Below, piece by piece: positions 1 through 64,000 of a DNA stretch of 64,000 bases. The stretch is from Verrucomicrobiota bacterium (GTDB lineage: Bacteria; Verrucomicrobiota; Verrucomicrobiia; Limisphaerales; UBA11358), in contig JAGWNY010000003.1 of assembly GCA_028872915.1 (NCBI GenBank), forward strand, positions 1 through 64,000, read 5' to 3'. The first letter of the stretch is position 1, and each line of letters opens with the position of its first letter. Both the position numbers and the translations under genes were made by a program. The notes beneath the pieces are model-generated. The model saw only the letters and a list, made by a program, of their open reading frames with translations. It did no database searches and had not been told where the DNA came from.

Positions 1-80
1 CTCCGGTCGGCCTCCGCTACGCTCCGGCCTCTCTGCGTCCCGCAGCCCCAACCGGGAGAATAAACAACCAACCACAACCA

Positions 81-116
81 GGGGACATTTTCTCGTGAGT
101 TAAGAGGGGGACATTT
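81..116. mobile_element. Possible transposon end: two direct GGGGACATTT repeats
   Basis: The 10-mer GGGGACATTT occurs at 81-90 and again at 107-116, 26 bp apart, in a non-coding stretch. Repeated GGGGACATTT-type motifs are a frequent sight at the ends of IS21/IS481-like DDE transposons. No transposase is visible, so this would be one terminus of an element outside the window or a relic. The rest of 1-198 shows no gene. The assignment is an inference from motif resemblance only. Confidence 0.4.
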
Positions 117-198
117 CTAAAGAGTTTTGACAGGCGTGGGGGAGGAACGGCCTTCATGGCCTTGACCGAGGCGGGCGAACGGAGCATTCTTTCGGTCC

Positions 199-1551
199 AT
201 GGATGTTCTTACATTGTCGCGCATCCAATTCGGGTTGACGATAGGCTTTCATTATCTGTACCCGCCGCTGAGTATCGGACTGGGCGTGATGCTGGTGATC
301 ATGGAGGCGGCCTGGCTCAAGACGAACAATCCGGTTTATCATCAGATGGCGAAGTTCTGGACGAGCGTGTTCGCACTCACGTTTGCGCTGGGCGTGGCGA
401 CGGGCATTGTGATGGAGTTTGAATTCGGGACGAATTGGGCGGCTTATTCGCGGTTTGTGGGGGACGTTTTCGGCAGCGCGCTGGCGGCGGAAGGCATTTT
501 CGCCTTTTTCCTGGAATCGGGCTTTCTGGCGGTGCTGTTGTTTGGGTGGGACAAGGTGAGCCGCAAGGTGCATTTTTTGTCCACGTGCATGGTTTGCCTG
601 GGGGCGCATTTCAGCGCGGTATGGATTACGGTCGCCAATTCATGGATGCAGACGCCCGCGGGTTATCATATTGTGAACGGGCGGGCTGAAATCACGAATT
701 TTTGGGCGATGGTGATGAACCCGTCCTCGGGAGACCGGTTGTTTCACACACTTTGCGGCGCATGGCAGGCGGGGGCATTTCTGGTGGCGAGCGTGGGGGC
801 GTTTTATCTGCTGAAGAAAAAACATGAAGATTTCGCCCGACGTTCGCTACGCATCGGGCTGACAACGGGTTTGGTGGCATCCCTGCTGCAATTGTTGAGC
901 GGGGACATGAGCGCGCGCGAAGTGGCCCGCTATCAGCCGGCGAAGCTGGCTGCTTTCGAGGGACTTTACCAAACGGAGTCCAATGCGCCGCTGACGCTGG
1001 CGGGTTACGTGGATGAAGGGCGGCAAAAAGTGGTGGGTCTGCAATGGCCAGGGTTGTTGAGCTGGCTGGTGGCGCACAATACCGGGGCGACGGTGACGGG
1101 TTTGGATGCGTTTCAGCCGCAGGACCGCCCGCCTGTCGAGGCATCTTTTTTATTTTTTCATGGAATGGTGGGCATAGGGATGGCGTTGATCGCGGTGGCG
1201 GCGCTCGGGACGTATTTTTCGTGGCGCAAGGTTCTGTATGAAAAGCGGTGGATGCTCTGGATACTGGTGTTTTCGGTGCTCGGTCCTGAAATTGCGAATC
1301 AACTGGGGTGGTTTGCGGCGGAAGTGGGCCGGCAACCGTGGATTGTGTATGGGTTAATGCGCACGCCGCAGGGTTTATCCGCGATATTGAGGGCGAACGT
1401 TGTGGTGGCGTCGCTCGCGCTTTTTACGTTCATTTACTTTTTGCTGTTTGCGGTATTCATCTACCTGCTCAACCACAAGATTCAGCATGGGCCGCTTGAA
1501 GATGATTTGGCGCCGCATGGCAAGCTGACCCTGCCGCAAGTGCTTGTGTAA
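199..1551 (+). CDS. cydA: Cytochrome bd-type quinol oxidase subunit I
   Basis: The product is the 450-residue haem-bearing subunit of a bd-type terminal oxidase, which oxidises quinol and reduces oxygen in the inner membrane. The N-terminus ([17 protein letters not shown]) carries the conserved haem b595 histidine at about residue 18. Other hallmarks are the GRQPW motif followed by Met in YGLMRT, and His in [13 protein letters not shown]. Length and the short Q-loop match the shorter (CIO-like) forms. The ATG start matches the family N-terminus, but no good ribosome-binding site lies before it. The usual partner cydB is absent: the next gene is glnA on the other strand. Identification is secure; whether the oxidase is functional without a nearby cydB is open. 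Confidence 0.95.
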
Positions 1552-1575
1552 CGGCACTTCATCGGGTGGCGGATG

Positions 1576-1607
1576 AAAAAATGGCGCGGACGAAAGTCCG
1601 CGCCATT
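1576..1607 (-). terminator. Intrinsic terminator of glnA
   Basis: There is a perfect 12-bp stem (1580-1591 with 1596-1607) with a four-base loop. Read on the minus strand it is followed by a run of T (complement of A at 1576-1580). It sits 33 bp past the glnA stop and could also slow transcripts arriving from cydA. Confidence 0.8.
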
Positions 1608-1639
1608 CTCCCCGGTCCTCCGGCGGGTTGTTGTGTTTT

Positions 1640-3067
1640 TTACACGTCGTAATACATGTGGAATTCGTGGGGATGCGGACGCAGCCGGATGGTGTCCGCT
1701 TCGCGGCGTTTGTTGCTGATCCACATTTCGATGAAGTCAGAAGTGAACACGTCGCCTTTGAGAAGGAAGGCGTGGTCTTTTTCCAGGCAGTCGAGGGCCT
1801 CGGCGAGGCTGCCGGCCACGTTTGGAACTTTCTTAAGTTCTTCGGGCGGCAGTTCGTAGATATTTTTGTCGAGGGGCGCGCCGGGCTTGATTTTGTTTTG
1901 AACGCCATCCAAGCCAGCCATGAGAAGGGCGGCGAAGGCGAGATAGGGATTTGCGGCGGGATCGGGGGGGCGGTATTCGAGGCGCTTGGCCTTCGGATTG
2001 TCGCTGTAAGTGGGGATGCGAATGGCCGCGCTACGGTTGCGGGCGCTGTAGGCCAGATTGACCGGGGCTTCGAAGCCGGGCACGAGGCGTTTATAGCTGT
2101 TGGTGGTGGGATTGCAGATGGCGCAGAGGGCCTTGGCATGTTTGAGGAGGCCGCCGGCGTAATAAAGAGCGGTCTCGCTCAACCCGCCGTATTCCTTGCC
2201 GGCGAAGAGGGGCTTGCCCTTTTTCCAGATACTTTGGTGAGTGTGCATGCCGGAGCCATTGTCTCCGAACAACGGTTTAGGCATGAACGTGGCGGTTTTG
2301 CCATGCCTTTTGGCCACGTTCTTGACAACGTATTTGTAGATCATCATCCAGTCGGCGGAGGTGACGAGGGTGCTGAAGCGATAATCAATTTCAGCCTGGC
2401 CGGCGGTGGCGACTTCGTGGTGTTGCCGTTCGATTTTGACGCCGAGGGATTCCATGACCAAGACCATCTCAGTGCGAATGTCCTGCTGGGTATCGAGCGG
2501 GGCGACCGGGAAATAGCCTTCTTTGTGGCGGATTTTGTTGCCGAGATTGGGGCTGTCGCAGCAGCCGCACTTGTTTTTGCCGGTGTTCCAGATGCCTTCC
2601 TCCGAGTCCACGGAATAAAAGGTGCCGTTGCTGGAGGAATCGAAAGAAACGTTGTCAAAGATGAAAAACTCCGCTTCCGGACCAAAGAAGGCCTGATCGC
2701 CAATGCCTGTTGAGGCGAGATATTGCTCGGCCTTTTGGGCGATGCCGCGCGGGTCGCGGCTGTAAGGCTCGCGGGTGCCGGTTTCGGCAATGGTGCAAGT
2801 GAGGCTTAGGGTGGGTTCAGCCATGAAGGGGTCCATGAACGCGGTTTCGGGATCGGGCATGGCGAGCATGTCGGACGCCTCAATGGATTTCCAGCCGCGG
2901 ATGGAGGAGCCGTCGAAGCCCAGTCCTTCGGAGAAGGACTCTTCCGTAATTTCAGACAGGGGCAGGCTGAAATGCTGCCAGGTACCGAAGGTGTCCACGA
3001 ATTTCACGTCCACCATCTTGGCGCCCGCCTTTTTTGCCATTTCCAAAACGCTCTTGGGTGTTGCCAT
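1640..3067 (-). CDS. glnA: Glutamine synthetase, type I
   Basis: This enzyme makes glutamine from glutamate, ammonia and ATP in the cytoplasm. The 475-residue length fits GSI. Visible signatures are the beta-grasp start ([12 protein letters not shown]), the metal-site region GPEAEFFIF, the [15 protein letters not shown] catalytic segment, and NIYELPPEE near the C-terminus. The tyrosine of that last motif corresponds to the adenylylation site of GSI-beta, so GlnE-type control is plausible. An upstream in-frame extension exists, but the ATG at 3067 begins the family-typical [10 protein letters not shown]. It is the last gene of the run glnK-amtB-glnA on the minus strand, with a weak sigma-54-like element about 42 bp upstream. 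Confidence 0.97.
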
Positions 3068-3108
3068 AGGATATGTATGTAGAATGTATTTTTGTGTGTT
3101 GTTTTTCG

Positions 3109-3125
3109 GGCAGGATTCCCGCCAA
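3109..3125 (-). promoter_or_regulatory. Weak sigma-54-like promoter candidate before glnA
   Basis: On the minus strand, TTGGCGGGAATCCTGCC keeps the invariant GG and GC at the 10-bp spacing required by RpoN promoters. Its -24 box has two mismatches from TTGGCACG and its -12 box is CTGC instead of TTGC. The position about 42 bp before the glnA ATG and the gene's function are suitable. The match is weak alone; it gains weight from the better site before glnK. Confidence 0.35.
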
Positions 3126-3137
3126 CCGCGAGCCAAC

Positions 3138-3178
3138 CGCTGCGCCGGGAGCCACTTTCGCAGCTAACCGGCGCAGCG
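3138..3178. repeat. 11-bp inverted repeat between amtB and glnA
   Basis: CGCTGCGCCGG at 3138-3148 is a perfect inverted match to 3168-3178, with a 19-base loop. It begins 16 bp past the amtB stop. No T-run follows on either strand, so it is more likely a processing or attenuation hairpin, or a regulator site, than a classic terminator. Confidence 0.45.
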
Positions 3179-3193
3179 TCGAGCATTAGTTAT

Positions 3194-4732
3194 TCACATT
3201 GCGTAGCCTTCCTCGCCATGTTCATTAATATCCAATCCGGCGATTTCGACTTCCTCGGTCGGACGCAGGCCGACGAGCGCCTTGGTGATGAGCGCAATGA
3301 CAATCGTGCCGATGATGAACAGCGCCAGCGAGACGAAGATGGCCTTGATTTGCTCCCAAACGAGCGGTTGGAAGATGCTGTTGGTGACGTATTTACTCAT
3401 GTTGGTGGCCAGATTGGGGTTGGCCGCCGTGCGGGCGAACATACCGGTCATGAGGGCGCCTACGAGGCCGCCGATGCCGTGAACGCTCCAGGCATCCAAA
3501 GCGTCATCCATGCCCAGCCAGCCCTTAACCTTGTAGCAGAAGAACCACGGAATCGTTCCCGCTGCAATGCCAATCCAGATCGCACCTGACGGCAGGACGT
3601 AGCCGCAAGCGGGCGTAATGACGACCAATCCCGCGACGGCGCCCGAGCAGAAGCCCAGGACGCTGGGTTTGCCCTTGACGAGCCATTCCCACATGGGCCA
3701 CACGAACGAGCCGACGGCCGTGGCAATCGTGGTGGTCGTAAAGGCGTTGGCGGCAATCACGTCCGCAGCGACGGCGCTGCCGGAATTGAACCCATACCAG
3801 CCGACCCACAACATGGCGGCCCCGATAAACGTGAGGACAATGCTGTGCGGCGTGAAGTTCTCCTTCCCGAAACCGTAACGTTTGCCGAGCATGATGCAGA
3901 GCACGAGGCCGGACCAGCCTGACGACATATGCACGACCGTGCCGCCTGCGAAGTCAAGCGCGTGGATTTTGGCATTGGCGTTCCAGCAGCCGTTCATCAT
4001 GCCGTTGATACCCCAGACCATGTGGCCTTGAGTGAAATAAACGATGAGCATCCACAAGGTCATGAAAATCACGATGGCCTTGAATTTCATGCGCTCGGCA
4101 ATGGAGCCGACGATGAGGGCCGGAGTGATGATGGCGAACATCAATTGAAACATCGCCACCACGTTTTCCGAGACCCAGTAGGAATAGTTCGGGTTCGGGG
4201 CGGAAGTGACGTTGTTCATCATCCAGCAGATGAATGGACTGCCGACGATGCCCGAAATCCAGTCTTCCTTGGCCGGATTGCCCGTCCCGCCAAAGATCAT
4301 TCCATAACCGCATATCACCCAGAGAATGGTGACGAGGCCGGTAATGAAGAAGCATTGTGCGATGACGGAGAGGACGTTCTTTCTGCGCACGAGCCCGCCG
4401 TAAAACAGCGCCAGACCCGGCAACGTCATGAAGAGGACCAAGGCCGTGCTGGTGAGGAGCCAGGCATTGTGCCCGGCGCCCGGATAGCCGGCTACCACGC
4501 CGGTGCTATTCATCAGGCTGGTATTGATGATGGGACCCCATTGCACGTTTTGATTGCCGTTGGTGTCCTTGAATGGCACGGTCGGGTCGCCGTTTTGGAA
4601 GTAGGCTTCCATGGAGGCCACGCGCTCTTCGAGCGTCGGGGCCGGGAGATTGGTTGACGTGTCAGCCCGCGACGTAAAGGCGCCAAATGAGCCGGCGGCA
4701 ACCGCGAGGAGGGTCAAAAGAATTCGTTTCAT
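3194..4732 (-). CDS. amtB: Ammonium transporter with signal peptide
   Basis: This is an inner-membrane ammonium channel of the Amt/Rh family, 512 residues. The start at 4732 gives a signal peptide (MKRILLTLLAVAAGSFGAF). About 60 periplasmic residues follow, and then the usual eleven or so membrane segments beginning at HNAWLLTSTALVLFM. Both pore histidines are visible, in GGTVVHMSSGWSG and DAWSVHGIGGLVG. It lies between glnK (40 bp upstream) and glnA, the standard arrangement in which GlnK plugs AmtB. The C-terminal tail carries acidic residues (RPTEEVEIAGLDINEHGEEG). An upstream in-frame extension overlapping glnK has no signal character and was not used. Confidence 0.95.
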   Translation of the reverse strand: MKRILLTLLAVAAGSFGAFTSRADTSTNLPAPTLEERVASMEAYFQNGDPTVPFKDTNGNQNVQWGPIINTSLMNSTGVVAGYPGAGHNAWLLTSTALVLFMTLPGLALFYGGLVRRKNVLSVIAQCFFITGLVTILWVICGYGMIFGGTGNPAKEDWISGIVGSPFICWMMNNVTSAPNPNYSYWVSENVVAMFQLMFAIITPALIVGSIAERMKFKAIVIFMTLWMLIVYFTQGHMVWGINGMMNGCWNANAKIHALDFAGGTVVHMSSGWSGLVLCIMLGKRYGFGKENFTPHSIVLTFIGAAMLWVGWYGFNSGSAVAADVIAANAFTTTTIATAVGSFVWPMWEWLVKGKPSVLGFCSGAVAGLVVITPACGYVLPSGAIWIGIAAGTIPWFFCYKVKGWLGMDDALDAWSVHGIGGLVGALMTGMFARTAANPNLATNMSKYVTNSIFQPLVWEQIKAIFVSLALFIIGTIVIALITKALVGLRPTEEVEIAGLDINEHGEEGYAM

Positions 4733-4772
4733 GATTTTTATTTTTGGATGGTTCTGGTTGAAGGTTGTGAAA

Positions 4773-5165
<393 letters not shown>

Positions 5166-5167
5166 TT

Positions 5168-5185
5168 AAGCAGCGCCGGTGCCAA
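5168..5185 (-). promoter_or_regulatory. Sigma-54-like -24/-12 promoter for glnK-amtB-glnA
   Basis: On the minus strand the sequence TTGGCACCGGCGCTGCTT matches the RpoN consensus TTGGCACG-N4-TTGCW. The -24 box has one mismatch and the -12 box is CTGCT, with the invariant GG and GC 10 bp apart. A transcript would begin near 5158, about 47 bp before the glnK ATG. Nitrogen genes are the classic sigma-54 regulon, which supports the call. No NtrC gene or site was identified here. Confidence 0.65.
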
Positions 5186-5212
5186 ACGGACGGTTTGGGG
5201 AAGCGATTATTT

Positions 5213-5240
5213 AAAAAAGCCTTTATTGACGGGGCTTTTT
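5213..5240 (-). terminator. Probable terminator downstream of tRNA-Val
   Basis: On the minus strand an AAAAAGCC arm (5240-5233) pairs with GGCTTTTT (5221-5214) across a 10-11 base loop, followed by further T. The stem has only three G-C pairs. It would separate the tRNA transcript from the glnK promoter. Confidence 0.45.
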
Positions 5241-5415
5241 GAGCGTCAAAAAACTTGTTCACTTTTTCAGCAGCCCGACCGCGCTGTTGGGATTTGTTCA
5301 GCGGAAGCAAATTTAGCCAGGGGGCGGCCGGCAAAAACCGGGGCGGCAGAGGGAAACGACGAGGGCGGAATCGTGGTTCCGAACATGGGCCGAACATTGG
5401 CTTTTAAGCGAAAAA

Positions 5416-5491
5416 TGGTGGGCGCTGCAGGATTCGAACCTGCGACCTACTCGGTGTAAACGAGTCGCGCTAACCGCTGTGCCAAGCGCCC
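5416..5491 (-). tRNA. tRNA-Val (anticodon UAC)
   Basis: Read on the minus strand, a 7-bp acceptor stem (GGGCGCT with AGCGCCC) closes a full cloverleaf. The D arm has the AGCGGTTAGCGC pattern. The anticodon arm ACTCG-TTTACAC-CGAGT gives anticodon UAC. The T arm contains GGTTCGAATCC. The discriminator is A, and CCA is encoded at 5418-5416. The mature body without CCA spans 5491-5419. Confidence 0.95.
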
Positions 5492-5698
5492 CACCCTCCA
5501 CCATTAAAAGGGCCGGACGACGCCTTGGCAAGGGCGGGTTTGCGGCCCGGCTGTTCCAGTGGATCATCGAATTGACTCCCATTAAATGTGACCAGAAAAG
5601 GAAGGGGGTGGAGGGAAGGAATGGCGTTGCCCGTCCATTGTCAATGAATGGTCAATTTGACTGGCGCGGCGGGGTGTTTTCTGACTCCATATCCGACA

Positions 5699-6430
5699 AT
5701 GAAACGTTGGGCGGTTCTTACCGTTTTGCTCTATGCGCTGGCCTTGTCGCTTTTGACAGTGCCGGCGTTGTGGCTGGCTTTTCATCCCTGGAAGGTCCCG
5801 AACGATCCGTTGAGCCGGTATGCCGCGATTTTCCAGACTTGGTGGTATTGGCTGTGGGTGGCCGTGCTCGTGGCCGGGCAGGCGCTGCTGTTGCTGTTGC
5901 CGCTGGAAATCGCGGAACGCCGGTTCATTCCGCGCCGCACGTTGAAAATTCCCTGCCTGGTCACCGGCTTCCTGCTGGCCAACCTCCTGTTTGCGGGCCT
6001 AATTGACGTTTTGTGCGCCGGGTTCAAAGAGCAGGGACTGAACGTTTTCAGCTACCTGATTCCCTTCAATCCGAGCCTGGAGAATCCGAAGGGGTTGGAG
6101 ATCATTGTCGCCGCCATCGTCACGCTGCTTGCCTTCTGGATTGTGTGGACGATAGTTTTTCGGCATTTCGCGGATTCGGATGACCCGGACTCACTGCTCA
6201 AACGTTCAGTCCGCTGGCTCCTTGCCGGCAGCATTCTCGAACTTCTCGTTGCCGTGCCCAGCCACGTAATCGTGCGTCGCCGCGGCGATTGTTGCGCGCC
6301 AGCGGGCACTTTTTGGGGCATTGCGACGGGCATTTCCATCATGCTGCTGTGCTTCGGGCCGGGGGTCTTTTTCCTGTTCGCCGAACGGTTCCGGCGTCTC
6401 CAACCCAAAGACAAGGAGACGGGCGCATGA
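5699..6430 (+). CDS. Integral membrane protein of unknown function
   Basis: A 243-residue protein with about six hydrophobic segments, for example AVLTVLLYALALSLLTVPALW, WYWLWVAVLVAGQALLLLLP, IPCLVTGFLLANLLFAGLI and LEIIVAAIVTLLAFWIVW. A conserved-looking pair of cysteines (GDCCAPAGTFWGIATG) lies near the C-terminus. I do not recognise a family. The ATG at 5699 is chosen because membrane segment 1 starts directly after it. The stop overlaps the pheT start by four bases (ATGA), so the two are probably translated together, although there is no evident functional tie. Confidence 0.75.
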   Translation: MKRWAVLTVLLYALALSLLTVPALWLAFHPWKVPNDPLSRYAAIFQTWWYWLWVAVLVAGQALLLLLPLEIAERRFIPRRTLKIPCLVTGFLLANLLFAGLIDVLCAGFKEQGLNVFSYLIPFNPSLENPKGLEIIVAAIVTLLAFWIVWTIVFRHFADSDDPDSLLKRSVRWLLAGSILELLVAVPSHVIVRRRGDCCAPAGTFWGIATGISIMLLCFGPGVFFLFAERFRRLQPKDKETGA

Positions 6431-8847
6431 AAATAACGTTCAGCCGCCTCAAACGTTACGTTGATTTTGACTGGCCGCCCGACGAACTGGCTGAACGGCT
6501 TACCATGCTCGGTATCGAGGTGGAAAACGTCCGCAAAGTGGCCGGCGAATTTGAGGGCATCGTTGTCGCGCAAATTCTCTCGCGCGATGCCGTTCCCGGA
6601 TCGGACAAATTGTCGGTGTGCAGGGTCGCCGATGGCAAGATGGAGCGGACGATCATTTGCGGCGCGCAAAATCACAAGCCGGGGGACAAAGTTGCGCTCA
6701 TTCTGCCCAATTTTGCGCTGCCAATGAAGCCGGGAGACAAGGAACCGTTTGTCATCAAGGAACGCAAGGTTTTCGGCATCACGAGCCAGGGGATGATGTG
6801 TTCGCCGCAGGAACTGGGGCTGGCTGATGCCGTGGACGGACTGCTCATCCTGCGGGCGGACGCAAAGATCGGGCAGTCTTTTGCCGAATACCTGGGGCGG
6901 GCGGGCGGTGACGTCGTTTACGACCTGGAGATCACTCCCAACCGCCCCGATCTAAACAGTTGGGCGGGGATTGCCCGGGAAATCGGGGCACTCACCGGAA
7001 ACGCAGTGAAGCTGCCGGAGCCGGCGTGTCCTGAATCGGCCGGGCGCGTGGCCGATCTGGTTGGCGTCCGCATCGAAGACACCGGCTTGTGCGGCCGCTA
7101 CACGGCGCGCGTGGTTCGGGGCGTTAAAATCGGACCGAGTCCGGATTGGCTGCGCGAGGCGCTTGAAAAGGCGGGTGTCCGCAGCATCAACAACGTGGTT
7201 GATGTGACAAACTACGTGATGCTGGAAACGGGCCAGCCGCTCCATGCCTTCGATTATCATTTGATTTCGGGCGAGGGCAAGCCAACCATCATCGTGCGGC
7301 GGGCAAAAGAGGGTGAAGCTTTTGTGACGCTGGACGGCCAAAAACGGGCGCTCACGGGGGACATGCTGGTGATTGCGGATGAAAGCAAGAGCATCGCGCT
7401 GGCCGGCGTCATGGGCGGACAAAATACCGAAATCGGAAATGAGACGAGGGATGTTCTAATTGAGAGCGCGTATTTTTCGCCCACCAACATCCGGCGCACC
7501 AGCAAGGCGCTTGAGTTGCGGAGCGAGTCGAGCTACCGGTTTGAGCGGGGGGCGGACATTGGCGTTTGCGACCATGCCAGCCGCCGCGCCGCGCAATTGA
7601 TTTTGGAAACGGCCGGCGGCCAACTGGCCGGCGGCGTTGTGGATGAATATCCGGCGCCGGCCAGGCCGGCGGAGATTGCGCTGCATTTTCAACGGACAAC
7701 GGCGCTGCTGGGCATCCCGATTTCTCACGCCGAACAAATCACGCATTTGACCCGGCTGGGTTTGACAGTCACGGAACAAAGCCCCGGCGTTTGCTCGTTC
7801 CAGGTTCCCACTTTCCGGGTGGATTTGAAGCGCGAGGTGGATTTGATCGAGGAGGTGGGACGGCTGCATGGCGCGGAAAAAATTCCGGCAACGCCGCCGC
7901 GGGGCGCCGTGGGCGCAAATCCTTATGACGCCGTCCATGATCAAATCAGCGCGGCGCGGCATATCCTGGCGGCATTGGGCCTGAACGAGGCGCAGGGCCA
8001 GACGCTGCTGGCAGCCGCGGAATGCCGGGGCGTGGAAAACGGGATCGTTCTGGCGAACCCTCTGAGTTCGGACATGGATACGTTGCGCCCCAGCCTGCTG
8101 CCGGGGCTTATTCATTCGCTACGGCATAACGTCAGCCGCAAAAGCGATGACATTGCGTTGTTTGAAATTGGCCGCGTGTTTTTAAAAGCAAATGGCGGCG
8201 GTTCCCGCGAAGAACGGCGCGTCGCCCTTGCGCTGACCGGCCGGCGCGCCCCCGGCTTTTGGAGCGGAACGGAGCGGGACGCGAAATTCGACATCCATGA
8301 TCTGAAAGGGCTGGTGGAAGATTTCTTTGAGCAATTCGGCATTCGCGGCGCGGCATTAGTCCGCCGCGAGGCGGCCACGGCGCTGTTCATTGAATCGGCG
8401 GGAATTGCGCTGGGGGGGAAACTGCCCTTGGGCGAGATGGGACAACTATCGCCGTTGTTGGCGCGAAAATATGATCTGCGCGATCCGGTCTTTTTGGCGG
8501 AATTAAACCTGGACCAATTGCTGGCCCGGCGCAATCCCTCCAAATCTTTCAGGCCATTGCCCTCGTTTCCATCCAGCCGGCGGGACGTGGCCATGCTTGT
8601 GCCCGAATCCGCCACGCACGATGCCGTGCTGCAAACCGTCAAACAGGCGCGTCCGCCGCATCTCGAAAGCGTCGAGTTGTTCGACGTGTTTCGCGGAAAG
8701 AACGTTCCGGCCGGCCAAAAGAGCGTTGCCTACGCGTTCACCTATCGTTCCGCCGAACGGACGTTGACCGACGCCGAAGTCAGCGCCGCGCACGCCAAAG
8801 TTGTGGAAGCCCTGAGACGGCAATTGAGCGCCTCAGTGCGGGAATGA
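6427..8847 (+). CDS. pheT: Phenylalanine--tRNA ligase beta subunit
   Basis: This 806-residue subunit of the (alpha-beta)2 enzyme charges tRNA-Phe. The order of domains is visible. An N-terminal EMAP/tRNA-binding OB fold (residues about 40-150) contains PGSDKLSVCRV. The B3/B4 editing region follows (GVRSINNVVDVTNYVMLETGQPLHAFD). The B5 region comes next, then the core, and a C-terminal anticodon-binding FDX-ACB domain (RPLPSFPSSRRDVAM). The start at 6427 overlaps the preceding membrane-protein stop as ATGA. The catalytic alpha-subunit gene pheS is not in the window, so the usual pheST pair is either split or separated by the inserted membrane gene. Confidence 0.96.
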   Translation: MKITFSRLKRYVDFDWPPDELAERLTMLGIEVENVRKVAGEFEGIVVAQILSRDAVPGSDKLSVCRVADGKMERTIICGAQNHKPGDKVALILPNFALPMKPGDKEPFVIKERKVFGITSQGMMCSPQELGLADAVDGLLILRADAKIGQSFAEYLGRAGGDVVYDLEITPNRPDLNSWAGIAREIGALTGNAVKLPEPACPESAGRVADLVGVRIEDTGLCGRYTARVVRGVKIGPSPDWLREALEKAGVRSINNVVDVTNYVMLETGQPLHAFDYHLISGEGKPTIIVRRAKEGEAFVTLDGQKRALTGDMLVIADESKSIALAGVMGGQNTEIGNETRDVLIESAYFSPTNIRRTSKALELRSESSYRFERGADIGVCDHASRRAAQLILETAGGQLAGGVVDEYPAPARPAEIALHFQRTTALLGIPISHAEQITHLTRLGLTVTEQSPGVCSFQVPTFRVDLKREVDLIEEVGRLHGAEKIPATPPRGAVGANPYDAVHDQISAARHILAALGLNEAQGQTLLAAAECRGVENGIVLANPLSSDMDTLRPSLLPGLIHSLRHNVSRKSDDIALFEIGRVFLKANGGGSREERRVALALTGRRAPGFWSGTERDAKFDIHDLKGLVEDFFEQFGIRGAALVRREAATALFIESAGIALGGKLPLGEMGQLSPLLARKYDLRDPVFLAELNLDQLLARRNPSKSFRPLPSFPSSRRDVAMLVPESATHDAVLQTVKQARPPHLESVELFDVFRGKNVPAGQKSVAYAFTYRSAERTLTDAEVSAAHAKVVEALRRQLSASVRE

Positions 8848-8881
8848 CGCCGCCTCGCCGACGAGACCGTGACTGCCGCGG

Positions 8882-11536
8882 ATGAATGAGCGTCTGCCCA
8901 TCTATGACATTGAGCAGGACCTGGCCGCCCGCTTGAAATCCTGCGGCCGGCTGGTTCTCTCCGCCCCGACCGGATCGGGCAAGTCCACCCAAGTGCCGCA
9001 AATTCTTCTGCGGCACGGATTTCTCGACGGCGGGCAGGTGATTATTCTTCAGCCGCGCCGCATCGCCGCGCGCCTGCTGGCCGCCCGCGTCGCGCAGGAA
9101 TTGGGCGTTACCCTGGGCGCGGAGGTCGGCTACCAAATCCGTTTTGAAAACGTCACCTCTCGAAAGACAAGAATTTGTTTTGTCACCGAGGGCGTTCTCC
9201 TGCGGCGTATGATTGAAGACCCGCGGCTGGCCGGCGTTTCAGTCCTGATCTTTGACGAATTTCATGAGCGCCATCTCTACGGAGACATCAGCCTGGGCCG
9301 CGCCCTGGACTTGCAGGAGAGGCATCGCGCCGACCTTAACCTGATCGTCATGTCCGCCACGCTGAACGCGGGCGAACTGGGAAAATATCTGGGAACGACG
9401 CAAGCCCAGCCGCGCGGCGGCCAAATTGAAACCACGAAGGCCGCAGCCACCGTGCCTCGCGCTTTTTCCTGTTCTTTTCTGTCGTCCGAAGGCCGCCAGT
9501 TTCCCGTTGAGATGGAATACGCCGATCGGCCCTCGTACAACGACAAGCGGCCGGTTTGGGAACAGGCTGCCGCCGCATTTTCAACCTATGTTCAAGGTGG
9601 CGGGGAGGGGGACGTGCTTGTATTCATGCCCGGCGGTTTTGAGATTTCACAAACAATCGAGGCCATTCGCAACGTTTCGGAATCATCGGGCTTCATCCTG
9701 CTTCCATTGCATGGCGAACTGGACAGCCGGGCGCAGGACGCGGCCGTGGCGCGCCATGACCGCCGCAAAGTCGTGGTGGCAACAAACGTGGCCGAGACAT
9801 CGCTGACGATTGACGGCATCCGCCTGGTGATTGACAGCGGCCTGGCAAGGCTGGCGCGCTACGATCCCAACCGCGGCATCAACACGCTCCTGATTGAAAA
9901 AATTTCCCAATCTTCGGCTGACCAGCGGGCCGGCCGCGCCGGGCGGACCGCGCCGGGCACGTGCATGAGATTATGGTCTTTGGAGGAACACCCGCATCGT
10001 CCGGCGGCGGAATTGCCGGAGGTCAAACGCCTCGATCTGGCGGAAGTCGTCCTCACCCTCAAAGCATCGGGCGTGGAGGATCTGCGCCGGTTCCGTTGGC
10101 TGGAGAAACCGGACGAACAGTCTTTGGTCCACGCCGAAGAATTATTGACGGATTTGGGCGCCCTGGCGGCGCCGACCGCTTCAACCGCCGCCGGTTCGGC
10201 TGAACCCTCCGGCGCGCCGCCACAAATCACTTCCATTGGCCGCAAAATGCTCGCCTTCCCGCTGCATCCGCGATACTCGCGGATGTTGCTGGCGGCGCGG
10301 GATTATGATTGCGTTTATCAAGCCGCCCTGGTGGCCGCGCTCACCCAGGGCCGCGAGTTGCTGATTAGAAATGCGGACCGCGACATCCGCTCCAGCCGGG
10401 AAGACGTCCTGGGTGAAAAGGCGTCGTCCGATTTTTGGATACTGATGCGCGCATGGAATTACGCCTGGAAGAACCAGTTCCGCCTGGATGCCTGCCGCAA
10501 GTTGGGCATCCACGCCATTACGGCCCGCCAGGTCGGTCCGCTCCTGGACCAGTTTCTCCGGATCGCCGAACGCGAGGGCCTCGATACCGCGCCGCGTGAA
10601 GTGAAGGATGAAGCCCTGCAAAAGTGCATCCTGATTGCCTTCAGCGACCGCGTGGCCCGGCGCCTGGACCAGGGGACATTGCGTTGTGAACTGGTCCATA
10701 ATCGCCGCGGGCGCCTCTCGCCATCCAGCGCCGTCCAGCACAGCCCGCTGCTTGTGGCGGCCGAGGTTCATGAAATCGAAGGGCGGGATAATGAGGTGAA
10801 TACCATCCTTTCCCTCGCCACGGCCATTGAAGCCGACTGGCTCCGCGAACTCTTTCCCCAAGACATCCAAACCAGCGTCCACGCGCAGTTTGACGCGGGC
10901 CAAAAGAGGGTTGTTGCCGCGGAATTGCTTCAATTTCGCGGCTTGGCGCTGTCGGCCAAACGCGTTGAACCGCCGCCCACCGACGCCGCAGCCAAAATCC
11001 TGGCCGGCGAAATCCAAGCCGGACGCCTTCCGTTGGCGAACTGGGACCATGGCGTGGAGCAATGGATTGAGCGCCTGAATTTTCTGTGCCGCACGTGCCC
11101 CGAACTGCAATTGCCGCCCTTGGCTGGTGAAGACAAAAAACATCTCATCGAGCAGCTCTGCCACGGGGCCGTCAGCGCGCGGGACATCAGGGAACGCGAC
11201 GTGAAATCCCTGGTTTTGTCCTGGCTTTCCGCCCCCCAGCGCGACCTGCTCGATACCCATGCGCCGGAACGATTGGCATTGCCCAACGGTCGGACGCCAA
11301 AAATCGTTTATGAGAGTTGCAAACCGCCCTTTATTTCGCTGCGCATTCAGGAGCTTTACGATGTCAAGGAGACGCCCCGCGTTGCGATGGGCCGCGCGGC
11401 GGTTACGGTTCACATCCTTTCGCCGGGGATGAAGCCGGTGCAAGTGACCCAGGACCTGGCGGGCTTTTGGCGGGACCATTATCCGCGCCTTAAATCCGAA
11501 TTGCAGCGCAAATATCCAAAGCATTTGTGGCGGTGA
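8882..11536 (+). CDS. hrpB: ATP-dependent helicase HrpB
   Basis: An 884-residue DExH-box RNA helicase-type protein. Walker A is SAPTGSGKSTQ, the box II motif is FDEFHER, motif III is SATL, motif VI is QRAGRAGRTAPG. The HrpB-specific C-terminal region ends MKPVQVTQDLAGFWRDHYP with the final YPKHLWR, a hallmark of this family. A low-complexity Ala/Thr insert lies near residue 430 (TASTAAGSAEPSGAPP). It begins 34 bp after pheT on the same strand. The cellular role of HrpB is not well defined in most bacteria. Confidence 0.93.
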   Translation: MNERLPIYDIEQDLAARLKSCGRLVLSAPTGSGKSTQVPQILLRHGFLDGGQVIILQPRRIAARLLAARVAQELGVTLGAEVGYQIRFENVTSRKTRICFVTEGVLLRRMIEDPRLAGVSVLIFDEFHERHLYGDISLGRALDLQERHRADLNLIVMSATLNAGELGKYLGTTQAQPRGGQIETTKAAATVPRAFSCSFLSSEGRQFPVEMEYADRPSYNDKRPVWEQAAAAFSTYVQGGGEGDVLVFMPGGFEISQTIEAIRNVSESSGFILLPLHGELDSRAQDAAVARHDRRKVVVATNVAETSLTIDGIRLVIDSGLARLARYDPNRGINTLLIEKISQSSADQRAGRAGRTAPGTCMRLWSLEEHPHRPAAELPEVKRLDLAEVVLTLKASGVEDLRRFRWLEKPDEQSLVHAEELLTDLGALAAPTASTAAGSAEPSGAPPQITSIGRKMLAFPLHPRYSRMLLAARDYDCVYQAALVAALTQGRELLIRNADRDIRSSREDVLGEKASSDFWILMRAWNYAWKNQFRLDACRKLGIHAITARQVGPLLDQFLRIAEREGLDTAPREVKDEALQKCILIAFSDRVARRLDQGTLRCELVHNRRGRLSPSSAVQHSPLLVAAEVHEIEGRDNEVNTILSLATAIEADWLRELFPQDIQTSVHAQFDAGQKRVVAAELLQFRGLALSAKRVEPPPTDAAAKILAGEIQAGRLPLANWDHGVEQWIERLNFLCRTCPELQLPPLAGEDKKHLIEQLCHGAVSARDIRERDVKSLVLSWLSAPQRDLLDTHAPERLALPNGRTPKIVYESCKPPFISLRIQELYDVKETPRVAMGRAAVTVHILSPGMKPVQVTQDLAGFWRDHYPRLKSELQRKYPKHLWR

Positions 11537-11547
11537 GGCGCATGCGT

Positions 11548-11967
11548 TCAAGGCTTCTGTTTTTCCTTGGTATAGGCAACGAGGGTCTTGATTTTGGCGG
11601 CGCCGGCGGCGTCGCGAACCTGCACGATTTTTCCCCATGGCGCCCCCGTATCGGCATTGATGGCCACGACGACGTTCGGATTTTGCAACGCCGCCATCTT
11701 GAGCTTCATTTGCATTTGCTCGGAGGTGACGGGCAGGTCGTCCATGAAATACATGCCCTTGGCGTTAACGCTCACCACAACCGTCCGGTTTTCATTCGCC
11801 CCCATTTTTTTGGCCTGCGCGGACGCGGGCAGTTGCAATCTGAGCGCCGATTGTTGTTTGAAGGTGGTGGTGACCAGCAAAAAAATCACGAGCACGATCA
11901 GCACGTCAATCAGGGCCACGATGATGACGGCGGGCGTGCTGTGGCGTTTGCGAACGTAGAAACGCAT
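11548..11967 (-). CDS. exbD: Biopolymer transport protein ExbD/TolR family
   Basis: A 139-residue bitopic membrane protein. There is one N-terminal membrane helix (AVIIVALIDVLIVLVIFLLVTT) with the aspartate that carries the proton path. A periplasmic domain follows with the family VVVSVNAKG and VVVAINADT strands. It is the last gene of the minus-strand run tonB-like/exbB/exbD, 3 bp after the exbB stop. With ExbB it should convert proton-motive force for a TonB-type protein. Confidence 0.9.
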   Translation of the reverse strand: MRFYVRKRHSTPAVIIVALIDVLIVLVIFLLVTTTFKQQSALRLQLPASAQAKKMGANENRTVVVSVNAKGMYFMDDLPVTSEQMQMKLKMAALQNPNVVVAINADTGAPWGKIVQVRDAAGAAKIKTLVAYTKEKQKP

Positions 11968-11970
11968 TTG

Positions 11971-12696
11971 CTAGCGGGCCGCTTCCGGCCGTTTGCCGCG
12001 GCCCGCGCCGGACCGGGGCGCCGGCAAAGGCGGAGGGACCGCAACCGGCGGCGGCGCTGCAACGGGTGGCGCCACGGCGTCTTTCACCGTTTTCATTTCA
12101 TCCGCCCGCGCGGAATACATCCGACGGATGAAATCGTCGCAAATGGCCTCCATTTCCGCCGCCAGCACTTCGACCTTTTTGCTGAAGTAACTCCAGGCGA
12201 TGAGCGATGGGATGGCGATGAGCAAGCCGATCAGCGTGGCGTTCAATATGAGCGCGATGCCCTTGGCCAACCGCGCGGCGTCGTTCAACCCGGAAACGCC
12301 GATGTCGCCAAACAGGGTCATCATGCCGGCTATCGTTCCCACAAGGCCGAGCAATGGGGCGATGCCCACGATGATTTCCAGCACCACCAGCCCGCGCTCC
12401 AGCCGGACGATTTCATGGCGGGCCGCGGTTTGCAGCGCATCGGCATTGTCCGCCTTGGGCCAGTCCAGGCGGGCGGAGGCGAGCAGCAGCAGGCGGCCCA
12501 ATGGCGAGGGCCGGGTCTCGCAAATCTGCCGCAAAACGTTTACACCGTCCGCGCTCCGGCACGCTTCCACGGCGTCGGCAATGATCCGTGGCGCCACCTT
12601 GTCCCAGCGCAGTGTCCAGCCCCGCTCGATAATGAACGCCAGGCCGGTAATGGAAGTCAGCCCCAGTAAAATATAAACAAGTTCGTCCATAATCAT
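11971..12696 (-). CDS. exbB: MotA/TolQ/ExbB proton channel family protein
   Basis: A 241-residue inner-membrane protein with three predicted membrane segments. The first is near residues 5-25. The conserved pair follows at VVLEIIVGIAPLLGLVGTIAGMM and ALILNATLIGLLIAIPSLIAW. The motif GLVGTIAGM is diagnostic. The C-terminus is an unusual Pro/Ala-rich tail (VAPPVAAPPPVAVPPPLP) of about 30 residues. The ATG directly abuts the TGA of the upstream TonB-like gene, so the genes are surely co-translated. An ATG two codons downstream is an equally possible start. Confidence 0.9.
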   Translation of the reverse strand: MIMDELVYILLGLTSITGLAFIIERGWTLRWDKVAPRIIADAVEACRSADGVNVLRQICETRPSPLGRLLLLASARLDWPKADNADALQTAARHEIVRLERGLVVLEIIVGIAPLLGLVGTIAGMMTLFGDIGVSGLNDAARLAKGIALILNATLIGLLIAIPSLIAWSYFSKKVEVLAAEMEAICDDFIRRMYSARADEMKTVKDAVAPPVAAPPPVAVPPPLPAPRSGAGRGKRPEAAR

Positions 12697-13593
12697 TCAA
12701 TAGTAATAGAACGTGAAAGTAATCTGGCGAAATGTCGCCCCGACCATTCGTCTCATGTCTCCGGGCCACGGCGCATAGGGCGCCGGCTCATTGATGGCGT
12801 CCTCGCAAACCTGGCCCAGCAGAATGCCGACCGTATTGTCCAATATCTGCATGTCCGAGATGGTTCCATCGTAATGCAAATGAAACGTGACCACCACCTT
12901 GCCCGTGCGGTCCAGCGCAAACTGCCGGCTGTCCAGCAAATCATACCAGCGTTGTGTAACGGCTTCGATAAATGCCTCGTCATAGGCGCCAAAGGGCGTC
13001 TCCCGCACATCGAACGCCGGCACCAACGCCACCCGCCGCGCCCCCCCAGACTGCCGCATCTCCAGTCCAGGGACAACGTTGCGCTCCACTTGCGACAATT
13101 TCAGTGGACGCGGCTTTGGAACCGGCGCGGGCAGCGTCAAATCGCCCGGTTGTGCGGGCACCGGCGATTGTGGCTGCCGCGGCGCCGCCACGGGCGCCGG
13201 TTGCGGCTGAAGCCGGTTGAACGCCGGACGGGGCGCTGTTTCCGTGCGAGCTACTTCCACTTGGGCGCCCTTCAGTTCGGGCTTGTTCAAATTTTTATGC
13301 GATTGGTCCGCGGCAATCGAATTGGCTGCGCCATAATACCGGGTCTTGGCCGGCGCCCTGGTTGAGGGCTGCTGAACCATGACGAATTCCAACGGCTGTT
13401 CGGGAGATTGTTGGGGTGGCGCCGCGACGCTCCTCGCAAATAAGACCGGCAGGAAATGGAGCATTTTGGCGATTTCATAGCCTCCAATACCGGTCAAATG
13501 GGCCAACAGCGAAAAGGCCAGCACCAGGAGCAGCCGCTGGACCTCCAGGCGGTTGGGTCGCAGCGACTGGAGTGATTTTTCAGCTTCGGTCAT
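12697..13593 (-). CDS. TonB/TolA-like energy transducer, proline-rich
   Basis: A 298-residue protein with one N-terminal membrane anchor (about residues 20-42). A long Pro/Ala/Gln-rich linker covers about 60-170. A C-terminal alpha/beta domain contains KVVVTFHLHYDGTISDMQ and AINEPAPYAPWPGDM, resembling TonB/TolA C-terminal domains that touch outer-membrane partners. It heads the operon with exbB and exbD, which supports the role. Whether it serves TonB-dependent receptors or a Tol-like function cannot be told here. Confidence 0.8.
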   Translation of the reverse strand: MTEAEKSLQSLRPNRLEVQRLLLVLAFSLLAHLTGIGGYEIAKMLHFLPVLFARSVAAPPQQSPEQPLEFVMVQQPSTRAPAKTRYYGAANSIAADQSHKNLNKPELKGAQVEVARTETAPRPAFNRLQPQPAPVAAPRQPQSPVPAQPGDLTLPAPVPKPRPLKLSQVERNVVPGLEMRQSGGARRVALVPAFDVRETPFGAYDEAFIEAVTQRWYDLLDSRQFALDRTGKVVVTFHLHYDGTISDMQILDNTVGILLGQVCEDAINEPAPYAPWPGDMRRMVGATFRQITFTFYYY

Positions 13594-13734
13594 GTTCCCG
13601 AAATTTGCAGCATAAAGGCCCTCCGGGCAACTGCCTTTGAATTCAGGGACCGGGACCGGTCATGTCCAAAAAAGAGCGATTGGCCGCTTGAATTCTTGAC
13701 ATGGTGGGCGCATAAGCAGTTGGGCCGCAATGGC

Positions 13735-14259
13735 ATGGATCATGCTGACCAACTGGCAGAAAGCCGCTTTAACCTTGGATCAAGCATGAACTGTATGAGG
13801 ATGATGGAAAGGCCGGAGAAGAACGCGCCGGGCGCGGCGTTCAAAGCCGTCATCCTTTACAATGATCCTCATCTGGTCGCGCGGGCCACGGCGCTGGTAA
13901 ACCGCGCAGTTCGATGCGCGGGCGGAGGGGCTTGGAGCGTCGCTTCGTATCATTTGCATGTCCTCAAGCAGCCGCCCCTGGCTGCGCTGACCGTTGGCAT
14001 GGCCGCGGATGCGCATTTCATGTTGCTGGCCATCGGCGCCCTGCCGCCAACGGCGGAACTGCTGGACTGGCTGGAGCAATGGTCGGCGCAACGGCACGTT
14101 GTGGATGCCACGGTATCATTGCTCTGCCCTGAAGATGCCACGGAACCACCGCAGTTAAGAAGCCGCCTCCAACACATCGCCCGGCGGCATGGCCTGGAGT
14201 TCTTCGCCACCGTCGAGGCGTGGCATGGTGAAGATGCGCCGGCCCTTGTGCCGGCTTAG
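13735..14259 (+). CDS. Hypothetical protein with receiver-like N-terminus
   Basis: About 174 residues from the ATG at 13735; later ATGs at 13786-13804 are also possible. The core begins KAVILYNDPHLVARATALVNRAV and contains DAHFMLLAIGALPPTAELLDWLEQW. The alternation of hydrophobic strands and amphipathic helices resembles a Rossmann/receiver-like fold without a clear phospho-acceptor context. It ends shortly before the LOG-family gene. I do not recognise a named family. Confidence 0.6.
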   Translation: MDHADQLAESRFNLGSSMNCMRMMERPEKNAPGAAFKAVILYNDPHLVARATALVNRAVRCAGGGAWSVASYHLHVLKQPPLAALTVGMAADAHFMLLAIGALPPTAELLDWLEQWSAQRHVVDATVSLLCPEDATEPPQLRSRLQHIARRHGLEFFATVEAWHGEDAPALVPA

Positions 14260-14308
14260 CAGAAACGTGCTCCTTGTTTCGGCTTTTCGCCGCGATTATG
14301 CTTGGCCG

Positions 14309-14986
14309 ATGAGCGACATTGATTTTCTCATGCGGGAAGACCCGTGGCGGATTTTCCGAATCATGGCCGAATTTGTGGACTCGTTTCAAACGATGGCGCG
14401 GGTGGGGCCGGCGGTGACGATTTTTGGCTCAGCGCGGGTGAAGACCAGCGACAAATACTACCGGGCGGCGACGACGATTGGGCGCAAACTCGCGGAACAT
14501 AACCTTGCGGTCATCACGGGCGGCGGTCCGGGTATTATGGAGGCCGCTAATAAAGGCGCGTCGCTGGGCGACGGAAAATCGGTGGGCCTGAACATCGAAT
14601 TGCCCCATGAGCAATTCGCCAACAAATTTTCCAATGTGCCCATCCAGTTCCATTATTTTTTTGCGCGAAAGGTTTGTTTTGTGAAATACAGCCTTGGTTT
14701 TGTCTATATGCCGGGCGGGTTCGGAACGCTGGACGAGCTTTTTGAAGTGCTGACGCTGGCGCAGACGGAACGGATTCCGCATTTTCCGATGATCCTTTTT
14801 GGCAGTGAGTATTGGAGCGGGCTGCTGGATTGGATGCGGGGCCAGATGCAGGAGCGGTATTGTTTCATCGGACCGGCGGACCTGGACGTGCTCAAAGTGA
14901 CGGATAATGTGAACGAGGTGGTCCGGACGATTCTGGATTATGAGCGGCATGCGGGCATGCCCGCCATGCCCAAAGCGTTCGCATAA
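14309..14986 (+). CDS. LOG-family Rossmann-fold nucleotide hydrolase-like protein
   Basis: A 225-residue protein of the TIGR00730/LOG family. Members hydrolyse nucleoside monophosphates at the N-glycosidic bond (cytokinin-activating or nucleotide-salvage types). The signature PGGFGTLDELFEV is present, with the nucleotide-binding ITGGGPGIMEAANKGA before it. The ATG at 14309 (MSDIDFLMRED) is preferred over an upstream extension that overlaps the previous gene. pabB follows after 4 bp, or overlaps it, depending on the pabB start. The substrate cannot be inferred. Confidence 0.88.
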   Translation: MSDIDFLMREDPWRIFRIMAEFVDSFQTMARVGPAVTIFGSARVKTSDKYYRAATTIGRKLAEHNLAVITGGGPGIMEAANKGASLGDGKSVGLNIELPHEQFANKFSNVPIQFHYFFARKVCFVKYSLGFVYMPGGFGTLDELFEVLTLAQTERIPHFPMILFGSEYWSGLLDWMRGQMQERYCFIGPADLDVLKVTDNVNEVVRTILDYERHAGMPAMPKAFA

Positions 14987-14990
14987 TCAA

Positions 14991-16454
14991 GTGATCCAGG
15001 AATTTTCCAACGGGCGGACGCCCGAATCGCTCGTTGAAACGCTACGGCAGACGTCCCGCAGCCATGGCGCCGAAGGCATTGTTCTGTTGCGAACGTCCTC
15101 TTTTGATTCGCCGTCGGCCCGGTATTCGTTGGTGGCGGCAAATCCCTTCCTGACGTTTCGTTCCTTCGGTTCGCATTGCGCCATTATGTCGCCCGGCTCC
15201 GGTTCGCTGTGCCATATCCAGTTCGGCAATCCGTGGCAGTTGCTGGAGAGCCTGATGTCGCGTTTTGAGTTGCTGGACGCGGTGGAACAGCCGTTTCCGC
15301 TGGGTGGCTGTTTTGGGTTCTGGGGTTATGACTTGAAGAATTTCACGGAGCCAAAACTGCCGCGCCGGGCGGAAGCGGACCTCGAATTGCCGGACTGTCA
15401 CGTGGCGTTTTACGACAGCCTGGTGGTGTTTGACCATCAATTAAACAAAACGTTTATCGTTTCGAACGGGCTTTCGGCGGATGGTTCGCGGACCGAAGCG
15501 CGCGCCCGGCGGCAGGCGGAAGTTTGGGCGGAGATGCTGCGCCGGACCGTGGCGGAAGGCGCGGACCGCCGATTTCAAAGGGCAGGCGCGCGAACGACAG
15601 TTGCTTCAAATTTTTCGCGGACGGATTTTATCGCGGCGGTGGCGCGGGCACAGGACCACATTCGCCTGGGGGAAATTTATCAGGTCAATTTGTCGCAGCG
15701 GTTGACGGCGGAGAGCGGGATGAGCGGCTGGGAATTGTTTGAACGCCTGACCGCGGTGTCGCCGGCCCCATTTTCGGCGTTTCTGGATTGCGGTGATTTT
15801 CAAATCGTGTCGTCGTCGCCGGAACAGTTTTTGCAGATGAGCGGGCGTCGGATTGCGACGCGGCCCATCAAGGGAACGCGGCCGCGGGGCGCGGACGCCA
15901 TCCAGGACGCGCAACTGGCCCATGAATTGCAGATCAGCGCCAAAGAGCAGGCGGAATTGCTGATGATCACGGATTTGATGCGCAATGACCTGGGCCGGAT
16001 TTGCGAGTTCGGCTCGGTGCGGACGCCCGAACTGGCGCGGCTCGAACGATTTGCGCAGGTGCAGCATCTGGTTTCGACCGTCGAAGGGCGGCTGAAGAAT
16101 GATGTCACGCATCCGGCGGCGCTGGCATCCTGTTTCCCCGGCGGCAGCATCACCGGCGCGCCGAAGTTTCGCGCCATGCAAGTGATTGACGAACTGGAAC
16201 CGATAACCCGTGGTCCGTATTGCGGATGCCACGGTTATCTCGGATTCAATCGGCAAAGCCAATTGAGCGTCACCATTCGCACGGCCATCCGCGCGGACGG
16301 CAGGATTCATTTCAATGTGGGGGCGGGCGTCGTGGCCGATTCGGACCCGGAGGCCGAATACGAGGAGACGCTGGCAAAAGCGGCGGGATTTCTGGCGGCG
16401 TTGGACGCGGACGTCCTGGCGGAAGGAATGGCGATGGAGAAAAGGGCGGTTTGA
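14991..16454 (+). CDS. pabB: Aminodeoxychorismate synthase component I
   Basis: The enzyme converts chorismate to aminodeoxychorismate for p-aminobenzoate and folate. The C-terminal chorismate-binding domain shows PIKGTRPRG, whose lysine marks PabB; anthranilate synthase TrpE has PIAGT. Other motifs are ELLMITDLMRNDLGRI, CFPGGSITGAPKFRAM and FNVGAGVVADSDPEAEYEET. The GTG at 14991, four bases past the LOG gene, gives a family-like N-terminus of 487 residues. An ATG at 14940 overlapping the LOG gene is the alternative. Neither has a clear ribosome-binding site. The glutaminase partner pabA is not adjacent. Confidence 0.9.
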   Translation: MIQEFSNGRTPESLVETLRQTSRSHGAEGIVLLRTSSFDSPSARYSLVAANPFLTFRSFGSHCAIMSPGSGSLCHIQFGNPWQLLESLMSRFELLDAVEQPFPLGGCFGFWGYDLKNFTEPKLPRRAEADLELPDCHVAFYDSLVVFDHQLNKTFIVSNGLSADGSRTEARARRQAEVWAEMLRRTVAEGADRRFQRAGARTTVASNFSRTDFIAAVARAQDHIRLGEIYQVNLSQRLTAESGMSGWELFERLTAVSPAPFSAFLDCGDFQIVSSSPEQFLQMSGRRIATRPIKGTRPRGADAIQDAQLAHELQISAKEQAELLMITDLMRNDLGRICEFGSVRTPELARLERFAQVQHLVSTVEGRLKNDVTHPAALASCFPGGSITGAPKFRAMQVIDELEPITRGPYCGCHGYLGFNRQSQLSVTIRTAIRADGRIHFNVGAGVVADSDPEAEYEETLAKAAGFLAALDADVLAEGMAMEKRAV

Positions 16455-16465
16455 AAAATGTCCTT

Positions 16466-17659
16466 TTAACCAGTGGCAAGATTTTCTTCAAGCAAGCCGG
16501 AACGGGAAGAGTCGTTGGATGGTTCGGCCGCACCCGGAGGGCCATCCCGGCAATCGCCAGGATTTTTTACCGGTTCGTAGAACGTATTGCGCTGGGTCGG
16601 ATCGCGGCCAGCTTCGCGGATGGCGTTGATCATCCCGGTTTGAGTCTGCCATTGGGGCGAGGCGGCGCCGGCCATGTGAAAGATATGTTCCTCAATGATG
16701 GTGCCGTGCAAATCATCGGCGCCATAACTTAATGCGACTTGGGCAAGCTTGAGACCCAAACCAACCCAATAAGCCGTGATATGGTCGAAATTATCGAGAT
16801 AGATGCGGCTGACGGCGATGGTGCGGAGGGAATCGAAGCCCGTGGGCGGATGGTTCACGGGAATGTCGTTGTTTTGCGGCTGATAGGCCAGGGGCACGAA
16901 GCCGACGAAGCCGCGGGTTTCATCCTGTAACGCGCGCAGTTGGCGCAGATGGTCCACCCGATCGGCGAGGGATTCCACGTGGCCGTAGAGCATGGTGCAG
17001 GTGCTGCGTCCGCCGAGACGATGCCAGGTGCGATGGACGTCCAGGTATTCCTCGGCGGATTCCTTGCCTTTGGCGATAGTCGAACGGACTTCCTTGCGGA
17101 AAATTTCAGCCCCCCCGCCGGTGAGTGAATCGAGGCCGGCGGCCTTGAGTTCAACCAGCGTTTGTTCAACTGATTTTTTGGCGAGCCAGGCCAGGTGCAG
17201 AATTTCGATGGCGGTAAAGCATTTCAACTGCACACGCTGGTCCAGGGCGCGCAATGCCTTGAGCATGTCCGCGTAATAGCTGAAGGGAAGGGAAGGATGC
17301 AAGCCGCCAACGATATGCAGTTCCGTGACGCCGATTTTGACGGATTCGGCGGCTTTTTGAACAATTTCTTCAATGGAAAACTGGAAGCCGTCGGCATCGC
17401 GCTTTTTTCTGGCGAACGAACAGAACTGGCAGGAAAGAATGCAATAATTGGAATAGTTGATGTAGCGGTTGACGATGTAAGTGGCGCGGTTGCCGTTTTT
17501 TTTCCGGCAGGCAAAGTCCGCGATGGCGCCCACCGCGTTCAAATCGTTTGATTCAAAGAGACGCAGCGCGTCGGCTTCGGAAATACGTTCGCCGGCGGCA
17601 ACCTTGTCATAAATGTCGCGCAAGCCGCTTCGCTCGATGAAAAAACTCACGGCGAACAA
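16466..17659 (-). CDS. mqnE: Aminofutalosine synthase (radical SAM)
   Basis: A radical SAM enzyme of the futalosine route to menaquinone; it adds 3-(1-carboxyvinyloxy)benzoate to the adenosyl moiety. The cluster motif CILSCQFC (Cx3Cx2C) lies near residue 73. HIVGGLHPSLPFSYY and the C-terminal HMAGAASP are typical of MqnE; MqnC has a different QGG segment. The start is uncertain: TTG at 17659 or GTG at 17650. A polar C-terminal tail (PSNDSSRSGLLEENLATG) looks like an unconserved extension. The gene is convergent with pabB, ending 11 bp away. Confidence 0.88.
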   Translation of the reverse strand: MFAVSFFIERSGLRDIYDKVAAGERISEADALRLFESNDLNAVGAIADFACRKKNGNRATYIVNRYINYSNYCILSCQFCSFARKKRDADGFQFSIEEIVQKAAESVKIGVTELHIVGGLHPSLPFSYYADMLKALRALDQRVQLKCFTAIEILHLAWLAKKSVEQTLVELKAAGLDSLTGGGAEIFRKEVRSTIAKGKESAEEYLDVHRTWHRLGGRSTCTMLYGHVESLADRVDHLRQLRALQDETRGFVGFVPLAYQPQNNDIPVNHPPTGFDSLRTIAVSRIYLDNFDHITAYWVGLGLKLAQVALSYGADDLHGTIIEEHIFHMAGAASPQWQTQTGMINAIREAGRDPTQRNTFYEPVKNPGDCRDGPPGAAEPSNDSSRSGLLEENLATG

Positions 17660-17754
17660 GGTAACAGCTTGCCGCCGTTTGAAAAGGCGGGTTTAACTTA
17701 ACATGATTCGCCAGACTCGACTTTGGTCCCGATTTGATTTCAAAATCCCCGCGC

Positions 17755-18885
17755 ATGGCTGTTTTGCGAACCCGGATTCAAAACCCGCAATCGTTGGCGC
17801 GTCCCCTCGTGCGCCGGTTGCGGCCTTACGCCTATGGCGAGCAGCCGAAAATCGCCGGCCTGATCAAGCTCAATACCAACGAAAATCCGTACCCGCCATC
17901 ACCCCGCGTGCTGCGGGCGTTGAAGGCTGCGGTGGATGGCCGGCTGCGGCTGTATCCAAATCCCACCGCGCAGGCGCTCCGCGAAAAACTGGGCCGGTTG
18001 CACGGTGCCGCCGCCGCCGCCATCATCGTGGGCAACGGTTCGGATGAATTGCTGGCGCTGGCAGTGCGGGCGTTTGTCGAGCCGGCGACCGCAGGCGGGC
18101 GGGCCGGCGGCGGTGGGAACGTCGTGCAATATTTTACGCCAAGTTATTCGCTGTATCCGGTCCTGGCGGACATTCATGGCGCAACGAAAAATCCCGTGCA
18201 CCTCAAACCGGATTTTGGGCTGCCGGCGCCTGGGGAATTGAAACGGGATGGACGCTGGAGGTCTGATGCCGCACTGACGCTGGTGACCACGCCAAACGCG
18301 CCGAGCGGACGCGGTTACACAACGTCCGAACTGGAGGGATTCTGCCGGGCGCAGCGAGGCGTGGTGGTTTTGGACGAGGCCTACGCGAATTTTGCGGACG
18401 AAGACGCCATGCGCCTGGCCATGACATTTCCGCACGTAATTGTTGCGCGCACGTTTTCGAAGGCCTTTTCGCTTTGTTTCCAGCGGGTGGGTTATTTTGT
18501 GGGACATCCTTCGCTCATCGCGGTTCTGCACAAGATTCGGGACAGTTACAATGTCAACGGCCTGGGACAGATTGCCGCCGCTGCCACGCTGGCGGATTTG
18601 GACTATTACCGGGCGAACATCAAAAAAATCATCCAGACACGGCAATGGTTGACCAGGGAACTGGCGGGCATGGGGTTTCAAACGTTTCCGAGCCGGACGA
18701 ATTTCATTCTCACGCAGCCGCCACGGTTCACGGCGGAGGAATGGCTGGGAAAACTGCGGAAGAAGAAGATTCTGGTGCGTTGGTTCGGCTCGCCGGAATT
18801 GAAAAATTATCTGCGCATTACGATTGGCACGGCGGCGGAGGCGGCGATTTTGGCAAAGGCGGCCAGGAAGATACTGGGCCAATAG
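17755..18885 (+). CDS. hisC: Histidinol-phosphate aminotransferase
   Basis: A PLP-dependent class I/II aminotransferase that makes histidinol phosphate, 376 residues from the ATG at 17755. Family features are KLNTNENPYPPSP at the N-terminus, the VGNGSDELLAL segment, TPNAPSGRG, and the PLP lysine in ARTFSKAFSLCFQRVGYFVG. No other histidine gene is adjacent. Homologues sometimes also act on aromatic amino acids. An in-frame TTG seven codons upstream is an unlikely start. Confidence 0.92.
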   Translation: MAVLRTRIQNPQSLARPLVRRLRPYAYGEQPKIAGLIKLNTNENPYPPSPRVLRALKAAVDGRLRLYPNPTAQALREKLGRLHGAAAAAIIVGNGSDELLALAVRAFVEPATAGGRAGGGGNVVQYFTPSYSLYPVLADIHGATKNPVHLKPDFGLPAPGELKRDGRWRSDAALTLVTTPNAPSGRGYTTSELEGFCRAQRGVVVLDEAYANFADEDAMRLAMTFPHVIVARTFSKAFSLCFQRVGYFVGHPSLIAVLHKIRDSYNVNGLGQIAAAATLADLDYYRANIKKIIQTRQWLTRELAGMGFQTFPSRTNFILTQPPRFTAEEWLGKLRKKKILVRWFGSPELKNYLRITIGTAAEAAILAKAARKILGQ

Positions 18886-18957
18886 CCGGCGCCATCCGGC
18901 TGGCGGAGCTTTTCTTTTTGTTTTGGCTCGCACGCGGCGATTTTGTTAAAAGCTTGC

Positions 18958-19617
18958 GTGCGTTTTCCCAGACTTTCAAATCCGGCCGCGGTGCGCGTCG
19001 TGCCATTTGTGATTTTCGCGTTGCTGACGGTTTGCCAGGGAAAATTGGGCGCGGCGTCCGCGTATTGGTTTTACCTGGCCAAGATCGTCGTGGGCGCATG
19101 GCTCATCCGGGAGATATATCCGCGGGTCCCGGAAATGCGCTGGGCGATGAGTTGGGAGGCGGGCGTGGCGGGCGTGGCGATTTTTGCGGCCTGGGTGGGA
19201 CTGGATGGACGGTATCCGCGGTTTTCGCATACTGGGGCGACGGGGAATCCCAACGATGTATTTGGCCAAGGCTCCGCCCTGGCATGGTTTTTCATCGGTA
19301 TCCATGTTTTGGGAATGACATTTGTCGTTCCGCCCATTGAAGAGGTTTTTTACCGGTCGTTTATGTATCGGGCGATTGCCCAACGCGATTTTTTGTCCAT
19401 GCCCTTTAACCGGTTTCTGCCGCTGCCATTTTTTGCGACGGCGGTTGTTTTTGGGTTTTCCCATGCCGAATGGCTTCCGGGAATTATATGCGGAATGGCG
19501 TACCAATGGCTTGTGCTGAGGAAGAACCGGTTGGGCGATGCCATGATGGCCCATGCAATTACCAATTTTCTGCTGGGGCTATGGATTGTGTGGAACGGCG
19601 CGTGGCATTTTTGGTAA
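18958..19617 (+). CDS. CPBP-family intramembrane metalloprotease (CAAX protease-related)
   Basis: About 219 residues and highly hydrophobic. The three ABI/CPBP motifs are present: EEVFYRSFMYR (glutamate pair and arginine), FGFSHAEW (histidine) and HAITNFLLG (histidine plus asparagine). The layout resembles the CAAX-protease-related protein found with exosortase systems, but no exosortase is in the window. The start is uncertain: GTG at 18958 or TTG at 18943, neither with a clear ribosome-binding site. It follows hisC by about 70 bp. Confidence 0.8.
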   Translation: MRFPRLSNPAAVRVVPFVIFALLTVCQGKLGAASAYWFYLAKIVVGAWLIREIYPRVPEMRWAMSWEAGVAGVAIFAAWVGLDGRYPRFSHTGATGNPNDVFGQGSALAWFFIGIHVLGMTFVVPPIEEVFYRSFMYRAIAQRDFLSMPFNRFLPLPFFATAVVFGFSHAEWLPGIICGMAYQWLVLRKNRLGDAMMAHAITNFLLGLWIVWNGAWHFW

Positions 19618-19751
19618 TGGCGGATTACGGCGCGGCAGCCTTCGCCGCACCGCCCCTGGTGAAGACTGGAGGATTTACCCCAGTTGCCGGCGATGCCAGG
19701 AGGATTATGGTATGGTGATGAGGAAATTTCGCAAGCCATAACCGCGTCCCG

Positions 19752-20501
19752 ATGAAAGCCGCCCTGCGTATTATCAACCTCGAAGACAACGCCCGTGACG
19801 CGGAGTTGAATGAGGCCATGCTGTCAGCCCGTTGGCCGGAGTGCGAATTGGTGAGGGTGGACAGCCGCCAGGAATTCCTGGCGGTCCTGGACGCCGGCGG
19901 CATTGATTTGATTCTTTCCGATTATACCATGCCGGCCTTCAGCGGACTTGAAGCGTTGGAGCTGGCGCGGCGGCAGTGTCCGGAAGTCCCCTTTCTGTTT
20001 GTTTCAGGCACAATCGGCGAGGACGCCGCGATTGAAGCCATGAAGAACGGCGCCACTGACTATGTATTAAAGCACCGGTTGATGCGATTGATTCCCGCCG
20101 CGGACCGGGCATTGCGGGAGGCGGAGGAACGCCAGGAACGCCAACAGGCCGAGGAGGCCATGAGGGAATCCGAGCACAAGTACCGCACGCTGTTCGAGTG
20201 CCTCGGCGACGCGGCGTTTCTGACGGACGACCAGACTGGAAAAATTATTGACAGTAATCAGCGCGCGGAAGCGGCGCTGGGCTGCGCGCGCGGAGACATC
20301 GTCGGGCGAAAAATCGGCCACTTTGCGCGTCATTGCCTGGACCCGGAAAAAGAGAATGAAGCGGTGATCCGGTGCGATCTGGTCCGCACGGACGGGCGGA
20401 CGATTCCGGTGGAGATGCGGAACACGCGATTGACGCTTTACGGGCGGCCGTTGATTTTGCGGTTGTGCCATGAAATGTCGGCGGACCGGCCCGACGAGTG
20501 A
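19752..20501 (+). CDS. Response regulator receiver-PAS domain protein without output domain
   Basis: A 249-residue protein. The receiver domain (residues 5-120) has the acidic pair LEDN, phospho-acceptor Asp57 in LILSDYTMP, FVSGT, and the conserved lysine in VLKHRL. A short coiled segment (EAEERQERQQAEEAMRESE) joins a PAS domain (about 140-240) with the usual YRTLFECLGDAAFLTD start. No histidine kinase, GGDEF or DNA-binding domain follows, so it may act through protein contacts or pass a signal to a separate kinase. No cognate kinase is adjacent. Confidence 0.88.
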   Translation: MKAALRIINLEDNARDAELNEAMLSARWPECELVRVDSRQEFLAVLDAGGIDLILSDYTMPAFSGLEALELARRQCPEVPFLFVSGTIGEDAAIEAMKNGATDYVLKHRLMRLIPAADRALREAEERQERQQAEEAMRESEHKYRTLFECLGDAAFLTDDQTGKIIDSNQRAEAALGCARGDIVGRKIGHFARHCLDPEKENEAVIRCDLVRTDGRTIPVEMRNTRLTLYGRPLILRLCHEMSADRPDE

Positions 20502-20515
20502 TCAGGCACGGCGAT

Positions 20516-21223
20516 TCAATGCCGGGGGGCAGCGGGACTTTGGAGGGCGGCAATCATGCTTTCAAAGATGAATCTCCCGTCGGCGCTGCCGAGGATGCAT
20601 TCGCAGGCCCGGTCCGGGTGCGGCATGAGGCCGGCGACGTTGCGGCGCTCGTTGCAGATGCCGGCGATGTTCATGAGCGAACCGTTGGGATTGGCATTGT
20701 CGGTGAGAGCGCCCTGGATGTCGCAGTATTGCCAAAGGACCTGGCGGCGGGAGAACAGTGCTTCCAGCGTCCCGGGATCGGCATAGTAGCAGCCTTCGCC
20801 ATGGGCGATGGGAATTTTCAGGATTTTATGGGCCGGAATCCGGCTAGTGAACGGGGTATCGAGGTTTGCCGTTTTCAAGAACACTTGTTCGCAATGGAAT
20901 TGGAGGTCGCGGTTGCGAACGAGCGCGCCGGGAAGAAGGCCCGCTTCGCATAAAATCTGGAATCCATTGCAAATGCCCAGCACCAGGCCGCCTTCGGCGG
21001 CAAAGCCCTGCACGGCCTGCATGACGGGGCTGAAACGGGCAATGGCGCCGGTCCGCAGATAATCGCCGTAGCTGAATCCGCCGGGAATAATGACGGCGTC
21101 CGCGCCGCCGAGGAAGGTTTCCTTGTGCCAAAGCAGGCTGGCGGAATGGCCCAAAACGCGAACGGCATGAACGCAATCCTGGTCGCAATTGCTGGCGGGA
21201 AACTGGAGGACGGCAAAATTCAT
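20516..21223 (-). CDS. purQ: Phosphoribosylformylglycinamidine synthase glutaminase subunit
   Basis: The 235-residue glutamine amidotransferase subunit supplies ammonia to PurL in purine synthesis. Class I glutaminase motifs are clear: [11 protein letters not shown], the nucleophile cysteine in [10 protein letters not shown], and the late His-Pro in [11 protein letters not shown]. The ATG at 21223 gives the family start [12 protein letters not shown]. purS lies 33 bp upstream on the same strand; purL is not in the window. Confidence 0.95.
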
Positions 21224-21256
21224 TTCGTTCAAGGCCGGGAAACAGAGGCCGCCGGA

Positions 21257-21496
21257 TTACTCCATTTCGAGCCGGTAATCTTCAATGATCGGGTTGCTGA
21301 GAAAATCATGGGCGGCCTGGTCCAATTGCCGGCGGACGGCTTCGCCGTCCGTTCCATCCAATTCGATCTCCAGATATTTGCCCACGTGGACGGCCCTGAT
21401 GCCGCGATAGCCCATCTGCTCCAGGGCATTTTGGACGGTCTTGCCCTGCGGGTCCACGACGGCTTTTTTTGGCGTGACGATGATTTTTGCTTTCAT
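21257..21496 (-). CDS. purS: Phosphoribosylformylglycinamidine synthase subunit PurS
   Basis: A 79-residue small subunit that bridges PurQ and PurL. It reads MKAKIIVTPKKAVVDPQGKT, then ALEQMGYRGIRAVHVGKYLEI, matching the family. The ATG at 21496 is chosen by family length; the frame stays open upstream but without conserved sequence. It is transcribed with purQ. Confidence 0.93.
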   Translation of the reverse strand: MKAKIIVTPKKAVVDPQGKTVQNALEQMGYRGIRAVHVGKYLEIELDGTDGEAVRRQLDQAAHDFLSNPIIEDYRLEME

Positions 21497-21744
21497 GTAA
21501 AGCCGGATGGGATGGAACCGCCGGCGGCGACATGATGAGGCAGCAGGGCGGGCATGGCGAGACTTTTCAGCCTTTCCGCGCGGCTCATTTTGGGGCCTTG
21601 CGGGCCAAAACACCGGCGTGGCCATAAAACCCGCGGCCCTTGATTCAAGCGATTGGCCGATGCGTCATCCCGATCACGAAACAAAGGTTTCTCGCATGGC
21701 GGATTCGGCTTTCTGCGCCGCAGGCGGTGTGCTAAAAGGGCGAG

Positions 21745-22659
21745 GTGGACAATGTCACCAAATTGGCGAACGATCTGGTCGCCTCGTATGCGCGCGTGGG
21801 CGGCATCAACCATCTGGACGGAAAAAATCTGCCGTCCAAACGGGCGATTGTGGCGATTACGCAGGATTTGCTGCGCCTGCTGTTTCCGGGATTTTTTGAC
21901 GAAAAGCCGGTGCATTCGTCCGAAATCAAAGTGGAAACCGCGGCGCTGTTGGACTCGATATCAGGGAGATTGGAGGATGAAATCCGCAAAAGCCTGGAAT
22001 ACGAGCGTCCGCCGGATTCGCCGAAAAAGGACCTGACCACGATGGCGCATGGGCTGACGATGGATTTTCTTGAGAAACTGGAGGGCATCCGGGCCGTGCT
22101 GCAAACGGACGTGGAAGCGGCGTTTGACGGCGACCCGGCGGCGGCCAGCCGCGATGAAGTGATCGTGTCGTATCCGTTTGTGGAGGCCATTGCGGTACAG
22201 CGGCTGGCCCATGAATTGTATCTTCGCGGGATTGCGCTGATTCCGCGCATCATGACCGAATGGGCGCATTTCCGGTCGGGAATGGATTTGCATCCTGGGG
22301 CGCGGATCGGCACGCATTTTTTCGTGGACCATTGCACGGGCACGGTGGTGGGGGAAACCGCGGTGATCGGGAATCACGTTAAGATGTATCATGGAGTGAC
22401 GCTGGGCGCCAAGTCCACCAGCGGCGGGCAGGCACTGCGCGGGAAGAAACGGCATCCGACGATTGAAGACGACGTGACGATTTATCCCGGAGCCACGATC
22501 CTGGGGGGCGAAACGGTGATCGGAGCTGGCAGCACCATCGGCGGCAATGTTTTTATCATGGACAGCGTGGCGCCCCGGTCGCTGGTGATTTACGACGGCC
22601 TGGACATGCGGGTGCTGAGCAAGGCTGACGCGAAGACGGGGTTGGATTTTCAGATTTAA
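21745..22659 (+). CDS. cysE: Serine O-acetyltransferase, long form (CysE/EpsC type)
   Basis: A 304-residue enzyme that acetylates serine for cysteine synthesis. The N-terminal helical part is followed by a left-handed beta-helix of hexapeptide repeats. Core motifs include MDLHPGARIG, FFVDHCTGTVVGETAVIG, MYHGVTLGAKS and HPTIEDDVTIYPGATILGG, with the catalytic histidines in DHCTG and YHGVTLG. The start is GTG at 21745, preceded by an AAAAGGG run. Long forms of this kind are common in Bacteroidetes and Verrucomicrobia. Confidence 0.93.
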   Translation: MDNVTKLANDLVASYARVGGINHLDGKNLPSKRAIVAITQDLLRLLFPGFFDEKPVHSSEIKVETAALLDSISGRLEDEIRKSLEYERPPDSPKKDLTTMAHGLTMDFLEKLEGIRAVLQTDVEAAFDGDPAAASRDEVIVSYPFVEAIAVQRLAHELYLRGIALIPRIMTEWAHFRSGMDLHPGARIGTHFFVDHCTGTVVGETAVIGNHVKMYHGVTLGAKSTSGGQALRGKKRHPTIEDDVTIYPGATILGGETVIGAGSTIGGNVFIMDSVAPRSLVIYDGLDMRVLSKADAKTGLDFQI

Positions 22660-22689
22660 GCCGTGTCCATGCACGGTCCCGCCATACCC

Positions 22690-24669
22690 TCACAGCCGGT
22701 TCCACCAGACGGCCGAGGGGCGGGGAACGTCAAAGCGAACGCGGCTGGCGGGGCTTTCGAGGGTGTAGATGGAATAAGACGTTGACTTGAGGAAAAAATG
22801 GCCGGCGGCAAGGCGACGAAGCCGATGCTGGAAAATCCACACGGGCTTGAGGGGCCGGAGCCAGGCGGGCGTCATCTCTTTTTTTTGGCCCATTTCGCGG
22901 ATGGCGTTGGGCTTCAGGTTCATGTTTTCGCCGGTGTCGGCGAAAACGGAGGTGAAAGTATTGCAAACGGCCATGGGCGCCTTGTTTTTCATCAATTCCA
23001 GAATCCAGTGGAAATCACCCAGGTCGCGCCACTGGGTATCGAAGAAAATTCCGCGTTCAAAGATGACCTTCCGCCGGATGAAGATGCCGCTGGTAAGGAT
23101 CGGGAAGCGAAACCAGACTTGCCAGGGATGGGGAGCCATTTGATGGCGGTGGCAGATGTAGCGGCCGGAGCCGTCCGTGATGATGCTTCCGGCAAGGGCC
23201 ACCTCGATGTGCGGGTGCGCTTCAAAAAAATCCCGGACCGCCTTGAGGCCGCCTGGAAGGTATTGTTCATCGCAATTGAGATAGGCGAGGATGTCGCCGG
23301 TGGCGCGGCGATAGCCGCGGTTCACGGCATCATACATGCCGGCGTCCTTTTCAATAAAGGCGCGTACGCGCGGGTCGCGCGGCAGCCATTCCTGGGTGCC
23401 GTCATCGGAACAGGAATCCTGGATGATGTGTTCATGGTCCACGCCCTCCTGATCCGCCACGGAAGCAATGCAAAGCTTGAGCCAGGCGGAATTACGGTAG
23501 CTGGGAGTGACGATGGAAAATTTCAAGGGTTGTGCCCATTGAGGACTTTGGGGTTGGCTTCCGGCGCCCACGCGCCATTGCCGCACCCGCTTCCAGACCG
23601 GCAGCGGGAGATGGCAAAGCATGCGGCGTTTGACGTCGGCCCATGCGCGCCACCATGAATACACCGCCGCGTCACGGATTTGCGTGACGCGGCCCGGCAT
23701 GGATGCGCCGGAGCCGTCTGCCAACGCCCGCGCGAACATGGTATCGGGATAGCGCTCGCGCCACAGCCGCGCGTATCGGCCGAATTTCGCGATCAGCGCG
23801 GGAGGGAGGAGTTCATCCTTGAGGCGGTCCTTTCGCAGTTGGCCGGAGTGGATGGCCGCATGGTGCCTGCCTTCGGGAACCATGGAGTAATCCGCGGACT
23901 TCAGGTCCAACATGCGCGGGTCAAAGTCCACGCCCAAAAAGGCGCAGATTTGGCGCATCTCGGTTTCGGGCCGGGAGAGGAGATCGTTGTAGGTCAGTTC
24001 GTGGACGCGCCGACCGGCGGCGCGCAGTTTCAAAACACCATCGGCAAGACGCTGGCCGCCGAACAATACCCGGGCCATGATGCCGTGGCTCCGAAAAAAC
24101 CGGTTTTGCCGGCCGGCGAGCGCCGCGCTGCGGCAACAATCCAGCGGGTCGCGCCAGATAACAATGAAATCCGCTTCCGGAAAAATGGCGGCGATTTGCG
24201 GAAGGCACGTGTGATAAAAAGGGGCCTTGCCCCCAATCACCGCCGGCTCTCCGCCGCGGGCAGCCCAGGCTCGAAACAAGGCCATTTGACATTCGCGGCC
24301 CGTCTCGTTGACCGGAAGCGCGGCGGGGTCGAGACGGTGGCGGCTTATGGCCTGATTGTAAAACTCAAGGCGGGTCGGCCAGTCCGCAGCCAGACGGCGA
24401 TGCAAACGTTGCGGAAAAAGCGCGAACAATTCGGACTCAAATACCAGGGCGATTTGGGGATGCTGGTTGAGCATGGAGTAAAGCAAGGACGTACCCGATC
24501 GCCAGAGGCCGGTGACAAACAGGACTTTTTGCGCGGGCGGCGCCGTTTGCGGTGTTCCCGCGCGCGAGTCCGAGACGCCTCGGGAAGCGTTGAAAAGGTT
24601 TGAAGATTCCATCTCCCCGCCGAAGGCTGAAAGAAGCGCCGTGAGGATATGGGTCTTGAGAAATGACAT
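22690..24669 (-). CDS. Fusion of a sulfotransferase and a family 2 glycosyltransferase
   Basis: A 659-residue protein with two enzyme domains. Residues about 48-305 look like a PAPS-dependent sulfotransferase: the 5'-phosphosulfate loop is GLWRSGTSLLYSML (RSGTSLL at 57-63), and VIWRDPLDCCRSAAL at about 170-184 fits the 3'-phosphate site. Residues about 383-600 form a GT2 glycosyltransferase starting KFSIVTPSYRNSAWL, with the acid motif NCDEQYLPGG at 465-474. There are no membrane segments and no signal peptide, so it should work in the cytoplasm on a polysaccharide or lipid-linked sugar. The start at 24669 (MSFLKTHILT) is used rather than an in-frame extension. The acceptor is unknown. Confidence 0.82.
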   Translation of the reverse strand: MSFLKTHILTALLSAFGGEMESSNLFNASRGVSDSRAGTPQTAPPAQKVLFVTGLWRSGTSLLYSMLNQHPQIALVFESELFALFPQRLHRRLAADWPTRLEFYNQAISRHRLDPAALPVNETGRECQMALFRAWAARGGEPAVIGGKAPFYHTCLPQIAAIFPEADFIVIWRDPLDCCRSAALAGRQNRFFRSHGIMARVLFGGQRLADGVLKLRAAGRRVHELTYNDLLSRPETEMRQICAFLGVDFDPRMLDLKSADYSMVPEGRHHAAIHSGQLRKDRLKDELLPPALIAKFGRYARLWRERYPDTMFARALADGSGASMPGRVTQIRDAAVYSWWRAWADVKRRMLCHLPLPVWKRVRQWRVGAGSQPQSPQWAQPLKFSIVTPSYRNSAWLKLCIASVADQEGVDHEHIIQDSCSDDGTQEWLPRDPRVRAFIEKDAGMYDAVNRGYRRATGDILAYLNCDEQYLPGGLKAVRDFFEAHPHIEVALAGSIITDGSGRYICHRHQMAPHPWQVWFRFPILTSGIFIRRKVIFERGIFFDTQWRDLGDFHWILELMKNKAPMAVCNTFTSVFADTGENMNLKPNAIREMGQKKEMTPAWLRPLKPVWIFQHRLRRLAAGHFFLKSTSYSIYTLESPASRVRFDVPRPSAVWWNRL

Positions 24670-24807
24670 GATTCTGGAATGTAACAGGCGCAAAAAAAAT
24701 GAATCAAGTAAAATGGCCTTGTTTGCTGGAAATTGAGGGGAAAGCGGCTTGCCAGCGAATCCCGCAGGGAGGAACATTTGCGGAAATTGAAAAAATAAAG
24801 GATAATA

Positions 24808-25494
24808 ATGAAGAATCCGTTGCAATTGATGGGCCAGATTTGTCCACTCGCCGCCACGGCGGTCTCAACCGTCGTTTTTACCATGGCCATGACGGGATGC
24901 CGATCGGGACTGAGTCAGGCCGGAATGGCGGTACATCCGGCGGCCGTTGCCGCGCCGGCGCCAGGCGCGCCCGCTGCCCCGGCAACGCCTTCCAAACCGA
25001 TTCCCGTGCCAGGCCCGCCGGCCATGCATCCCGAGGCAACGAAGATCATCCGCATTGACGCCGGCGCGGCCAGCTCCCATACGGATGCGGCAGGTCACGT
25101 GTGGCTGGCGGACCAGGGATTTTCCGGAGGGCAAACGGCGGCGCGCCCGCACGACTTGCCGATTGCCAATACGGCCGATCCGGAGATTTATCGCACGGAG
25201 CATTTTGGGATGCGTTCGTTTTCCTGGAAACTGCCCAACGGCAGATACATCGTGAAACTGTTTTTTGCGGAGACGTATGACCAGGCGGCGGGGCCGGGAA
25301 AACGTGTTTTTTCGTTTGATGTGAACGGCGCGGGATTCATGGGCTTTGACGTTTATGCGCTGGCGCGAGGGCGCGATCGGGCCGTGACGCAAACGGTTTA
25401 TGTGGACGTGACGAATGGAGAGTTGACCATCACGTTCACGCCGCAAGTGCAACAACCGGAAATCAATGGCATCGAAATCGTTTCGCAACGTTGA
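24808..25494 (+). CDS. Malectin-domain lipoprotein
   Basis: A 228-residue protein. The signal peptide ends in a lipobox, TMAMTGC, so it is probably anchored by a lipidated cysteine at residue 31. An Ala/Pro-rich spacer (about 40-70) leads to a malectin-like carbohydrate-binding domain: IRIDAGA, WLADQGFSGGQ, PEIYRTEHFGM, YIVKLFFAETYD and FSFDVNG. A ribosome-binding site (AAGGAT) precedes the ATG. It is divergent from the sulfotransferase-GT gene across 138 bp and is followed by another secreted protein, suggesting an envelope role. Confidence 0.85.
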   Translation: MKNPLQLMGQICPLAATAVSTVVFTMAMTGCRSGLSQAGMAVHPAAVAAPAPGAPAAPATPSKPIPVPGPPAMHPEATKIIRIDAGAASSHTDAAGHVWLADQGFSGGQTAARPHDLPIANTADPEIYRTEHFGMRSFSWKLPNGRYIVKLFFAETYDQAAGPGKRVFSFDVNGAGFMGFDVYALARGRDRAVTQTVYVDVTNGELTITFTPQVQQPEINGIEIVSQR

Positions 25495-25524
25495 GCGAGC
25501 GCGCCGGCCGGCGACAGTGCTTTC

Positions 25525-27222
25525 ATGAAGTTTTTTCAGCGTCATGTCTTTGCAGCAGGTTGGGGGGTCCTGTTTGGCCTGCTGGCGTGCGCCAGCGCGA
25601 GCGGACAGGCGCCGGTGACGGTGGGTTTGAATTTTCTGGCCAGCAGTTACAACACGAATTCCGCGGACACGCCTCCGGATTCCGACGGTGCCATCGGCCC
25701 GAAATACTTCGTGGAGTTCATCAATGACGAGTTCGCGGTTTACAACCGGACGAACGGCGCGAGCGTGCTGCGGAGGTCTGATTTGGACTTCTGGAACCTC
25801 GGCGGAATCAATTTTTCACCGGACGACGACGTATCGGACCCGCGGGTGATTTATGATCCGCAATCGCAGCGATGGTTTGCCTCGCAGATAGATTTCGACG
25901 CCACGGCGGCGAACAACGGGCAGGACTTCACGCTGGAAGCGAATGATTTTCTGATCGCCATTTCAGCGACATCAGACCCGCGAGGATCGTGGCAGGCGTT
26001 CCGGTTTCAAGCCGATCCGGACAACGGAGATTTCGCGGATTTTCCAACGCTGGGCATGGACAGCAACGCCGTCTATCTGGCGGGCGAATTTTTTCACGGC
26101 CAAAACAATGAAATTGGGCCGGGACTGGTCTCCCTTCCGAAGGCGGATTTGTTGGGGTCCACGCCAACGGTAATGAACCGGACGTGGTTCGGGGTGACGA
26201 GCTACACGAATCTGGGCGAAGTCATCCAGCCGGTGCGATGTTTTGACGGCAGCGAGGCGGGAGCGATGTTGGCGGTCGAGAACGCCGGCACAACGAGCGA
26301 TTTTTATTCAAATCTGGTGAATTTCGCCGTCGTCAATGGCGGAACGTCCAACGCCTCTCTCACCGCGCCCCTCCGCATTCCTGTGACGCCTTACATGGTG
26401 CCGATCAATCCCGACCTGGGTTACCCTCAGTTCGCCCCCGTTCAACCGGATGGCACAAGGACGCTTCAGGCGAACGACGCCCGACTGAGCGCGGCGGACT
26501 ATGCGGTTGGGGGGGTACTTTATGCGGCCCACAGCACTGAATTAAACAATCGCATTGCGATTCGCTGGTACCGGATTAATGCCGCGACACATGCCGTCTT
26601 GGAATCGGGCACGATTGCCGACACCAATCTGGACCTGTTTTTTCCTTGCATTGCGGCCAACGCCAATGGCGTGGTGGTCATTGCGTATAATGGTTCGGGC
26701 AGCAACACGTTCGTCAGCAGTTTTGCGGCGGCTGGGCTGACGGTAAACGGCACGACGACGTTTGGCGCGCCGGTTCTGCTCCGGGCAGGAAGCGTGAGTT
26801 ACCACGATGCCAACGAACTGAGCGCGCAAACGTTGATGCTGCCGGTTGTGGACAGTCGCTGGGGCGATTATGGCACCGTGACAGTGGACCCGACGAATCC
26901 GGACAATTTCTGGGTCATCCAGGAATTTCCATCGGACGCCGATCCCACCCTGGGCGTGGGCGTGTGGTCCACCCAGGTCAGCGAATTGATGGCATCGCTG
27001 CCGGCGCCGCGGCTGAGCGTGGCCGTTTCCGGAACAAACGCCATTGTTTCATGGCCGCTGTTTGCCGCAGCCTATCAGCTTGAGTCCTCAACCAATCTGG
27101 CGGCGCCGCCGGCATGGTCGTCCGTGGGACAAACGACACAGACGAACCTGAATGAAATTTTTGTAACGATTCCCATTTCAACCGCAAGCCATGAATTTTT
27201 CCGACTGGAAGAGCCGCAGTGA
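25525..27222 (+). CDS. Secreted protein with C-terminal Fn3-like FFRL domain
   Basis: A 565-residue exported protein with a signal peptide (residues 1-28, cleavage near ASG-QAP). The main part looks beta-rich with repeated D-P and W segments (DPRGSWQAFRF, NPDNFWVIQEF, VVDSRWGDYGTV) typical of beta-propeller-like folds. The last 70 residues (VSGTNAIVSWPLFAAAYQLES, then SSTNL ... HEFFRLEEP) match a tail module widespread in Pedosphaera-type Verrucomicrobia. The catalytic function is unknown. It follows the malectin lipoprotein by 30 bp on the same strand. Confidence 0.8.
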   Translation: MKFFQRHVFAAGWGVLFGLLACASASGQAPVTVGLNFLASSYNTNSADTPPDSDGAIGPKYFVEFINDEFAVYNRTNGASVLRRSDLDFWNLGGINFSPDDDVSDPRVIYDPQSQRWFASQIDFDATAANNGQDFTLEANDFLIAISATSDPRGSWQAFRFQADPDNGDFADFPTLGMDSNAVYLAGEFFHGQNNEIGPGLVSLPKADLLGSTPTVMNRTWFGVTSYTNLGEVIQPVRCFDGSEAGAMLAVENAGTTSDFYSNLVNFAVVNGGTSNASLTAPLRIPVTPYMVPINPDLGYPQFAPVQPDGTRTLQANDARLSAADYAVGGVLYAAHSTELNNRIAIRWYRINAATHAVLESGTIADTNLDLFFPCIAANANGVVVIAYNGSGSNTFVSSFAAAGLTVNGTTTFGAPVLLRAGSVSYHDANELSAQTLMLPVVDSRWGDYGTVTVDPTNPDNFWVIQEFPSDADPTLGVGVWSTQVSELMASLPAPRLSVAVSGTNAIVSWPLFAAAYQLESSTNLAAPPAWSSVGQTTQTNLNEIFVTIPISTASHEFFRLEEPQ

Positions 27223-27253
27223 ATGGCGCGCCTTGAGCGGTTGAATGCGGACG

Positions 27254-28357
27254 TTATACATTGAACTTGAAGAGCATCACGTCGCCGTCCCGCACCACAT
27301 AATCCCGGCCTTCCATGCGGTAGAGCCCTTTTTCCCGGGCGGCGGCCACGCTTCCGCACTGGGTCAGGTCGCCGTAGGATACGGTCTCGGCCTTGATGAA
27401 CCCGCGTTCAAAATCGGAATGAATGACGCCGGCCGCCTTGGGAGCCGTGTCGCCCGCGTGAATGGTCCAGGCGCGGACCTCCTTTTCACCGGCGGTAAAA
27501 AACGTCCTCAGACCGAGCAAATGATAGGTTGCGCGGATGAGCGAACCGGCGCCGGATTCGACCACGCCCAACTCCTTCAGAAATTCCGCGGCTTCCTCAG
27601 GCGACAAGTCCACCAGGTCGCTTTCGATCTGGGCGCTGATGACCACTGCCTCGCAGGCCAGATGGGTCCTCACGTAATCGCGGACCTTGTGGATGAACGG
27701 ATGGCTTGCGGCGCCGGCGAGGTCGTTTTCCTTGACGTTGCAGGCGAAAAGGGTGGGCTTGTCGGTGAGCAGGAAGAAATTCTTGGCGATTTGTTTTTCC
27801 TCCGGCGCCAGCGGAACCGTGAGGGCGGGCTTTCCAGCGTCCAAGGCCGGTTCAAATTTGGCGAGGATGGCGTCCTCCGCCACGGCGGTTTTATCGCCCC
27901 GTTTGACGTCCTTGGCGATTTTGGCCCGCCGTTTATTGACGTTTTCCAGGTCGGCAATCACCAATTCGGTGTTGATGATTTCGATGTCGCGGACCGGTTC
28001 CACGCTGCCGGTCACGTGATGAATGTCCGGGTCGTCAAAGCAGCGGACCACCTGGACAACGGCGTCCACTTCGCGGATGTGGGAGAGGAATTTATTGCCC
28101 AGACCTTCGCCCTGGGAAGCGCCTTTTACAAGGCCGGCAATGTCCACAAATTCGATGGCGGCGGGGATGATGGTGGTGGTTTTCGCGACCCTGGCCAGCG
28201 GTTCGAGGCGCGAATCGGGCACGGAGACGATGCCGATGTTTGGCTCGATGGTGCAGAAAGGGTAATTGGCCGCCGCCGCCTTTCGCGTGCGGGTGACCGC
28301 GTTGAACAAGGTTGATTTGCCTACATTGGGCAGTCCGACGATTCCGGCTTTGAGCAT
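27254..28357 (-). CDS. ychF: Ribosome-binding ATPase YchF
   Basis: A 367-residue OBG-family P-loop protein. The G1 motif is [12 protein letters not shown], followed by YPFCTIEPN, the DIAGLVKGA switch, and NVKEND in place of NKxD (the ATP-specific variant). A TGS-like C-terminal domain ends DVMLFKFNV. It is convergent with the secreted-protein gene, 31 bp apart. Function is translation-linked and stress-related, as known for the family. Confidence 0.96.
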
Positions 28358-28379
28358 GGATAAAATTTATTTGTTACGA

Positions 28380-29087
28380 TCAGGAGGTCAGGGCCATGCG
28401 GTGCCGCGCCAATTGCCAGACAATGTGCGTGCCGTCAAACAGCCCGACCACCAGCAGGCAGACGCCCGACAGGCGTTGCAGGCGCAGCAGGGTGGCTTCG
28501 CTGAATCGCCCGTGGCCGCGCGAGACGGCAAAGCACAAGGCAAAAAACCACGCATTGGTGCCCAACGCGACCCCGCCCACGCAGGCGGCCTTGGGCCACA
28601 AGGCGTCGGCCACCCAGTCATGGGACATGAAATTTCCCGTGAGGACAATCCAGAACAAAAACACCCCAAGATTTCCCATCACGCGGACGAAACCAATCAG
28701 GAACGCGGAGCGGGGATGGAGCTTTTGTTCAAGACGGGCTTCTATTTTTTCCGCGGCGGCGCGCAGGGGGGTGGCCGGCAGGTTGACCGATTGCACGAAC
28801 AGGAATTTTGCCCCCAGAAACAAAAGAAAGACAAACGTCAAAACTTCCATGACGGCCTTGACGCCGGGGTTGCCAAAAAAGGAGGAAAAGCCGGTAAAGG
28901 AAAGCGCGCAATATATGGCTTCCATGATGGAAGCGCCGAACCCGATGAACCAGGCCCATTTGAACCCCCGCTGCGAGCCTTCATTGATGATGGTCAGATT
29001 GATGGGGCCGACGGGAATGGAGGAAAAGAACAGGGCGCAGCCGAAGCCCGTGACCGCCGCCAGGAGGATGTCGGGCAGGCCGGACAT
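28380..29087 (-). CDS. LysE-type translocator family membrane protein
   Basis: A 235-residue inner-membrane protein with about six hydrophobic segments. The N-terminal helix ends with the family feature FSSIPVGPINLTIINEGSQRG. Members export amino acids or small metabolites; the substrate here is unknown. The ATG at 29087 is 2 bp after the pssA stop, so it is probably co-transcribed with psd-pssA, and ychF follows after 22 bp. Confidence 0.78.
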   Translation of the reverse strand: MSGLPDILLAAVTGFGCALFFSSIPVGPINLTIINEGSQRGFKWAWFIGFGASIMEAIYCALSFTGFSSFFGNPGVKAVMEVLTFVFLLFLGAKFLFVQSVNLPATPLRAAAEKIEARLEQKLHPRSAFLIGFVRVMGNLGVFLFWIVLTGNFMSHDWVADALWPKAACVGGVALGTNAWFFALCFAVSRGHGRFSEATLLRLQRLSGVCLLVVGLFDGTHIVWQLARHRMALTS

Positions 29088-29089
29088 GC

Positions 29090-29938
29090 TCAATGGCCGT
29101 TCTCCTCGTCCTCGTCCTCTTCGATTTCGCGGCGCCACGCGCGGGAAAGACTGGGGCGCACAAAACCGTAGAGAAGGTAAAGGGTGAAAACGGCCGGCAA
29201 AACGTAATAAAGGACCCGTTGCCGCAGCACCAGAACGGCGCCAACGAACAAGGCGGTTCCAATGAGTTTGTAGAAGTTGCTGCGTGACCGAAGACCGAGC
29301 GATTTAAAGCTGGGGTATTTGACCGTGCTGACCATCATGGCCGAAAGGAATAGCAGGACGAATACTATGAGATAATTCCAATGGCCCAGGCTTTTTTGGT
29401 TTTCATTCAGGTGAATGATCAGAAGGGTCACCGACGCCACCAGGCCGGCGGCTGAGGGAATGGGAAAGCCGAGGAATTCCTTGCCGGCGCCGGGATCGTT
29501 CATGGCGGCCAGGCAATTGAACCGGGCCAGCCGGAACGCTCCGCAAAGCAGGTAAATGGAGGCGATAAACCAACTGATTTGCTGGCGCTCTCCGAAGACA
29601 TCCGCCAGCACAACCCGCTGCACCAAAAACGCCGGGGCCGCTCCAAACGAAATCAGGTCGGCCAGGGAATCAAACTCGCGTCCAAAGGGGCTTTCGATGC
29701 CGCCCATCCGCGCGACGCGCCCATCGAACAAATCAAAGAGCATGGCCATGAGGATGAAGGCGAGCGCGATTTTGATATGGCCGAAGTAATTCACGACATC
29801 GGGCCGCGCTTCGACGATGATGGTCAGGGCCACAAAGCCGCAAAACAGATTCGCGGCGGTCAATAAATTCGGCAGGAAATAGATTTTAAGCTTCTCGTGC
29901 GGGTCTTCGGAGACCGGTTGTGGGCGGGGATCGTTCAT
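29090..29938 (-). CDS. pssA: CDP-diacylglycerol--serine O-phosphatidyltransferase
   Basis: A 282-residue membrane enzyme that joins CDP-diacylglycerol and serine to form phosphatidylserine. The CDP-alcohol phosphatidyltransferase motif is intact: DLFDGRVARMGGIESPFGRE continuing to FDSLAD. About seven membrane segments follow. It carries an acidic C-terminus (EEDEDEENGH). The ATG at 29938 lies one base after the psd stop at 29940, supporting coupling. Upstream in-frame codons overlap psd and are not used. Confidence 0.93.
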   Translation of the reverse strand: MNDPRPQPVSEDPHEKLKIYFLPNLLTAANLFCGFVALTIIVEARPDVVNYFGHIKIALAFILMAMLFDLFDGRVARMGGIESPFGREFDSLADLISFGAAPAFLVQRVVLADVFGERQQISWFIASIYLLCGAFRLARFNCLAAMNDPGAGKEFLGFPIPSAAGLVASVTLLIIHLNENQKSLGHWNYLIVFVLLFLSAMMVSTVKYPSFKSLGLRSRSNFYKLIGTALFVGAVLVLRQRVLYYVLPAVFTLYLLYGFVRPSLSRAWRREIEEDEDEENGH

Positions 29939-29939
29939 T

Positions 29940-30626
29940 TTAATCGAAGGCAGCCACCACGGTTTCGCCGCCAACAACTTTTTCGCCCGGTTCAACCTTG
30001 ATTCTGGCCCGCATCGGCAGATAGAGGTCCACCCGTGAGCCGAATTGGATGAGGCTGATCCGTTCGCCGCGTTGGACGGAGTCATTGATCTGGACCCACG
30101 GCACAATGCGGCGGGCAATCAGGCCGGCGATGAGCCGCACCCCGATTTTTTCGCCCGATGGCTCAGCCGACTCGATGCCGATCAGCACGTTTTCATTGTA
30201 CTGCGAGCTATCCGCCCGCATCGCGTTCAGGTAGCGGCCCGGCGAATGTTTGAGAATGGCGATTCGACCCGTAACAGGCGCGTTTTGGACGTGGACGTTA
30301 AACACGGACAGAAAAATCGAAACGCGGCGGCATGGCCCGCCCATGAATTCGGCTTCGGTGACGGTATCAATAACATCCACCCGGCCGTGGCCGGGCGCGA
30401 TGACAAGGTCTTTGCCGGTGGGCGTCATCGCGTCGGGATCGCGAAAGAAGAAAAAGCAGAAAACGGTGAACAGAAGCCAAAAACCGATGAGCACGCCGTA
30501 AAATTCCACAATCAGCTCGCCAATATGAGCGGCCAGCCAGGACACGACCAGGAGGGCCAGAACCGCGACCGCCGCCATGCCAATGAGCTTGAGCGCCGCC
30601 AGCGCGGCCTTGCCTGAATGTTTCAC
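29940..30626 (-). CDS. psd: Phosphatidylserine decarboxylase, short type
   Basis: A 228-residue enzyme that forms phosphatidylethanolamine. Two N-terminal hydrophobic segments (LIGMAAVAVLALLVVSWL and VLIGFWLLFTVFCFFFF) anchor it. VFNVHVQNAPVTG is a family motif, and the self-cleavage site is in IQFGSRVDLYLP, where Gly-Ser generates the pyruvoyl group. The start codon is GTG at 30626. Together with pssA it makes a complete two-step PE pathway. Confidence 0.92.
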   Translation of the reverse strand: MKHSGKAALAALKLIGMAAVAVLALLVVSWLAAHIGELIVEFYGVLIGFWLLFTVFCFFFFRDPDAMTPTGKDLVIAPGHGRVDVIDTVTEAEFMGGPCRRVSIFLSVFNVHVQNAPVTGRIAILKHSPGRYLNAMRADSSQYNENVLIGIESAEPSGEKIGVRLIAGLIARRIVPWVQINDSVQRGERISLIQFGSRVDLYLPMRARIKVEPGEKVVGGETVVAAFD

Positions 30627-30742
30627 CCCTTTACGATAAAAAGTTTCTCCCCCCCTTGCAATTCGCCATTTTCAAGGCACGTTAACCCGTCATTGTTCGA
30701 CAAGAAAACGATGCGGATTCAATTCAAAAAAGAGGATCATTT

Positions 30743-31180
30743 ATGCACACACCTGATTTGACGAAACAACCGCCCCGCAGCCCGCGGGTGCGCCTGGACG
30801 GTTACGTGATTCTTCCACGCATGCTCGACAAGGGCCGGGCGACGGTGGCCGGCAAGGCCGGGGAATATCACTATGCCTGTCCGATGGACCAGCAATTCCT
30901 GGAATTTACCGGCATCAATCCCGAGGTCTTTAAAAAGGAGTTGGACAAGAGTGACACGGAAATCCTGGAATGGATTCGGAAAAACGCGGCGCACAAGCGT
31001 TCGCCAACTGAAATTGCCGCATGGTCGGCATGGCAGGAGCAACGCACGCCCTCAGACCTGGAATCGCGTGAATTTTTCAACGAACTTCATAAAAGTTCCG
31101 CGCCCAACCGCGAGGACATCGTTACCTGGTTTGACCTCTTGGACGTGGACGATTACGCCACCTTCGGCGGAAAGCCGTAA
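30743..31180 (+). CDS. DUF5069 domain protein
   Basis: A 145-residue soluble protein. It starts with the family pattern TPDLTKQPPRSPRVRLDGYVILPRMLDK and contains YACPMDQQFLEFTGI and ILEWIRKNA. Members are frequent in Verrucomicrobia and Planctomycetes and have no assigned role. A clear AGAGGA ribosome-binding site precedes the ATG. It borders the restriction-modification island. Confidence 0.85.
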   Translation: MHTPDLTKQPPRSPRVRLDGYVILPRMLDKGRATVAGKAGEYHYACPMDQQFLEFTGINPEVFKKELDKSDTEILEWIRKNAAHKRSPTEIAAWSAWQEQRTPSDLESREFFNELHKSSAPNREDIVTWFDLLDVDDYATFGGKP

Positions 31181-31253
31181 AAAAATAACGTTGGCCGCAA
31201 GTTCGCCGGCTCCGGGTCTTGATTCCAAATGCGTCTCCAGCGGCGGCACGGAA

Positions 31254-32138
31254 TCACAAGGCATGAGGCGGTTTTCCTCCGATCCGCCGGGCGCGCCATC
31301 TCTTGAAATTCACCACCGTTGGATCGAGATAAACCGAACCATCGCGCAACTTTGTTGTTCCAACCAGCGTTGTGTTGTAGGTTTCGGTGCGGCGGCTCCC
31401 GGTAACCGCGTTCACTTTGCTTCCCACATATTTCCAATCAGGCCGTGGATGGGTATGTCCATTTAAGACGGCGACCATGATGTGGACAAATTTGACGTGG
31501 CAGCTTTCACGATCTATTCGGTAACAAGCAACCAGGTGCCATCCAGAACGTCCATTGTGGCTTTCCCCGCCTTTGCCAATTTGAATCGTGGATTTCACTT
31601 CCAAACCTTCGGGCTTTCCACGTGTCAGTACTTTCGGATTAATCAAATCAGGATACGCCTGATGCGAATTGTGCTTGTAAGGGGAATGCTCGTTGATGGC
31701 GTCGCATAAGATGTTGGAAATCAAGCCGCTGAAATTATTGCCTTGAATGTAATCAAACAATGGACGACGGCCATGCGCCCGCAAATTGCTGTTAATCAGG
31801 GCAAAAATGCGTTGGGATTCATTCATCGCGGCTTCCAGGTGCGGTACTTTCAACCCCGGTGGCAACGGAACATTTGGACGGAAATAACCCTCGTTGGCCG
31901 TCGGAATTGGTGCAACATCCCGTTCCGCAAATGCCCCGGCTACCAGTTGTTGGACTGGCGCATCCAACGACTTGGCCAGCGCGGCCAAAACGTCTATTGA
32001 GAAATTTTCCCGGCCATTTTCAAGACTGGACAAGTATTGATAGCTGATTCCTGTTTTACGCGCCAGCCGGTCCTGAGTAAGATTCGCCTGTTCGCGCAAT
32101 TGGCGGATATATCGGCCCAAAGCGGCTTTGGTGTCCAT
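31254..32138 (-). CDS. Restriction endonuclease with N-terminal HTH regulator domain
   Basis: A 294-residue protein. Residues 8-66 form a Cro/C1-type helix-turn-helix (LTQDRLARKTGISYQYLSSLENG). Beyond a linker, residues about 100-275 resemble a PD-(D/E)XK nuclease: D164 in AYPDLINPK, then E180 and K182 in GLEVKST, followed by GESHNGRSGWHLV. Divergent pairing with a DNA methyltransferase 65 bp away supports a Type II endonuclease. The HTH part resembles controller (C) proteins, so it may also regulate the pair. Its base composition looks less GC-rich than the neighbours, a sign of transfer. The recognition site is unknown. Confidence 0.82.
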   Translation of the reverse strand: MDTKAALGRYIRQLREQANLTQDRLARKTGISYQYLSSLENGRENFSIDVLAALAKSLDAPVQQLVAGAFAERDVAPIPTANEGYFRPNVPLPPGLKVPHLEAAMNESQRIFALINSNLRAHGRRPLFDYIQGNNFSGLISNILCDAINEHSPYKHNSHQAYPDLINPKVLTRGKPEGLEVKSTIQIGKGGESHNGRSGWHLVACYRIDRESCHVKFVHIMVAVLNGHTHPRPDWKYVGSKVNAVTGSRRTETYNTTLVGTTKLRDGSVYLDPTVVNFKRWRARRIGGKPPHAL

Positions 32139-32192
32139 TTCGCCTTTGGTTGATACAGGAATTGAACTTGATTGTCTTTCGCCTATAGTTGA
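32138..32192. promoter_or_regulatory. Paired 16-bp direct repeats, candidate C-box operators
   Basis: TTTCGCCTTTGGTTGA at 32138-32153 recurs as TTTCGCCTATAGTTGA at 32177-32192 (14 of 16 identical). The copies start 39 bp apart, nearly four helical turns. They fill most of the short divergent promoter region between endonuclease and methyltransferase, and the first abuts the endonuclease start codon. The HTH domain of the endonuclease is the obvious candidate binder. Confidence 0.55.
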
Positions 32193-32203
32193 AATTTGAA
32201 TCC

Positions 32204-33154
32204 ATGTTTCATTTGGAACAGACCGACTGTTTTGACTGGCTCCGGCAATGTCCGCCGCATTCCATTCACGCCGTCTGCACGGACCCGCCGTACGGAATTT
32301 TGGAATTCACGGAAAAGGAATTGGCCAAACTTCGCGTTGGCAGGGGTGGCGTTTGGCGGCTGCCGCCGAAAGTAGGCGGCAGCCACCGCGACCCGTTGCC
32401 CCGGTTCACGGTGCTTACCGAAGAACAGAAACAACATCTACGGGATTATTTTCGTGATTGGGGGAGATCGGTTCTGCCCGCTCTCGTGCCCGGCGCTCAT
32501 GTCTGTGTGGCGGGACATCCCATTCTACAGCATCACGTGCAAGGTGCGATGGTGGAAGCCGGTTTTGAAGTGCGCCCCGCAATCATGCGGCTTTATTACA
32601 GCTTCCGGGGCGGCGATCGCCCAAAAAATGCCGAAACAGAATTTCCAGAAGTTTGCGTCAGCCCAAAAGGCGCGTACGAACCCTGGATGTTGTTTCGCAA
32701 GCCAATCGAGACAAAAACCGTTGCCGAAAACCTTCGCAAATGGAAAACCGGCGGGCTGCGGCGGCTTTCCACGGACCGGCCGTTGCCCGACGCCATCGCC
32801 AGCGGGCGCACTCCCAAACGGGAAGAAGCCATTTCGGATCATCCGTGCCTGAAACCGCAACATTTCATGCGGATCATCGTTCGGGCATTGCTCCCCTTGG
32901 GGGAGGGAAAAATTCTCGATCCATTCATGGGATCAGGCTCAACCATTGCCGCTGCCGAGGCCGTGGGCTACCCGTCGATCGGCCTGGAAATGGACGCGGA
33001 GTATTTTCGACTTGCGCAAAAAGCCATCCCGCGTCTGGCCGCCCTGTATCCGTCTTTCGAAGGACAGGAGATTGAAGTTGAGTTAAACGGCCACGTCGAA
33101 TGCGAATCCGGGCGCCAAACGGCATTCGTACTGGCCGAACGCGGCGTTCAATAA
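32204..33154 (+). CDS. DNA methyltransferase (beta-class, DPPY)
   Basis: A 316-residue S-adenosylmethionine-dependent DNA methylase. Motif IV DPPYG is at residues 27-31 and motif I DPFMGSGST at 239-247; this order is that of beta-class N6-adenine/N4-cytosine enzymes. DPPY (not SPPY) slightly favours adenine. The ATG at 32204 is used; an in-frame TTG five codons earlier lies inside the second operator-like repeat. It should protect the host from the divergent endonuclease. Confidence 0.88.
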   Translation: MFHLEQTDCFDWLRQCPPHSIHAVCTDPPYGILEFTEKELAKLRVGRGGVWRLPPKVGGSHRDPLPRFTVLTEEQKQHLRDYFRDWGRSVLPALVPGAHVCVAGHPILQHHVQGAMVEAGFEVRPAIMRLYYSFRGGDRPKNAETEFPEVCVSPKGAYEPWMLFRKPIETKTVAENLRKWKTGGLRRLSTDRPLPDAIASGRTPKREEAISDHPCLKPQHFMRIIVRALLPLGEGKILDPFMGSGSTIAAAEAVGYPSIGLEMDAEYFRLAQKAIPRLAALYPSFEGQEIEVELNGHVECESGRQTAFVLAERGVQ

Positions 33155-33395
33155 CATCGCGCTTTAGCGGTGAGAGTTCGCAATGAGCAATCTTTGGCGT
33201 TTGAAATCCGCCCGGTCGCCTCTGGCAATCCGATCTGAAAGTTCGCTGACGATCTCTCTTTTCGAAATGATACACAAAAGTAACCCGGACGCCACGGATT
33301 CTCCACAGACTTTATTCAGGGTTACCGCGTTGGACCGGTTGCGTGCAACCGGGCAAAATTGGCGGAAATAAAAAACAATATTGGAGGTTGGCGTT

Positions 33396-35333
33396 ATGAA
33401 AAGATCACTGAAGTTATCAGCGTGCGCGGCGGTTGCGGCGGCGGCGGTCGCCGGCGCGGCGGCGCTTGCTCAAAATCCGAATCCCGGCGGTCAGGAAGGC
33501 GGGGGTCTGAAACAACAGAGTCACGACAACGATCAAATGATTGGCTTGGTGCGGCGGCACATCAAATACGTGTTTGTGCTATACCAGGAAAATCGGTCGT
33601 TTGACTCTTACTTTGGCACTTTCCCCGGCGCGGATGGCCTGTTTTCACACCCAGCCGGCAAAACCCCCGGTTTTTACGAAACCATAGTCAATACCAACGG
33701 CACAACTTCCATCATCCATCCTTTCAGGACTGGGCCGGCCGAGTACGCGGCCGATACGGAGGACATTGACCATTCGCACCCGCGGATTGATGCGAAGATG
33801 GACATCACCAACGGCGTTCCTCAGATGGACAAGTTCGCCTTGGTCGAGGAAAGGAAATACTGGACTTCCGGGCCTGACCCCAGCCTTAAGGCCAAGCAGA
33901 TGGGGGAACTGGCCATGGCCTATGAGGATGGAAACACCATACCGTTTCTGTGGCGCTACGCCGATCGGTTCGTGCTTTTCGACCATATTTTCCAGTTGAT
34001 GACCGGCCCTTCCACGCCGGGAAATCTCTCCATTATCGCCGCTCAAACCGGACAGACACAGGGCGCCCTTCATCCGGACGAGCTGTATCCCGATAACGGC
34101 AGTGGCGCGCCCGGAGTGCCCGTGCTCAATGATGACGATCCCTACTGGGGCTCGCCATTGGATACAAATCCCCCGGGCGTAAAACTGCCCGCCAACCCGG
34201 GCGACTTCCCGGGTTACGGAATCCAAACCAACCAAACTTACGCCGCGTTGCCGCTCTCGCTGGCCGGAAAAGACGCCGGCAAAATGGTTTCCACGGACCG
34301 CGATCCTGAAGGAGATTTGGATGATGTCATGGAGGACGTGGCCTTTCTCGACCGGAATGGACAACGATCGGTGCCGTGGGGCTGGTATGAGGAAGGTTAT
34401 GACAAGGAGCCAACGGACCCCAATCTTGGTCCCGTTGACGCAAACGGCACCCATGCCTCCTACATCACGCATCATAATGGCCCGCAATACTTTGGCTATG
34501 TCGCCAACAATCCGCGCATGAGCCGGAACCTCCACGGACTTGGGGACTTTTTCGATGCCGTGAACAACGGAACGCTGCCGCAGGACGGCGGCGTGTTTTT
34601 CGTCAAAGGCGGTTTTCAAAACCTGTTCGGCATGACGCCCGCCGATCCCGATGCCGCGGTCCAGAGAAACTTTGTGGGCGACGATGATCATCCCGGCTAT
34701 TCCGACGCCCAAATCAGCGAAGCCATGCTCGCCAAGGCCATCAACGCCATTGCCCGCAGTCCTTACTGGGATCAATGCGCCATCATCATTACCTGGGACG
34801 ATTCCGAAGGCGATTACGACCATGTCATCCCGCCAATCCGCTCCTATGGCCCCGACGGCAGCGCCATCAGCGACGGCCCCCGCGTGCCGCTGCTGCTCAT
34901 CTCGCCTTACGCCCGGACACACTACATCGCCCATCAAATGGGTGATCACGGGTCGGTCGTCAAATTCGTGGATGCGGTGTTCGGTCTTACCCCGTTGGCC
35001 AAACTCCCGGATGAGGCAGCCGGACGGGTGCTGGGCAAGCTGGAATTCGGGCAGGATAATTGGGGCCCCGACGACGCGTTGACCCGCGACGTGTCCGATC
35101 TGCTCTGCGCCTTTGACCCGGCCCGCCTGGCCGGCATGACGCCTCCGTTGCCTGCTTCGTATGCCATCATTCCCGACAACATCGTGGATGCGCTTCCGCA
35201 AGACGGCACCAACAGCGTCTATGGATTGAAACAACTCGGAATCACGCCGGTGGACATTGCCAAAGGCATTCCCAACGAAATCCCGGCGGACTTCAATCCG
35301 CGTCCCAAGACCGATCCCACGCCCCTTCCATAA
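33396..35333 (+). CDS. Secreted phosphoesterase (phospholipase C/acid phosphatase family)
   Basis: A 645-residue exported protein of the PF04185 phosphoesterase family. The signal peptide (MKRSLKLSACAAVAAAAVAGAAALA) is followed by VFVLYQENRSFDSYFGTFPG, the family signature. Later come the metal and active-site regions IIITWDDSEGDYDHV and HQMGDHGSVVKFVDAVFG. A strong GGAGG lies 8 bp before the ATG at 33396. The substrate (phospholipid or phosphomonoester) is not evident. The 240 bp upstream hold no convincing gene. Confidence 0.88.
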   Translation: MKRSLKLSACAAVAAAAVAGAAALAQNPNPGGQEGGGLKQQSHDNDQMIGLVRRHIKYVFVLYQENRSFDSYFGTFPGADGLFSHPAGKTPGFYETIVNTNGTTSIIHPFRTGPAEYAADTEDIDHSHPRIDAKMDITNGVPQMDKFALVEERKYWTSGPDPSLKAKQMGELAMAYEDGNTIPFLWRYADRFVLFDHIFQLMTGPSTPGNLSIIAAQTGQTQGALHPDELYPDNGSGAPGVPVLNDDDPYWGSPLDTNPPGVKLPANPGDFPGYGIQTNQTYAALPLSLAGKDAGKMVSTDRDPEGDLDDVMEDVAFLDRNGQRSVPWGWYEEGYDKEPTDPNLGPVDANGTHASYITHHNGPQYFGYVANNPRMSRNLHGLGDFFDAVNNGTLPQDGGVFFVKGGFQNLFGMTPADPDAAVQRNFVGDDDHPGYSDAQISEAMLAKAINAIARSPYWDQCAIIITWDDSEGDYDHVIPPIRSYGPDGSAISDGPRVPLLLISPYARTHYIAHQMGDHGSVVKFVDAVFGLTPLAKLPDEAAGRVLGKLEFGQDNWGPDDALTRDVSDLLCAFDPARLAGMTPPLPASYAIIPDNIVDALPQDGTNSVYGLKQLGITPVDIAKGIPNEIPADFNPRPKTDPTPLP

Positions 35334-35375
35334 GCACCAGCGGGCATCGGCGCTTCCCATCACGGGAAACACTCA

Positions 35376-35399
35376 GCCGGGCGGCGCGCGCCGCCCGGC
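35376..35399. repeat. 24-bp perfect palindrome, possible phosphoesterase terminator hairpin
   Basis: The twelve bases GCCGGGCGGCGC are followed directly by their own reverse complement. RNA from here would form a very stable GC hairpin 43 bp after the phosphoesterase stop. No T-run follows, so it would not be a classic intrinsic terminator. Confidence 0.5.
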
Positions 35400-35404
35400 A
35401 GTTG

Positions 35405-35524
35405 GTGAATGAGTTCGCCTGGTTCAAATATGGTTATGTCTGCTCCGTAACCAACGGCCGGATGGTTGATCCGGGCGATCCCGACATCAATTGGACATAT
35501 TTGGGAAAGCCGGTTCCTCATTGA
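35405..35524 (+). pseudogene. Possible C-terminal gene remnant
   Basis: From a GTG at 35405 a 39-residue peptide reads VNEFAWFKYGYVCSVTNGR, then MVDPGDPDINWTYLGKPVPH and stop. The aromatic and Gly/Pro/Asp composition looks like genuine protein. No ribosome-binding site is visible, and the frame runs upstream through the palindrome without a convincing start. I do not recognise a family; it may be chance. Confidence 0.25.
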
Positions 35525-35651
35525 TTTGCGATCCAAAGAGACGAATGCTTCCCGGCCAGATTGCACTCTGACAATTTTTCATTGCCATCCGGTTTTTTTT
35601 GCGGCAAAGTTTCGCAATTAAACTACCAGATAAAGCGATGGGGATAAAGGC

Positions 35652-36947
35652 ATGAGTGTTGAAGCCAAACTTGAAGTGAACGGCCAAACGTGGACGCTGC
35701 CGGCGTTGGAAGGCAGCGAAGGCGAAAAGGCGGTGAACATTTCGGATCTCCGATTGAGCACGGGATACATTACCCTCGACGAAGGTTACGGAAACACAGG
35801 CTCGTGCATCAGCAAGATCACGTTCATTGACGGCGAAAAAGGAATTTTGCGGTATCGGGGCATTCCCATCGAGGAGTTGGCGGAGAAATCCACGTTTGTG
35901 GAGACGGCTTATCTGATCATTTACGGCTCCCTGCCCACGGATAGCCAACTGGCCGCTTTTTCAGACCTGTTGACGCAATACTCCATGTTGCACGAAGACA
36001 TGAAGTTCCATTTTGAAGGCTTTCCAGCGTCGGCGCATCCGATGGCCATTCTGTCGGCCATGATCAACGCCGCCAGTTGCTTTGACGACAAGATCATGCA
36101 CTGGCAATGGAAGAACCTGAAGGATTTTGAAGCGGCCGCCGCCAAGTTGATTTCGCAGGTGCGCACCATTGCCGCCTATGCCTATCGCAAGTCGCGCGGG
36201 TTGCCGTTCATCTATCCCAAGCGCACGTATAAATACACCAGAAATTTTCTGCACATGATGTTTTCTGCGCCGGATGAGGACTTCGAGGTCAAGCCCGAAG
36301 TTGCCAAGGCGCTGGACCTCATTTTTCTGCTTCATGCCGATCACGAACAGAATTGTTCCACTTCCACCGTCCGCATGGTCGCCTCATCCCAGGCGAATCT
36401 TTTTGCCAGTTGTTCGGCGGGGGTGTGCGCGCTTTGGGGGCCGTTGCACGGCGGCGCCAATCAGGCGGTTCTCGAAATGCTCGAGCAAATTCATCAAACA
36501 GGCGACGATGGCTCGCGGTTCATCGCCGCGGCAAAGGACAAGAACAGCGGCAAAAAACTGATGGGCTTCGGACATCGGGTGTATAAGAATTACGATCCGC
36601 GGGCAAAGATCATCAAGAAAGCCTGCGATGAGGTCCTCGCGCACCTCAACATCAGCGACCCCCTCCTGGACATCGCCAAGCACCTGGAAGCGGCGGCGCT
36701 CAAGGACCCCTATTTCGTCGAGCGCAAGCTCTATCCAAACGTTGACTTTTACAGCGGCATCATTATGCGCGCGATTGGCATTCCCGTGGAGATGTTTCCG
36801 GTCATTTTTGCCATTGGCCGGATGCCGGGCTGGATTGCCAATTACAAGGAAATCATGGAGGACCCGAAAAGCCGCATCAGCCGGCCGCGCCAAGTTTACA
36901 TCGGAAAGACGCTCAACCACTACGTTTCGCTTGAACAGCGCCAATGA
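35652..36947 (+). CDS. gltA: Citrate synthase
   Basis: A 431-residue type II citrate synthase that condenses oxaloacetate and acetyl-CoA. The N-terminal domain starts with a short beta region ([16 protein letters not shown]). Catalytic segments include [44 protein letters not shown] and the final [15 protein letters not shown] precedes the ATG. A REC-histidine kinase gene follows after 63 bp. Confidence 0.97.
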
Positions 36948-37010
36948 ATCCGGCCGGGCACGACGTCGGCGGGGTCCGCCAGGCGCCGCGTGGCGGCTCG
37001 AATTCTTCAA

Positions 37011-38108
37011 ATGAAAAAAATTCTGATCATTGATGATGAAGAGTGGCTGCGTGAGATGATGCACATGGCGCTCAGCCAGAAGGGCTTTGAAGTGATTGAA
37101 GCCGCCGACGGGATGGAGGGGATCGAAAAGGCGCGCAAGGAACTTCCCGATCTGATCCTTTGCGACATCAACATGAGCCGGGTGGACGGCTACCTGACCC
37201 TGGCCGAATTGCGAAAAGAGGCGCACACGGCCGCCATACCGTTCATTTTGATGACCGGCCTGGTGGACAGCGGCGGCGGCATGAGGCACGGCATGGAGCT
37301 GGGCGCGGACGATTACCTGAACAAACCTTTTACGGCGGATGTGCTCTATGCCGCAGTGGAAGCCCGTCTAAAAAAGTCGCAAACGCTTCGCGACGCCGCC
37401 GAGCAGAAGTTGCGGCACCTGCGAGACAACATCAGCATGATGATGCCGCATGAAATGCGGACCCCCCTCAACGGCATCCTCTCAAACGCCGAACTGCTGG
37501 CCCATTCATCTGAAACGCTCAAGCCCGCGGAAATTGCTGAAATCGGCCAGGAGATTCACACGTCGAGCGAACAACTGGCGCGCCTGATCGAAAATTTTCT
37601 CATTATTGCCCAATTGGAGTTGATTGCCGCCGATCCGAAAAACGTCGCTGCGTTACGAGCCGGGCGCACGGAACACCCGGCGGAGGTGATCCAAAAACAC
37701 GCTGTGGACCAGGCGAACCACGCCGGACGCGCAACCGACATGTCCGTCCAGGCCGCCGACGTTCCCATGCCCATTGCCGAGGATTACATCAGCAAGATCG
37801 TGGATGAATTGGCGCAGAACGCGTTGAAGTTTTCGAAGGCCGGCTCGCCAGTGGCCGTCACGCTCGCCCAGAGCGGCAATTCCGTGGTGCTGTCGGTCAC
37901 CGATCGCGGTCGGGGATTTTCGCCGGAGCAAATATCGCGGGTGGGCGCCTACGCGCAGTTTGATCGCAAGCTGCATGAACAACAGGGCCTGGGCCTGGGT
38001 CTGAGCATCGCCAAGCGGCTTGTCGAATTGCACGGAGGCGCTTTGTCCATTGCCAGCGAAAAGGACAATGGCGCCGTCATTTCGGCCAAATTTCCGCAGG
38101 TGCAATAA
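37011..38108 (+). CDS. Receiver-histidine kinase hybrid protein
   Basis: A 365-residue soluble protein. The N-terminal receiver (residues 1-120) has the DDEE acid pocket, phospho-acceptor Asp52 in LCDINMSRVDGY, and Lys105 in LNKPF. The HisKA helix follows with His147 in MPHEMRTPLNGI. The HATPase domain has N-box DELAQNALKFSK, DRGRGFS and GLGLGLSIAKRLVELHGG. No sensor or membrane segment exists, so input comes from phosphorylation of the receiver by another kinase. The ATG at 37011 directly begins MKKILIIDDEE. The target is unknown. Confidence 0.92.
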   Translation: MKKILIIDDEEWLREMMHMALSQKGFEVIEAADGMEGIEKARKELPDLILCDINMSRVDGYLTLAELRKEAHTAAIPFILMTGLVDSGGGMRHGMELGADDYLNKPFTADVLYAAVEARLKKSQTLRDAAEQKLRHLRDNISMMMPHEMRTPLNGILSNAELLAHSSETLKPAEIAEIGQEIHTSSEQLARLIENFLIIAQLELIAADPKNVAALRAGRTEHPAEVIQKHAVDQANHAGRATDMSVQAADVPMPIAEDYISKIVDELAQNALKFSKAGSPVAVTLAQSGNSVVLSVTDRGRGFSPEQISRVGAYAQFDRKLHEQQGLGLGLSIAKRLVELHGGALSIASEKDNGAVISAKFPQVQ

Positions 38109-38210
38109 AGCTTGGCTTGCGGCCCGTGAAAAAGCGCCCGGTGAGGGCGCCGGGCTGCAATCGCGCGGCCTGTTTTAACGGACTGTTGGCCGCGGGCTGG
38201 TTTCCGACGT

Positions 38211-39023
38211 TCAATTCATCTCCTGGCCGCCCGTCACGCTCAGCGAAATCCCGGTCAGATATCCGGCTGCTTCACTCGCCAAAAAAATCAGCGCCTGGCA
38301 TACATCCTCATACCCGCAGCCCCGCTTCATCGGCACCTGGCTGACATACGCCTGGCGCACGTCGTCAATCGTTTTCGCGCCAGCCACCTTGCCTGCCTTG
38401 AGATATTGCACGAACAATCCGTTGTTCGGGTCCGTCCAAAGCGGCGAGTCAAGCAGGTTGCCCGGGCAAATCGCGTTGCAACGGATGCCGTGCGGCGCCA
38501 TTTCCAGCGCCACGCTTTGCACCAGCCCAATGCCGCCGAATTTCGCCGCCGCATACGCGGAGTTTGCCGCGCTGCCTTTTTTTCCGGACTTGGAATTGAT
38601 CTGAATGATGACCCCGCTGCGCCGGGGCTTCATCACCCGGCAGGCATGCTTCATCGTCAGAAAATTTCCGAACAAATTCACGTTCATCACCGCCCGCCAT
38701 TTTTCCGCGTTCGCCTCGGCAATCGGCCCGGCGATGAGAATGGCGGCGTTGGCCACCACAATGTCCACGCGGCCAAATTCCGACACCGCGCGATCAAACA
38801 ATTTTTCCACGTCGGCTTCCTGGGTCACATCCGTCTTGACGGCAAGCGCTTTGCGGCTTGTTGACCGGGCGACGTCCGCCGCCGTGGCCTGCGCCGCCTC
38901 GTCCTTCATGTCGGCAATGGCCAGATGGCATCCCGCCGCCGCCAGCGCGTGACAAATGGCCTGGCCAAGCCCCTGGGCGCCACCGGTCACGACGGCGATT
39001 TTGTCATTAAGAGAGATATTCAT
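38211..39023 (-). CDS. SDR oxidoreductase, sorbitol-6-phosphate dehydrogenase-like
   Basis: A 270-residue short-chain dehydrogenase. The NAD site is VVTGGAQGLGQ, and the catalytic Ser-Tyr-Lys lies in QINSKSGKKGSAANSAYAAAKFGG. The sequence around INSKSGK, VPMKRGCGYEDV and the end LTGISLSVTGGQ resembles SrlD sorbitol-6-phosphate 2-dehydrogenase closely enough to propose a sugar-alcohol or sugar-phosphate substrate. It overlaps the upstream medium-chain dehydrogenase by four bases (ATGA), so both act in one pathway. Confidence 0.82.
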   Translation of the reverse strand: MNISLNDKIAVVTGGAQGLGQAICHALAAAGCHLAIADMKDEAAQATAADVARSTSRKALAVKTDVTQEADVEKLFDRAVSEFGRVDIVVANAAILIAGPIAEANAEKWRAVMNVNLFGNFLTMKHACRVMKPRRSGVIIQINSKSGKKGSAANSAYAAAKFGGIGLVQSVALEMAPHGIRCNAICPGNLLDSPLWTDPNNGLFVQYLKAGKVAGAKTIDDVRQAYVSQVPMKRGCGYEDVCQALIFLASEAAGYLTGISLSVTGGQEMN

Positions 39024-40609
39024 GACGCGGCAAATTCCGATTTCAATGCCGCCTCCGCTTCCTTGTTCCAGTACCCGTTCCGTAGCGCCCCGGCCACGGC
39101 CGAATGTTCCCGGCCCATTTCCGTCAGCGCCGTCAGTTTCAGTCCCTTGGCAAATGGATAAACCACGATCTTTCCCGGCATCGTATTCTTTTCCACGGCG
39201 CGAATGCCGTCCACCGCGCCATCAAGGCCGGCAATCGCGGCAACGGACAGGTTGGTGTCCAGGCGCCGGTCGGCGACTTTTTTAAGCACCGCCTTCATGT
39301 CCTCCAACGTGGAACCGCTCGTGCCGATAAAATAGCACTGCCTGGATACGTAGGCGTCGAGGTCCAGTTCGGCGGTTTTATCGGCCGGGATGCCGGCAAA
39401 AATATTGATGATGGCGCGCGGCGCGGCGGCCTGGACGGCCTGGGCGACCAGCGCCGGGACGGGCGCCATGAGGACGATGTAATCAAACGGTCCCGGCAAT
39501 TTGTCCTTGGACGGATTGTAGGTCTGGAGCGTCAGCCGGTTTTTTTGAGCGAGCGGTTCGGATAATTTGCGCAAGGCGGCCAGGCGGTCATCATTCAGAT
39601 CACCTGCAAAAACAGTCACGCCCTCCACGTCCTGGCACAAATCACGAATAACGTGCATGGCGCCCATTGGCCCGGCGGCGCCGATGATGTTGATCCGGTC
39701 ATTGCGCCGGATTTCCGCCGTGGCCGGAATGGCGGCCAGCGCCTCGGCGACATTGTTTCCCGCCGTGCCAATGATACGGATGCCGCCATAATGAACGCGT
39801 CCCACAGGCGTCACAACGGGCCGTCCGAATTTCTTTCCGCCTTGCACGATGACAAACAAGCCGTTGGCGCCAACGCAGGCAAAAAGCTTTGCCACGACGG
39901 CAGGTTCGCTTCCGAAATAGATAACGTCATCGAATTTTTCGGAAGGCGGCGCGTCTGGCCGGGCATGGGTAACCGTCCCCGTATTGGGAACGTCAGGCCG
40001 GTCGTCGCTCACGATGAGGGTCCTGCCGTCGCGTTTGAAAGAGCGGCGCTGGCGTTCCACGTAGGCATCCTCCACGCACGCCCACGGTTCGCAGAGCGCA
40101 ATGGCGGATGCCGACAAGTCTTCGGGCGCGGGAATGAACATGGTCTCGCCGTCCGGCGCCGTGATGACCCGTTCATCCACCAGCACAAATTCCTGGAGGG
40201 CGCCCTCAAAATTATAGCCAAAGGCTGAATTGGAATTGCGCGTGGGCAGCCAGCGATAATCCGTCTGCACCAGATAACGTTCGCCAACTTTGTAACGCTT
40301 CACTTCGGGGCCGACCTCGACAATGCGCACCACCGTTTCATGGCCCGGAACCACCGGCTTTTCGCCGGGCACATAGTGCGGCATCTGCGTGAGCGTATCC
40401 GGCGCAATCCCAGCCGTGATTTCCGACTTGCGCGCATGGCCCGAAAATTGTTTGAGCAATTTCAAATCGGAAAAACAAAGGCCGCAGACCTCCACCTGGC
40501 AGAGGACCTGATGCCGTCCGGGCCGAAAAACCGGCTTGGATTCGATGATGCGAAGCTGGTCCGGGCCGATCAACTGCACCGCCCGTTGTTTGTCTGGAAT
40601 CGTTGTCAT
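39020..40609 (-). CDS. Zinc-type medium-chain dehydrogenase, sorbose-phosphate reductase-like
   Basis: A 529-residue MDR-superfamily protein, longer than usual (about 350). The N-terminal catalytic domain has VCGLCFSDLKLL and PGHETVVRIVEVG. Nucleotide-binding regions include INIIGAAGPMGAMHVI. The extra length lies before this, around residues 190-290, where a second small Rossmann-like segment (DDVIYFGSEPAVVAKLFACVG) can be seen. Coupling with the SrlD-like SDR suggests a polyol or ketose-phosphate pathway; no transporter is adjacent. Similar large MDR proteins are annotated as L-sorbose-1-phosphate reductase, which is an inference here. Confidence 0.75.
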   Translation of the reverse strand: MTTIPDKQRAVQLIGPDQLRIIESKPVFRPGRHQVLCQVEVCGLCFSDLKLLKQFSGHARKSEITAGIAPDTLTQMPHYVPGEKPVVPGHETVVRIVEVGPEVKRYKVGERYLVQTDYRWLPTRNSNSAFGYNFEGALQEFVLVDERVITAPDGETMFIPAPEDLSASAIALCEPWACVEDAYVERQRRSFKRDGRTLIVSDDRPDVPNTGTVTHARPDAPPSEKFDDVIYFGSEPAVVAKLFACVGANGLFVIVQGGKKFGRPVVTPVGRVHYGGIRIIGTAGNNVAEALAAIPATAEIRRNDRINIIGAAGPMGAMHVIRDLCQDVEGVTVFAGDLNDDRLAALRKLSEPLAQKNRLTLQTYNPSKDKLPGPFDYIVLMAPVPALVAQAVQAAAPRAIINIFAGIPADKTAELDLDAYVSRQCYFIGTSGSTLEDMKAVLKKVADRRLDTNLSVAAIAGLDGAVDGIRAVEKNTMPGKIVVYPFAKGLKLTALTEMGREHSAVAGALRNGYWNKEAEAALKSEFAAS

Positions 40610-40701
40610 GGACGCTGGAGAATAAATTCGTTTCCGCGAAAAGTGAACTGCAATGTTTGAAACCCGGATTAAACACGGATAAAGCCGGGCTTATCCGAAA
40701 C

Positions 40702-40724
40702 CGGTTGGGCGGGCTGCCCAACCG
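40702..40724. repeat. 9-bp inverted repeat upstream of decayed ABC gene
   Basis: CGGTTGGGC at 40702-40710 pairs perfectly with 40716-40724 over a five-base loop. It lies 78 bp upstream of the dehydrogenase start and just before the decayed exporter. No T-run follows; its function is unknown. Confidence 0.35.
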
Positions 40725-40763
40725 AACGGGCGGGCCGCCTGTGCCACCCGGAACAAATTATTT

Positions 40764-41240
40764 GGCGCCCGCGGCGTGGGGCTGATCGCCCTCGTCAACC
40801 GCGTCCTCAACCGTCCCCACGCCTTCACCACGCTGATGATCGCGGGATTCATCATGCTGGGCGCCGGCAAGGTGCTCACGAGTTTCATTTCCCAATGGTG
40901 GCTCGCCCGCTTCTCGCAGAAGACCATTGCCGGCCTCCGCCAGGGGCTGGTGGAAAAAATATTCGCTGTCCCGATCCGGCATTTCGAGGAAACCGGCGCT
41001 CCGCGCTTCATGGTCGCCCTCACCGAAGACGTCATGGAGGTGGGGCAGGCCCTGCTCGGAATTCCGCCGACCGCCGTCACCACCGCCATTCTCCTCGGCG
41101 GGCGGTGTATTTTAGTCTGCTCTCCTGGAAGGCCACCCTGGGAATGCCCGGCTTGGTCGTCATCGGCGCCTTCATCTACCGCATCTTCATCGCGCGCGGC
41201 TTCCATTATCTCATGCCGGCGCGCAACGAAGCCAAAGTGA
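40764..41240 (+). pseudogene. Decayed cyclic-peptide ABC exporter (membrane domain fragment)
   Basis: The reading frame around 40776 encodes SQKTIAGLRQGLVEKIFAVPIR, HFEETGAPRFMVALTEDVMEVG and AVTTAILLGG, a membrane-domain segment of SyrD/PvdE-like cyclic-peptide exporters. At about 41101 one base is missing, and the protein continues in the next frame as AVYFSLLSWKATLGMPGLVV and FIARGFHYLMPARNE. Both the first membrane helices and the whole ATPase domain are absent. The gene is therefore truncated at both ends and frameshifted. Confidence 0.8.
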
Positions 41241-41310
41241 ATGAGCGATGTCACGATTCCCAATCCATTCGAGAAATCCCCGCCCCTTTGCAGCCTGCGC
41301 TGAATTCCTG

Positions 41311-41883
41311 ATGCCACGAATTCTATGGCCCGCGCCGCCGGACGATCTCGATTTGGCCGGGAATCAGGTGCATGTTTTTTGCGCCGCCCTCGACCTGCCC
41401 GCCCGCCAGATCGCCCATCTCGCCGAAACCCTTTCGCCCGACGAATCGGAACGCGCCCGGCGCTTCCGTTTCGAACGGGACGCCGCCCGTTTCATCGCCA
41501 GCCGGGGCCATCTCCGCGAAATCCTTGGCCGTTTCCTCCAGTCCTCGCCCGACCGGCTCGCCCTGCCGCCCAACCCGCCTCTCCTCCCCGCCTTCTTCGA
41601 CGCCTGGACCCGTGGCGAGGCCTTTCTCAAGGCCAATGGCCAGGGTCTCGATGGCCTGCCCCATCGCGTCGAAATTTCCCGCCTCGACAGCGATTGGGCC
41701 ATCCATCAATTGGCTCCTGCTCCCGATTACATCGGCGCCACCGTCCTACGAAATCCCTCCGCGCGCGTCGCCTCCTGGCATTGGCGCTGCCCCGCCTCAA
41801 ACGGATTCCCCTCATTCCGAGTGCTTCCGGCCCGAACTGGTGATTTATTAGTGCAGGCCGCCATTGGGCAATTGAATTTTTGA
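41311..41883 (+). pseudogene. 4'-phosphopantetheinyl transferase with missing catalytic core
   Basis: A 190-residue open frame related to Sfp-type phosphopantetheinyl transferases. The N-terminal part is good: VHVFCAALDLPARQI, then LSPDESERARRFRFERD and ASRGHLREILGRFL. It then jumps to PPLLPAFFDAWTRGEAFLKANG, the C-terminal half. The roughly 70-90 residues between, with the Mg-binding G(I/V)DxE motif, are gone, and the usual W-T-R-K-E-A has become W-T-R-G-E-A. It is probably inactive. It lies next to the decayed peptide exporter, as in nonribosomal-peptide loci. Confidence 0.75.
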
Positions 41884-41946
41884 TTTCTCTTTTTGCCCGG
41901 TTTTTAGTAACCGTTCTATGGTGAACGGGAAAATCCAATCGAATTT

Positions 41947-42912
41947 ATGCCATTAACACATACACGCGACTTGTTTGCCAAGGCGTTGAAAGGAAAATAC
42001 GCCCTGGGAGCTTTCAACGTAAACAACATGGAACTCCTTCAGGCGATTATCGAGGCCTGCGAAGAGGAAAAAGCGCCGGTGATGCTCCAAATCTCCAAAG
42101 GCGCCCGCCAATATGCCAACCCGGTCTATCTAAAAAAACTCATCGAGGCTGCCGTCAGCCTCACCACCATTCCCATCGCCGTGCATCTCGACCATGGTGA
42201 TTCCTTTGAATTATGCCGCGAGTGCATTGACGAGGGCTTCACCAGCGTCATGATTGACGCCAGCCACGAACCGTTTGAAAAAAACGTTGAAATTACAAAA
42301 AAAGTGGTGGAATACGCCCACAAACACAATTGCGTCGTGGAATCCGAACTCGGCCACCTCGTCGGGGCGCAATTTGACGAAGGTGAGGAAGGTGGCGCCC
42401 ATTCCGTCAGCGGCCATTACACGGTTCCGGAGGAAGCGGTGAAATTCGTCAAGGAAACCGGCTGCGACTCGCTCGCCGTGGCCATCGGCAATTCGCACGG
42501 CGCTTATAAATTCAAAGGATCGCAACACCTGGACCTCGAACGGCTCAAACTCATCAAAAGCGCCTTAATGGACGCCGGCTTGGGCGATTATCCCCTCGTG
42601 TTGCACGGTGCCTCATCCGTCCCAAAGGAATTGGCGGCTGAAATCAACAAATATGGCGGCAAGCTCGGCGCTGACACCGCTGGTGTGCCCGAAGCCGATA
42701 TCGAAGTGGCGCGTCGCACCGGCTGCACAAAGGTCAATATTGATACTGACTTGCGTTTGGCAATGACTGCCGCGATTCGCAAGGTCTTTGCCGAAAATCC
42801 CAAGGAATTTGATCCCCGCAAATACCTCGGCCCAGCCCGCTCAAAGGTCAAAGACCTCGTCCGCCACAAAATCAAAGACGTTCTTTGCTGCGCCGGCCAC
42901 GCGTTCGATTAA
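41947..42912 (+). CDS. fba: Fructose-bisphosphate aldolase, class II
   Basis: A 321-residue zinc-dependent aldolase of glycolysis and gluconeogenesis. Zinc and active-site motifs are visible: the first histidine in VHLDHGDSF, SVMIDASHEPFEKN, the glutamate in VESELGHLVG, AIGNSHGAYKF and VLHGASSVPKE, and the C-terminal NIDTDLRLAMT. A hairpin that could terminate it starts 68 bp past the stop. Confidence 0.96.
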   Translation: MPLTHTRDLFAKALKGKYALGAFNVNNMELLQAIIEACEEEKAPVMLQISKGARQYANPVYLKKLIEAAVSLTTIPIAVHLDHGDSFELCRECIDEGFTSVMIDASHEPFEKNVEITKKVVEYAHKHNCVVESELGHLVGAQFDEGEEGGAHSVSGHYTVPEEAVKFVKETGCDSLAVAIGNSHGAYKFKGSQHLDLERLKLIKSALMDAGLGDYPLVLHGASSVPKELAAEINKYGGKLGADTAGVPEADIEVARRTGCTKVNIDTDLRLAMTAAIRKVFAENPKEFDPRKYLGPARSKVKDLVRHKIKDVLCCAGHAFD

Positions 42913-42979
42913 GTGCGGCAGTGCGCCGATATTGAAAGACTCAAATCAGTCCGATTCGGGCTGGCCAACATAAGATTCG

Positions 42980-43002
42980 AATGGCTCGCAATGCGAGCCA
43001 TT
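42980..43002 (+). terminator. Probable fba terminator hairpin
   Basis: AATGGCTCGC at 42980-42989 pairs perfectly with 42993-43002 over a three-base loop. Only a short T-run follows (TTTT at 43001-43004, partly in the stem). It lies between fba and hsp20. Confidence 0.5.
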
Positions 43003-43103
43003 TTGACGCTTACGCGACAATAATTGTGAGCCTTAATGGCGCATAAAAACTTCCATTTTTGTTTATTTAACCAATTTTTATTCCATTTTTTCATTCCAGG
43101 TGA

Positions 43104-43120
43104 TTGGCACGTCCAAAGCT
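43104..43120 (+). promoter_or_regulatory. Sigma-54-like promoter for hsp20
   Basis: TTGGCACGTCCAAAGCT has a perfect RpoN -24 box (TTGGCACG). The invariant GC of the -12 box is exactly 10 bp from the GG; the rest of the -12 box is AAGCT instead of TTGCW. Transcription would start near 43131, about 44 bp before the ATG at 43175. Its position in AT-rich, non-coding DNA makes chance less likely than for hits inside genes. Confidence 0.55.
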
Positions 43121-43174
43121 AAATAGAAAGCGATGTAGTTAAAACCAAAACCTTTAACGAAAGGAATGATTGTT

Positions 43175-43615
43175 ATGAAACTGACAAAAGTATCAACATG
43201 GCCAACCTTGGGCCGGCTCACCGACCTGCGGGACGAAATTGACCGTCTCTTCGACGCGCCATTGGCCCGCACGTCCGAGTTTCTGGGTTGGACGCCGGCA
43301 TTTGACGTTTATGAAGACAAGGACAATTTCATCGTCAAGGCCGAATTGCCCGGAATGAAGAGGGAAGACATAAACGTTTCGCTGCACGACGGCAGCCTGA
43401 TTATTTCAGGCGAGCGTAAAAGCGAAATGAAGAGCGAAGGCGCCGAAGTGTACCGCGCCGAGCGGTATTTCGGACGATTCCAGCGGGCCGTATCGCTGCC
43501 CGCAACGGTGGCGGCGGACAAGGTCAAGGCGCAATACAAGGACGGCGTGCTGACTGTGACGCTGCCAAAAAGCGAAGAGGCCAAGCCCAGGCAAATCGAA
43601 GTGAATGTGAATTGA
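43175..43615 (+). CDS. Small heat-shock protein (Hsp20/alpha-crystallin family)
   Basis: A 146-residue ATP-independent holdase. The alpha-crystallin domain covers about 40-146: FDVYEDKDNFIVKAELPGM, ISGERKSE, AERYFGRFQRAVSLP and the final YKDGVLTVTLPKSEE. The ATG at 43175 is preferred because AAAGGA at 43160-43165 is correctly spaced from it; the ATG at 43166 would touch the ribosome-binding site. A sigma-54-like promoter lies upstream and an intrinsic terminator follows. Confidence 0.94.
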   Translation: MKLTKVSTWPTLGRLTDLRDEIDRLFDAPLARTSEFLGWTPAFDVYEDKDNFIVKAELPGMKREDINVSLHDGSLIISGERKSEMKSEGAEVYRAERYFGRFQRAVSLPATVAADKVKAQYKDGVLTVTLPKSEEAKPRQIEVNVN

Positions 43616-43633
43616 AATTCCTTCGAATGACAG

Positions 43634-43666
43634 ACTCCCGCTCTAAACGGCGGGAGTTTTTGTTTT
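43634..43666 (+). terminator. Intrinsic terminator of hsp20
   Basis: ACTCCCGC at 43634-43641 pairs with GCGGGAGT at 43650-43657 over an eight-base loop, followed by TTTTTGTTTT. It is a clear rho-independent terminator 18 bp after the hsp20 stop. Confidence 0.9.
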
Positions 43667-43720
43667 GGTTAACCCAACGCAGGCTTGAAAATTTGCGCCT
43701 GAAACTTGAGACTTGGCGCC

Positions 43721-44536
43721 ATGCCCGACCCAAGCCTCCTCATTCTGGTGCCGGCCTACAATGAAGAGCGGCGCATCGAACCGGTCTTGCGGGATTATGC
43801 GCAATACCTCGGCAGGAATTACCAGGGCCAATTCCAGATCATCGTCGTGCTCAATGGCTGCACGGACAACACCATGGGCGTCGTGCAAAAGGTATCGGTG
43901 GAATATCCATGCGTCCGTGCCTTGGAATTCAAGGAACCGATTGGAAAGGGTGGCGCGCTCATCGAGGGTCTCAAGCTGGCCGCGCACGCCGATTTGATTG
44001 GCTATACCGACGCGGACGGCGCGACCCCCGCGCGCGCGTTTTTGGACCTCGTGCAGCGCATCGGGAACGCCGATTGTGTCGTCGGTTCGCGCTGGCTGCC
44101 GCAATCCATCGTGCATCAAGCGCAGACCGGCAACCGGCAGTTTGCCAGCCGCGTTTTTCATTTCATCGTCCAATGCCTTTTCGGATTGAACATCCGCGAT
44201 ACGCAATGCGGCGCAAAAGTGTTGAAGCGGACGGCGGTTGAAAAAATCCATTCCAACCTGCGCATCGCGGACATGGCTTTTGACATCAATCTACTCTATT
44301 CCCTTAAGCACGCCCGCTTTGTCATCCGCGAACTGCCCACGGAATGGACCGACAAGGCCGGCTCCAAGGTCCATCTGTTGCGTTCCTCGGCGACCATGTT
44401 TTTGTCCGTCTTGCGCGTGCGGTTGATTTACTCGCCATTCTATAAATGGCTTGGACCGTTGCGACCGCTTGAAGGGTGGATTTACCGGAAACTGCGGGCG
44501 CCCCAGCCGCTGCCGCGGCCAAATAAGGGACGCTGA
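43721..44536 (+). CDS. Family 2 glycosyltransferase, dolichol-phosphate-mannose-synthase-like
   Basis: A 271-residue protein. It begins LLILVPAYNEERRIEPVL, with the nucleotide-sugar aspartates in GYTDADGATP. IRDTQCGAKVLKR and the ADMAFDINLLYSL segment match DPM1-type or polyprenyl-phosphate glycosyltransferases. It has no C-terminal membrane helices, so it resembles the soluble (DPM1) form. Likely acceptor: a polyprenyl phosphate. The ATG at 43721 is chosen by family alignment. Confidence 0.85.
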   Translation: MPDPSLLILVPAYNEERRIEPVLRDYAQYLGRNYQGQFQIIVVLNGCTDNTMGVVQKVSVEYPCVRALEFKEPIGKGGALIEGLKLAAHADLIGYTDADGATPARAFLDLVQRIGNADCVVGSRWLPQSIVHQAQTGNRQFASRVFHFIVQCLFGLNIRDTQCGAKVLKRTAVEKIHSNLRIADMAFDINLLYSLKHARFVIRELPTEWTDKAGSKVHLLRSSATMFLSVLRVRLIYSPFYKWLGPLRPLEGWIYRKLRAPQPLPRPNKGR

Positions 44537-44605
44537 TGCAAGGGGAATACCGGCGAAACGGTCGCCGTTATTGACAAATCATTTCAACGAAAAGATATTC
44601 TCTCT

Positions 44606-45418
44606 GTGAAGCAAACCATCCTGGCCGCGTTGGCCATTGGCTTGGCCGTTTGCCTTGCGATTTCCCTTTGGCGCAAATCGGCCACGGCCCCCCCCGTTCC
44701 CCACCCAAACAACCTGCCAAATACGGTTGCCGCCGCTCATACTGGAGTCGTAACCGCTTATGCGGAGACCGCGCCTCCCCGCCGTCCGTTGGGCGCCACG
44801 AAGACCCTTCCAGTGGCCGCCGCAGACGGCATGGCGACGAACGCGCCGCCGGCGGCACCGGTCGAAGATAAATTTCAGTTGCTGCGCGATCTTCGCGCCT
44901 GGGCCACCCGGGACCCCCAGGCCGCGCTCGCTGCGGCGCTCAAACTCCCGGCAGGCGATGAGCGCAATCAAGGCTTGGAAGCCGTTTGCTTTGGACTCGC
45001 CCAAAATGATCCGGCGGACGCGGTCAAACTCGCCCAAAAGCTCAATTTGAACGCCAATTCCGATGGCGCCATGCAGAACCTCATGCAGCAATGGGCCTCC
45101 GCCGACGCGTCGTCGGCGCTCACGTGGACGCTGGCGCAGCCGGCGGGCGACGAGCGGGACGCATTGGTTGACCGCGTCGCGTTCATTATGTCGCAGACGG
45201 ACCCGTCGGACGCGGCGAACGTTGTCATCAATGATATGCCGCCCGGCTCCGCGCAAGACCAGGCGGTGATGAGCGTTCTCCATCAATGGGCATTGCAGGA
45301 CGTCATCGGGGCGGCAGACTGGGTGGCCACCTTTCCGCCCGGATCGCTTCGAGATCGGGCGCTCAGCGAGCTGGAAGACATCGAACACTACCAGCAGGCC
45401 ATGCAGGCCGCGCATTGA
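44606..45418 (+). CDS. Hypothetical protein with repeated helical motif, signal anchor
   Basis: A 270-residue protein with an N-terminal membrane anchor or signal (TILAALAIGLAVCLAISLW) and a Pro/Ala-rich linker to about residue 85. A helical repeat region follows in which W-A-x-x-D-x-x-x-A/S-A-L-x-W alternates with L-P/Q-P-A/x-G-D-E/R-R (for example ASADASSALTWTLAQPAGDER and ALQDVIGAADWVATFPPGS). Similar repeats are common in Pedosphaera-type genomes, function unknown. The GTG start follows weak spacing from the previous gene. Confidence 0.7.
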   Translation: MKQTILAALAIGLAVCLAISLWRKSATAPPVPHPNNLPNTVAAAHTGVVTAYAETAPPRRPLGATKTLPVAAADGMATNAPPAAPVEDKFQLLRDLRAWATRDPQAALAAALKLPAGDERNQGLEAVCFGLAQNDPADAVKLAQKLNLNANSDGAMQNLMQQWASADASSALTWTLAQPAGDERDALVDRVAFIMSQTDPSDAANVVINDMPPGSAQDQAVMSVLHQWALQDVIGAADWVATFPPGSLRDRALSELEDIEHYQQAMQAAH

Positions 45419-45438
45419 GCCGGCCAATCCATCCCTTC

Positions 45439-45598
45439 GAGCGTGTCTGAAAAACAGGCCGGCGATGGGATTGCGAGCGCGGCGGCTGGATGGCGAGGCG
45501 CGACAATGGAGCATATTCGAGAAGAATCTGTGACCGGGCAGCAAAGAAGCCAGCCAGCCCCGCCGCAAGACCGCCAGGAATATTTTTCAGACACGCTC
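45439..45598. mobile_element. 160-bp MITE-like element with perfect 16-bp terminal inverted repeats
   Basis: GAGCGTGTCTGAAAAA at 45439-45454 is a perfect inverted match to 45583-45598. The trinucleotide TTC flanks both ends (45436-45438 and 45599-45601), a possible target duplication. The interior has no convincing gene. It contains a short dyad (ATTC-N5-GAAT). These are features of a non-autonomous transposon, and it sits 52 bp before glgC, so it may carry part of the glgC promoter region. Confidence 0.7.
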
Positions 45599-45650
45599 TT
45601 CCTTGCCGCCGGTGGTTTTTTGGGTATATATTCCGACGCACCGCGACGTT

Positions 45651-46958
45651 ATGACACCATCCGGACGACCAGCTTTCAATGCCAGCAACGTTCTTGCTGT
45701 CATCATGGGCGGCGGCCAGGGAACGCGATTGTTTCCGTTGACCAAAGATCGCGCCAAGCCGGCCGTTCCGCTCGCTGGAAAATACCGGCTGGTGGATATT
45801 CCTATTTCCAATTGCATCAATTCGGGCTTGCGCCGGATTTACGTGCTCACCCAGTTCAATTCCGCGTCGTTGCACGGCCACATCTCGCGCACCTATAAGT
45901 TTGACCAGTTTACCAGCGGTTTCGTCGAAATCCTCGCCGCGCAGCAAACGCTTACCAATACCTCCTGGTATGAAGGCACCGCGGACGCCGTCCGCAAAAA
46001 CCTCATCCACTTCCTCAACCACGATTTTGATTACCTTCTGATTTTGAGCGGTGACCAGTTGTACCGTATGAATTACCGCCGTCTGGTCCGGCAGCATGTG
46101 GAATCGGGCGCGGACATCACCGTCTCGACCATTCCGGTCGGCCCCGCGGAAGCCCAATCGTTCGGCATCATGCAAATTGCCGAAGACCGCCGCATCAACC
46201 GCTTTGAAGAAAAGCCCAAGGATGCCGCCGTGCTGGACGCCCTCAAGTTGCCGCGGGAATGGCTGAACAAAATGGGCATCCGCAACGGCGGAGAACTTTT
46301 CCTCGCCTCAATGGGCATCTACGTGTTTAATCGGAATCTCATCGAACGGTTGCTCGACAATCCCCTCTCGGATTTCGGCAAGCACATCATCCCGCACGCC
46401 ATCAAGACCCATCGTGTCTTTTCATACATTTTTCAAGGATACTGGGAGGACATCGGAACCATCCGCTCCTTTTTCGAGGCAAATCTGGATTTGGTGTCCG
46501 AATTGCCCCGCTTCAATTTTTTCGACATGAGCGCGCCCATCTTTTCGCGCCCGCGTTTTTTGCCCGGCTCCAAAATCAACGGCGCGCAAATTGACCACGC
46601 CGTCATATCCGACGGCTGTATTCTCAATCGGGCGAACATAAAAAATTCCATTGTCGGCCTCCGAACCATTGTGGGCGAGGGCACGGAATTGAACCGCGTC
46701 GTCACGCTCGGCAGCGATTATTACGAGTCCGACGAATCCGTTCGGATGCATGAGCAGGAAGGCAAACCCCGAGTCGGCATCGGCGGCCGTTGCCGGATCG
46801 AAAACGCCATCATTGACAAGAACGCCCGGATTGGAAATGACGTGACCATCTCGCCCGCCGGGAAGCCCGCCAGCGTGGACCATGAATTGTATTACATCCG
46901 GGACGGCGTCGTCATCATTCCCAAAAACGGCATTATTCCGCACGGAACCGTGATTTGA
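45651..46958 (+). CDS. glgC: Glucose-1-phosphate adenylyltransferase
   Basis: A 435-residue enzyme that makes ADP-glucose for glycogen. The nucleotide loop is IMGGGQGTRLFPLT; KPAVPLAGKYRLVDIP and YEGTADAVRKN follow. A C-terminal left-handed beta-helix with hexapeptide repeats lies in residues about 300-435 (DGCILNRANIKNSIVG). The sequence is closer to the plant/cyanobacterial form. The ATG at 45651 is 52 bp after the MITE-like element. Confidence 0.94.
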   Translation: MTPSGRPAFNASNVLAVIMGGGQGTRLFPLTKDRAKPAVPLAGKYRLVDIPISNCINSGLRRIYVLTQFNSASLHGHISRTYKFDQFTSGFVEILAAQQTLTNTSWYEGTADAVRKNLIHFLNHDFDYLLILSGDQLYRMNYRRLVRQHVESGADITVSTIPVGPAEAQSFGIMQIAEDRRINRFEEKPKDAAVLDALKLPREWLNKMGIRNGGELFLASMGIYVFNRNLIERLLDNPLSDFGKHIIPHAIKTHRVFSYIFQGYWEDIGTIRSFFEANLDLVSELPRFNFFDMSAPIFSRPRFLPGSKINGAQIDHAVISDGCILNRANIKNSIVGLRTIVGEGTELNRVVTLGSDYYESDESVRMHEQEGKPRVGIGGRCRIENAIIDKNARIGNDVTISPAGKPASVDHELYYIRDGVVIIPKNGIIPHGTVI

Positions 46959-47079
46959 AAAAGCGGTTTGCGCTCTGGAGCGCCCGCCCTTCCTTGCCCG
47001 CCTGCCTCTCGATCCGAAATCCCCAAAATAAAATAATAGTTGCGTCCCCGGCGTTGCGCACCGTAAAAAATGCCCGCGC

Positions 47080-49878
47080 ATGGGTAAATCGCTTGTCATC
47101 GCGGAGAAGCCGTCCGTCGCCGGAGACATCGCCCGGGCGGTCGGAAAGTTTGAAAAGCACGCGGACCATTTTGAAAACGATGAATACGTCATTTCATCGG
47201 CTGTGGGACATTTGCTTGAACTCGCCGTGCCGGAAGAGTTTGATGTCAAAAAGGGAAAGTGGACTTTCGAGCGCCTGCCGGTGATTCCGCCGCGATTTGA
47301 CCTCAAACCGATTGAAAAAGGCGCAAACAGGCTCAATTCCCTGCTCAAGTTGATGCGGCGCAAGGACATAGAGCGCCTGATCAACGCGTGCGACGCCGGG
47401 CGCGAGGGCGAGTTGATCTTTCGCTACATCGTCCGCTACGCGCGGAGCGACAAACCCATTCAACGGCTCTGGCTGCAATCCATGACGCCGGCAGCCATCC
47501 GGGAGGGATTCTCGCAATTGCGGCGCGACGAAGAGATGCTGCCTCTGGCGGACGCAGCCGTCTGCCGGAGCGAATCCGACTGGCTGGTTGGCATCAATGG
47601 CACGCGGGCGATGACGGCGTTCAATTCCAGGACGGGGGGCTTTCACCTGACGACCGTCGGCCGCGTCCAGACTCCCACGCTGGCGATTCTGGTCGAACGC
47701 GAGGAACGGATTAAAAAGTTTGTGTCCCGAAATTATTGGGAGATTCACGGAACGTTCGCCGCCGAGGCGGGCGAATACGCGGGCCGATGGTTTGACGAAA
47801 AATTTGTCAAACGGGACGGCGACGACCAGCTCAAGCCGGAGCGGGTTTGGGAAATCAAACGGGCGGAAGCCATCCGCGACAAATGCGCCGGCAAACCGGG
47901 CGTGGTGACGGAGGAAAGCAAGCCCACGACGTCGCTCTCGCCCCTGCTTTACGATCTGACGAGTTTGCAGCGGGAGGCCAACGGGCGCTTTGGATTCAGC
48001 GCGAAGAACACGCTCGGCCTGGCGCAGGCGCTTTACGAAAGACACAAGGTTCTCACGTATCCACGCACGGATTCCCGCGCCCTGCCCGAGGATTATCCGG
48101 GCGCGGTGAAATCAACGCTGGAGGTTTTGTCGGGGACGGCCTACGGTCCATTTGCCGGTCGCATTTTGGAGAGCGGCTGGGTGCGGCCCAACAAACGCAT
48201 TTTCAACAACGCGAAGGTCTCCGACCATTTTGCCATCATTCCGACCACGGCGGTGCCGAAGCATTTGACCGAGCCGGAGCAGAAACTGTACGACCTGGTG
48301 GTCAAACGCTTCCTGGCCGTGTTTTATCCGGCGGCGGAATTTCTCGTCACGCACCGCATCACGCGCGTTGAGGGCGAACCGTTCAAGAGCGAGGGCAAGG
48401 TGATGGTCAAGCCCGGCTGGCTGGAAGTTTATGGCAAGGACGCGCCGGCGGAGGAAGCCGCGGCCTTGACGCCTGTGCGGGCCGGTGAAGAGGTCAAAAC
48501 GGCCGACGTTGAAGTCCGGGGCGAGGTGACGAAGCCGCCGCCGCGCTATTCGGAAGCCACGCTGCTGACGGCCATGGAAGGCGCCGGCAAGCTGGTCGAG
48601 GACGAGGAACTGCGAGCGGCCATGAGCGAAAAGGGCCTGGGGACGCCGGCAACGCGCGCCCAGATCATCGAAGGATTGATCTGGGAAAAATACGTTCTCC
48701 GCAACGGGCGGGAATTGCAGCCCACGGCCAAGGCATTCTCGTTGATTACGCTGTTGCGGGGATTGGACGTGCCGGAATTGTGCTCGCCCGAACTGACGGG
48801 CGAATGGGAATTCAAGCTGAATCAAATGGCCCGCGGGCGGCTCAAGCGGGAGGATTTCATGGGTGAAATCGCCAAGGCCACGCGGGAAATGGTGGCCAAG
48901 GCCCGCAGCCACGAAAGCGACACCATTCCCGGCGATTTTGGCACGCTTAAAACGCCCTGCCCGAAATGCGGCGGCGAGATACACGAGAACTACAAGAAAT
49001 TTCAGTGCCAGAAATGCGATTTTGGCCTCTGGAAGATTGTCGCCGGACGCCAGTTGGAAATTCCCGAAATTGAGGAACTGCTCAAAAACGGCCGCGTCGG
49101 CCCGCTCCAGGGTTTTCGCAGCGCCCGGGGATTTCCCTTTGCCGCGATGATCAGGATGGGCGCGGACTTCAAACCTGAATTTGATTTCGGCAACCAGCCG
49201 GCCAAAGGCGGGGGCAAGGAGGAAGCGATGGATTTCAGCGGCAAGGAGCCTCTGGGCAAATGTCCGCAATGCGCGGGCCGCGTTTTCGACGCGGGTATGA
49301 ATTACATTTGCGAGAACGCGGCGGGCGCGGCAAAAACGTGCGGTTTCAAAACCGGCAGGATCATTTTGCAGCAGGAGGTTGCACCGGACCAGGTGAAAAA
49401 ACTTTTGGCGGAGGGAAAAACGGACTTGTTCAAGGGATTCGTGTCCAAAAAGACCAACCGGAAGTTTGAGGCGTATTTGGTATTGAAGGATGGCCGCACG
49501 GCCTTTGAATTTCCCGTCCGGGAAAGGAAGGGCCGTGCAAAAGGAGCCGCGCGCGAACCGGCTCCCCGGCTCGATTTCAGCGGCAAACAGGCCGTCGGCA
49601 AATGCCCGAAATGCGGCGGCGCCGTCTTTGATACCGAAGCCGGCTACATTTGCGAAAGGTCGCAATCCGAGAAGAAACCGTGCCGGTTCCAAATCAGCCG
49701 GAATATTTTGGGCCAGCCGATCTGGCCGGACCAGGCCGGCAAAATTCTCGAATCACAGAAATCGGACCTGCTCGACAAGTTCATTTCGAAGTCGGGCAAG
49801 CCCTTTTCGGCCTGGCTCGTGATGGATGAAAAGGGAAAGATCACGTTTGAATTTCCTCCGCGCGACGAGACGGCGTAG
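47080..49878 (+). CDS. topB: DNA topoisomerase III with three C-terminal zinc-ribbon/TopoC repeats
   Basis: A 932-residue type IA topoisomerase. TOPRIM domain: LVIAEKPSVAGDIAR with the NACDAGREGELIF acids. The catalytic tyrosine is in LTYPRTDSRALPEDY. The C-terminus holds zinc-type Cys motifs: CPKCGGEIHENYKKFQCQKC (residues about 627-650), CPQCAGRVFDAGMNYIC, and CPKCGGAVFDTEAGYIC. Each is joined to a TopoC-like segment ending KAFxF-type strands. It relaxes or decatenates single-stranded regions. It follows glgC by about 120 bp. Confidence 0.92.
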   Translation: MGKSLVIAEKPSVAGDIARAVGKFEKHADHFENDEYVISSAVGHLLELAVPEEFDVKKGKWTFERLPVIPPRFDLKPIEKGANRLNSLLKLMRRKDIERLINACDAGREGELIFRYIVRYARSDKPIQRLWLQSMTPAAIREGFSQLRRDEEMLPLADAAVCRSESDWLVGINGTRAMTAFNSRTGGFHLTTVGRVQTPTLAILVEREERIKKFVSRNYWEIHGTFAAEAGEYAGRWFDEKFVKRDGDDQLKPERVWEIKRAEAIRDKCAGKPGVVTEESKPTTSLSPLLYDLTSLQREANGRFGFSAKNTLGLAQALYERHKVLTYPRTDSRALPEDYPGAVKSTLEVLSGTAYGPFAGRILESGWVRPNKRIFNNAKVSDHFAIIPTTAVPKHLTEPEQKLYDLVVKRFLAVFYPAAEFLVTHRITRVEGEPFKSEGKVMVKPGWLEVYGKDAPAEEAAALTPVRAGEEVKTADVEVRGEVTKPPPRYSEATLLTAMEGAGKLVEDEELRAAMSEKGLGTPATRAQIIEGLIWEKYVLRNGRELQPTAKAFSLITLLRGLDVPELCSPELTGEWEFKLNQMARGRLKREDFMGEIAKATREMVAKARSHESDTIPGDFGTLKTPCPKCGGEIHENYKKFQCQKCDFGLWKIVAGRQLEIPEIEELLKNGRVGPLQGFRSARGFPFAAMIRMGADFKPEFDFGNQPAKGGGKEEAMDFSGKEPLGKCPQCAGRVFDAGMNYICENAAGAAKTCGFKTGRIILQQEVAPDQVKKLLAEGKTDLFKGFVSKKTNRKFEAYLVLKDGRTAFEFPVRERKGRAKGAAREPAPRLDFSGKQAVGKCPKCGGAVFDTEAGYICERSQSEKKPCRFQISRNILGQPIWPDQAGKILESQKSDLLDKFISKSGKPFSAWLVMDEKGKITFEFPPRDETA

Positions 49879-49883
49879 AGGGG

Positions 49884-51164
49884 TTATTTCCTGAACGAAA
49901 ACGCGCAGCAGATGGCCAGCAGCACCAGGCTGAAGGCGCCGAGGGTCTGGAGCGCGACTTCCATGTGTCCGGGAAAATGGCGCAGCATCGCCGGCAAAAC
50001 AAATGCATACGCCGCCGTCAGCGCCACCAAAGGTGTGACGATTTTATACCGTCCCCGCGCCATCAGGTCATTGACCAGCACGTTGGCCAGGGTCAGCGGG
50101 ATGACCGCTGCCGCGTACCAGGGAAGCAGTTGGGTCGTTTCCGCCACGTATTGCGGCGTGTAAACCAGCTTCACCACGAATGGCCCGAAGAGGCACAGCG
50201 CCGCCGCGCCGCCGCAGGAGAGCACGGCGGTGCCCAGCAGCACCACCCACAGCAGATTGCTTTTTTCCGACGTTGCCGTCGCATGGACAATTTTCGGGAA
50301 CATCACCGCTGCCAGCGGCAGGACCACCCACAGCAACCCGCGCGACAACGTCCCGGCGGCGGCGTAGCAGGCCATCTGGTTTCCGGAAAAAAAAGCCTTC
50401 GCATACATGGTGTCCGACACCATCAGGAATTGCACCGCGCCAAAGCCCAGCATCAGTGGAACAATTTGCCGGATCAGCGCCATTTGATCGAATGGCTCCT
50501 CCGGCAGCAGCCAGAGGTCGCGCGACCGCCAGATGGCAATGGCCGCCCATGCTCCCAACCCGATAAACGCCCCTAAAATCATGCCGGCGGCGCCCATCCC
50601 AAAGGCGAGCACCAGCGCCACCGCCACGACGATCCGCCCCACCCCGCTGGCGATGTTTCCCCACCCGAGCCAGAAAAAGTCCTGGCGGCCTTGCAGCACG
50701 CCTGAAAATACCGGCATCCATAGATTCATGAGCATCGCGCCCATTGCTATCCACAGGGTTGCCGGGCGGCTCAATTTCCAGTGCATGATGATCGGGCCTT
50801 CGAAAGCGAAAACGAACACGGCAATCAGCGACCAGAACAGGAACGTCCAGAACCAGCCCAGCCGGATCATCCCGGCCAGTTGGCGCTCCGTCCCCGTGGC
50901 AATGGCCTTGGCCGTCTGCTGGGCAAAGACCATTTGAAGCGGCAGGGTCGGCACGCAAGCCGTGATCATCAGCATCGTTACAAAAATGCTGTATTGGGCT
51001 TCGGGGATTTTTTTTGCCAGCAGATGAACGGCCCACGCGAGGGTTCCTGAAACGATATTGGCCGTCATCAGCCACCCAGCCTCCCGGAAAAACACCCCAT
51101 GCGTCTTATGATCAACCGTGGGAGCCGTTTTGGCGCCTGAAATCACCGGCGAAGAGTGCCGCAC
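49884..51164 (-). CDS. Polysaccharide-type flippase / MATE-like membrane protein
   Basis: About 426 residues with roughly twelve hydrophobic segments, for example LMTANIVSGTLAWAVHLLAKK, WFWTFLFWSLIAVFVFAFEG and TPLVALTAAYAFVLPAMLRHF. The pattern fits the MVF/oligosaccharide flippase clan (Wzx-like). The GTG at 51164 is chosen since it follows the M20 peptidase stop by 53 bp; the frame stays open far upstream but overlaps that gene. No glycan genes are adjacent, so the cargo is unknown. Confidence 0.7.
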   Translation of the reverse strand: MRHSSPVISGAKTAPTVDHKTHGVFFREAGWLMTANIVSGTLAWAVHLLAKKIPEAQYSIFVTMLMITACVPTLPLQMVFAQQTAKAIATGTERQLAGMIRLGWFWTFLFWSLIAVFVFAFEGPIIMHWKLSRPATLWIAMGAMLMNLWMPVFSGVLQGRQDFFWLGWGNIASGVGRIVVAVALVLAFGMGAAGMILGAFIGLGAWAAIAIWRSRDLWLLPEEPFDQMALIRQIVPLMLGFGAVQFLMVSDTMYAKAFFSGNQMACYAAAGTLSRGLLWVVLPLAAVMFPKIVHATATSEKSNLLWVVLLGTAVLSCGGAAALCLFGPFVVKLVYTPQYVAETTQLLPWYAAAVIPLTLANVLVNDLMARGRYKIVTPLVALTAAYAFVLPAMLRHFPGHMEVALQTLGAFSLVLLAICCAFSFRK

Positions 51165-51216
51165 CCCGCCTGACGGGAAAAGCAATTTTGTGCGGATTTC
51201 GGGTTTGTGGAGCCTG

Positions 51217-52377
51217 TCATCCGAGGGAACGAAGAAATGTGACAAGCAGATTTTTTGCGCGCTCCAATCCTTCCGCCGCAATCCATTCATCGGCCGTGTG
51301 CGCCTGGGCCACGTCTCCCGGTCCAAAAACGACCGATGGAATTTTTCCCGCCGCCAGGACGGCCGCGTCGCAGAAAAAATGCGCGCCTGCCGGTCTTTTC
51401 CAACCGGCGCTCTCCAAAAATCGGCGGACCAGGGGCAATCCCGGTTCGGTTTCCAAAGGCCGCGCCGGCGCGGCCTTTTGCCCGGAAACGCGCGCCGCCA
51501 GTTTTCGGCCGCGGAGAAATGCCGCAATTTCGCGCCGCGCGCCGGCGTCACTCTCGCCGGGCAGCGTGCGCCGGTCCAGCATGATGGCGCAGTGGTCGGG
51601 CACGATGTTGGGCTGGGCGCCGCCATGGATGGCGCCGACGTTCACGGTGGCGTGGCCCAGCAGCGGATGGGACTTTCGGCGCAACCCGGCCGCGTAATCC
51701 CCCTGCAAGGCCTCGACGACGCGGGCCATTTCATGGATGGCATTTTTGCCAAACTCAGGCGTCGCCCCGTGGGCCGCTTTGCCGCGGGTTTCGATCTGGA
51801 GCCAGGCGCTGCCCTTGTGCGCGGTTACGACGCGCAATCTTGTCGGCTCGCCGACAATTGCCAGGAGGGAATGGGAACGATCGCGCGGGTGGAACCGGCC
51901 TTTGGCGAACGCGCGCGAGCCGGCTTGGGCGTTTTCCTCGTCAACAAGGCCGGCAAAAATAATTTCGGTTTGGGCGGGGCGCGAGCGGCCGGCGGCCAAT
52001 TCGCAAAGGGCGGTGAACATGGCGGCGACGGAGCCTTTGGTGTCACAGGCGCCGCGCCCGTGAAGGCGCCCGTTTTTCAGGCGCGGAACGAATTGCGAAT
52101 CATCACCGTTGACGGTGTCCAGATGCGGGGCAAGCACGATGGTTTGGCGGGCCGTGGCGCGCGGCGCCAGGCGCGCAATGACGTTGGAGCGTTCCGGCAG
52201 GACAGGCTGGAATTCCACGTCAAGCCCCGCGCGCCCGGCGAGGGAAGCAAGGAAATCCGCGACGTTTTTTTCGCCGAACCGCGGCGCTGCCGACCCCGTG
52301 GGATCACGCGGGGCAAAAGCCGGGTTGACGCTGGGCAAAGCAACGAGTTCGGCGAGCAGTTTTTCCGTGCGCGTCAT
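51217..52377 (-). CDS. M20-family metallopeptidase (ArgE/DapE-like)
   Basis: A 386-residue zinc amidohydrolase. Metal and catalytic motifs: APHLDTVNGDD, LHGRGACDTKGSVAAM, the DEEN glutamate pair, and RGKAAHGATPEFG. The family includes acetylornithine deacetylase, DapE and related peptidases. The N-terminus (MTRTEKLLAELVALPSVNP) fits the ATG at 52377. No arginine or lysine genes are adjacent, so the substrate cannot be fixed. A dyad (52388-52416) lies immediately upstream. Confidence 0.85.
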   Translation of the reverse strand: MTRTEKLLAELVALPSVNPAFAPRDPTGSAAPRFGEKNVADFLASLAGRAGLDVEFQPVLPERSNVIARLAPRATARQTIVLAPHLDTVNGDDSQFVPRLKNGRLHGRGACDTKGSVAAMFTALCELAAGRSRPAQTEIIFAGLVDEENAQAGSRAFAKGRFHPRDRSHSLLAIVGEPTRLRVVTAHKGSAWLQIETRGKAAHGATPEFGKNAIHEMARVVEALQGDYAAGLRRKSHPLLGHATVNVGAIHGGAQPNIVPDHCAIMLDRRTLPGESDAGARREIAAFLRGRKLAARVSGQKAAPARPLETEPGLPLVRRFLESAGWKRPAGAHFFCDAAVLAAGKIPSVVFGPGDVAQAHTADEWIAAEGLERAKNLLVTFLRSLG

Positions 52378-52387
52378 GGGGGCACAG

Positions 52388-52416
52388 GGTGACAAATCCA
52401 AACGCCTTTTGTCACC
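52388..52416. promoter_or_regulatory. Dyad directly upstream of the M20 peptidase
   Basis: GGTGACAAA at 52388-52396 pairs perfectly with TTTGTCACC at 52408-52416 across 11 bases. It begins 10 bp from the peptidase start codon. It may be a repressor operator or a hairpin masking the ribosome-binding region; the binder is unknown. Confidence 0.4.
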
Positions 52417-52437
52417 TGATTCCGGCCGGTATTCCAT

Positions 52438-52459
52438 CCGCCCGGCGGGCGGGTTTTTT
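52438..52459 (+). terminator. Terminator-like hairpin without an obvious upstream gene
   Basis: CCGCCC at 52438-52443 pairs with GGGCGG at 52447-52452, followed by G and six T. On the plus strand this is a textbook terminator shape. The nearest upstream plus-strand gene ends at 49878, so it may block antisense transcripts or end a small unannotated RNA. Confidence 0.45.
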
Positions 52460-52535
52460 GAAAGAGGTCGAGTCCTGCCTCTGGAGCCAGCTCGAAAACG
52501 CCTGTGCAGCAATGGAATTACGCAAACCGGGCTTC

Positions 52536-52559
52536 AGCGGACACCAGAGCGGACACCAT
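52536..52559 (+). repeat. 12-bp tandem direct repeat upstream of nadC
   Basis: AGCGGACACCAG at 52536-52547 is followed directly by AGCGGACACCAT (11 of 12 identical), about 150-190 bp before the nadC start. It may be a protein-binding repeat or chance slippage. Confidence 0.3.
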
Positions 52560-52704
52560 TTTCACTACTCCGCCAGAATCCGGCGCAACTGGAGATAACT
52601 CGCCCACTAATCGGTGAATCAAGGCGAGAGTTTTGTTTTCGAGACGGTCTTTTCCGATCCGGTGGGCAGCCTGCCGCAGCCGCGCGGCTGATTCCGGGGG
52701 ATTC

Positions 52705-53613
52705 GTGATTTTTCTTTTCGCGCGGGCGGCGCGCCGTCATTCTTGCGGCGTGGAATTGTCCGCTGAAATCCGGGCCGCGGTCAAAAGCGCGCTTGAGGAG
52801 GACATTGGCGGGGGCGATGTCACCACGCTGGCAACGATCCCGAAATTTTTTTCCGCAATGGCGGTCATGCGCGCGCGCGAACCACTTGTCCTGGCTGGGA
52901 TAGCGTTCGCGGAAAGAGCGTTTCGTGAGCTTTGCCCGGCCATTCAAATCAAGGAACTGGCGAGGGACGGACGGCGAATTGCGGCCGGCGGAACATTGCT
53001 GAAGGTTTGCGGGCCGGCGCGGGCCATTTTGGGCGCGGAACGGGTGGCGCTGAACTTTGTGCAGCGGCTTTCGGGCGTGGCCACGCTTACGGCCCGGTTC
53101 GTGGAGGCGGTTCGCGGGACAAAATGCCGGATTCTGGACACGCGCAAGACGACGCCGGGCTGGCGCCGATTTGAAAAATACGCCGTTACCCGCGGCGGCG
53201 GAAAGAACCATCGCCTGGGGCTGTTCGACATGGTGTTGATCAAGGACAACCATCTGGCGGCGTTGCGGCATGAAAAGCCAAACGCCATCGCCGCCGCGCT
53301 CCAAAGGGCGCGGGCGCGGTTTCCACGCCTTAAGATGGAGGTGGAAGCGGAGAATCTGGAACAAGTTGGCCAAGCCATCGAAGCGGGAGCGGACATGATT
53401 TTGCTGGATAACATGGATTTGAAAACATTACGGCTGGCGGTGAAGCTGGCCCGCGGCGGCGTGAAAACCGAGGCGAGCGGGGGCGTCAACCTGGAAACGG
53501 CGCGGGCGATTGCCGGAACCGGGGTGGACTTCATTTCCATCGGCGCGCTCACGCATTCGGCCAGGGCGATGGACGTGGGGCTGGATTTTGATTCCAATTT
53601 GCCTTCAAGATGA
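52705..53613 (+). CDS. nadC: Nicotinate-nucleotide pyrophosphorylase (quinolinate phosphoribosyltransferase)
   Basis: This NAD-biosynthesis enzyme joins quinolinate and PRPP. Motifs: EEDIGGGDVTT, RILDTRKTTPGWR, YAVTRGGGKNHRLGLFDMVLIKDNH, and the late EASGGVNLE / SIGALTHSA strands. The start is uncertain. GTG at 52705 has GGGGGA before it; GTG at 52750 would give a more family-like length (287 residues). The gene heads a plus-strand run nadC-birA-coaX-MBL. Confidence 0.92.
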   Translation: MIFLFARAARRHSCGVELSAEIRAAVKSALEEDIGGGDVTTLATIPKFFSAMAVMRAREPLVLAGIAFAERAFRELCPAIQIKELARDGRRIAAGGTLLKVCGPARAILGAERVALNFVQRLSGVATLTARFVEAVRGTKCRILDTRKTTPGWRRFEKYAVTRGGGKNHRLGLFDMVLIKDNHLAALRHEKPNAIAAALQRARARFPRLKMEVEAENLEQVGQAIEAGADMILLDNMDLKTLRLAVKLARGGVKTEASGGVNLETARAIAGTGVDFISIGALTHSARAMDVGLDFDSNLPSR

Positions 53614-53644
53614 GACTGATTCCCCTGCCTTTTGGGCCCCTGAA

Positions 53645-54628
53645 ATGACCACGGACGCCAAGATTCTCCTGGCGCTGCGCGAAAGCGCGGGAGGAGTTTC
53701 AGGAGCGGCTTTGGCTGACGAACTGCGCATTACGCGGGCGGCCATCTGGTCCCGCATTGAAGAGCTGCGCGCGCTGGGTTATCAAATAGAGGCCGCGCCG
53801 CATTCCGGCTACCGTCTCGCGGGCGAACCGGACGTGTTGTTCGCGGACGATCTGGCGGCGCGACTCGCGGGCGCGGGCGTGATTGGGCGGGACGTCCGCG
53901 TTTTCGAGGAAACAACGTCCACCAATGACGTGGCTGAAAAACTGGCCCGCGACGGGGCGGCTGAGGGCGTGGTGATTTTTGCCGAATCCCAGAGCCGCGG
54001 CCGGGGCCGGCTGGGGCGGCAATGGCTCTCGCCGCCGCGCCAGGGGTTGTGGTTTTCCATTCTGCTTCGTCCGTTGCTCCGCCCCCAGGAAACCACGCAA
54101 TTGACCGTGATGGCGGCCACCGCCCTGCGCCGCGCCATTTCGCATGAAACGTCGCTCGAGGTGAAAATCAAATGGCCGAATGACATCCTCATCGGCGGAA
54201 AAAAGGTGGCCGGTATTTTGACCGAAATGAGCGCCGAATTGGACCGGGTGCGCCACGTCATTCTGGGCATTGGCGTGGACGTGAACCAGCAAGCAGGCGA
54301 TTTTCCGCCCGAATTGCGCCGCAGTGCCACTTCGTTAAGGATGGAATGCGGCGTCGCGGTGTCGCGCGCGGCGCTTGCCGCGGCGGCGTTGCGCGAATTG
54401 GACGCGGATTACGAGCGCCTTCGGGCCGGGAAATTCGGGGCGGTGGCGGATGAATGGGAAAATTTCTGCGCCACGCTTGGCGGCAACGTGACGGTGCAAA
54501 TCGGGGATGAGAGATTCCACGGCCGGGCCGAAGCGCTGGATGAAACCGGAGCGCTGCTGTTGCGGACGGAGCACGGGCGGCTGAAAACGATCCATGGCGG
54601 CGACGTACTGCCCGAAAAAAGACCATGA
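53645..54628 (+). CDS. birA: Biotin--protein ligase / biotin operon repressor
   Basis: A 327-residue bifunctional protein. The N-terminal winged HTH (residues about 5-60: LADELRITRAAIWSRIEELRALG) would let it act as a repressor. The ligase domain shows TTSTNDVAEKL, the biotinyl-AMP loop GRGRLGRQWLSPP, and KIKWPNDILIGGKKVAGIL. A C-terminal SH3-like cap follows. The ATG at 53645 sits 31 bp after the nadC stop. coaX overlaps its stop by four bases. Confidence 0.94.
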   Translation: MTTDAKILLALRESAGGVSGAALADELRITRAAIWSRIEELRALGYQIEAAPHSGYRLAGEPDVLFADDLAARLAGAGVIGRDVRVFEETTSTNDVAEKLARDGAAEGVVIFAESQSRGRGRLGRQWLSPPRQGLWFSILLRPLLRPQETTQLTVMAATALRRAISHETSLEVKIKWPNDILIGGKKVAGILTEMSAELDRVRHVILGIGVDVNQQAGDFPPELRRSATSLRMECGVAVSRAALAAAALRELDADYERLRAGKFGAVADEWENFCATLGGNVTVQIGDERFHGRAEALDETGALLLRTEHGRLKTIHGGDVLPEKRP

Positions 54629-55380
54629 TTTTGCTTCTGGACATCGGCAATACACATACCCATGCCGGCCTGGGCGGAGCGCGCCGCGTTGTCAAGCAGA
54701 TGGACATCGCCACGCGCGAGGTCTTCGGGAAGGACGCAGCGCCGCGGTTGAAACAATTTGCGGGTTCGCATCACATTGAAGGAATTGTTTTATGCAGCGT
54801 GGTGCCGGCGGCAACGCCCCGCGTTCGCAAAATGGCGGGCGCGCTTTGGAAGGCCAGGATCATTGAGCTGACGGCCAAAACCGTGCGCGGCATCGGCATT
54901 GATTATCCCAAACCGCTGTCCATCGGCCCGGACCGGCTGGCCAACGCGCTGGCCGCCCGGTCGCATTTCGGCGCGCCGGTGGTGGTGGTGGATTTCGGGA
55001 CTGCCGTCACGTTTGACGTCGTCAATGCCGCCGGCGATTATGTCGGCGGCATCATTGCTCCGGGCCTTTCGGCAATGACGGATTATCTGCATGAAAAAAC
55101 CGCCCTTCTGCCCCGCGTTCGCATTCGCGAGACGGGCGCGATCATCGGTAAAAGCACCGAACAAGCGATGTTGATTGGCGCGGTGCGGGGCTATCGCGGG
55201 TTGATCGCGGGACTGCTCGAAGCATTGACATTGGAGCTAAGGGTCAAACGCCTTCCAGTGGTGGCCACGGGAGGCTATGCGGAATTGATGGCGCGCGGAT
55301 TGCGGCAAATCACCGCCGTGGACCGCACATTGACCCTGGAAGGATTAAGGCTTGATTGGAAGCTGCAAAATGACCCTTGA
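54625..55380 (+). CDS. coaX: Type III pantothenate kinase
   Basis: A 251-residue kinase that starts coenzyme A synthesis. It belongs to the ASKHA fold: phosphate 1 loop LLDIGNTHTHAGL, phosphate 2 loop VVDFGTAVTFDVV, and GGIIAPGLSAM. The start ATGA overlaps the birA stop, the typical birA-coaX pairing of many bacteria. The next gene begins within its stop (TGATG). Confidence 0.95.
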   Translation: MILLLDIGNTHTHAGLGGARRVVKQMDIATREVFGKDAAPRLKQFAGSHHIEGIVLCSVVPAATPRVRKMAGALWKARIIELTAKTVRGIGIDYPKPLSIGPDRLANALAARSHFGAPVVVVDFGTAVTFDVVNAAGDYVGGIIAPGLSAMTDYLHEKTALLPRVRIRETGAIIGKSTEQAMLIGAVRGYRGLIAGLLEALTLELRVKRLPVVATGGYAELMARGLRQITAVDRTLTLEGLRLDWKLQNDP

Positions 55381-56777
55381 TGGATGGCTTTGAATGCTTT
55401 GTGAACGTTACAAACCTCAATCCGGACACTGACATAGGCGCGAGCGCGTGGCTGGTGGAGATGGACGGTCACCGCATCCTGCTGGACGCGGGGATGCATC
55501 CCAAGCGCGAGGGGCGCGCCGCCCTGCCGTTGTTGGGCGGCGCGGGAACGGAGTTGGACGCCATCGCCATTACCCATTGTCACCACGATCACGTGGGCGC
55601 CCTGCCGGTGGCCTGCCGGCGCTTTCCGCGCGCGCAGGTGCTGATGACGGAATTGAGTTACTTTCTGGTGGAACGCGTCCTGCACGATTCCGTGAATGTG
55701 ATGACGCGCCAGCGCGATGAGATTGGCGTGCGCGAATATCCGCTTTATACACATGACGAGGTGGACGGCATCGCGCCGGTTTTTCAAGGTTTCAAATACA
55801 ATCGCCAGATCGAATGGGCGGGTTTTCAGGGCGGGCGGGGCGGACGGGCGTCGCCGGTGCTGGAATTTTTCGACGCCGGCCATGCGCTCGGCTCGGCGGG
55901 CATCCTGGTGTGCGGCCGCCGCGAAAGGCTGTTTTACACAGGCGACGTTTGCTTTCACGACCAGACGATCCTCCGCGCGGCGCGATTTGAAAACGTGAAG
56001 GCGGACGTGCTGATCATGGAAACCACGCGCGGGAACCGGGACGTGCCGCGCGAGGCGACGCGGCAAAGGGAAATGGGGCGGCTGGTGGCGGCCATCCGCG
56101 ATGCCCAAAAACGGGGCGGCTGCATTCTCATTCCTTCCTTTGCGCTTGGGCGCACGCAGGAGATACTGGCCACGCTGGCGCTTTTGATGCGCGAAGGCAA
56201 ATTAAGGCGCCAGCCGGTCTATATCAGCGGGCTGGGGCGGGTCTTCACGGAAATTTACGATCTGGAATCCCACCATGGCAATCGGCAGCATCCGGGCCTG
56301 CAATTGCATGAGGCGTTGCAACTGATTGTTTTGGAGCGGGGCCAGGCCGAAACGATGAAGTTGAGCGGCGGGAGAATCTTCGTGGTGACGGCGGGAATGA
56401 TGAGCGAGCACACGGCGGCGCATGACCTTGCGGCGCGAATGGCCGGCGACCCGCGGCAAAGCATCTTCTTTGTCGGTTACGCGGACCCGGATTCGCCCGC
56501 CGGCAGGCTGAAGGGGGCAAAAGCGGGGGAAACATTCGCTTTCAGCGGCGCGGCCGGCAATCTCACGAAGAGTTGCGACGTGCGCGACTTCGACCTGACG
56601 GCGCACGCGAACCGGGAGGAATTAATGGAATTTGTGGGACGGGTTGCGCCGCGCGCGGTGGTGCTGGGGCATGGCGACGAGCCGGCCAGAAACTGGTTTG
56701 AAGGCAAAATCCGGGAGCGCTGGCCGCGGCTGAAGATCGTTCAGCCGCAGCCGGGCAAAACCATCGAACATATTTAG
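55380..56777 (+). CDS. MBL-fold beta-CASP-like RNA metallo-hydrolase
   Basis: A 465-residue metallo-beta-lactamase-fold protein. The metal motif HCHHDHVG is at about residue 65. LEFFDAGHALGSAGILV, FYTGDVCFHDQTIL and SFALGRTQEILATL (beta-CASP-type helix) follow, with the late GHGDEPARNWFEG. This is the layout of CPSF73/Ysh1-like bacterial RNases rather than lactamases. The ATG overlaps the coaX stop by one base. It is convergent with pilC, their stops overlapping by three bases. Confidence 0.88.
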   Translation: MDGFECFVNVTNLNPDTDIGASAWLVEMDGHRILLDAGMHPKREGRAALPLLGGAGTELDAIAITHCHHDHVGALPVACRRFPRAQVLMTELSYFLVERVLHDSVNVMTRQRDEIGVREYPLYTHDEVDGIAPVFQGFKYNRQIEWAGFQGGRGGRASPVLEFFDAGHALGSAGILVCGRRERLFYTGDVCFHDQTILRAARFENVKADVLIMETTRGNRDVPREATRQREMGRLVAAIRDAQKRGGCILIPSFALGRTQEILATLALLMREGKLRRQPVYISGLGRVFTEIYDLESHHGNRQHPGLQLHEALQLIVLERGQAETMKLSGGRIFVVTAGMMSEHTAAHDLAARMAGDPRQSIFFVGYADPDSPAGRLKGAKAGETFAFSGAAGNLTKSCDVRDFDLTAHANREELMEFVGRVAPRAVVLGHGDEPARNWFEGKIRERWPRLKIVQPQPGKTIEHI

Positions 56778-57985
56778 CCGTTGCCGCTGACGATGTTGCC
56801 GAGGTTGAAGATGGGCAAATACATGCAGACGACCATGCCGCCGACGATGACGCCCAGGACCACAATCAGCATAGGCTCCATCAGCGACATGAGGCCGGAC
56901 AGGGTCGTTTCTATTTCTTCATCAAGAAAGTTCGAGACGCGTTCGAGCATGGTATCTATGTTGCCGGTTTGTTCACCGGCGCTCAACATGCGGATGACCA
57001 TGCTTGGAAAGACGGGATGTTTGGCCAGGGCGTTGGAAATGCCTTCGCCGCGTTCAATATCCACCGAAGCGGTTTTGATGGCGCGCTCCATGACGGTATT
57101 GCCAACGGTTTGAGAAACGATTTGCAGCACGTCGAGGATGGGCACACCGCTGCGGACGAGGGACGCGAGCGTGCGGGTGAAGCGCGCGAGGCAGATTTTG
57201 TGGGCGATTTGGCCGAAGATGGGCAGTTTGATGCGGCGCGCGTCCCAAAAGTCCCGGCCTTTCTTTGTCTTGATGAACTGGAACCAACCCCATATAAGGC
57301 CGCCGCCGACAGGAATAATAATGAGAAAATAATGTTTGAGAAGATGGCTGAGGTTGATGAGGATCATTGTCGGCTTGGGCAGGGGGGCGCCGAATCCCTT
57401 GTAAACGTCCTCAAACACGGGAATGACCTTTACCAGCAGGAAGATCGTGATGCCAATGGCGACGATGATGACACCGGTTGGGTACATGAGGGCTGATTTG
57501 ACTTTTTTGCGGATTTTCTCGGCATTTTCCAGATATGTCGCCAAACGGGACATGATTTCGGCCAGCAACCCGCCTTTTTCGCCGGCGGAGACCATCGAAA
57601 CGTAAAGTTTGTTGAAAGTTTTGGGATGTTTTTGGAGCGCCTCGGAAAAGCTCTCGCCGCTTTCCACCCTGGAACAGACGTCGCGAATGACGGTCTGCAT
57701 GACCTTGTTGGCGGCCTGTTCGGCGAGCGCCTGGAGCGATTGGACAATGGCGATGCCCGCGTCAATCATTGTGGCGAATTGCCGCGTAAACATGACCAAA
57801 TCGGCCAGCTTTACCTTGCCGCCGCGCGTCTTTCCCCGCGCCGCCATTCTCTCCTGAATGGAAAGCACGAGCATGTTCCGGTTCAGGAGCGCGGCGATGG
57901 CCGCCTGTTCGGTCGCTGCTTCCAATGTATTCTTGATTTCCCGTCCGCTGGCCGTGTCACGGGCGGTATAAGCAAAGGTCGCCAT
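56774..57985 (-). CDS. pilC: Type II secretion / type IV pilus inner-membrane protein (GspF/PilC)
   Basis: A 403-residue polytopic platform protein. Two tandem T2SF domains are visible: VMFTRQFATMIDAGIAIVQSL (about residues 65-90) and ARFTRTLASLVRSGVPILDVL (about 270-290). Membrane segments include VIIVAIGITIFLLVKVIPVF and LIVVLGVIVGGMVVCMYLPIF. The N-terminus MATFAYTARDTASGREI is typical. No other secretion genes are adjacent, so pilus versus secretion cannot be decided. Confidence 0.92.
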   Translation of the reverse strand: MATFAYTARDTASGREIKNTLEAATEQAAIAALLNRNMLVLSIQERMAARGKTRGGKVKLADLVMFTRQFATMIDAGIAIVQSLQALAEQAANKVMQTVIRDVCSRVESGESFSEALQKHPKTFNKLYVSMVSAGEKGGLLAEIMSRLATYLENAEKIRKKVKSALMYPTGVIIVAIGITIFLLVKVIPVFEDVYKGFGAPLPKPTMILINLSHLLKHYFLIIIPVGGGLIWGWFQFIKTKKGRDFWDARRIKLPIFGQIAHKICLARFTRTLASLVRSGVPILDVLQIVSQTVGNTVMERAIKTASVDIERGEGISNALAKHPVFPSMVIRMLSAGEQTGNIDTMLERVSNFLDEEIETTLSGLMSLMEPMLIVVLGVIVGGMVVCMYLPIFNLGNIVSGNG

Positions 57986-58218
57986 AGTTCATGGCCAAGC
58001 AGCAATCTTTATTCCATCCATAAAAATTTGGCCCCGCAATGCCGACTTCCGCCCCGCGAGGCGGGCGCGGCTGGGAGAAAATCCGCCATAGGAATCGGGG
58101 TTTTTTAGGGCCAAATTGGGGGATTGCCGCAACCAAAACCGCAAGCATAAGAATAAGAAGAATTACAAGGCGTTGATAATCAATCTGTTGCAACCACTTT
58201 TTTCCCCAAAAAAAGTAG

Positions 58219-58247
58219 TTGTCAAAACTTTTGGATTTCCCTAATTT
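58219..58247 (+). promoter_or_regulatory. Sigma-70-like promoter of the porin gene
   Basis: TTGTCA (58219-58224) and TAATTT (58242-58247) are separated by 17 bp. The -35 box overlaps the end of an imperfect dyad (58191-58221, CAACCACTTTTTT against AAAAAAGTAGTTG), a possible operator. The predicted transcript has a leader of about 105 nt. Confidence 0.5.
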
Positions 58248-58258
58248 CGTCGGCAATC

Positions 58259-58310
58259 GCACCGTAACGGTGCCGGGGCAAACTGTTTTGCTTCGCAACG
58301 CGCAGGCGTT
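58259..58310 (+). promoter_or_regulatory. Structured 5' leader of the porin with three hairpins
   Basis: Three perfect short stems follow one another in the leader: GCACCGT-A-ACGGTGC (58259-58273), GCAAA-CTGT-TTTGC (58278-58291) and AACGC-GCAG-GCGTT (58297-58310). An unpaired A-rich stretch and GGAGG lead to the ATG at 58358. This could set mRNA stability or bind an RNA or protein; no known riboswitch class was matched. Confidence 0.4.
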
Positions 58311-58357
58311 GATAGAAAACATTAACCAACAACAAGAAACAACATCGGAGGAACCAG

Positions 58358-59515
58358 ATGAAGTTTAATAAATGGACATTGGGTCTGGCGGCGGTTGGAG
58401 CAGTCAGTCTTGCTTCGGCGGCATGTGCAGACGAACAAATGAGCCAGGTGCAAACCGCGCTCTCGCAAACGACCATCAGCGGCTACGTGGACACGGCAGC
58501 CATCTGGCGGCCGGGAACGGATCAAAGCGGCGGGGTCGGCCCCAAGATGCCGGACTACAGCTTCGCGAAAAACGACGGCTTCTATCTGAACGCCGTGGAT
58601 ATCGCGATTGATCGCCCGGAAAACGAAACACCATGGGCGGCTGGCTATCACGTTGAACTGATGGCTGGACCGGATTCTGTTCCCAATGTGGACAGCTCGA
58701 CAGCCAACTTCGGTATCCGCCAGGCCTATCTGGCCCTGCGCACGCCCGTTGGCACCAGCGGTATTGATTGGAAAGTCGGTGTGTGGGACACCATCATCGG
58801 TTACGAATCCACCAGCGATCCACTCGATCCCAACTATACCCGTTCCTACGGTTATTCCATCGAGCCAACAACGCATACCGGTATCCTGGGCACTTACAAA
58901 GTGAACGACACGATCTCGGTTTCAGGCGGCGTGGCCAACTCTTCAAGCGTTGACGACGGCACGCCCGCCGCCATTAACGGGACGGCGACGTACGAATCGC
59001 AAAAGGCCTACATGGGCGCGGTCGCCCTGACGGCTCCGAGTTCGTGGGGCTGGTTGAACGGTGCGACTTTCAACGGAGGAGTGATCAACAGCATTGATTC
59101 AGTTCACAACGAGGGCACGATCACGAGCTGGTATGCCGGTGCCACAATTCCGACCCCCATGACAGCCTTGAAAACCGGCATTGCGTACGACTACCGGGCT
59201 GAGACAGAGGGTGAAAGCTGGGTGCTGGGTCTTTACGCCAGTTATCAATTCAACGACAAAACGAGCTTCAACCTCCGTGGCGAGTATTTGGAGGATTCCC
59301 TCGACGAGTTGTACGGCGCGTCCGTTGTGCATCGCAACGCGGCCGAGGAATTGACCGCTACGCTCCAGTATAATCTGTGGGCAAACGTGCTGAGCCGCGT
59401 TGAATTCCGTTGGGACCATGTATTGCATGGGAAGCCGTTTGGCATCAATTCGGCTGGAGCTTCATTCCGCGCCAACGACTTCATGCTGGCTCTGAACCTG
59501 ATCTATCAGTTCTAA
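58358..59515 (+). CDS. Outer-membrane porin, BBP2/OmpL-like
   Basis: A 385-residue protein. A signal peptide (MKFNKWTLGLAAVGAVSLASAA, cleavage near residues 22-25) precedes alternating beta strands typical of PF07642 barrels: ISGYVDTAAIW, FYLNAVDIAIDRP, KVGVWDTIIGYES, and SFNLRGEYLED. The last residues, LNLIYQF, end in phenylalanine as expected for barrel insertion. GGAGG precedes the ATG. Strong leader and terminator suggest high expression; the solute is unknown. Confidence 0.9.
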   Translation: MKFNKWTLGLAAVGAVSLASAACADEQMSQVQTALSQTTISGYVDTAAIWRPGTDQSGGVGPKMPDYSFAKNDGFYLNAVDIAIDRPENETPWAAGYHVELMAGPDSVPNVDSSTANFGIRQAYLALRTPVGTSGIDWKVGVWDTIIGYESTSDPLDPNYTRSYGYSIEPTTHTGILGTYKVNDTISVSGGVANSSSVDDGTPAAINGTATYESQKAYMGAVALTAPSSWGWLNGATFNGGVINSIDSVHNEGTITSWYAGATIPTPMTALKTGIAYDYRAETEGESWVLGLYASYQFNDKTSFNLRGEYLEDSLDELYGASVVHRNAAEELTATLQYNLWANVLSRVEFRWDHVLHGKPFGINSAGASFRANDFMLALNLIYQF

Positions 59516-59536
59516 TTTAAGAAATTGGAACGCACA

Positions 59537-59570
59537 CCCCTTCCGCCAAAACGGAAGGGGTTTTTTGTTT
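59537..59570 (+). terminator. Intrinsic terminator of the porin gene
   Basis: CCCCTTCCG (59537-59545) pairs with CGGAAGGGG (59552-59560) over a six-base loop, followed by TTTTTTGTTT. It lies 21 bp after the porin stop. Confidence 0.93.
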
Positions 59571-59648
59571 GGCAAGACAACAGACGGGGTTCGCACAATT
59601 GCAGGCCGACTTGAGGCACAGACGGGCCATGCCGTCTTTGTTTTTCAA

Positions 59649-60794
59649 TCACCACGTCTCGACCGGTCCGCGCGGCACGGGAATCGCTCCGCGAGCGGCA
59701 GCAGCCGGTTCATTCCGCATGAAGGAAGAGGCAAGCGGCGCCGGCTGGAAGCGCTGGAGCAGATCGCCCCGTTCGTCCGTAAATTGGCGGCGCCAGCGGG
59801 TATAATGTTCGAGGGCCTGGTGAAATTGCGCGCGCGTGGAAATGCAAACGGCGCGCCGGTTGAATTCGTGGCACGGTCCGAACCGCCGCGAATACCACGG
59901 CGCCACTTTCCGAAACATCCGGCATCCGCGCTCCTCGCCAAAAACCTCGACCATCAAATCCAGGTGCCGGCACATGACTCGAACCCGTTCCGCAAAGGCG
60001 GGTTCGGGTGGAAGACCATCGGCGGGCGCGTCCGGCAATGCGGGGGCGTCCGATGAATCGCGTCCAAGATATTCCAGCGTGCGCCGAAAAATCCACGGAT
60101 CATAAAATGCGCCGCGGCCGATGCTCACGCCGGCGCATTCCGTTTCGTCGAGCATTTTTTTCGCCGCCGGCGGGGTGGTCACGTCGCCATTACCGATCAC
60201 CGGGATGGTCCGGACGGCTTGGACCACGCGCCGGATGCCTTGGAGGTTCACGGCGCCGCCAAAGCCCTGTTCCCGTGTCCGCCCATGAACAAAGATCGCG
60301 CTCACGCCCGCGGTTTCGAGCACCCGCGCCAGTTCGGGCGCGGTGAGATTTTGATCGTCCCAGCCCAGGCGCATTTTGGCGGTTACGGGCGTTTTTACGG
60401 CGTCCACCATGCCGCGCACGAGGGCCCCGGTTTTGCGGAGTTCGGCCATCATGGCCGACCCGCCGCCCACGCGGCAGATTTTTCGAACGGGACAGCCCAT
60501 GTTGATGTCTATGGCATGGACGCCCGCTGCTTCGAGGAACTGTGCCGCGTCGCGCATTTCCTCGGGTACGGCGCCAAAAAGTTGGACTGCCAGGGGTGAA
60601 TCGGCGGGGCGCGTTTCAATCAGTTGGAGGGCCTTCGGTTTTTTTTCCAGGAGCGAACGCGCGTTTACCAGGTCAGTCGTGCAAAGGCCGACACCTCCGA
60701 TTTCGCGGATGACCAGACGGAACGGCAGGTTCGTATAGCCCGCCAGCGGCGACAAGAACAGGCTGGACTGGAGCGCAAGGGGTCCGATTCGCAT
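59649..60794 (-). CDS. dus: tRNA-dihydrouridine synthase
   Basis: A 381-residue flavoenzyme that reduces uridine in tRNA D-loops. Motifs: LSPLAGYTNLPFRLVIRE, VQLFGAVPEEM, DINMGCPVRKI with the catalytic cysteine, and VHGRTREQGFGG. It is longest at the C-terminus, where a basic tail (PVPRGPVETW) ends the protein. The family (DusB-like) is clear, the exact subgroup less so. The ATG at 60794 gives MRIGPLALQSSLFLSPL; the frame is open further upstream. It is divergent from ftsH, 87 bp apart. Confidence 0.93.
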   Translation of the reverse strand: MRIGPLALQSSLFLSPLAGYTNLPFRLVIREIGGVGLCTTDLVNARSLLEKKPKALQLIETRPADSPLAVQLFGAVPEEMRDAAQFLEAAGVHAIDINMGCPVRKICRVGGGSAMMAELRKTGALVRGMVDAVKTPVTAKMRLGWDDQNLTAPELARVLETAGVSAIFVHGRTREQGFGGAVNLQGIRRVVQAVRTIPVIGNGDVTTPPAAKKMLDETECAGVSIGRGAFYDPWIFRRTLEYLGRDSSDAPALPDAPADGLPPEPAFAERVRVMCRHLDLMVEVFGEERGCRMFRKVAPWYSRRFGPCHEFNRRAVCISTRAQFHQALEHYTRWRRQFTDERGDLLQRFQPAPLASSFMRNEPAAAARGAIPVPRGPVETW

Positions 60795-60881
60795 TGCGCC
60801 AATTGTAGCAGAATTCGCGGATTGCGAAAGGCTGAGCAGCATGTTAGTTTGACGCTGACAGCTTAAAAGCAGAAGAAGTCA

Positions 60882-62939
60882 ATGCTTGAAGATAACGACA
60901 ACAAGAGGAATGACCGCGGCCAGAAACGGCCGCCGGGGGGTTTCAACATCCCCGCCTTTACCTGGGTGGCATGGATCGCCATTATCGCGAGCATTGCCGC
61001 GCTGATGTATTTTTACCAGCACCGCATAGGCGATAACGTCAAACAACTGCCGCAATCCGCGTTTTTCCAAAAATTCGACGCGGGACAGATTGCCGCCGCC
61101 ACCGTCAACCTCAACTCGCAAACGCCCGATCTGGCGGATATTTCGGGTTCCTATTTCAAAGCCGACAGCGCCGGAAAAATTGTGATGGACAATGGCAAGC
61201 CGGTCGAAATTCCGTTCTATGTGTCCAATGCCCTGTTGACTGAAACGGTAAAGAACGCGCTCCGGCAGAACCCGAAGGTGCAGGTGACCGAGCCAAACTT
61301 GATGCTCTCGACCATCGGCTCGCAACTGCTCTTTTTCGTGGGCATCGGCGTGCTCTTTTGGTTCTTCTTCATTCGGCAGATTAAAATCGCCGGGAAAGGC
61401 GCCTTGAGCTTCGGCAAAAGCAAGGCCCGTCTTCTGGCCAAGGACCGGAACAAGATCACGTTCAAGGATGTCGCCGGCGTGGAGGAGGCCATTGAGGAAG
61501 TTTCGGAACTGGTGGAGTTTCTCAAGGACCCCAGAAAATTCCAGAAACTGGGCGGGCGCATTCCCAAGGGGGTGCTCATGGTTGGGCCGCCCGGCACGGG
61601 AAAGACGCTCCTGGCCAAAGCCATTGCGGGCGAGGCGGACGCGAGCTTTTTCAGCATCAGCGGCTCGGATTTCGTGGAAATGTTCGTGGGCGTGGGCGCC
61701 AGCCGGGTGCGCGACATGTTTGAACAAGCGCGCCGCAACACTCCCTGCCTGATTTTCATTGATGAAATTGACGCCGTGGGCCGGTCGCGTGGTCATGGCC
61801 TGGGCGGCGGAAACGATGAACGCGAGCAGACGCTCAATGCGCTGCTGGTCGAGATGGACGGTTTCGACACCCAGGAAGGCATTATCATCATCGCCGCCAC
61901 CAACCGTCCCGATGTTTTGGACCCTGCGCTGCTGCGTCCGGGCCGCTTTGACCGCCAGGTGACCGTCAACCTGCCCGATGTGCGCGGGCGCGAGGCCATT
62001 TTGAAAGTCCACGCCAAAAACGTGAAGCTTGAGGCCAATGTGGATTTGTCGATCATCGCCCGCGGCACGCCGGGTTATTCGGGCGCCGAACTGGCGAATC
62101 TCCTGAACGAAGCGGCGCTGCTGGCCGCCCGGTTGAACAAGAAAGGCGTTGGCATGAAGGAACTCGAAGAGGCGCGCGACAAGGTGCGCTGGGGCCGCGA
62201 ACGCCGGAGCATGGCCATGAGCGACGAGGAAAAGCGCGCCACCGCCTGGCACGAAGCCGGCCACGCGCTTGTCAATGTGTTGCTTAAACATACGCATCCG
62301 CTGCACAAGGTCACCATCATCCCGCGCGGCCGCGCGTTGGGCGTGACGATGTCGCTGCCCAAGGAAGACATGTTGAACATGCGGCGCAAGCAGGCCATTG
62401 ACACCATCATCATGACCATGGCCGGCCGCATCGCCGAGCAATTCGTAACGGATGACATCTCCAGCGGGGCGGCAATGGACATTCAGCAGGCCACGCAATT
62501 GGCCAAGGCGATGGTCATGCATTGGGGCATGAGCGAGAAGCTTGGGAACGTTCTTTACGGCGACAGCCCCGAATACGTGTTTCTGGGGCGCGATATGATG
62601 TCGCGCATGAAGGATTACAGCGAACAGACGGCGCAGGAAATTGACATTGAAGTCAAACGCATCATTGACGAGGCCAATCAGACGGCCAGGGAGATGATTG
62701 CGGCCAACCGCGACAAGCTTGAAATCATTGCCAACAACCTGCTGGAATATGAAACACTGGACGGCGCCCAGGTGGAGGAAATCGTGCGAACCGGAAAATT
62801 TACCCCGCCGCCGCAGGCGCCCTCCCAGATCGGTCCCATGATGGGCGCGCCAGCCGGGACGCCTCTTCCTGAAACGCCGCCCAAGCCCGCGCCGCCCAAA
62901 TTGCCCGGCCTTGGCTCCGCAGCCCCGGCGCCGGCCTGA
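60882..62939 (+). CDS. ftsH: ATP-dependent zinc metalloprotease FtsH
   Basis: A 685-residue membrane-anchored AAA+ protease. Two membrane helices flank a periplasmic loop ([21 protein letters not shown] and [16 protein letters not shown]). Walker A is GPPGTGKT, followed by the pore loop [10 protein letters not shown], Walker B FIDEID, and the SRH arginines in [19 protein letters not shown]. The zinc site is HEAGH, with the third ligand in [16 protein letters not shown] Pro/Ala-rich C-terminal tail of about 45 residues is unusual in length. It degrades misfolded membrane proteins. Confidence 0.97.
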
Positions 62940-62955
62940 TTCCGGCAGTGCCTGA

Positions 62956-63672
62956 CTACTGAGCGCCTTCTCCCGGCTCCAGGACGACCCGAAAACCGTA
63001 ATCGTTTTTCTTATCGCCGGGGCCCGCGTAATTGCGAAATTGAACGCGGGTGCTGGGTTCCACCCACGTGTCCCACGCGCCGCCGCGCAAAACGTGGTAA
63101 CGTGTCGGGTCCTGGGAATTCAGGCACCATTCCATCACGTTGCCGCGCATATCGTAAAGACCCAGGCTGTTTGGGCCGAGGCTGCCCACCGGCGCCGTGG
63201 AGCCGTGGGACGTTCCGCTATAGGCCATGACGGCGTCATTGAGCGACGCGTTGGCCACAAGCTGTTCCCATTGGGCTTCGGTCGGCAGGCTGTAGGCAAA
63301 ACCGCCCGGCAATTGATCGCGCTCTTTTTCCGTAAGCTTTGAGCAAAAGGCCATCGCATCGTTCCAACTCACGGAATCCACCGGGTGATTGCCGCCGACA
63401 AAAGCGCTGGGATTGGCGCCTATCACCTTTTGATACGATTTTTGCGTCACCTCAAACCGGCCCACCCAAAAATCCGGTGTAATTTTGACCAGAACGACGC
63501 CGACGGTGTTGGTCGCGATATTGTTGGTGGTCATTAGGTATTTGAGCGGGACGGTGTTCGTTTCCAAGCCGGCGGTGGAGTTGGTGTTGCTGGAATCGGG
63601 CGGGGTTTGGGAATGGACCGCCGGCGCGGCGGCCCAGAGGGCAACGACTGCAAGCGCCAGAATCGTTTTCAT
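62956..63672 (-). CDS. Exported formylglycine-generating-enzyme (SUMF1) domain protein
   Basis: A 238-residue protein with a signal peptide (MKTILALAVVALWAAAPAVHSQ). The FGE-sulfatase domain shows FEVTQKSYQKVIGANPS, NHPVDSVSWNDAMAFCSKL, SLPTEAQWEQL, GLYDMRGNVMEWCL and the end YGFRVVLEP. Such proteins in this group often bind ligands or lack the catalytic cysteines, and here only one of the expected cysteines is evident in the GNVMEWC region. It is convergent with ftsH, 16 bp apart. Confidence 0.88.
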   Translation of the reverse strand: MKTILALAVVALWAAAPAVHSQTPPDSSNTNSTAGLETNTVPLKYLMTTNNIATNTVGVVLVKITPDFWVGRFEVTQKSYQKVIGANPSAFVGGNHPVDSVSWNDAMAFCSKLTEKERDQLPGGFAYSLPTEAQWEQLVANASLNDAVMAYSGTSHGSTAPVGSLGPNSLGLYDMRGNVMEWCLNSQDPTRYHVLRGGAWDTWVEPSTRVQFRNYAGPGDKKNDYGFRVVLEPGEGAQ

Positions 63673-63757
63673 GCCCCAAACAATGCCGCGCTCCGATGTC
63701 TTGTCAAGCCCGCCTCATTCAGGCCCGGCCCATGCCGTTGAGAGGGAAAGGATTGCG

Positions 63758-64000
63758 TTAAGAACTTTTCTGAATGTTCTTCAAATCCTCGGCCAGAAAT
63801 TGGGCCACGTCCTTGAAGCGGGCCACGTTATCCGGATGGGCCGCCATGAGCGTCTGATGCGCTTCCAGACTGGTGCGGGTGATTTGTTCGGCGGAGGGTT
63901 TGACGGACTCACGGACGGTGGTCTGCACGTCCGAGGGCAATTGCAACGGTCCTGTGGTGACCTTGAACAATGGCAAAACGCCCAGGTTTTCCAATAATTC
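63758..64000 (-). CDS. Partial CDS, C-terminus of an unrecognised protein
   Basis: The frame is open from the window edge to the stop at 63758, giving the last 80 residues. The visible part reads ENLGVLPLFKVTTGPLQLP, then SDVQTTVRESVKPSAEQITRT and SLEAHQTLMAAHPDNVARF before the C-terminus. It is polar and helical without a recognisable motif. The N-terminus is outside the window. Confidence 0.6.
   Translation of the reverse strand, partial: ELLENLGVLPLFKVTTGPLQLPSDVQTTVRESVKPSAEQITRTSLEAHQTLMAAHPDNVARFKDVAQFLAEDLKNIQKSS

Follow-up and report, generated by a model that had tools for sequence, protein, structure and literature searches.

The window, a stretch of 64,000 nucleotides from a contig of a Verrucomicrobiota bacterium, encodes what we regard, at a probability of roughly 0.7, as a two-gene type II restriction-modification (R-M) system whose restriction enzyme has a controller (C) domain of its own and would regulate itself through palindromic operators. 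The domain make-up, predicted fold, invariant residues, gene pair and conserved operators with their spacing were computed directly (Table 1). An HTH-nuclease fusion had been proposed in the initial annotation, and the corresponding 294-residue ORF (CR) is present, head-to-head with the gene of a β-class DNA methyltransferase (M), with 65 bp between them when ATG 32204 is taken as the M start. This start codon, chosen by comparison among loci, is the likely one; a second M frame from TTG 32189 is longer and also open, but overlaps the operator. With ATG 32204, the earlier description of a β-class M divergent across 65 bp is borne out, M matching PF01555 (N6_N4_Mtase) in Pfam at E 1.5e-17 and MTase_II in PADLOC at 2.5e-89. 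A restriction-enzyme-like nuclease gene stands beside its own M gene in 28 of 28 fused loci, which points to a type II R-M system, and CR appears to be a C-REase fusion, that is, a C-protein-like HTH and a restriction enzyme in a single reading frame, as judged from sequence and structural models. The proposal that operators, nuclease and regulator are contained in a two-gene unit likewise withstood the sequence and model tests available for its structural claims.

Table 1. Features of the CR/M locus, in window coordinates.
Feature	Position	Strand	Basis
Fusion gene CR, controller-type HTH + nuclease, 294 aa	31254..32138	-	Full-length relatives in 27 further loci
HTH domain of CR, about residues 6-69	31932..32123	-	Pfam HTH_3, residues 11-63; Foldseek C.BclI rank 1, C.AhdI rank 10
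Nuclease domain of CR, residues 80-294	31254..31901	-	Conserved residues and fold prediction
Predicted catalytic residues of CR	D164 31647-31649; E180 31599-31601; K182 31593-31595	-	
β-class DNA methyltransferase M, 316 aa from ATG 32204	32204..33154	+	PF01555; PADLOC MTase_II
Distal operator (putative), imperfect palindrome TTTCGCCTATAGTTGAAA, centred between 32185 and 32186	32177..32194	.	28/28 loci
Proximal operator (putative), weaker copy, over CR -10 box and start codon	32138..32155	.	0/300 shuffles as good
Predicted M -10 box TATAGT, inside distal operator	32184..32189	+	28-locus comparison
Predicted CR -35 box AAGACA, at operator edge	32173..32178	-	AAGAC in 27/28 loci
Predicted CR -10 box TATCAA, 17-bp spacer	32150..32155	-	-10-likeness peak in groups A and B

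Relatives of the fusion were collected at two levels. When 194 genomes from the phylum were searched, the source genome included, 76 gave matches, mostly through the HTH only, and full-length CR matches came from three genomes besides the source. A scan of genome contigs with a four-sequence profile gave 32 loci, 27 of which match in both HTH and nuclease and were kept (28 with the window); the HTH-only matches L056-L060 were excluded, and L010-L012, apparently identical to L048, L052 and L053, were counted once. The hosts are mostly Verrucomicrobiota bins, with Kiritimatiellota, Elusimicrobiota and Desulfobacterales bins also represented. All 27 further loci carry a divergent homologous M, truncated by the contig end in L042 and L050, and the CR frame is intact in 25. 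It is broken in L050 (466-636, 57 aa) and L051 (6001-6639, 213 aa), beside an intact operator and an M match, and enzyme loss or assembly error are both possible. Downstream of its intact fusion gene, L030 contains a partial nuclease match (7580-8026, 48% identical to residues 139-294), which may be a remnant or another copy. The loci form two groups of 14: group A, the clade of the window (the window, L029-L038, L050, L051 and L055), and group B (L039-L049 and L052-L054). In the R tree, built like the R alignment from 26 of the 28 rows (L050 and L051 omitted), 12 rows including the window split from the 14 others with a support of 100/100; the M tree, also of 26 rows (L050 and L042 omitted), is similar, but its midpoint root leaves L040, L043 and L045 on the same side as the window.

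The N-terminal part of CR contains a Cro/C1-type HTH, which had been placed at residues 8-66 and was recovered by Pfam as HTH_3 at residues 11-63 (E 7.5e-15). Among the 37 Foldseek matches to the whole CR model at E ≤0.001, C.BclI ranks first and C.AhdI tenth, and C.Esp1396I is also included; ordinary Xre regulators (ClgR, DdrO, SinR) are mixed into the same list, and in PADLOC HTH_VI (7.7e-15) outranks Control_protein (5.2e-10). Because Xre regulators and HTH_VI match as well, the HTH by itself leaves C-protein identity unsettled, and the argument for a C protein is therefore carried by the operators.

The C-terminal part had been described as a PD-(D/E)XK-like nuclease with D164, E180 and K182. 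These three residues are invariant in all 26 intact fused proteins and in all 33 aligned nuclease domains, seven of which are unfused, and the structure prediction suggested at the outset as a check of the fold gave a restriction-enzyme-like one. Mean pLDDT was 87.1 and pTM 0.72 for full CR, and 90.5 and 0.87 for the nuclease domain modelled alone; residues 71-80, where confidence drops to a mean of 68, are likely a linker. In Foldseek, the nuclease domain alone had no match below E 0.001; NaeI came top (E 2.1e-3, TM 0.45 by query length), followed by SfiI, EcoRV, SwaI and HincII, and ranks 1-32 were all restriction enzymes, the predicted fold most resembling the NaeI/SfiI/EcoRV kind. A PvuII structure is present in the PDB, and PvuII was absent among the best 50 of the 163 matches. 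At the sequence level, the window nuclease domain alone matched 0 Pfam families up to E 1, NCBIfam matches to CR were confined to about the first 80 residues with none in the nuclease part, and profiles A1 and A5 retrieved zero restriction enzymes from PDB sequences up to E 10. PADLOC REase_II weakly matched two unfused relatives (2e-5 and 3.4e-4) and did not match the window CR at 0.01.

Twelve unfused relatives (L001-L004, L013 and L076-L082, L005 standing outside the count) come from small Citrobacter and Klebsiella plasmids, Gordonia pGRS1, Acidiphilium pACMV5 and the viral contigs L076-L082. Their nuclease is 25-31% identical to that of CR in 11 loci, L013 being linked through closer kin, and their M shows 47-57% identity; M is convergent in 10, in tandem in 2 and divergent in none. 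Existing annotation labels these nucleases hypothetical proteins, with a DNA methyltransferase alongside. No HTH match was obtained at E 1e-4 for 11 of the 12. In Acidiphilium pACMV5, a separate HTH gene overlaps the nuclease gene by 4 bp. Upstream of this HTH gene, ACTTATAGTC and ACTCATAGTC occur at a distance of 15 bp and closely resemble the GACT-tat-AGTC boxes given in the available text of PMC4824078. The nuclease family thus has separate, fused and absent controllers, as exemplified by pACMV5, the fused loci and the HTH-less kin, respectively. Genes annotated as Multiubiquitin, E2/UBC and ThiF occur near the R-M genes of pACMV5 (L001, 5557-7631). One near-identical unfused nuclease and M pair (L002, 2290-4010; L004, 2690-4410; L005, 311-2031) is found on small plasmids of Citrobacter, Pseudomonas and Raoultella, with further matches in Klebsiella; its nuclease is annotated as a hypothetical protein beside a DNA methyltransferase, and the pair constitutes an unnamed type II R-M system.

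Between CR and M, two near-identical 16-bp repeats had been noticed, and both are present (TTTCGCCTTTGGTTGA at 32138 and TTTCGCCTATAGTTGA at 32177, 39 bp apart, with 14 of 16 letters alike). Their reading as direct repeats was rejected in favour of two imperfect palindromes, since the dyad of the distal copy is kept in all 28 loci. One imperfect palindrome resembling TTCNNCTATAGNNGAA is common to all 28 CR/M loci, and the anchor pattern TATAGNNGAA[AT]GAC has exactly one match in each of the 28 intergenic regions. Twelve of the 16 positions from -8 to +8 are invariant across the 28 distal sites, a count that includes the letters fixed by the pattern, so that conservation of the anchor letters is partly by construction; the TTC arm, which lies outside the anchor, is invariant and complementary to the GAA arm in every one of the 28 loci. 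Pairing between the arms is absent at position 5 throughout group A, and at position 4 it is seen in about 1 of the 14 loci of this group. The distal operator (-8 to +12) has a mean pairwise identity of 0.90, vs 0.27 (-40 to -12) and 0.39 (+13 to +29) around it. Putative operators thus located upstream of CR's own gene are the feature expected of a C-REase fusion. The source genome contains the distal operator as the sole copy at zero mismatches and two copies with one mismatch, as against one for a reversed control pattern, and these counts do not support a host-wide regulon. An exact operator scan of viral contigs returned 11 stretches, none with an R, HTH or M match at E 1e-4.

The predicted promoters are interlocked with the distal palindrome. 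The M -10 box within it reads TATAGT in 22, TATACT in 4 and TATAAT in 2 of the 28 loci. Towards CR, AAGAC starts at +8 from the operator in 27 of 28 loci, and the -10 score for CR reaches its maximum at +31 in group A (3.64 of 6, mean 1.63) and in group B (3.71 of 6, mean 1.72), of which only group B tests the CR -10 box independently, because in group A the box coincides with the proximal operator. Matches to the CR promoter elements are weak. In all 28 loci, the predicted transcription start is followed by the CR start codon at a distance of 0-5 nt. The centre of the distal operator falls near -42.5 of this predicted promoter, which would be an activator position. The M start codon lies 18-28 nt from the operator centre in 13 of 14 group A loci, L034 having no measured start. 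In group B this distance is 9-12 nt for 13 of 14 loci, with L046 fitting by way of an upstream ATG, so that M would be leaderless there. A TTGACA-like M -35 box at an 18-bp spacer scores a mean of 3.86 of 6 in group B; no M -35 box was found at a 16-18-bp spacer in group A, the window included.

The second operator distinguishes the two groups. With a matrix built from the distal sites, the best downstream match in group A lies at +39 in 12 loci and at +38 in 2; the window copy at +39 outscored 300 of 300 shuffles, and 13 of the 14 group A loci have a proximal site that none of 300 shuffles matched (L037 being poor, p 0.063), in a test that ignores relatedness among loci. Its lower score relative to the distal site is partly by construction, because of the origin of the matrix. 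None of the 14 group B loci has a second operator at 38-39 bp; L045 has a downstream match at +32 (p 0.007).

From this arrangement we infer HTH binding, activation, repression and their timing, along with nuclease activity at a recognition site. On cell entry, M would be made at once, its promoter having the -10 box within the distal palindrome, and CR would at first be expressed from its weak promoter with the -35 box AAGACA. As CR accumulates, an HTH dimer would occupy the distal palindrome. It would thereby block the M promoter and, from a centre near -42.5 relative to the CR start, aid polymerase at the CR promoter; delayed cutting would result from this proposed positive feedback on CR. 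In the window's clade, the weaker second palindrome, which spans the CR start codon and -10 box, may cap CR once it is abundant.

The same palindrome could act without direct activation if CR only repressed M, and the CR promoter rose as competing polymerase was removed from the M promoter. Such promoter exclusion is in keeping with an operator that covers the M -10 box, with the overlap of the predicted promoters and with the half of the loci that have the distal site only, and it has a precedent in C.Kpn2I and its own gene, as described in the available text of PMC6237814; we nevertheless judge it unlikely, as the spacing of the operator to the CR -35 and -10 boxes is constant in both groups, beyond what exclusion requires. 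Still less probable is plain autorepression, with the HTH holding both CR and M at low levels and neither activation nor delay: the position of the proximal operator, across the CR start codon and -10 box, would suit it in the window's clade, but the single site of group B lies upstream of the CR -35 box, off the promoter core.

Accessory DNA-contact domains occur in some restriction enzymes, and the HTH might be such an extra domain, serving target choice or an effector site rather than gene regulation. This is very improbable in our estimation: the nuclease seems not to need the HTH, given the 11 of 12 unfused relatives in which none was matched, and the conserved palindrome adjoining the gene has no other zero-mismatch copy in the genome.

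As a candidate recognition site, CAGCTG was considered for its rarity near carrier loci (9 seen vs 48.3 expected in 263 kb). It was set aside, GTGCAC and GTCGAC being as low as CAGCTG in the window's clade, GTCGAC being rarer than CAGCTG in the source genome, and 2 of 10 fusion-free genomes having fewer CAGCTG per base than 3 of 4 carriers (G168, among these ten, has an unfused relative). In the source genome (3.19 Mb), both GTCGAC (10 occurrences) and CAGCTG (52) show a marked shortage.

C-REase fusions are an established kind of protein. According to the available text of PMC3850674 (Liang and Blumenthal, 2013), CR.NsoJS138I and four other fusions are of the PvuII type, CR.NsoJS138I works both as an endonuclease and as an activator (23-fold with a lacZ reporter), and PvuII relatives occur in separate-C, fused and no-C classes. 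In these accounts, PvuII-type fusions share with the window CR an N-terminal Cro/C1-type controller and a C-terminal restriction enzyme in one polypeptide, operators upstream of their own gene, and a nuclease family with separate, fused and absent controller versions; M is divergent in some of them, compared with 28 of 28 loci here. In the profile searches of PDB sequences up to E 10, the window nuclease family had no match to a solved restriction enzyme. The operators differ as well, TTCNNCTATAGNNGAA in the window family contrasting with GACT-N3-AGTC in the PvuII type, whose C-box is described in PMC4824078 as two neighbouring palindromes of this form; window-family operators are single or 38-39 bp apart, and those of the window, with another sequence and 39 bp between them, fall outside the PvuII-type C-box definition. 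A parallel in wiring is EcoRV, for which the available text of PMC6237814 reports a high-affinity distal site that overlaps the M promoter, activates c-res and represses met, and a low-affinity proximal site that represses c-res. In the window, site positions and matrix scores agree with this layout, and similar affinities and effects might be expected. The predicted window nuclease also shares the EcoRV kind of fold, whereas C, R and M are separate in EcoRV and C is fused to R in the window. No C-REase fusion beyond the PvuII type was found in the open-access literature searched, and the window family looks like a new nuclease family within this known kind.

We give even odds to a broader reading, namely that this is an R-M lineage, with no PvuII link detected, whose enzyme is its own transcription factor and half of whose loci are one-operator switches, the lone palindrome combining the M -10 box with a repressor site for M and an activator site for CR, and dimerisation of HTH and nuclease possibly competing to set the delay. 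The 2013 report on C-REase fusions (PMC3850674) covers, in its available text, one nuclease family with five proteins. The loci described here offer a natural series for tests of the delay, from two operators through one operator and a separate C with tandem boxes to no C, and this series bears on whether fused proteins need a wider operator spacing, as suggested in the same text. With its 26 intact members and highly conserved operator, the second family described here suggests that the joining of controller and enzyme is a repeated and stable solution.
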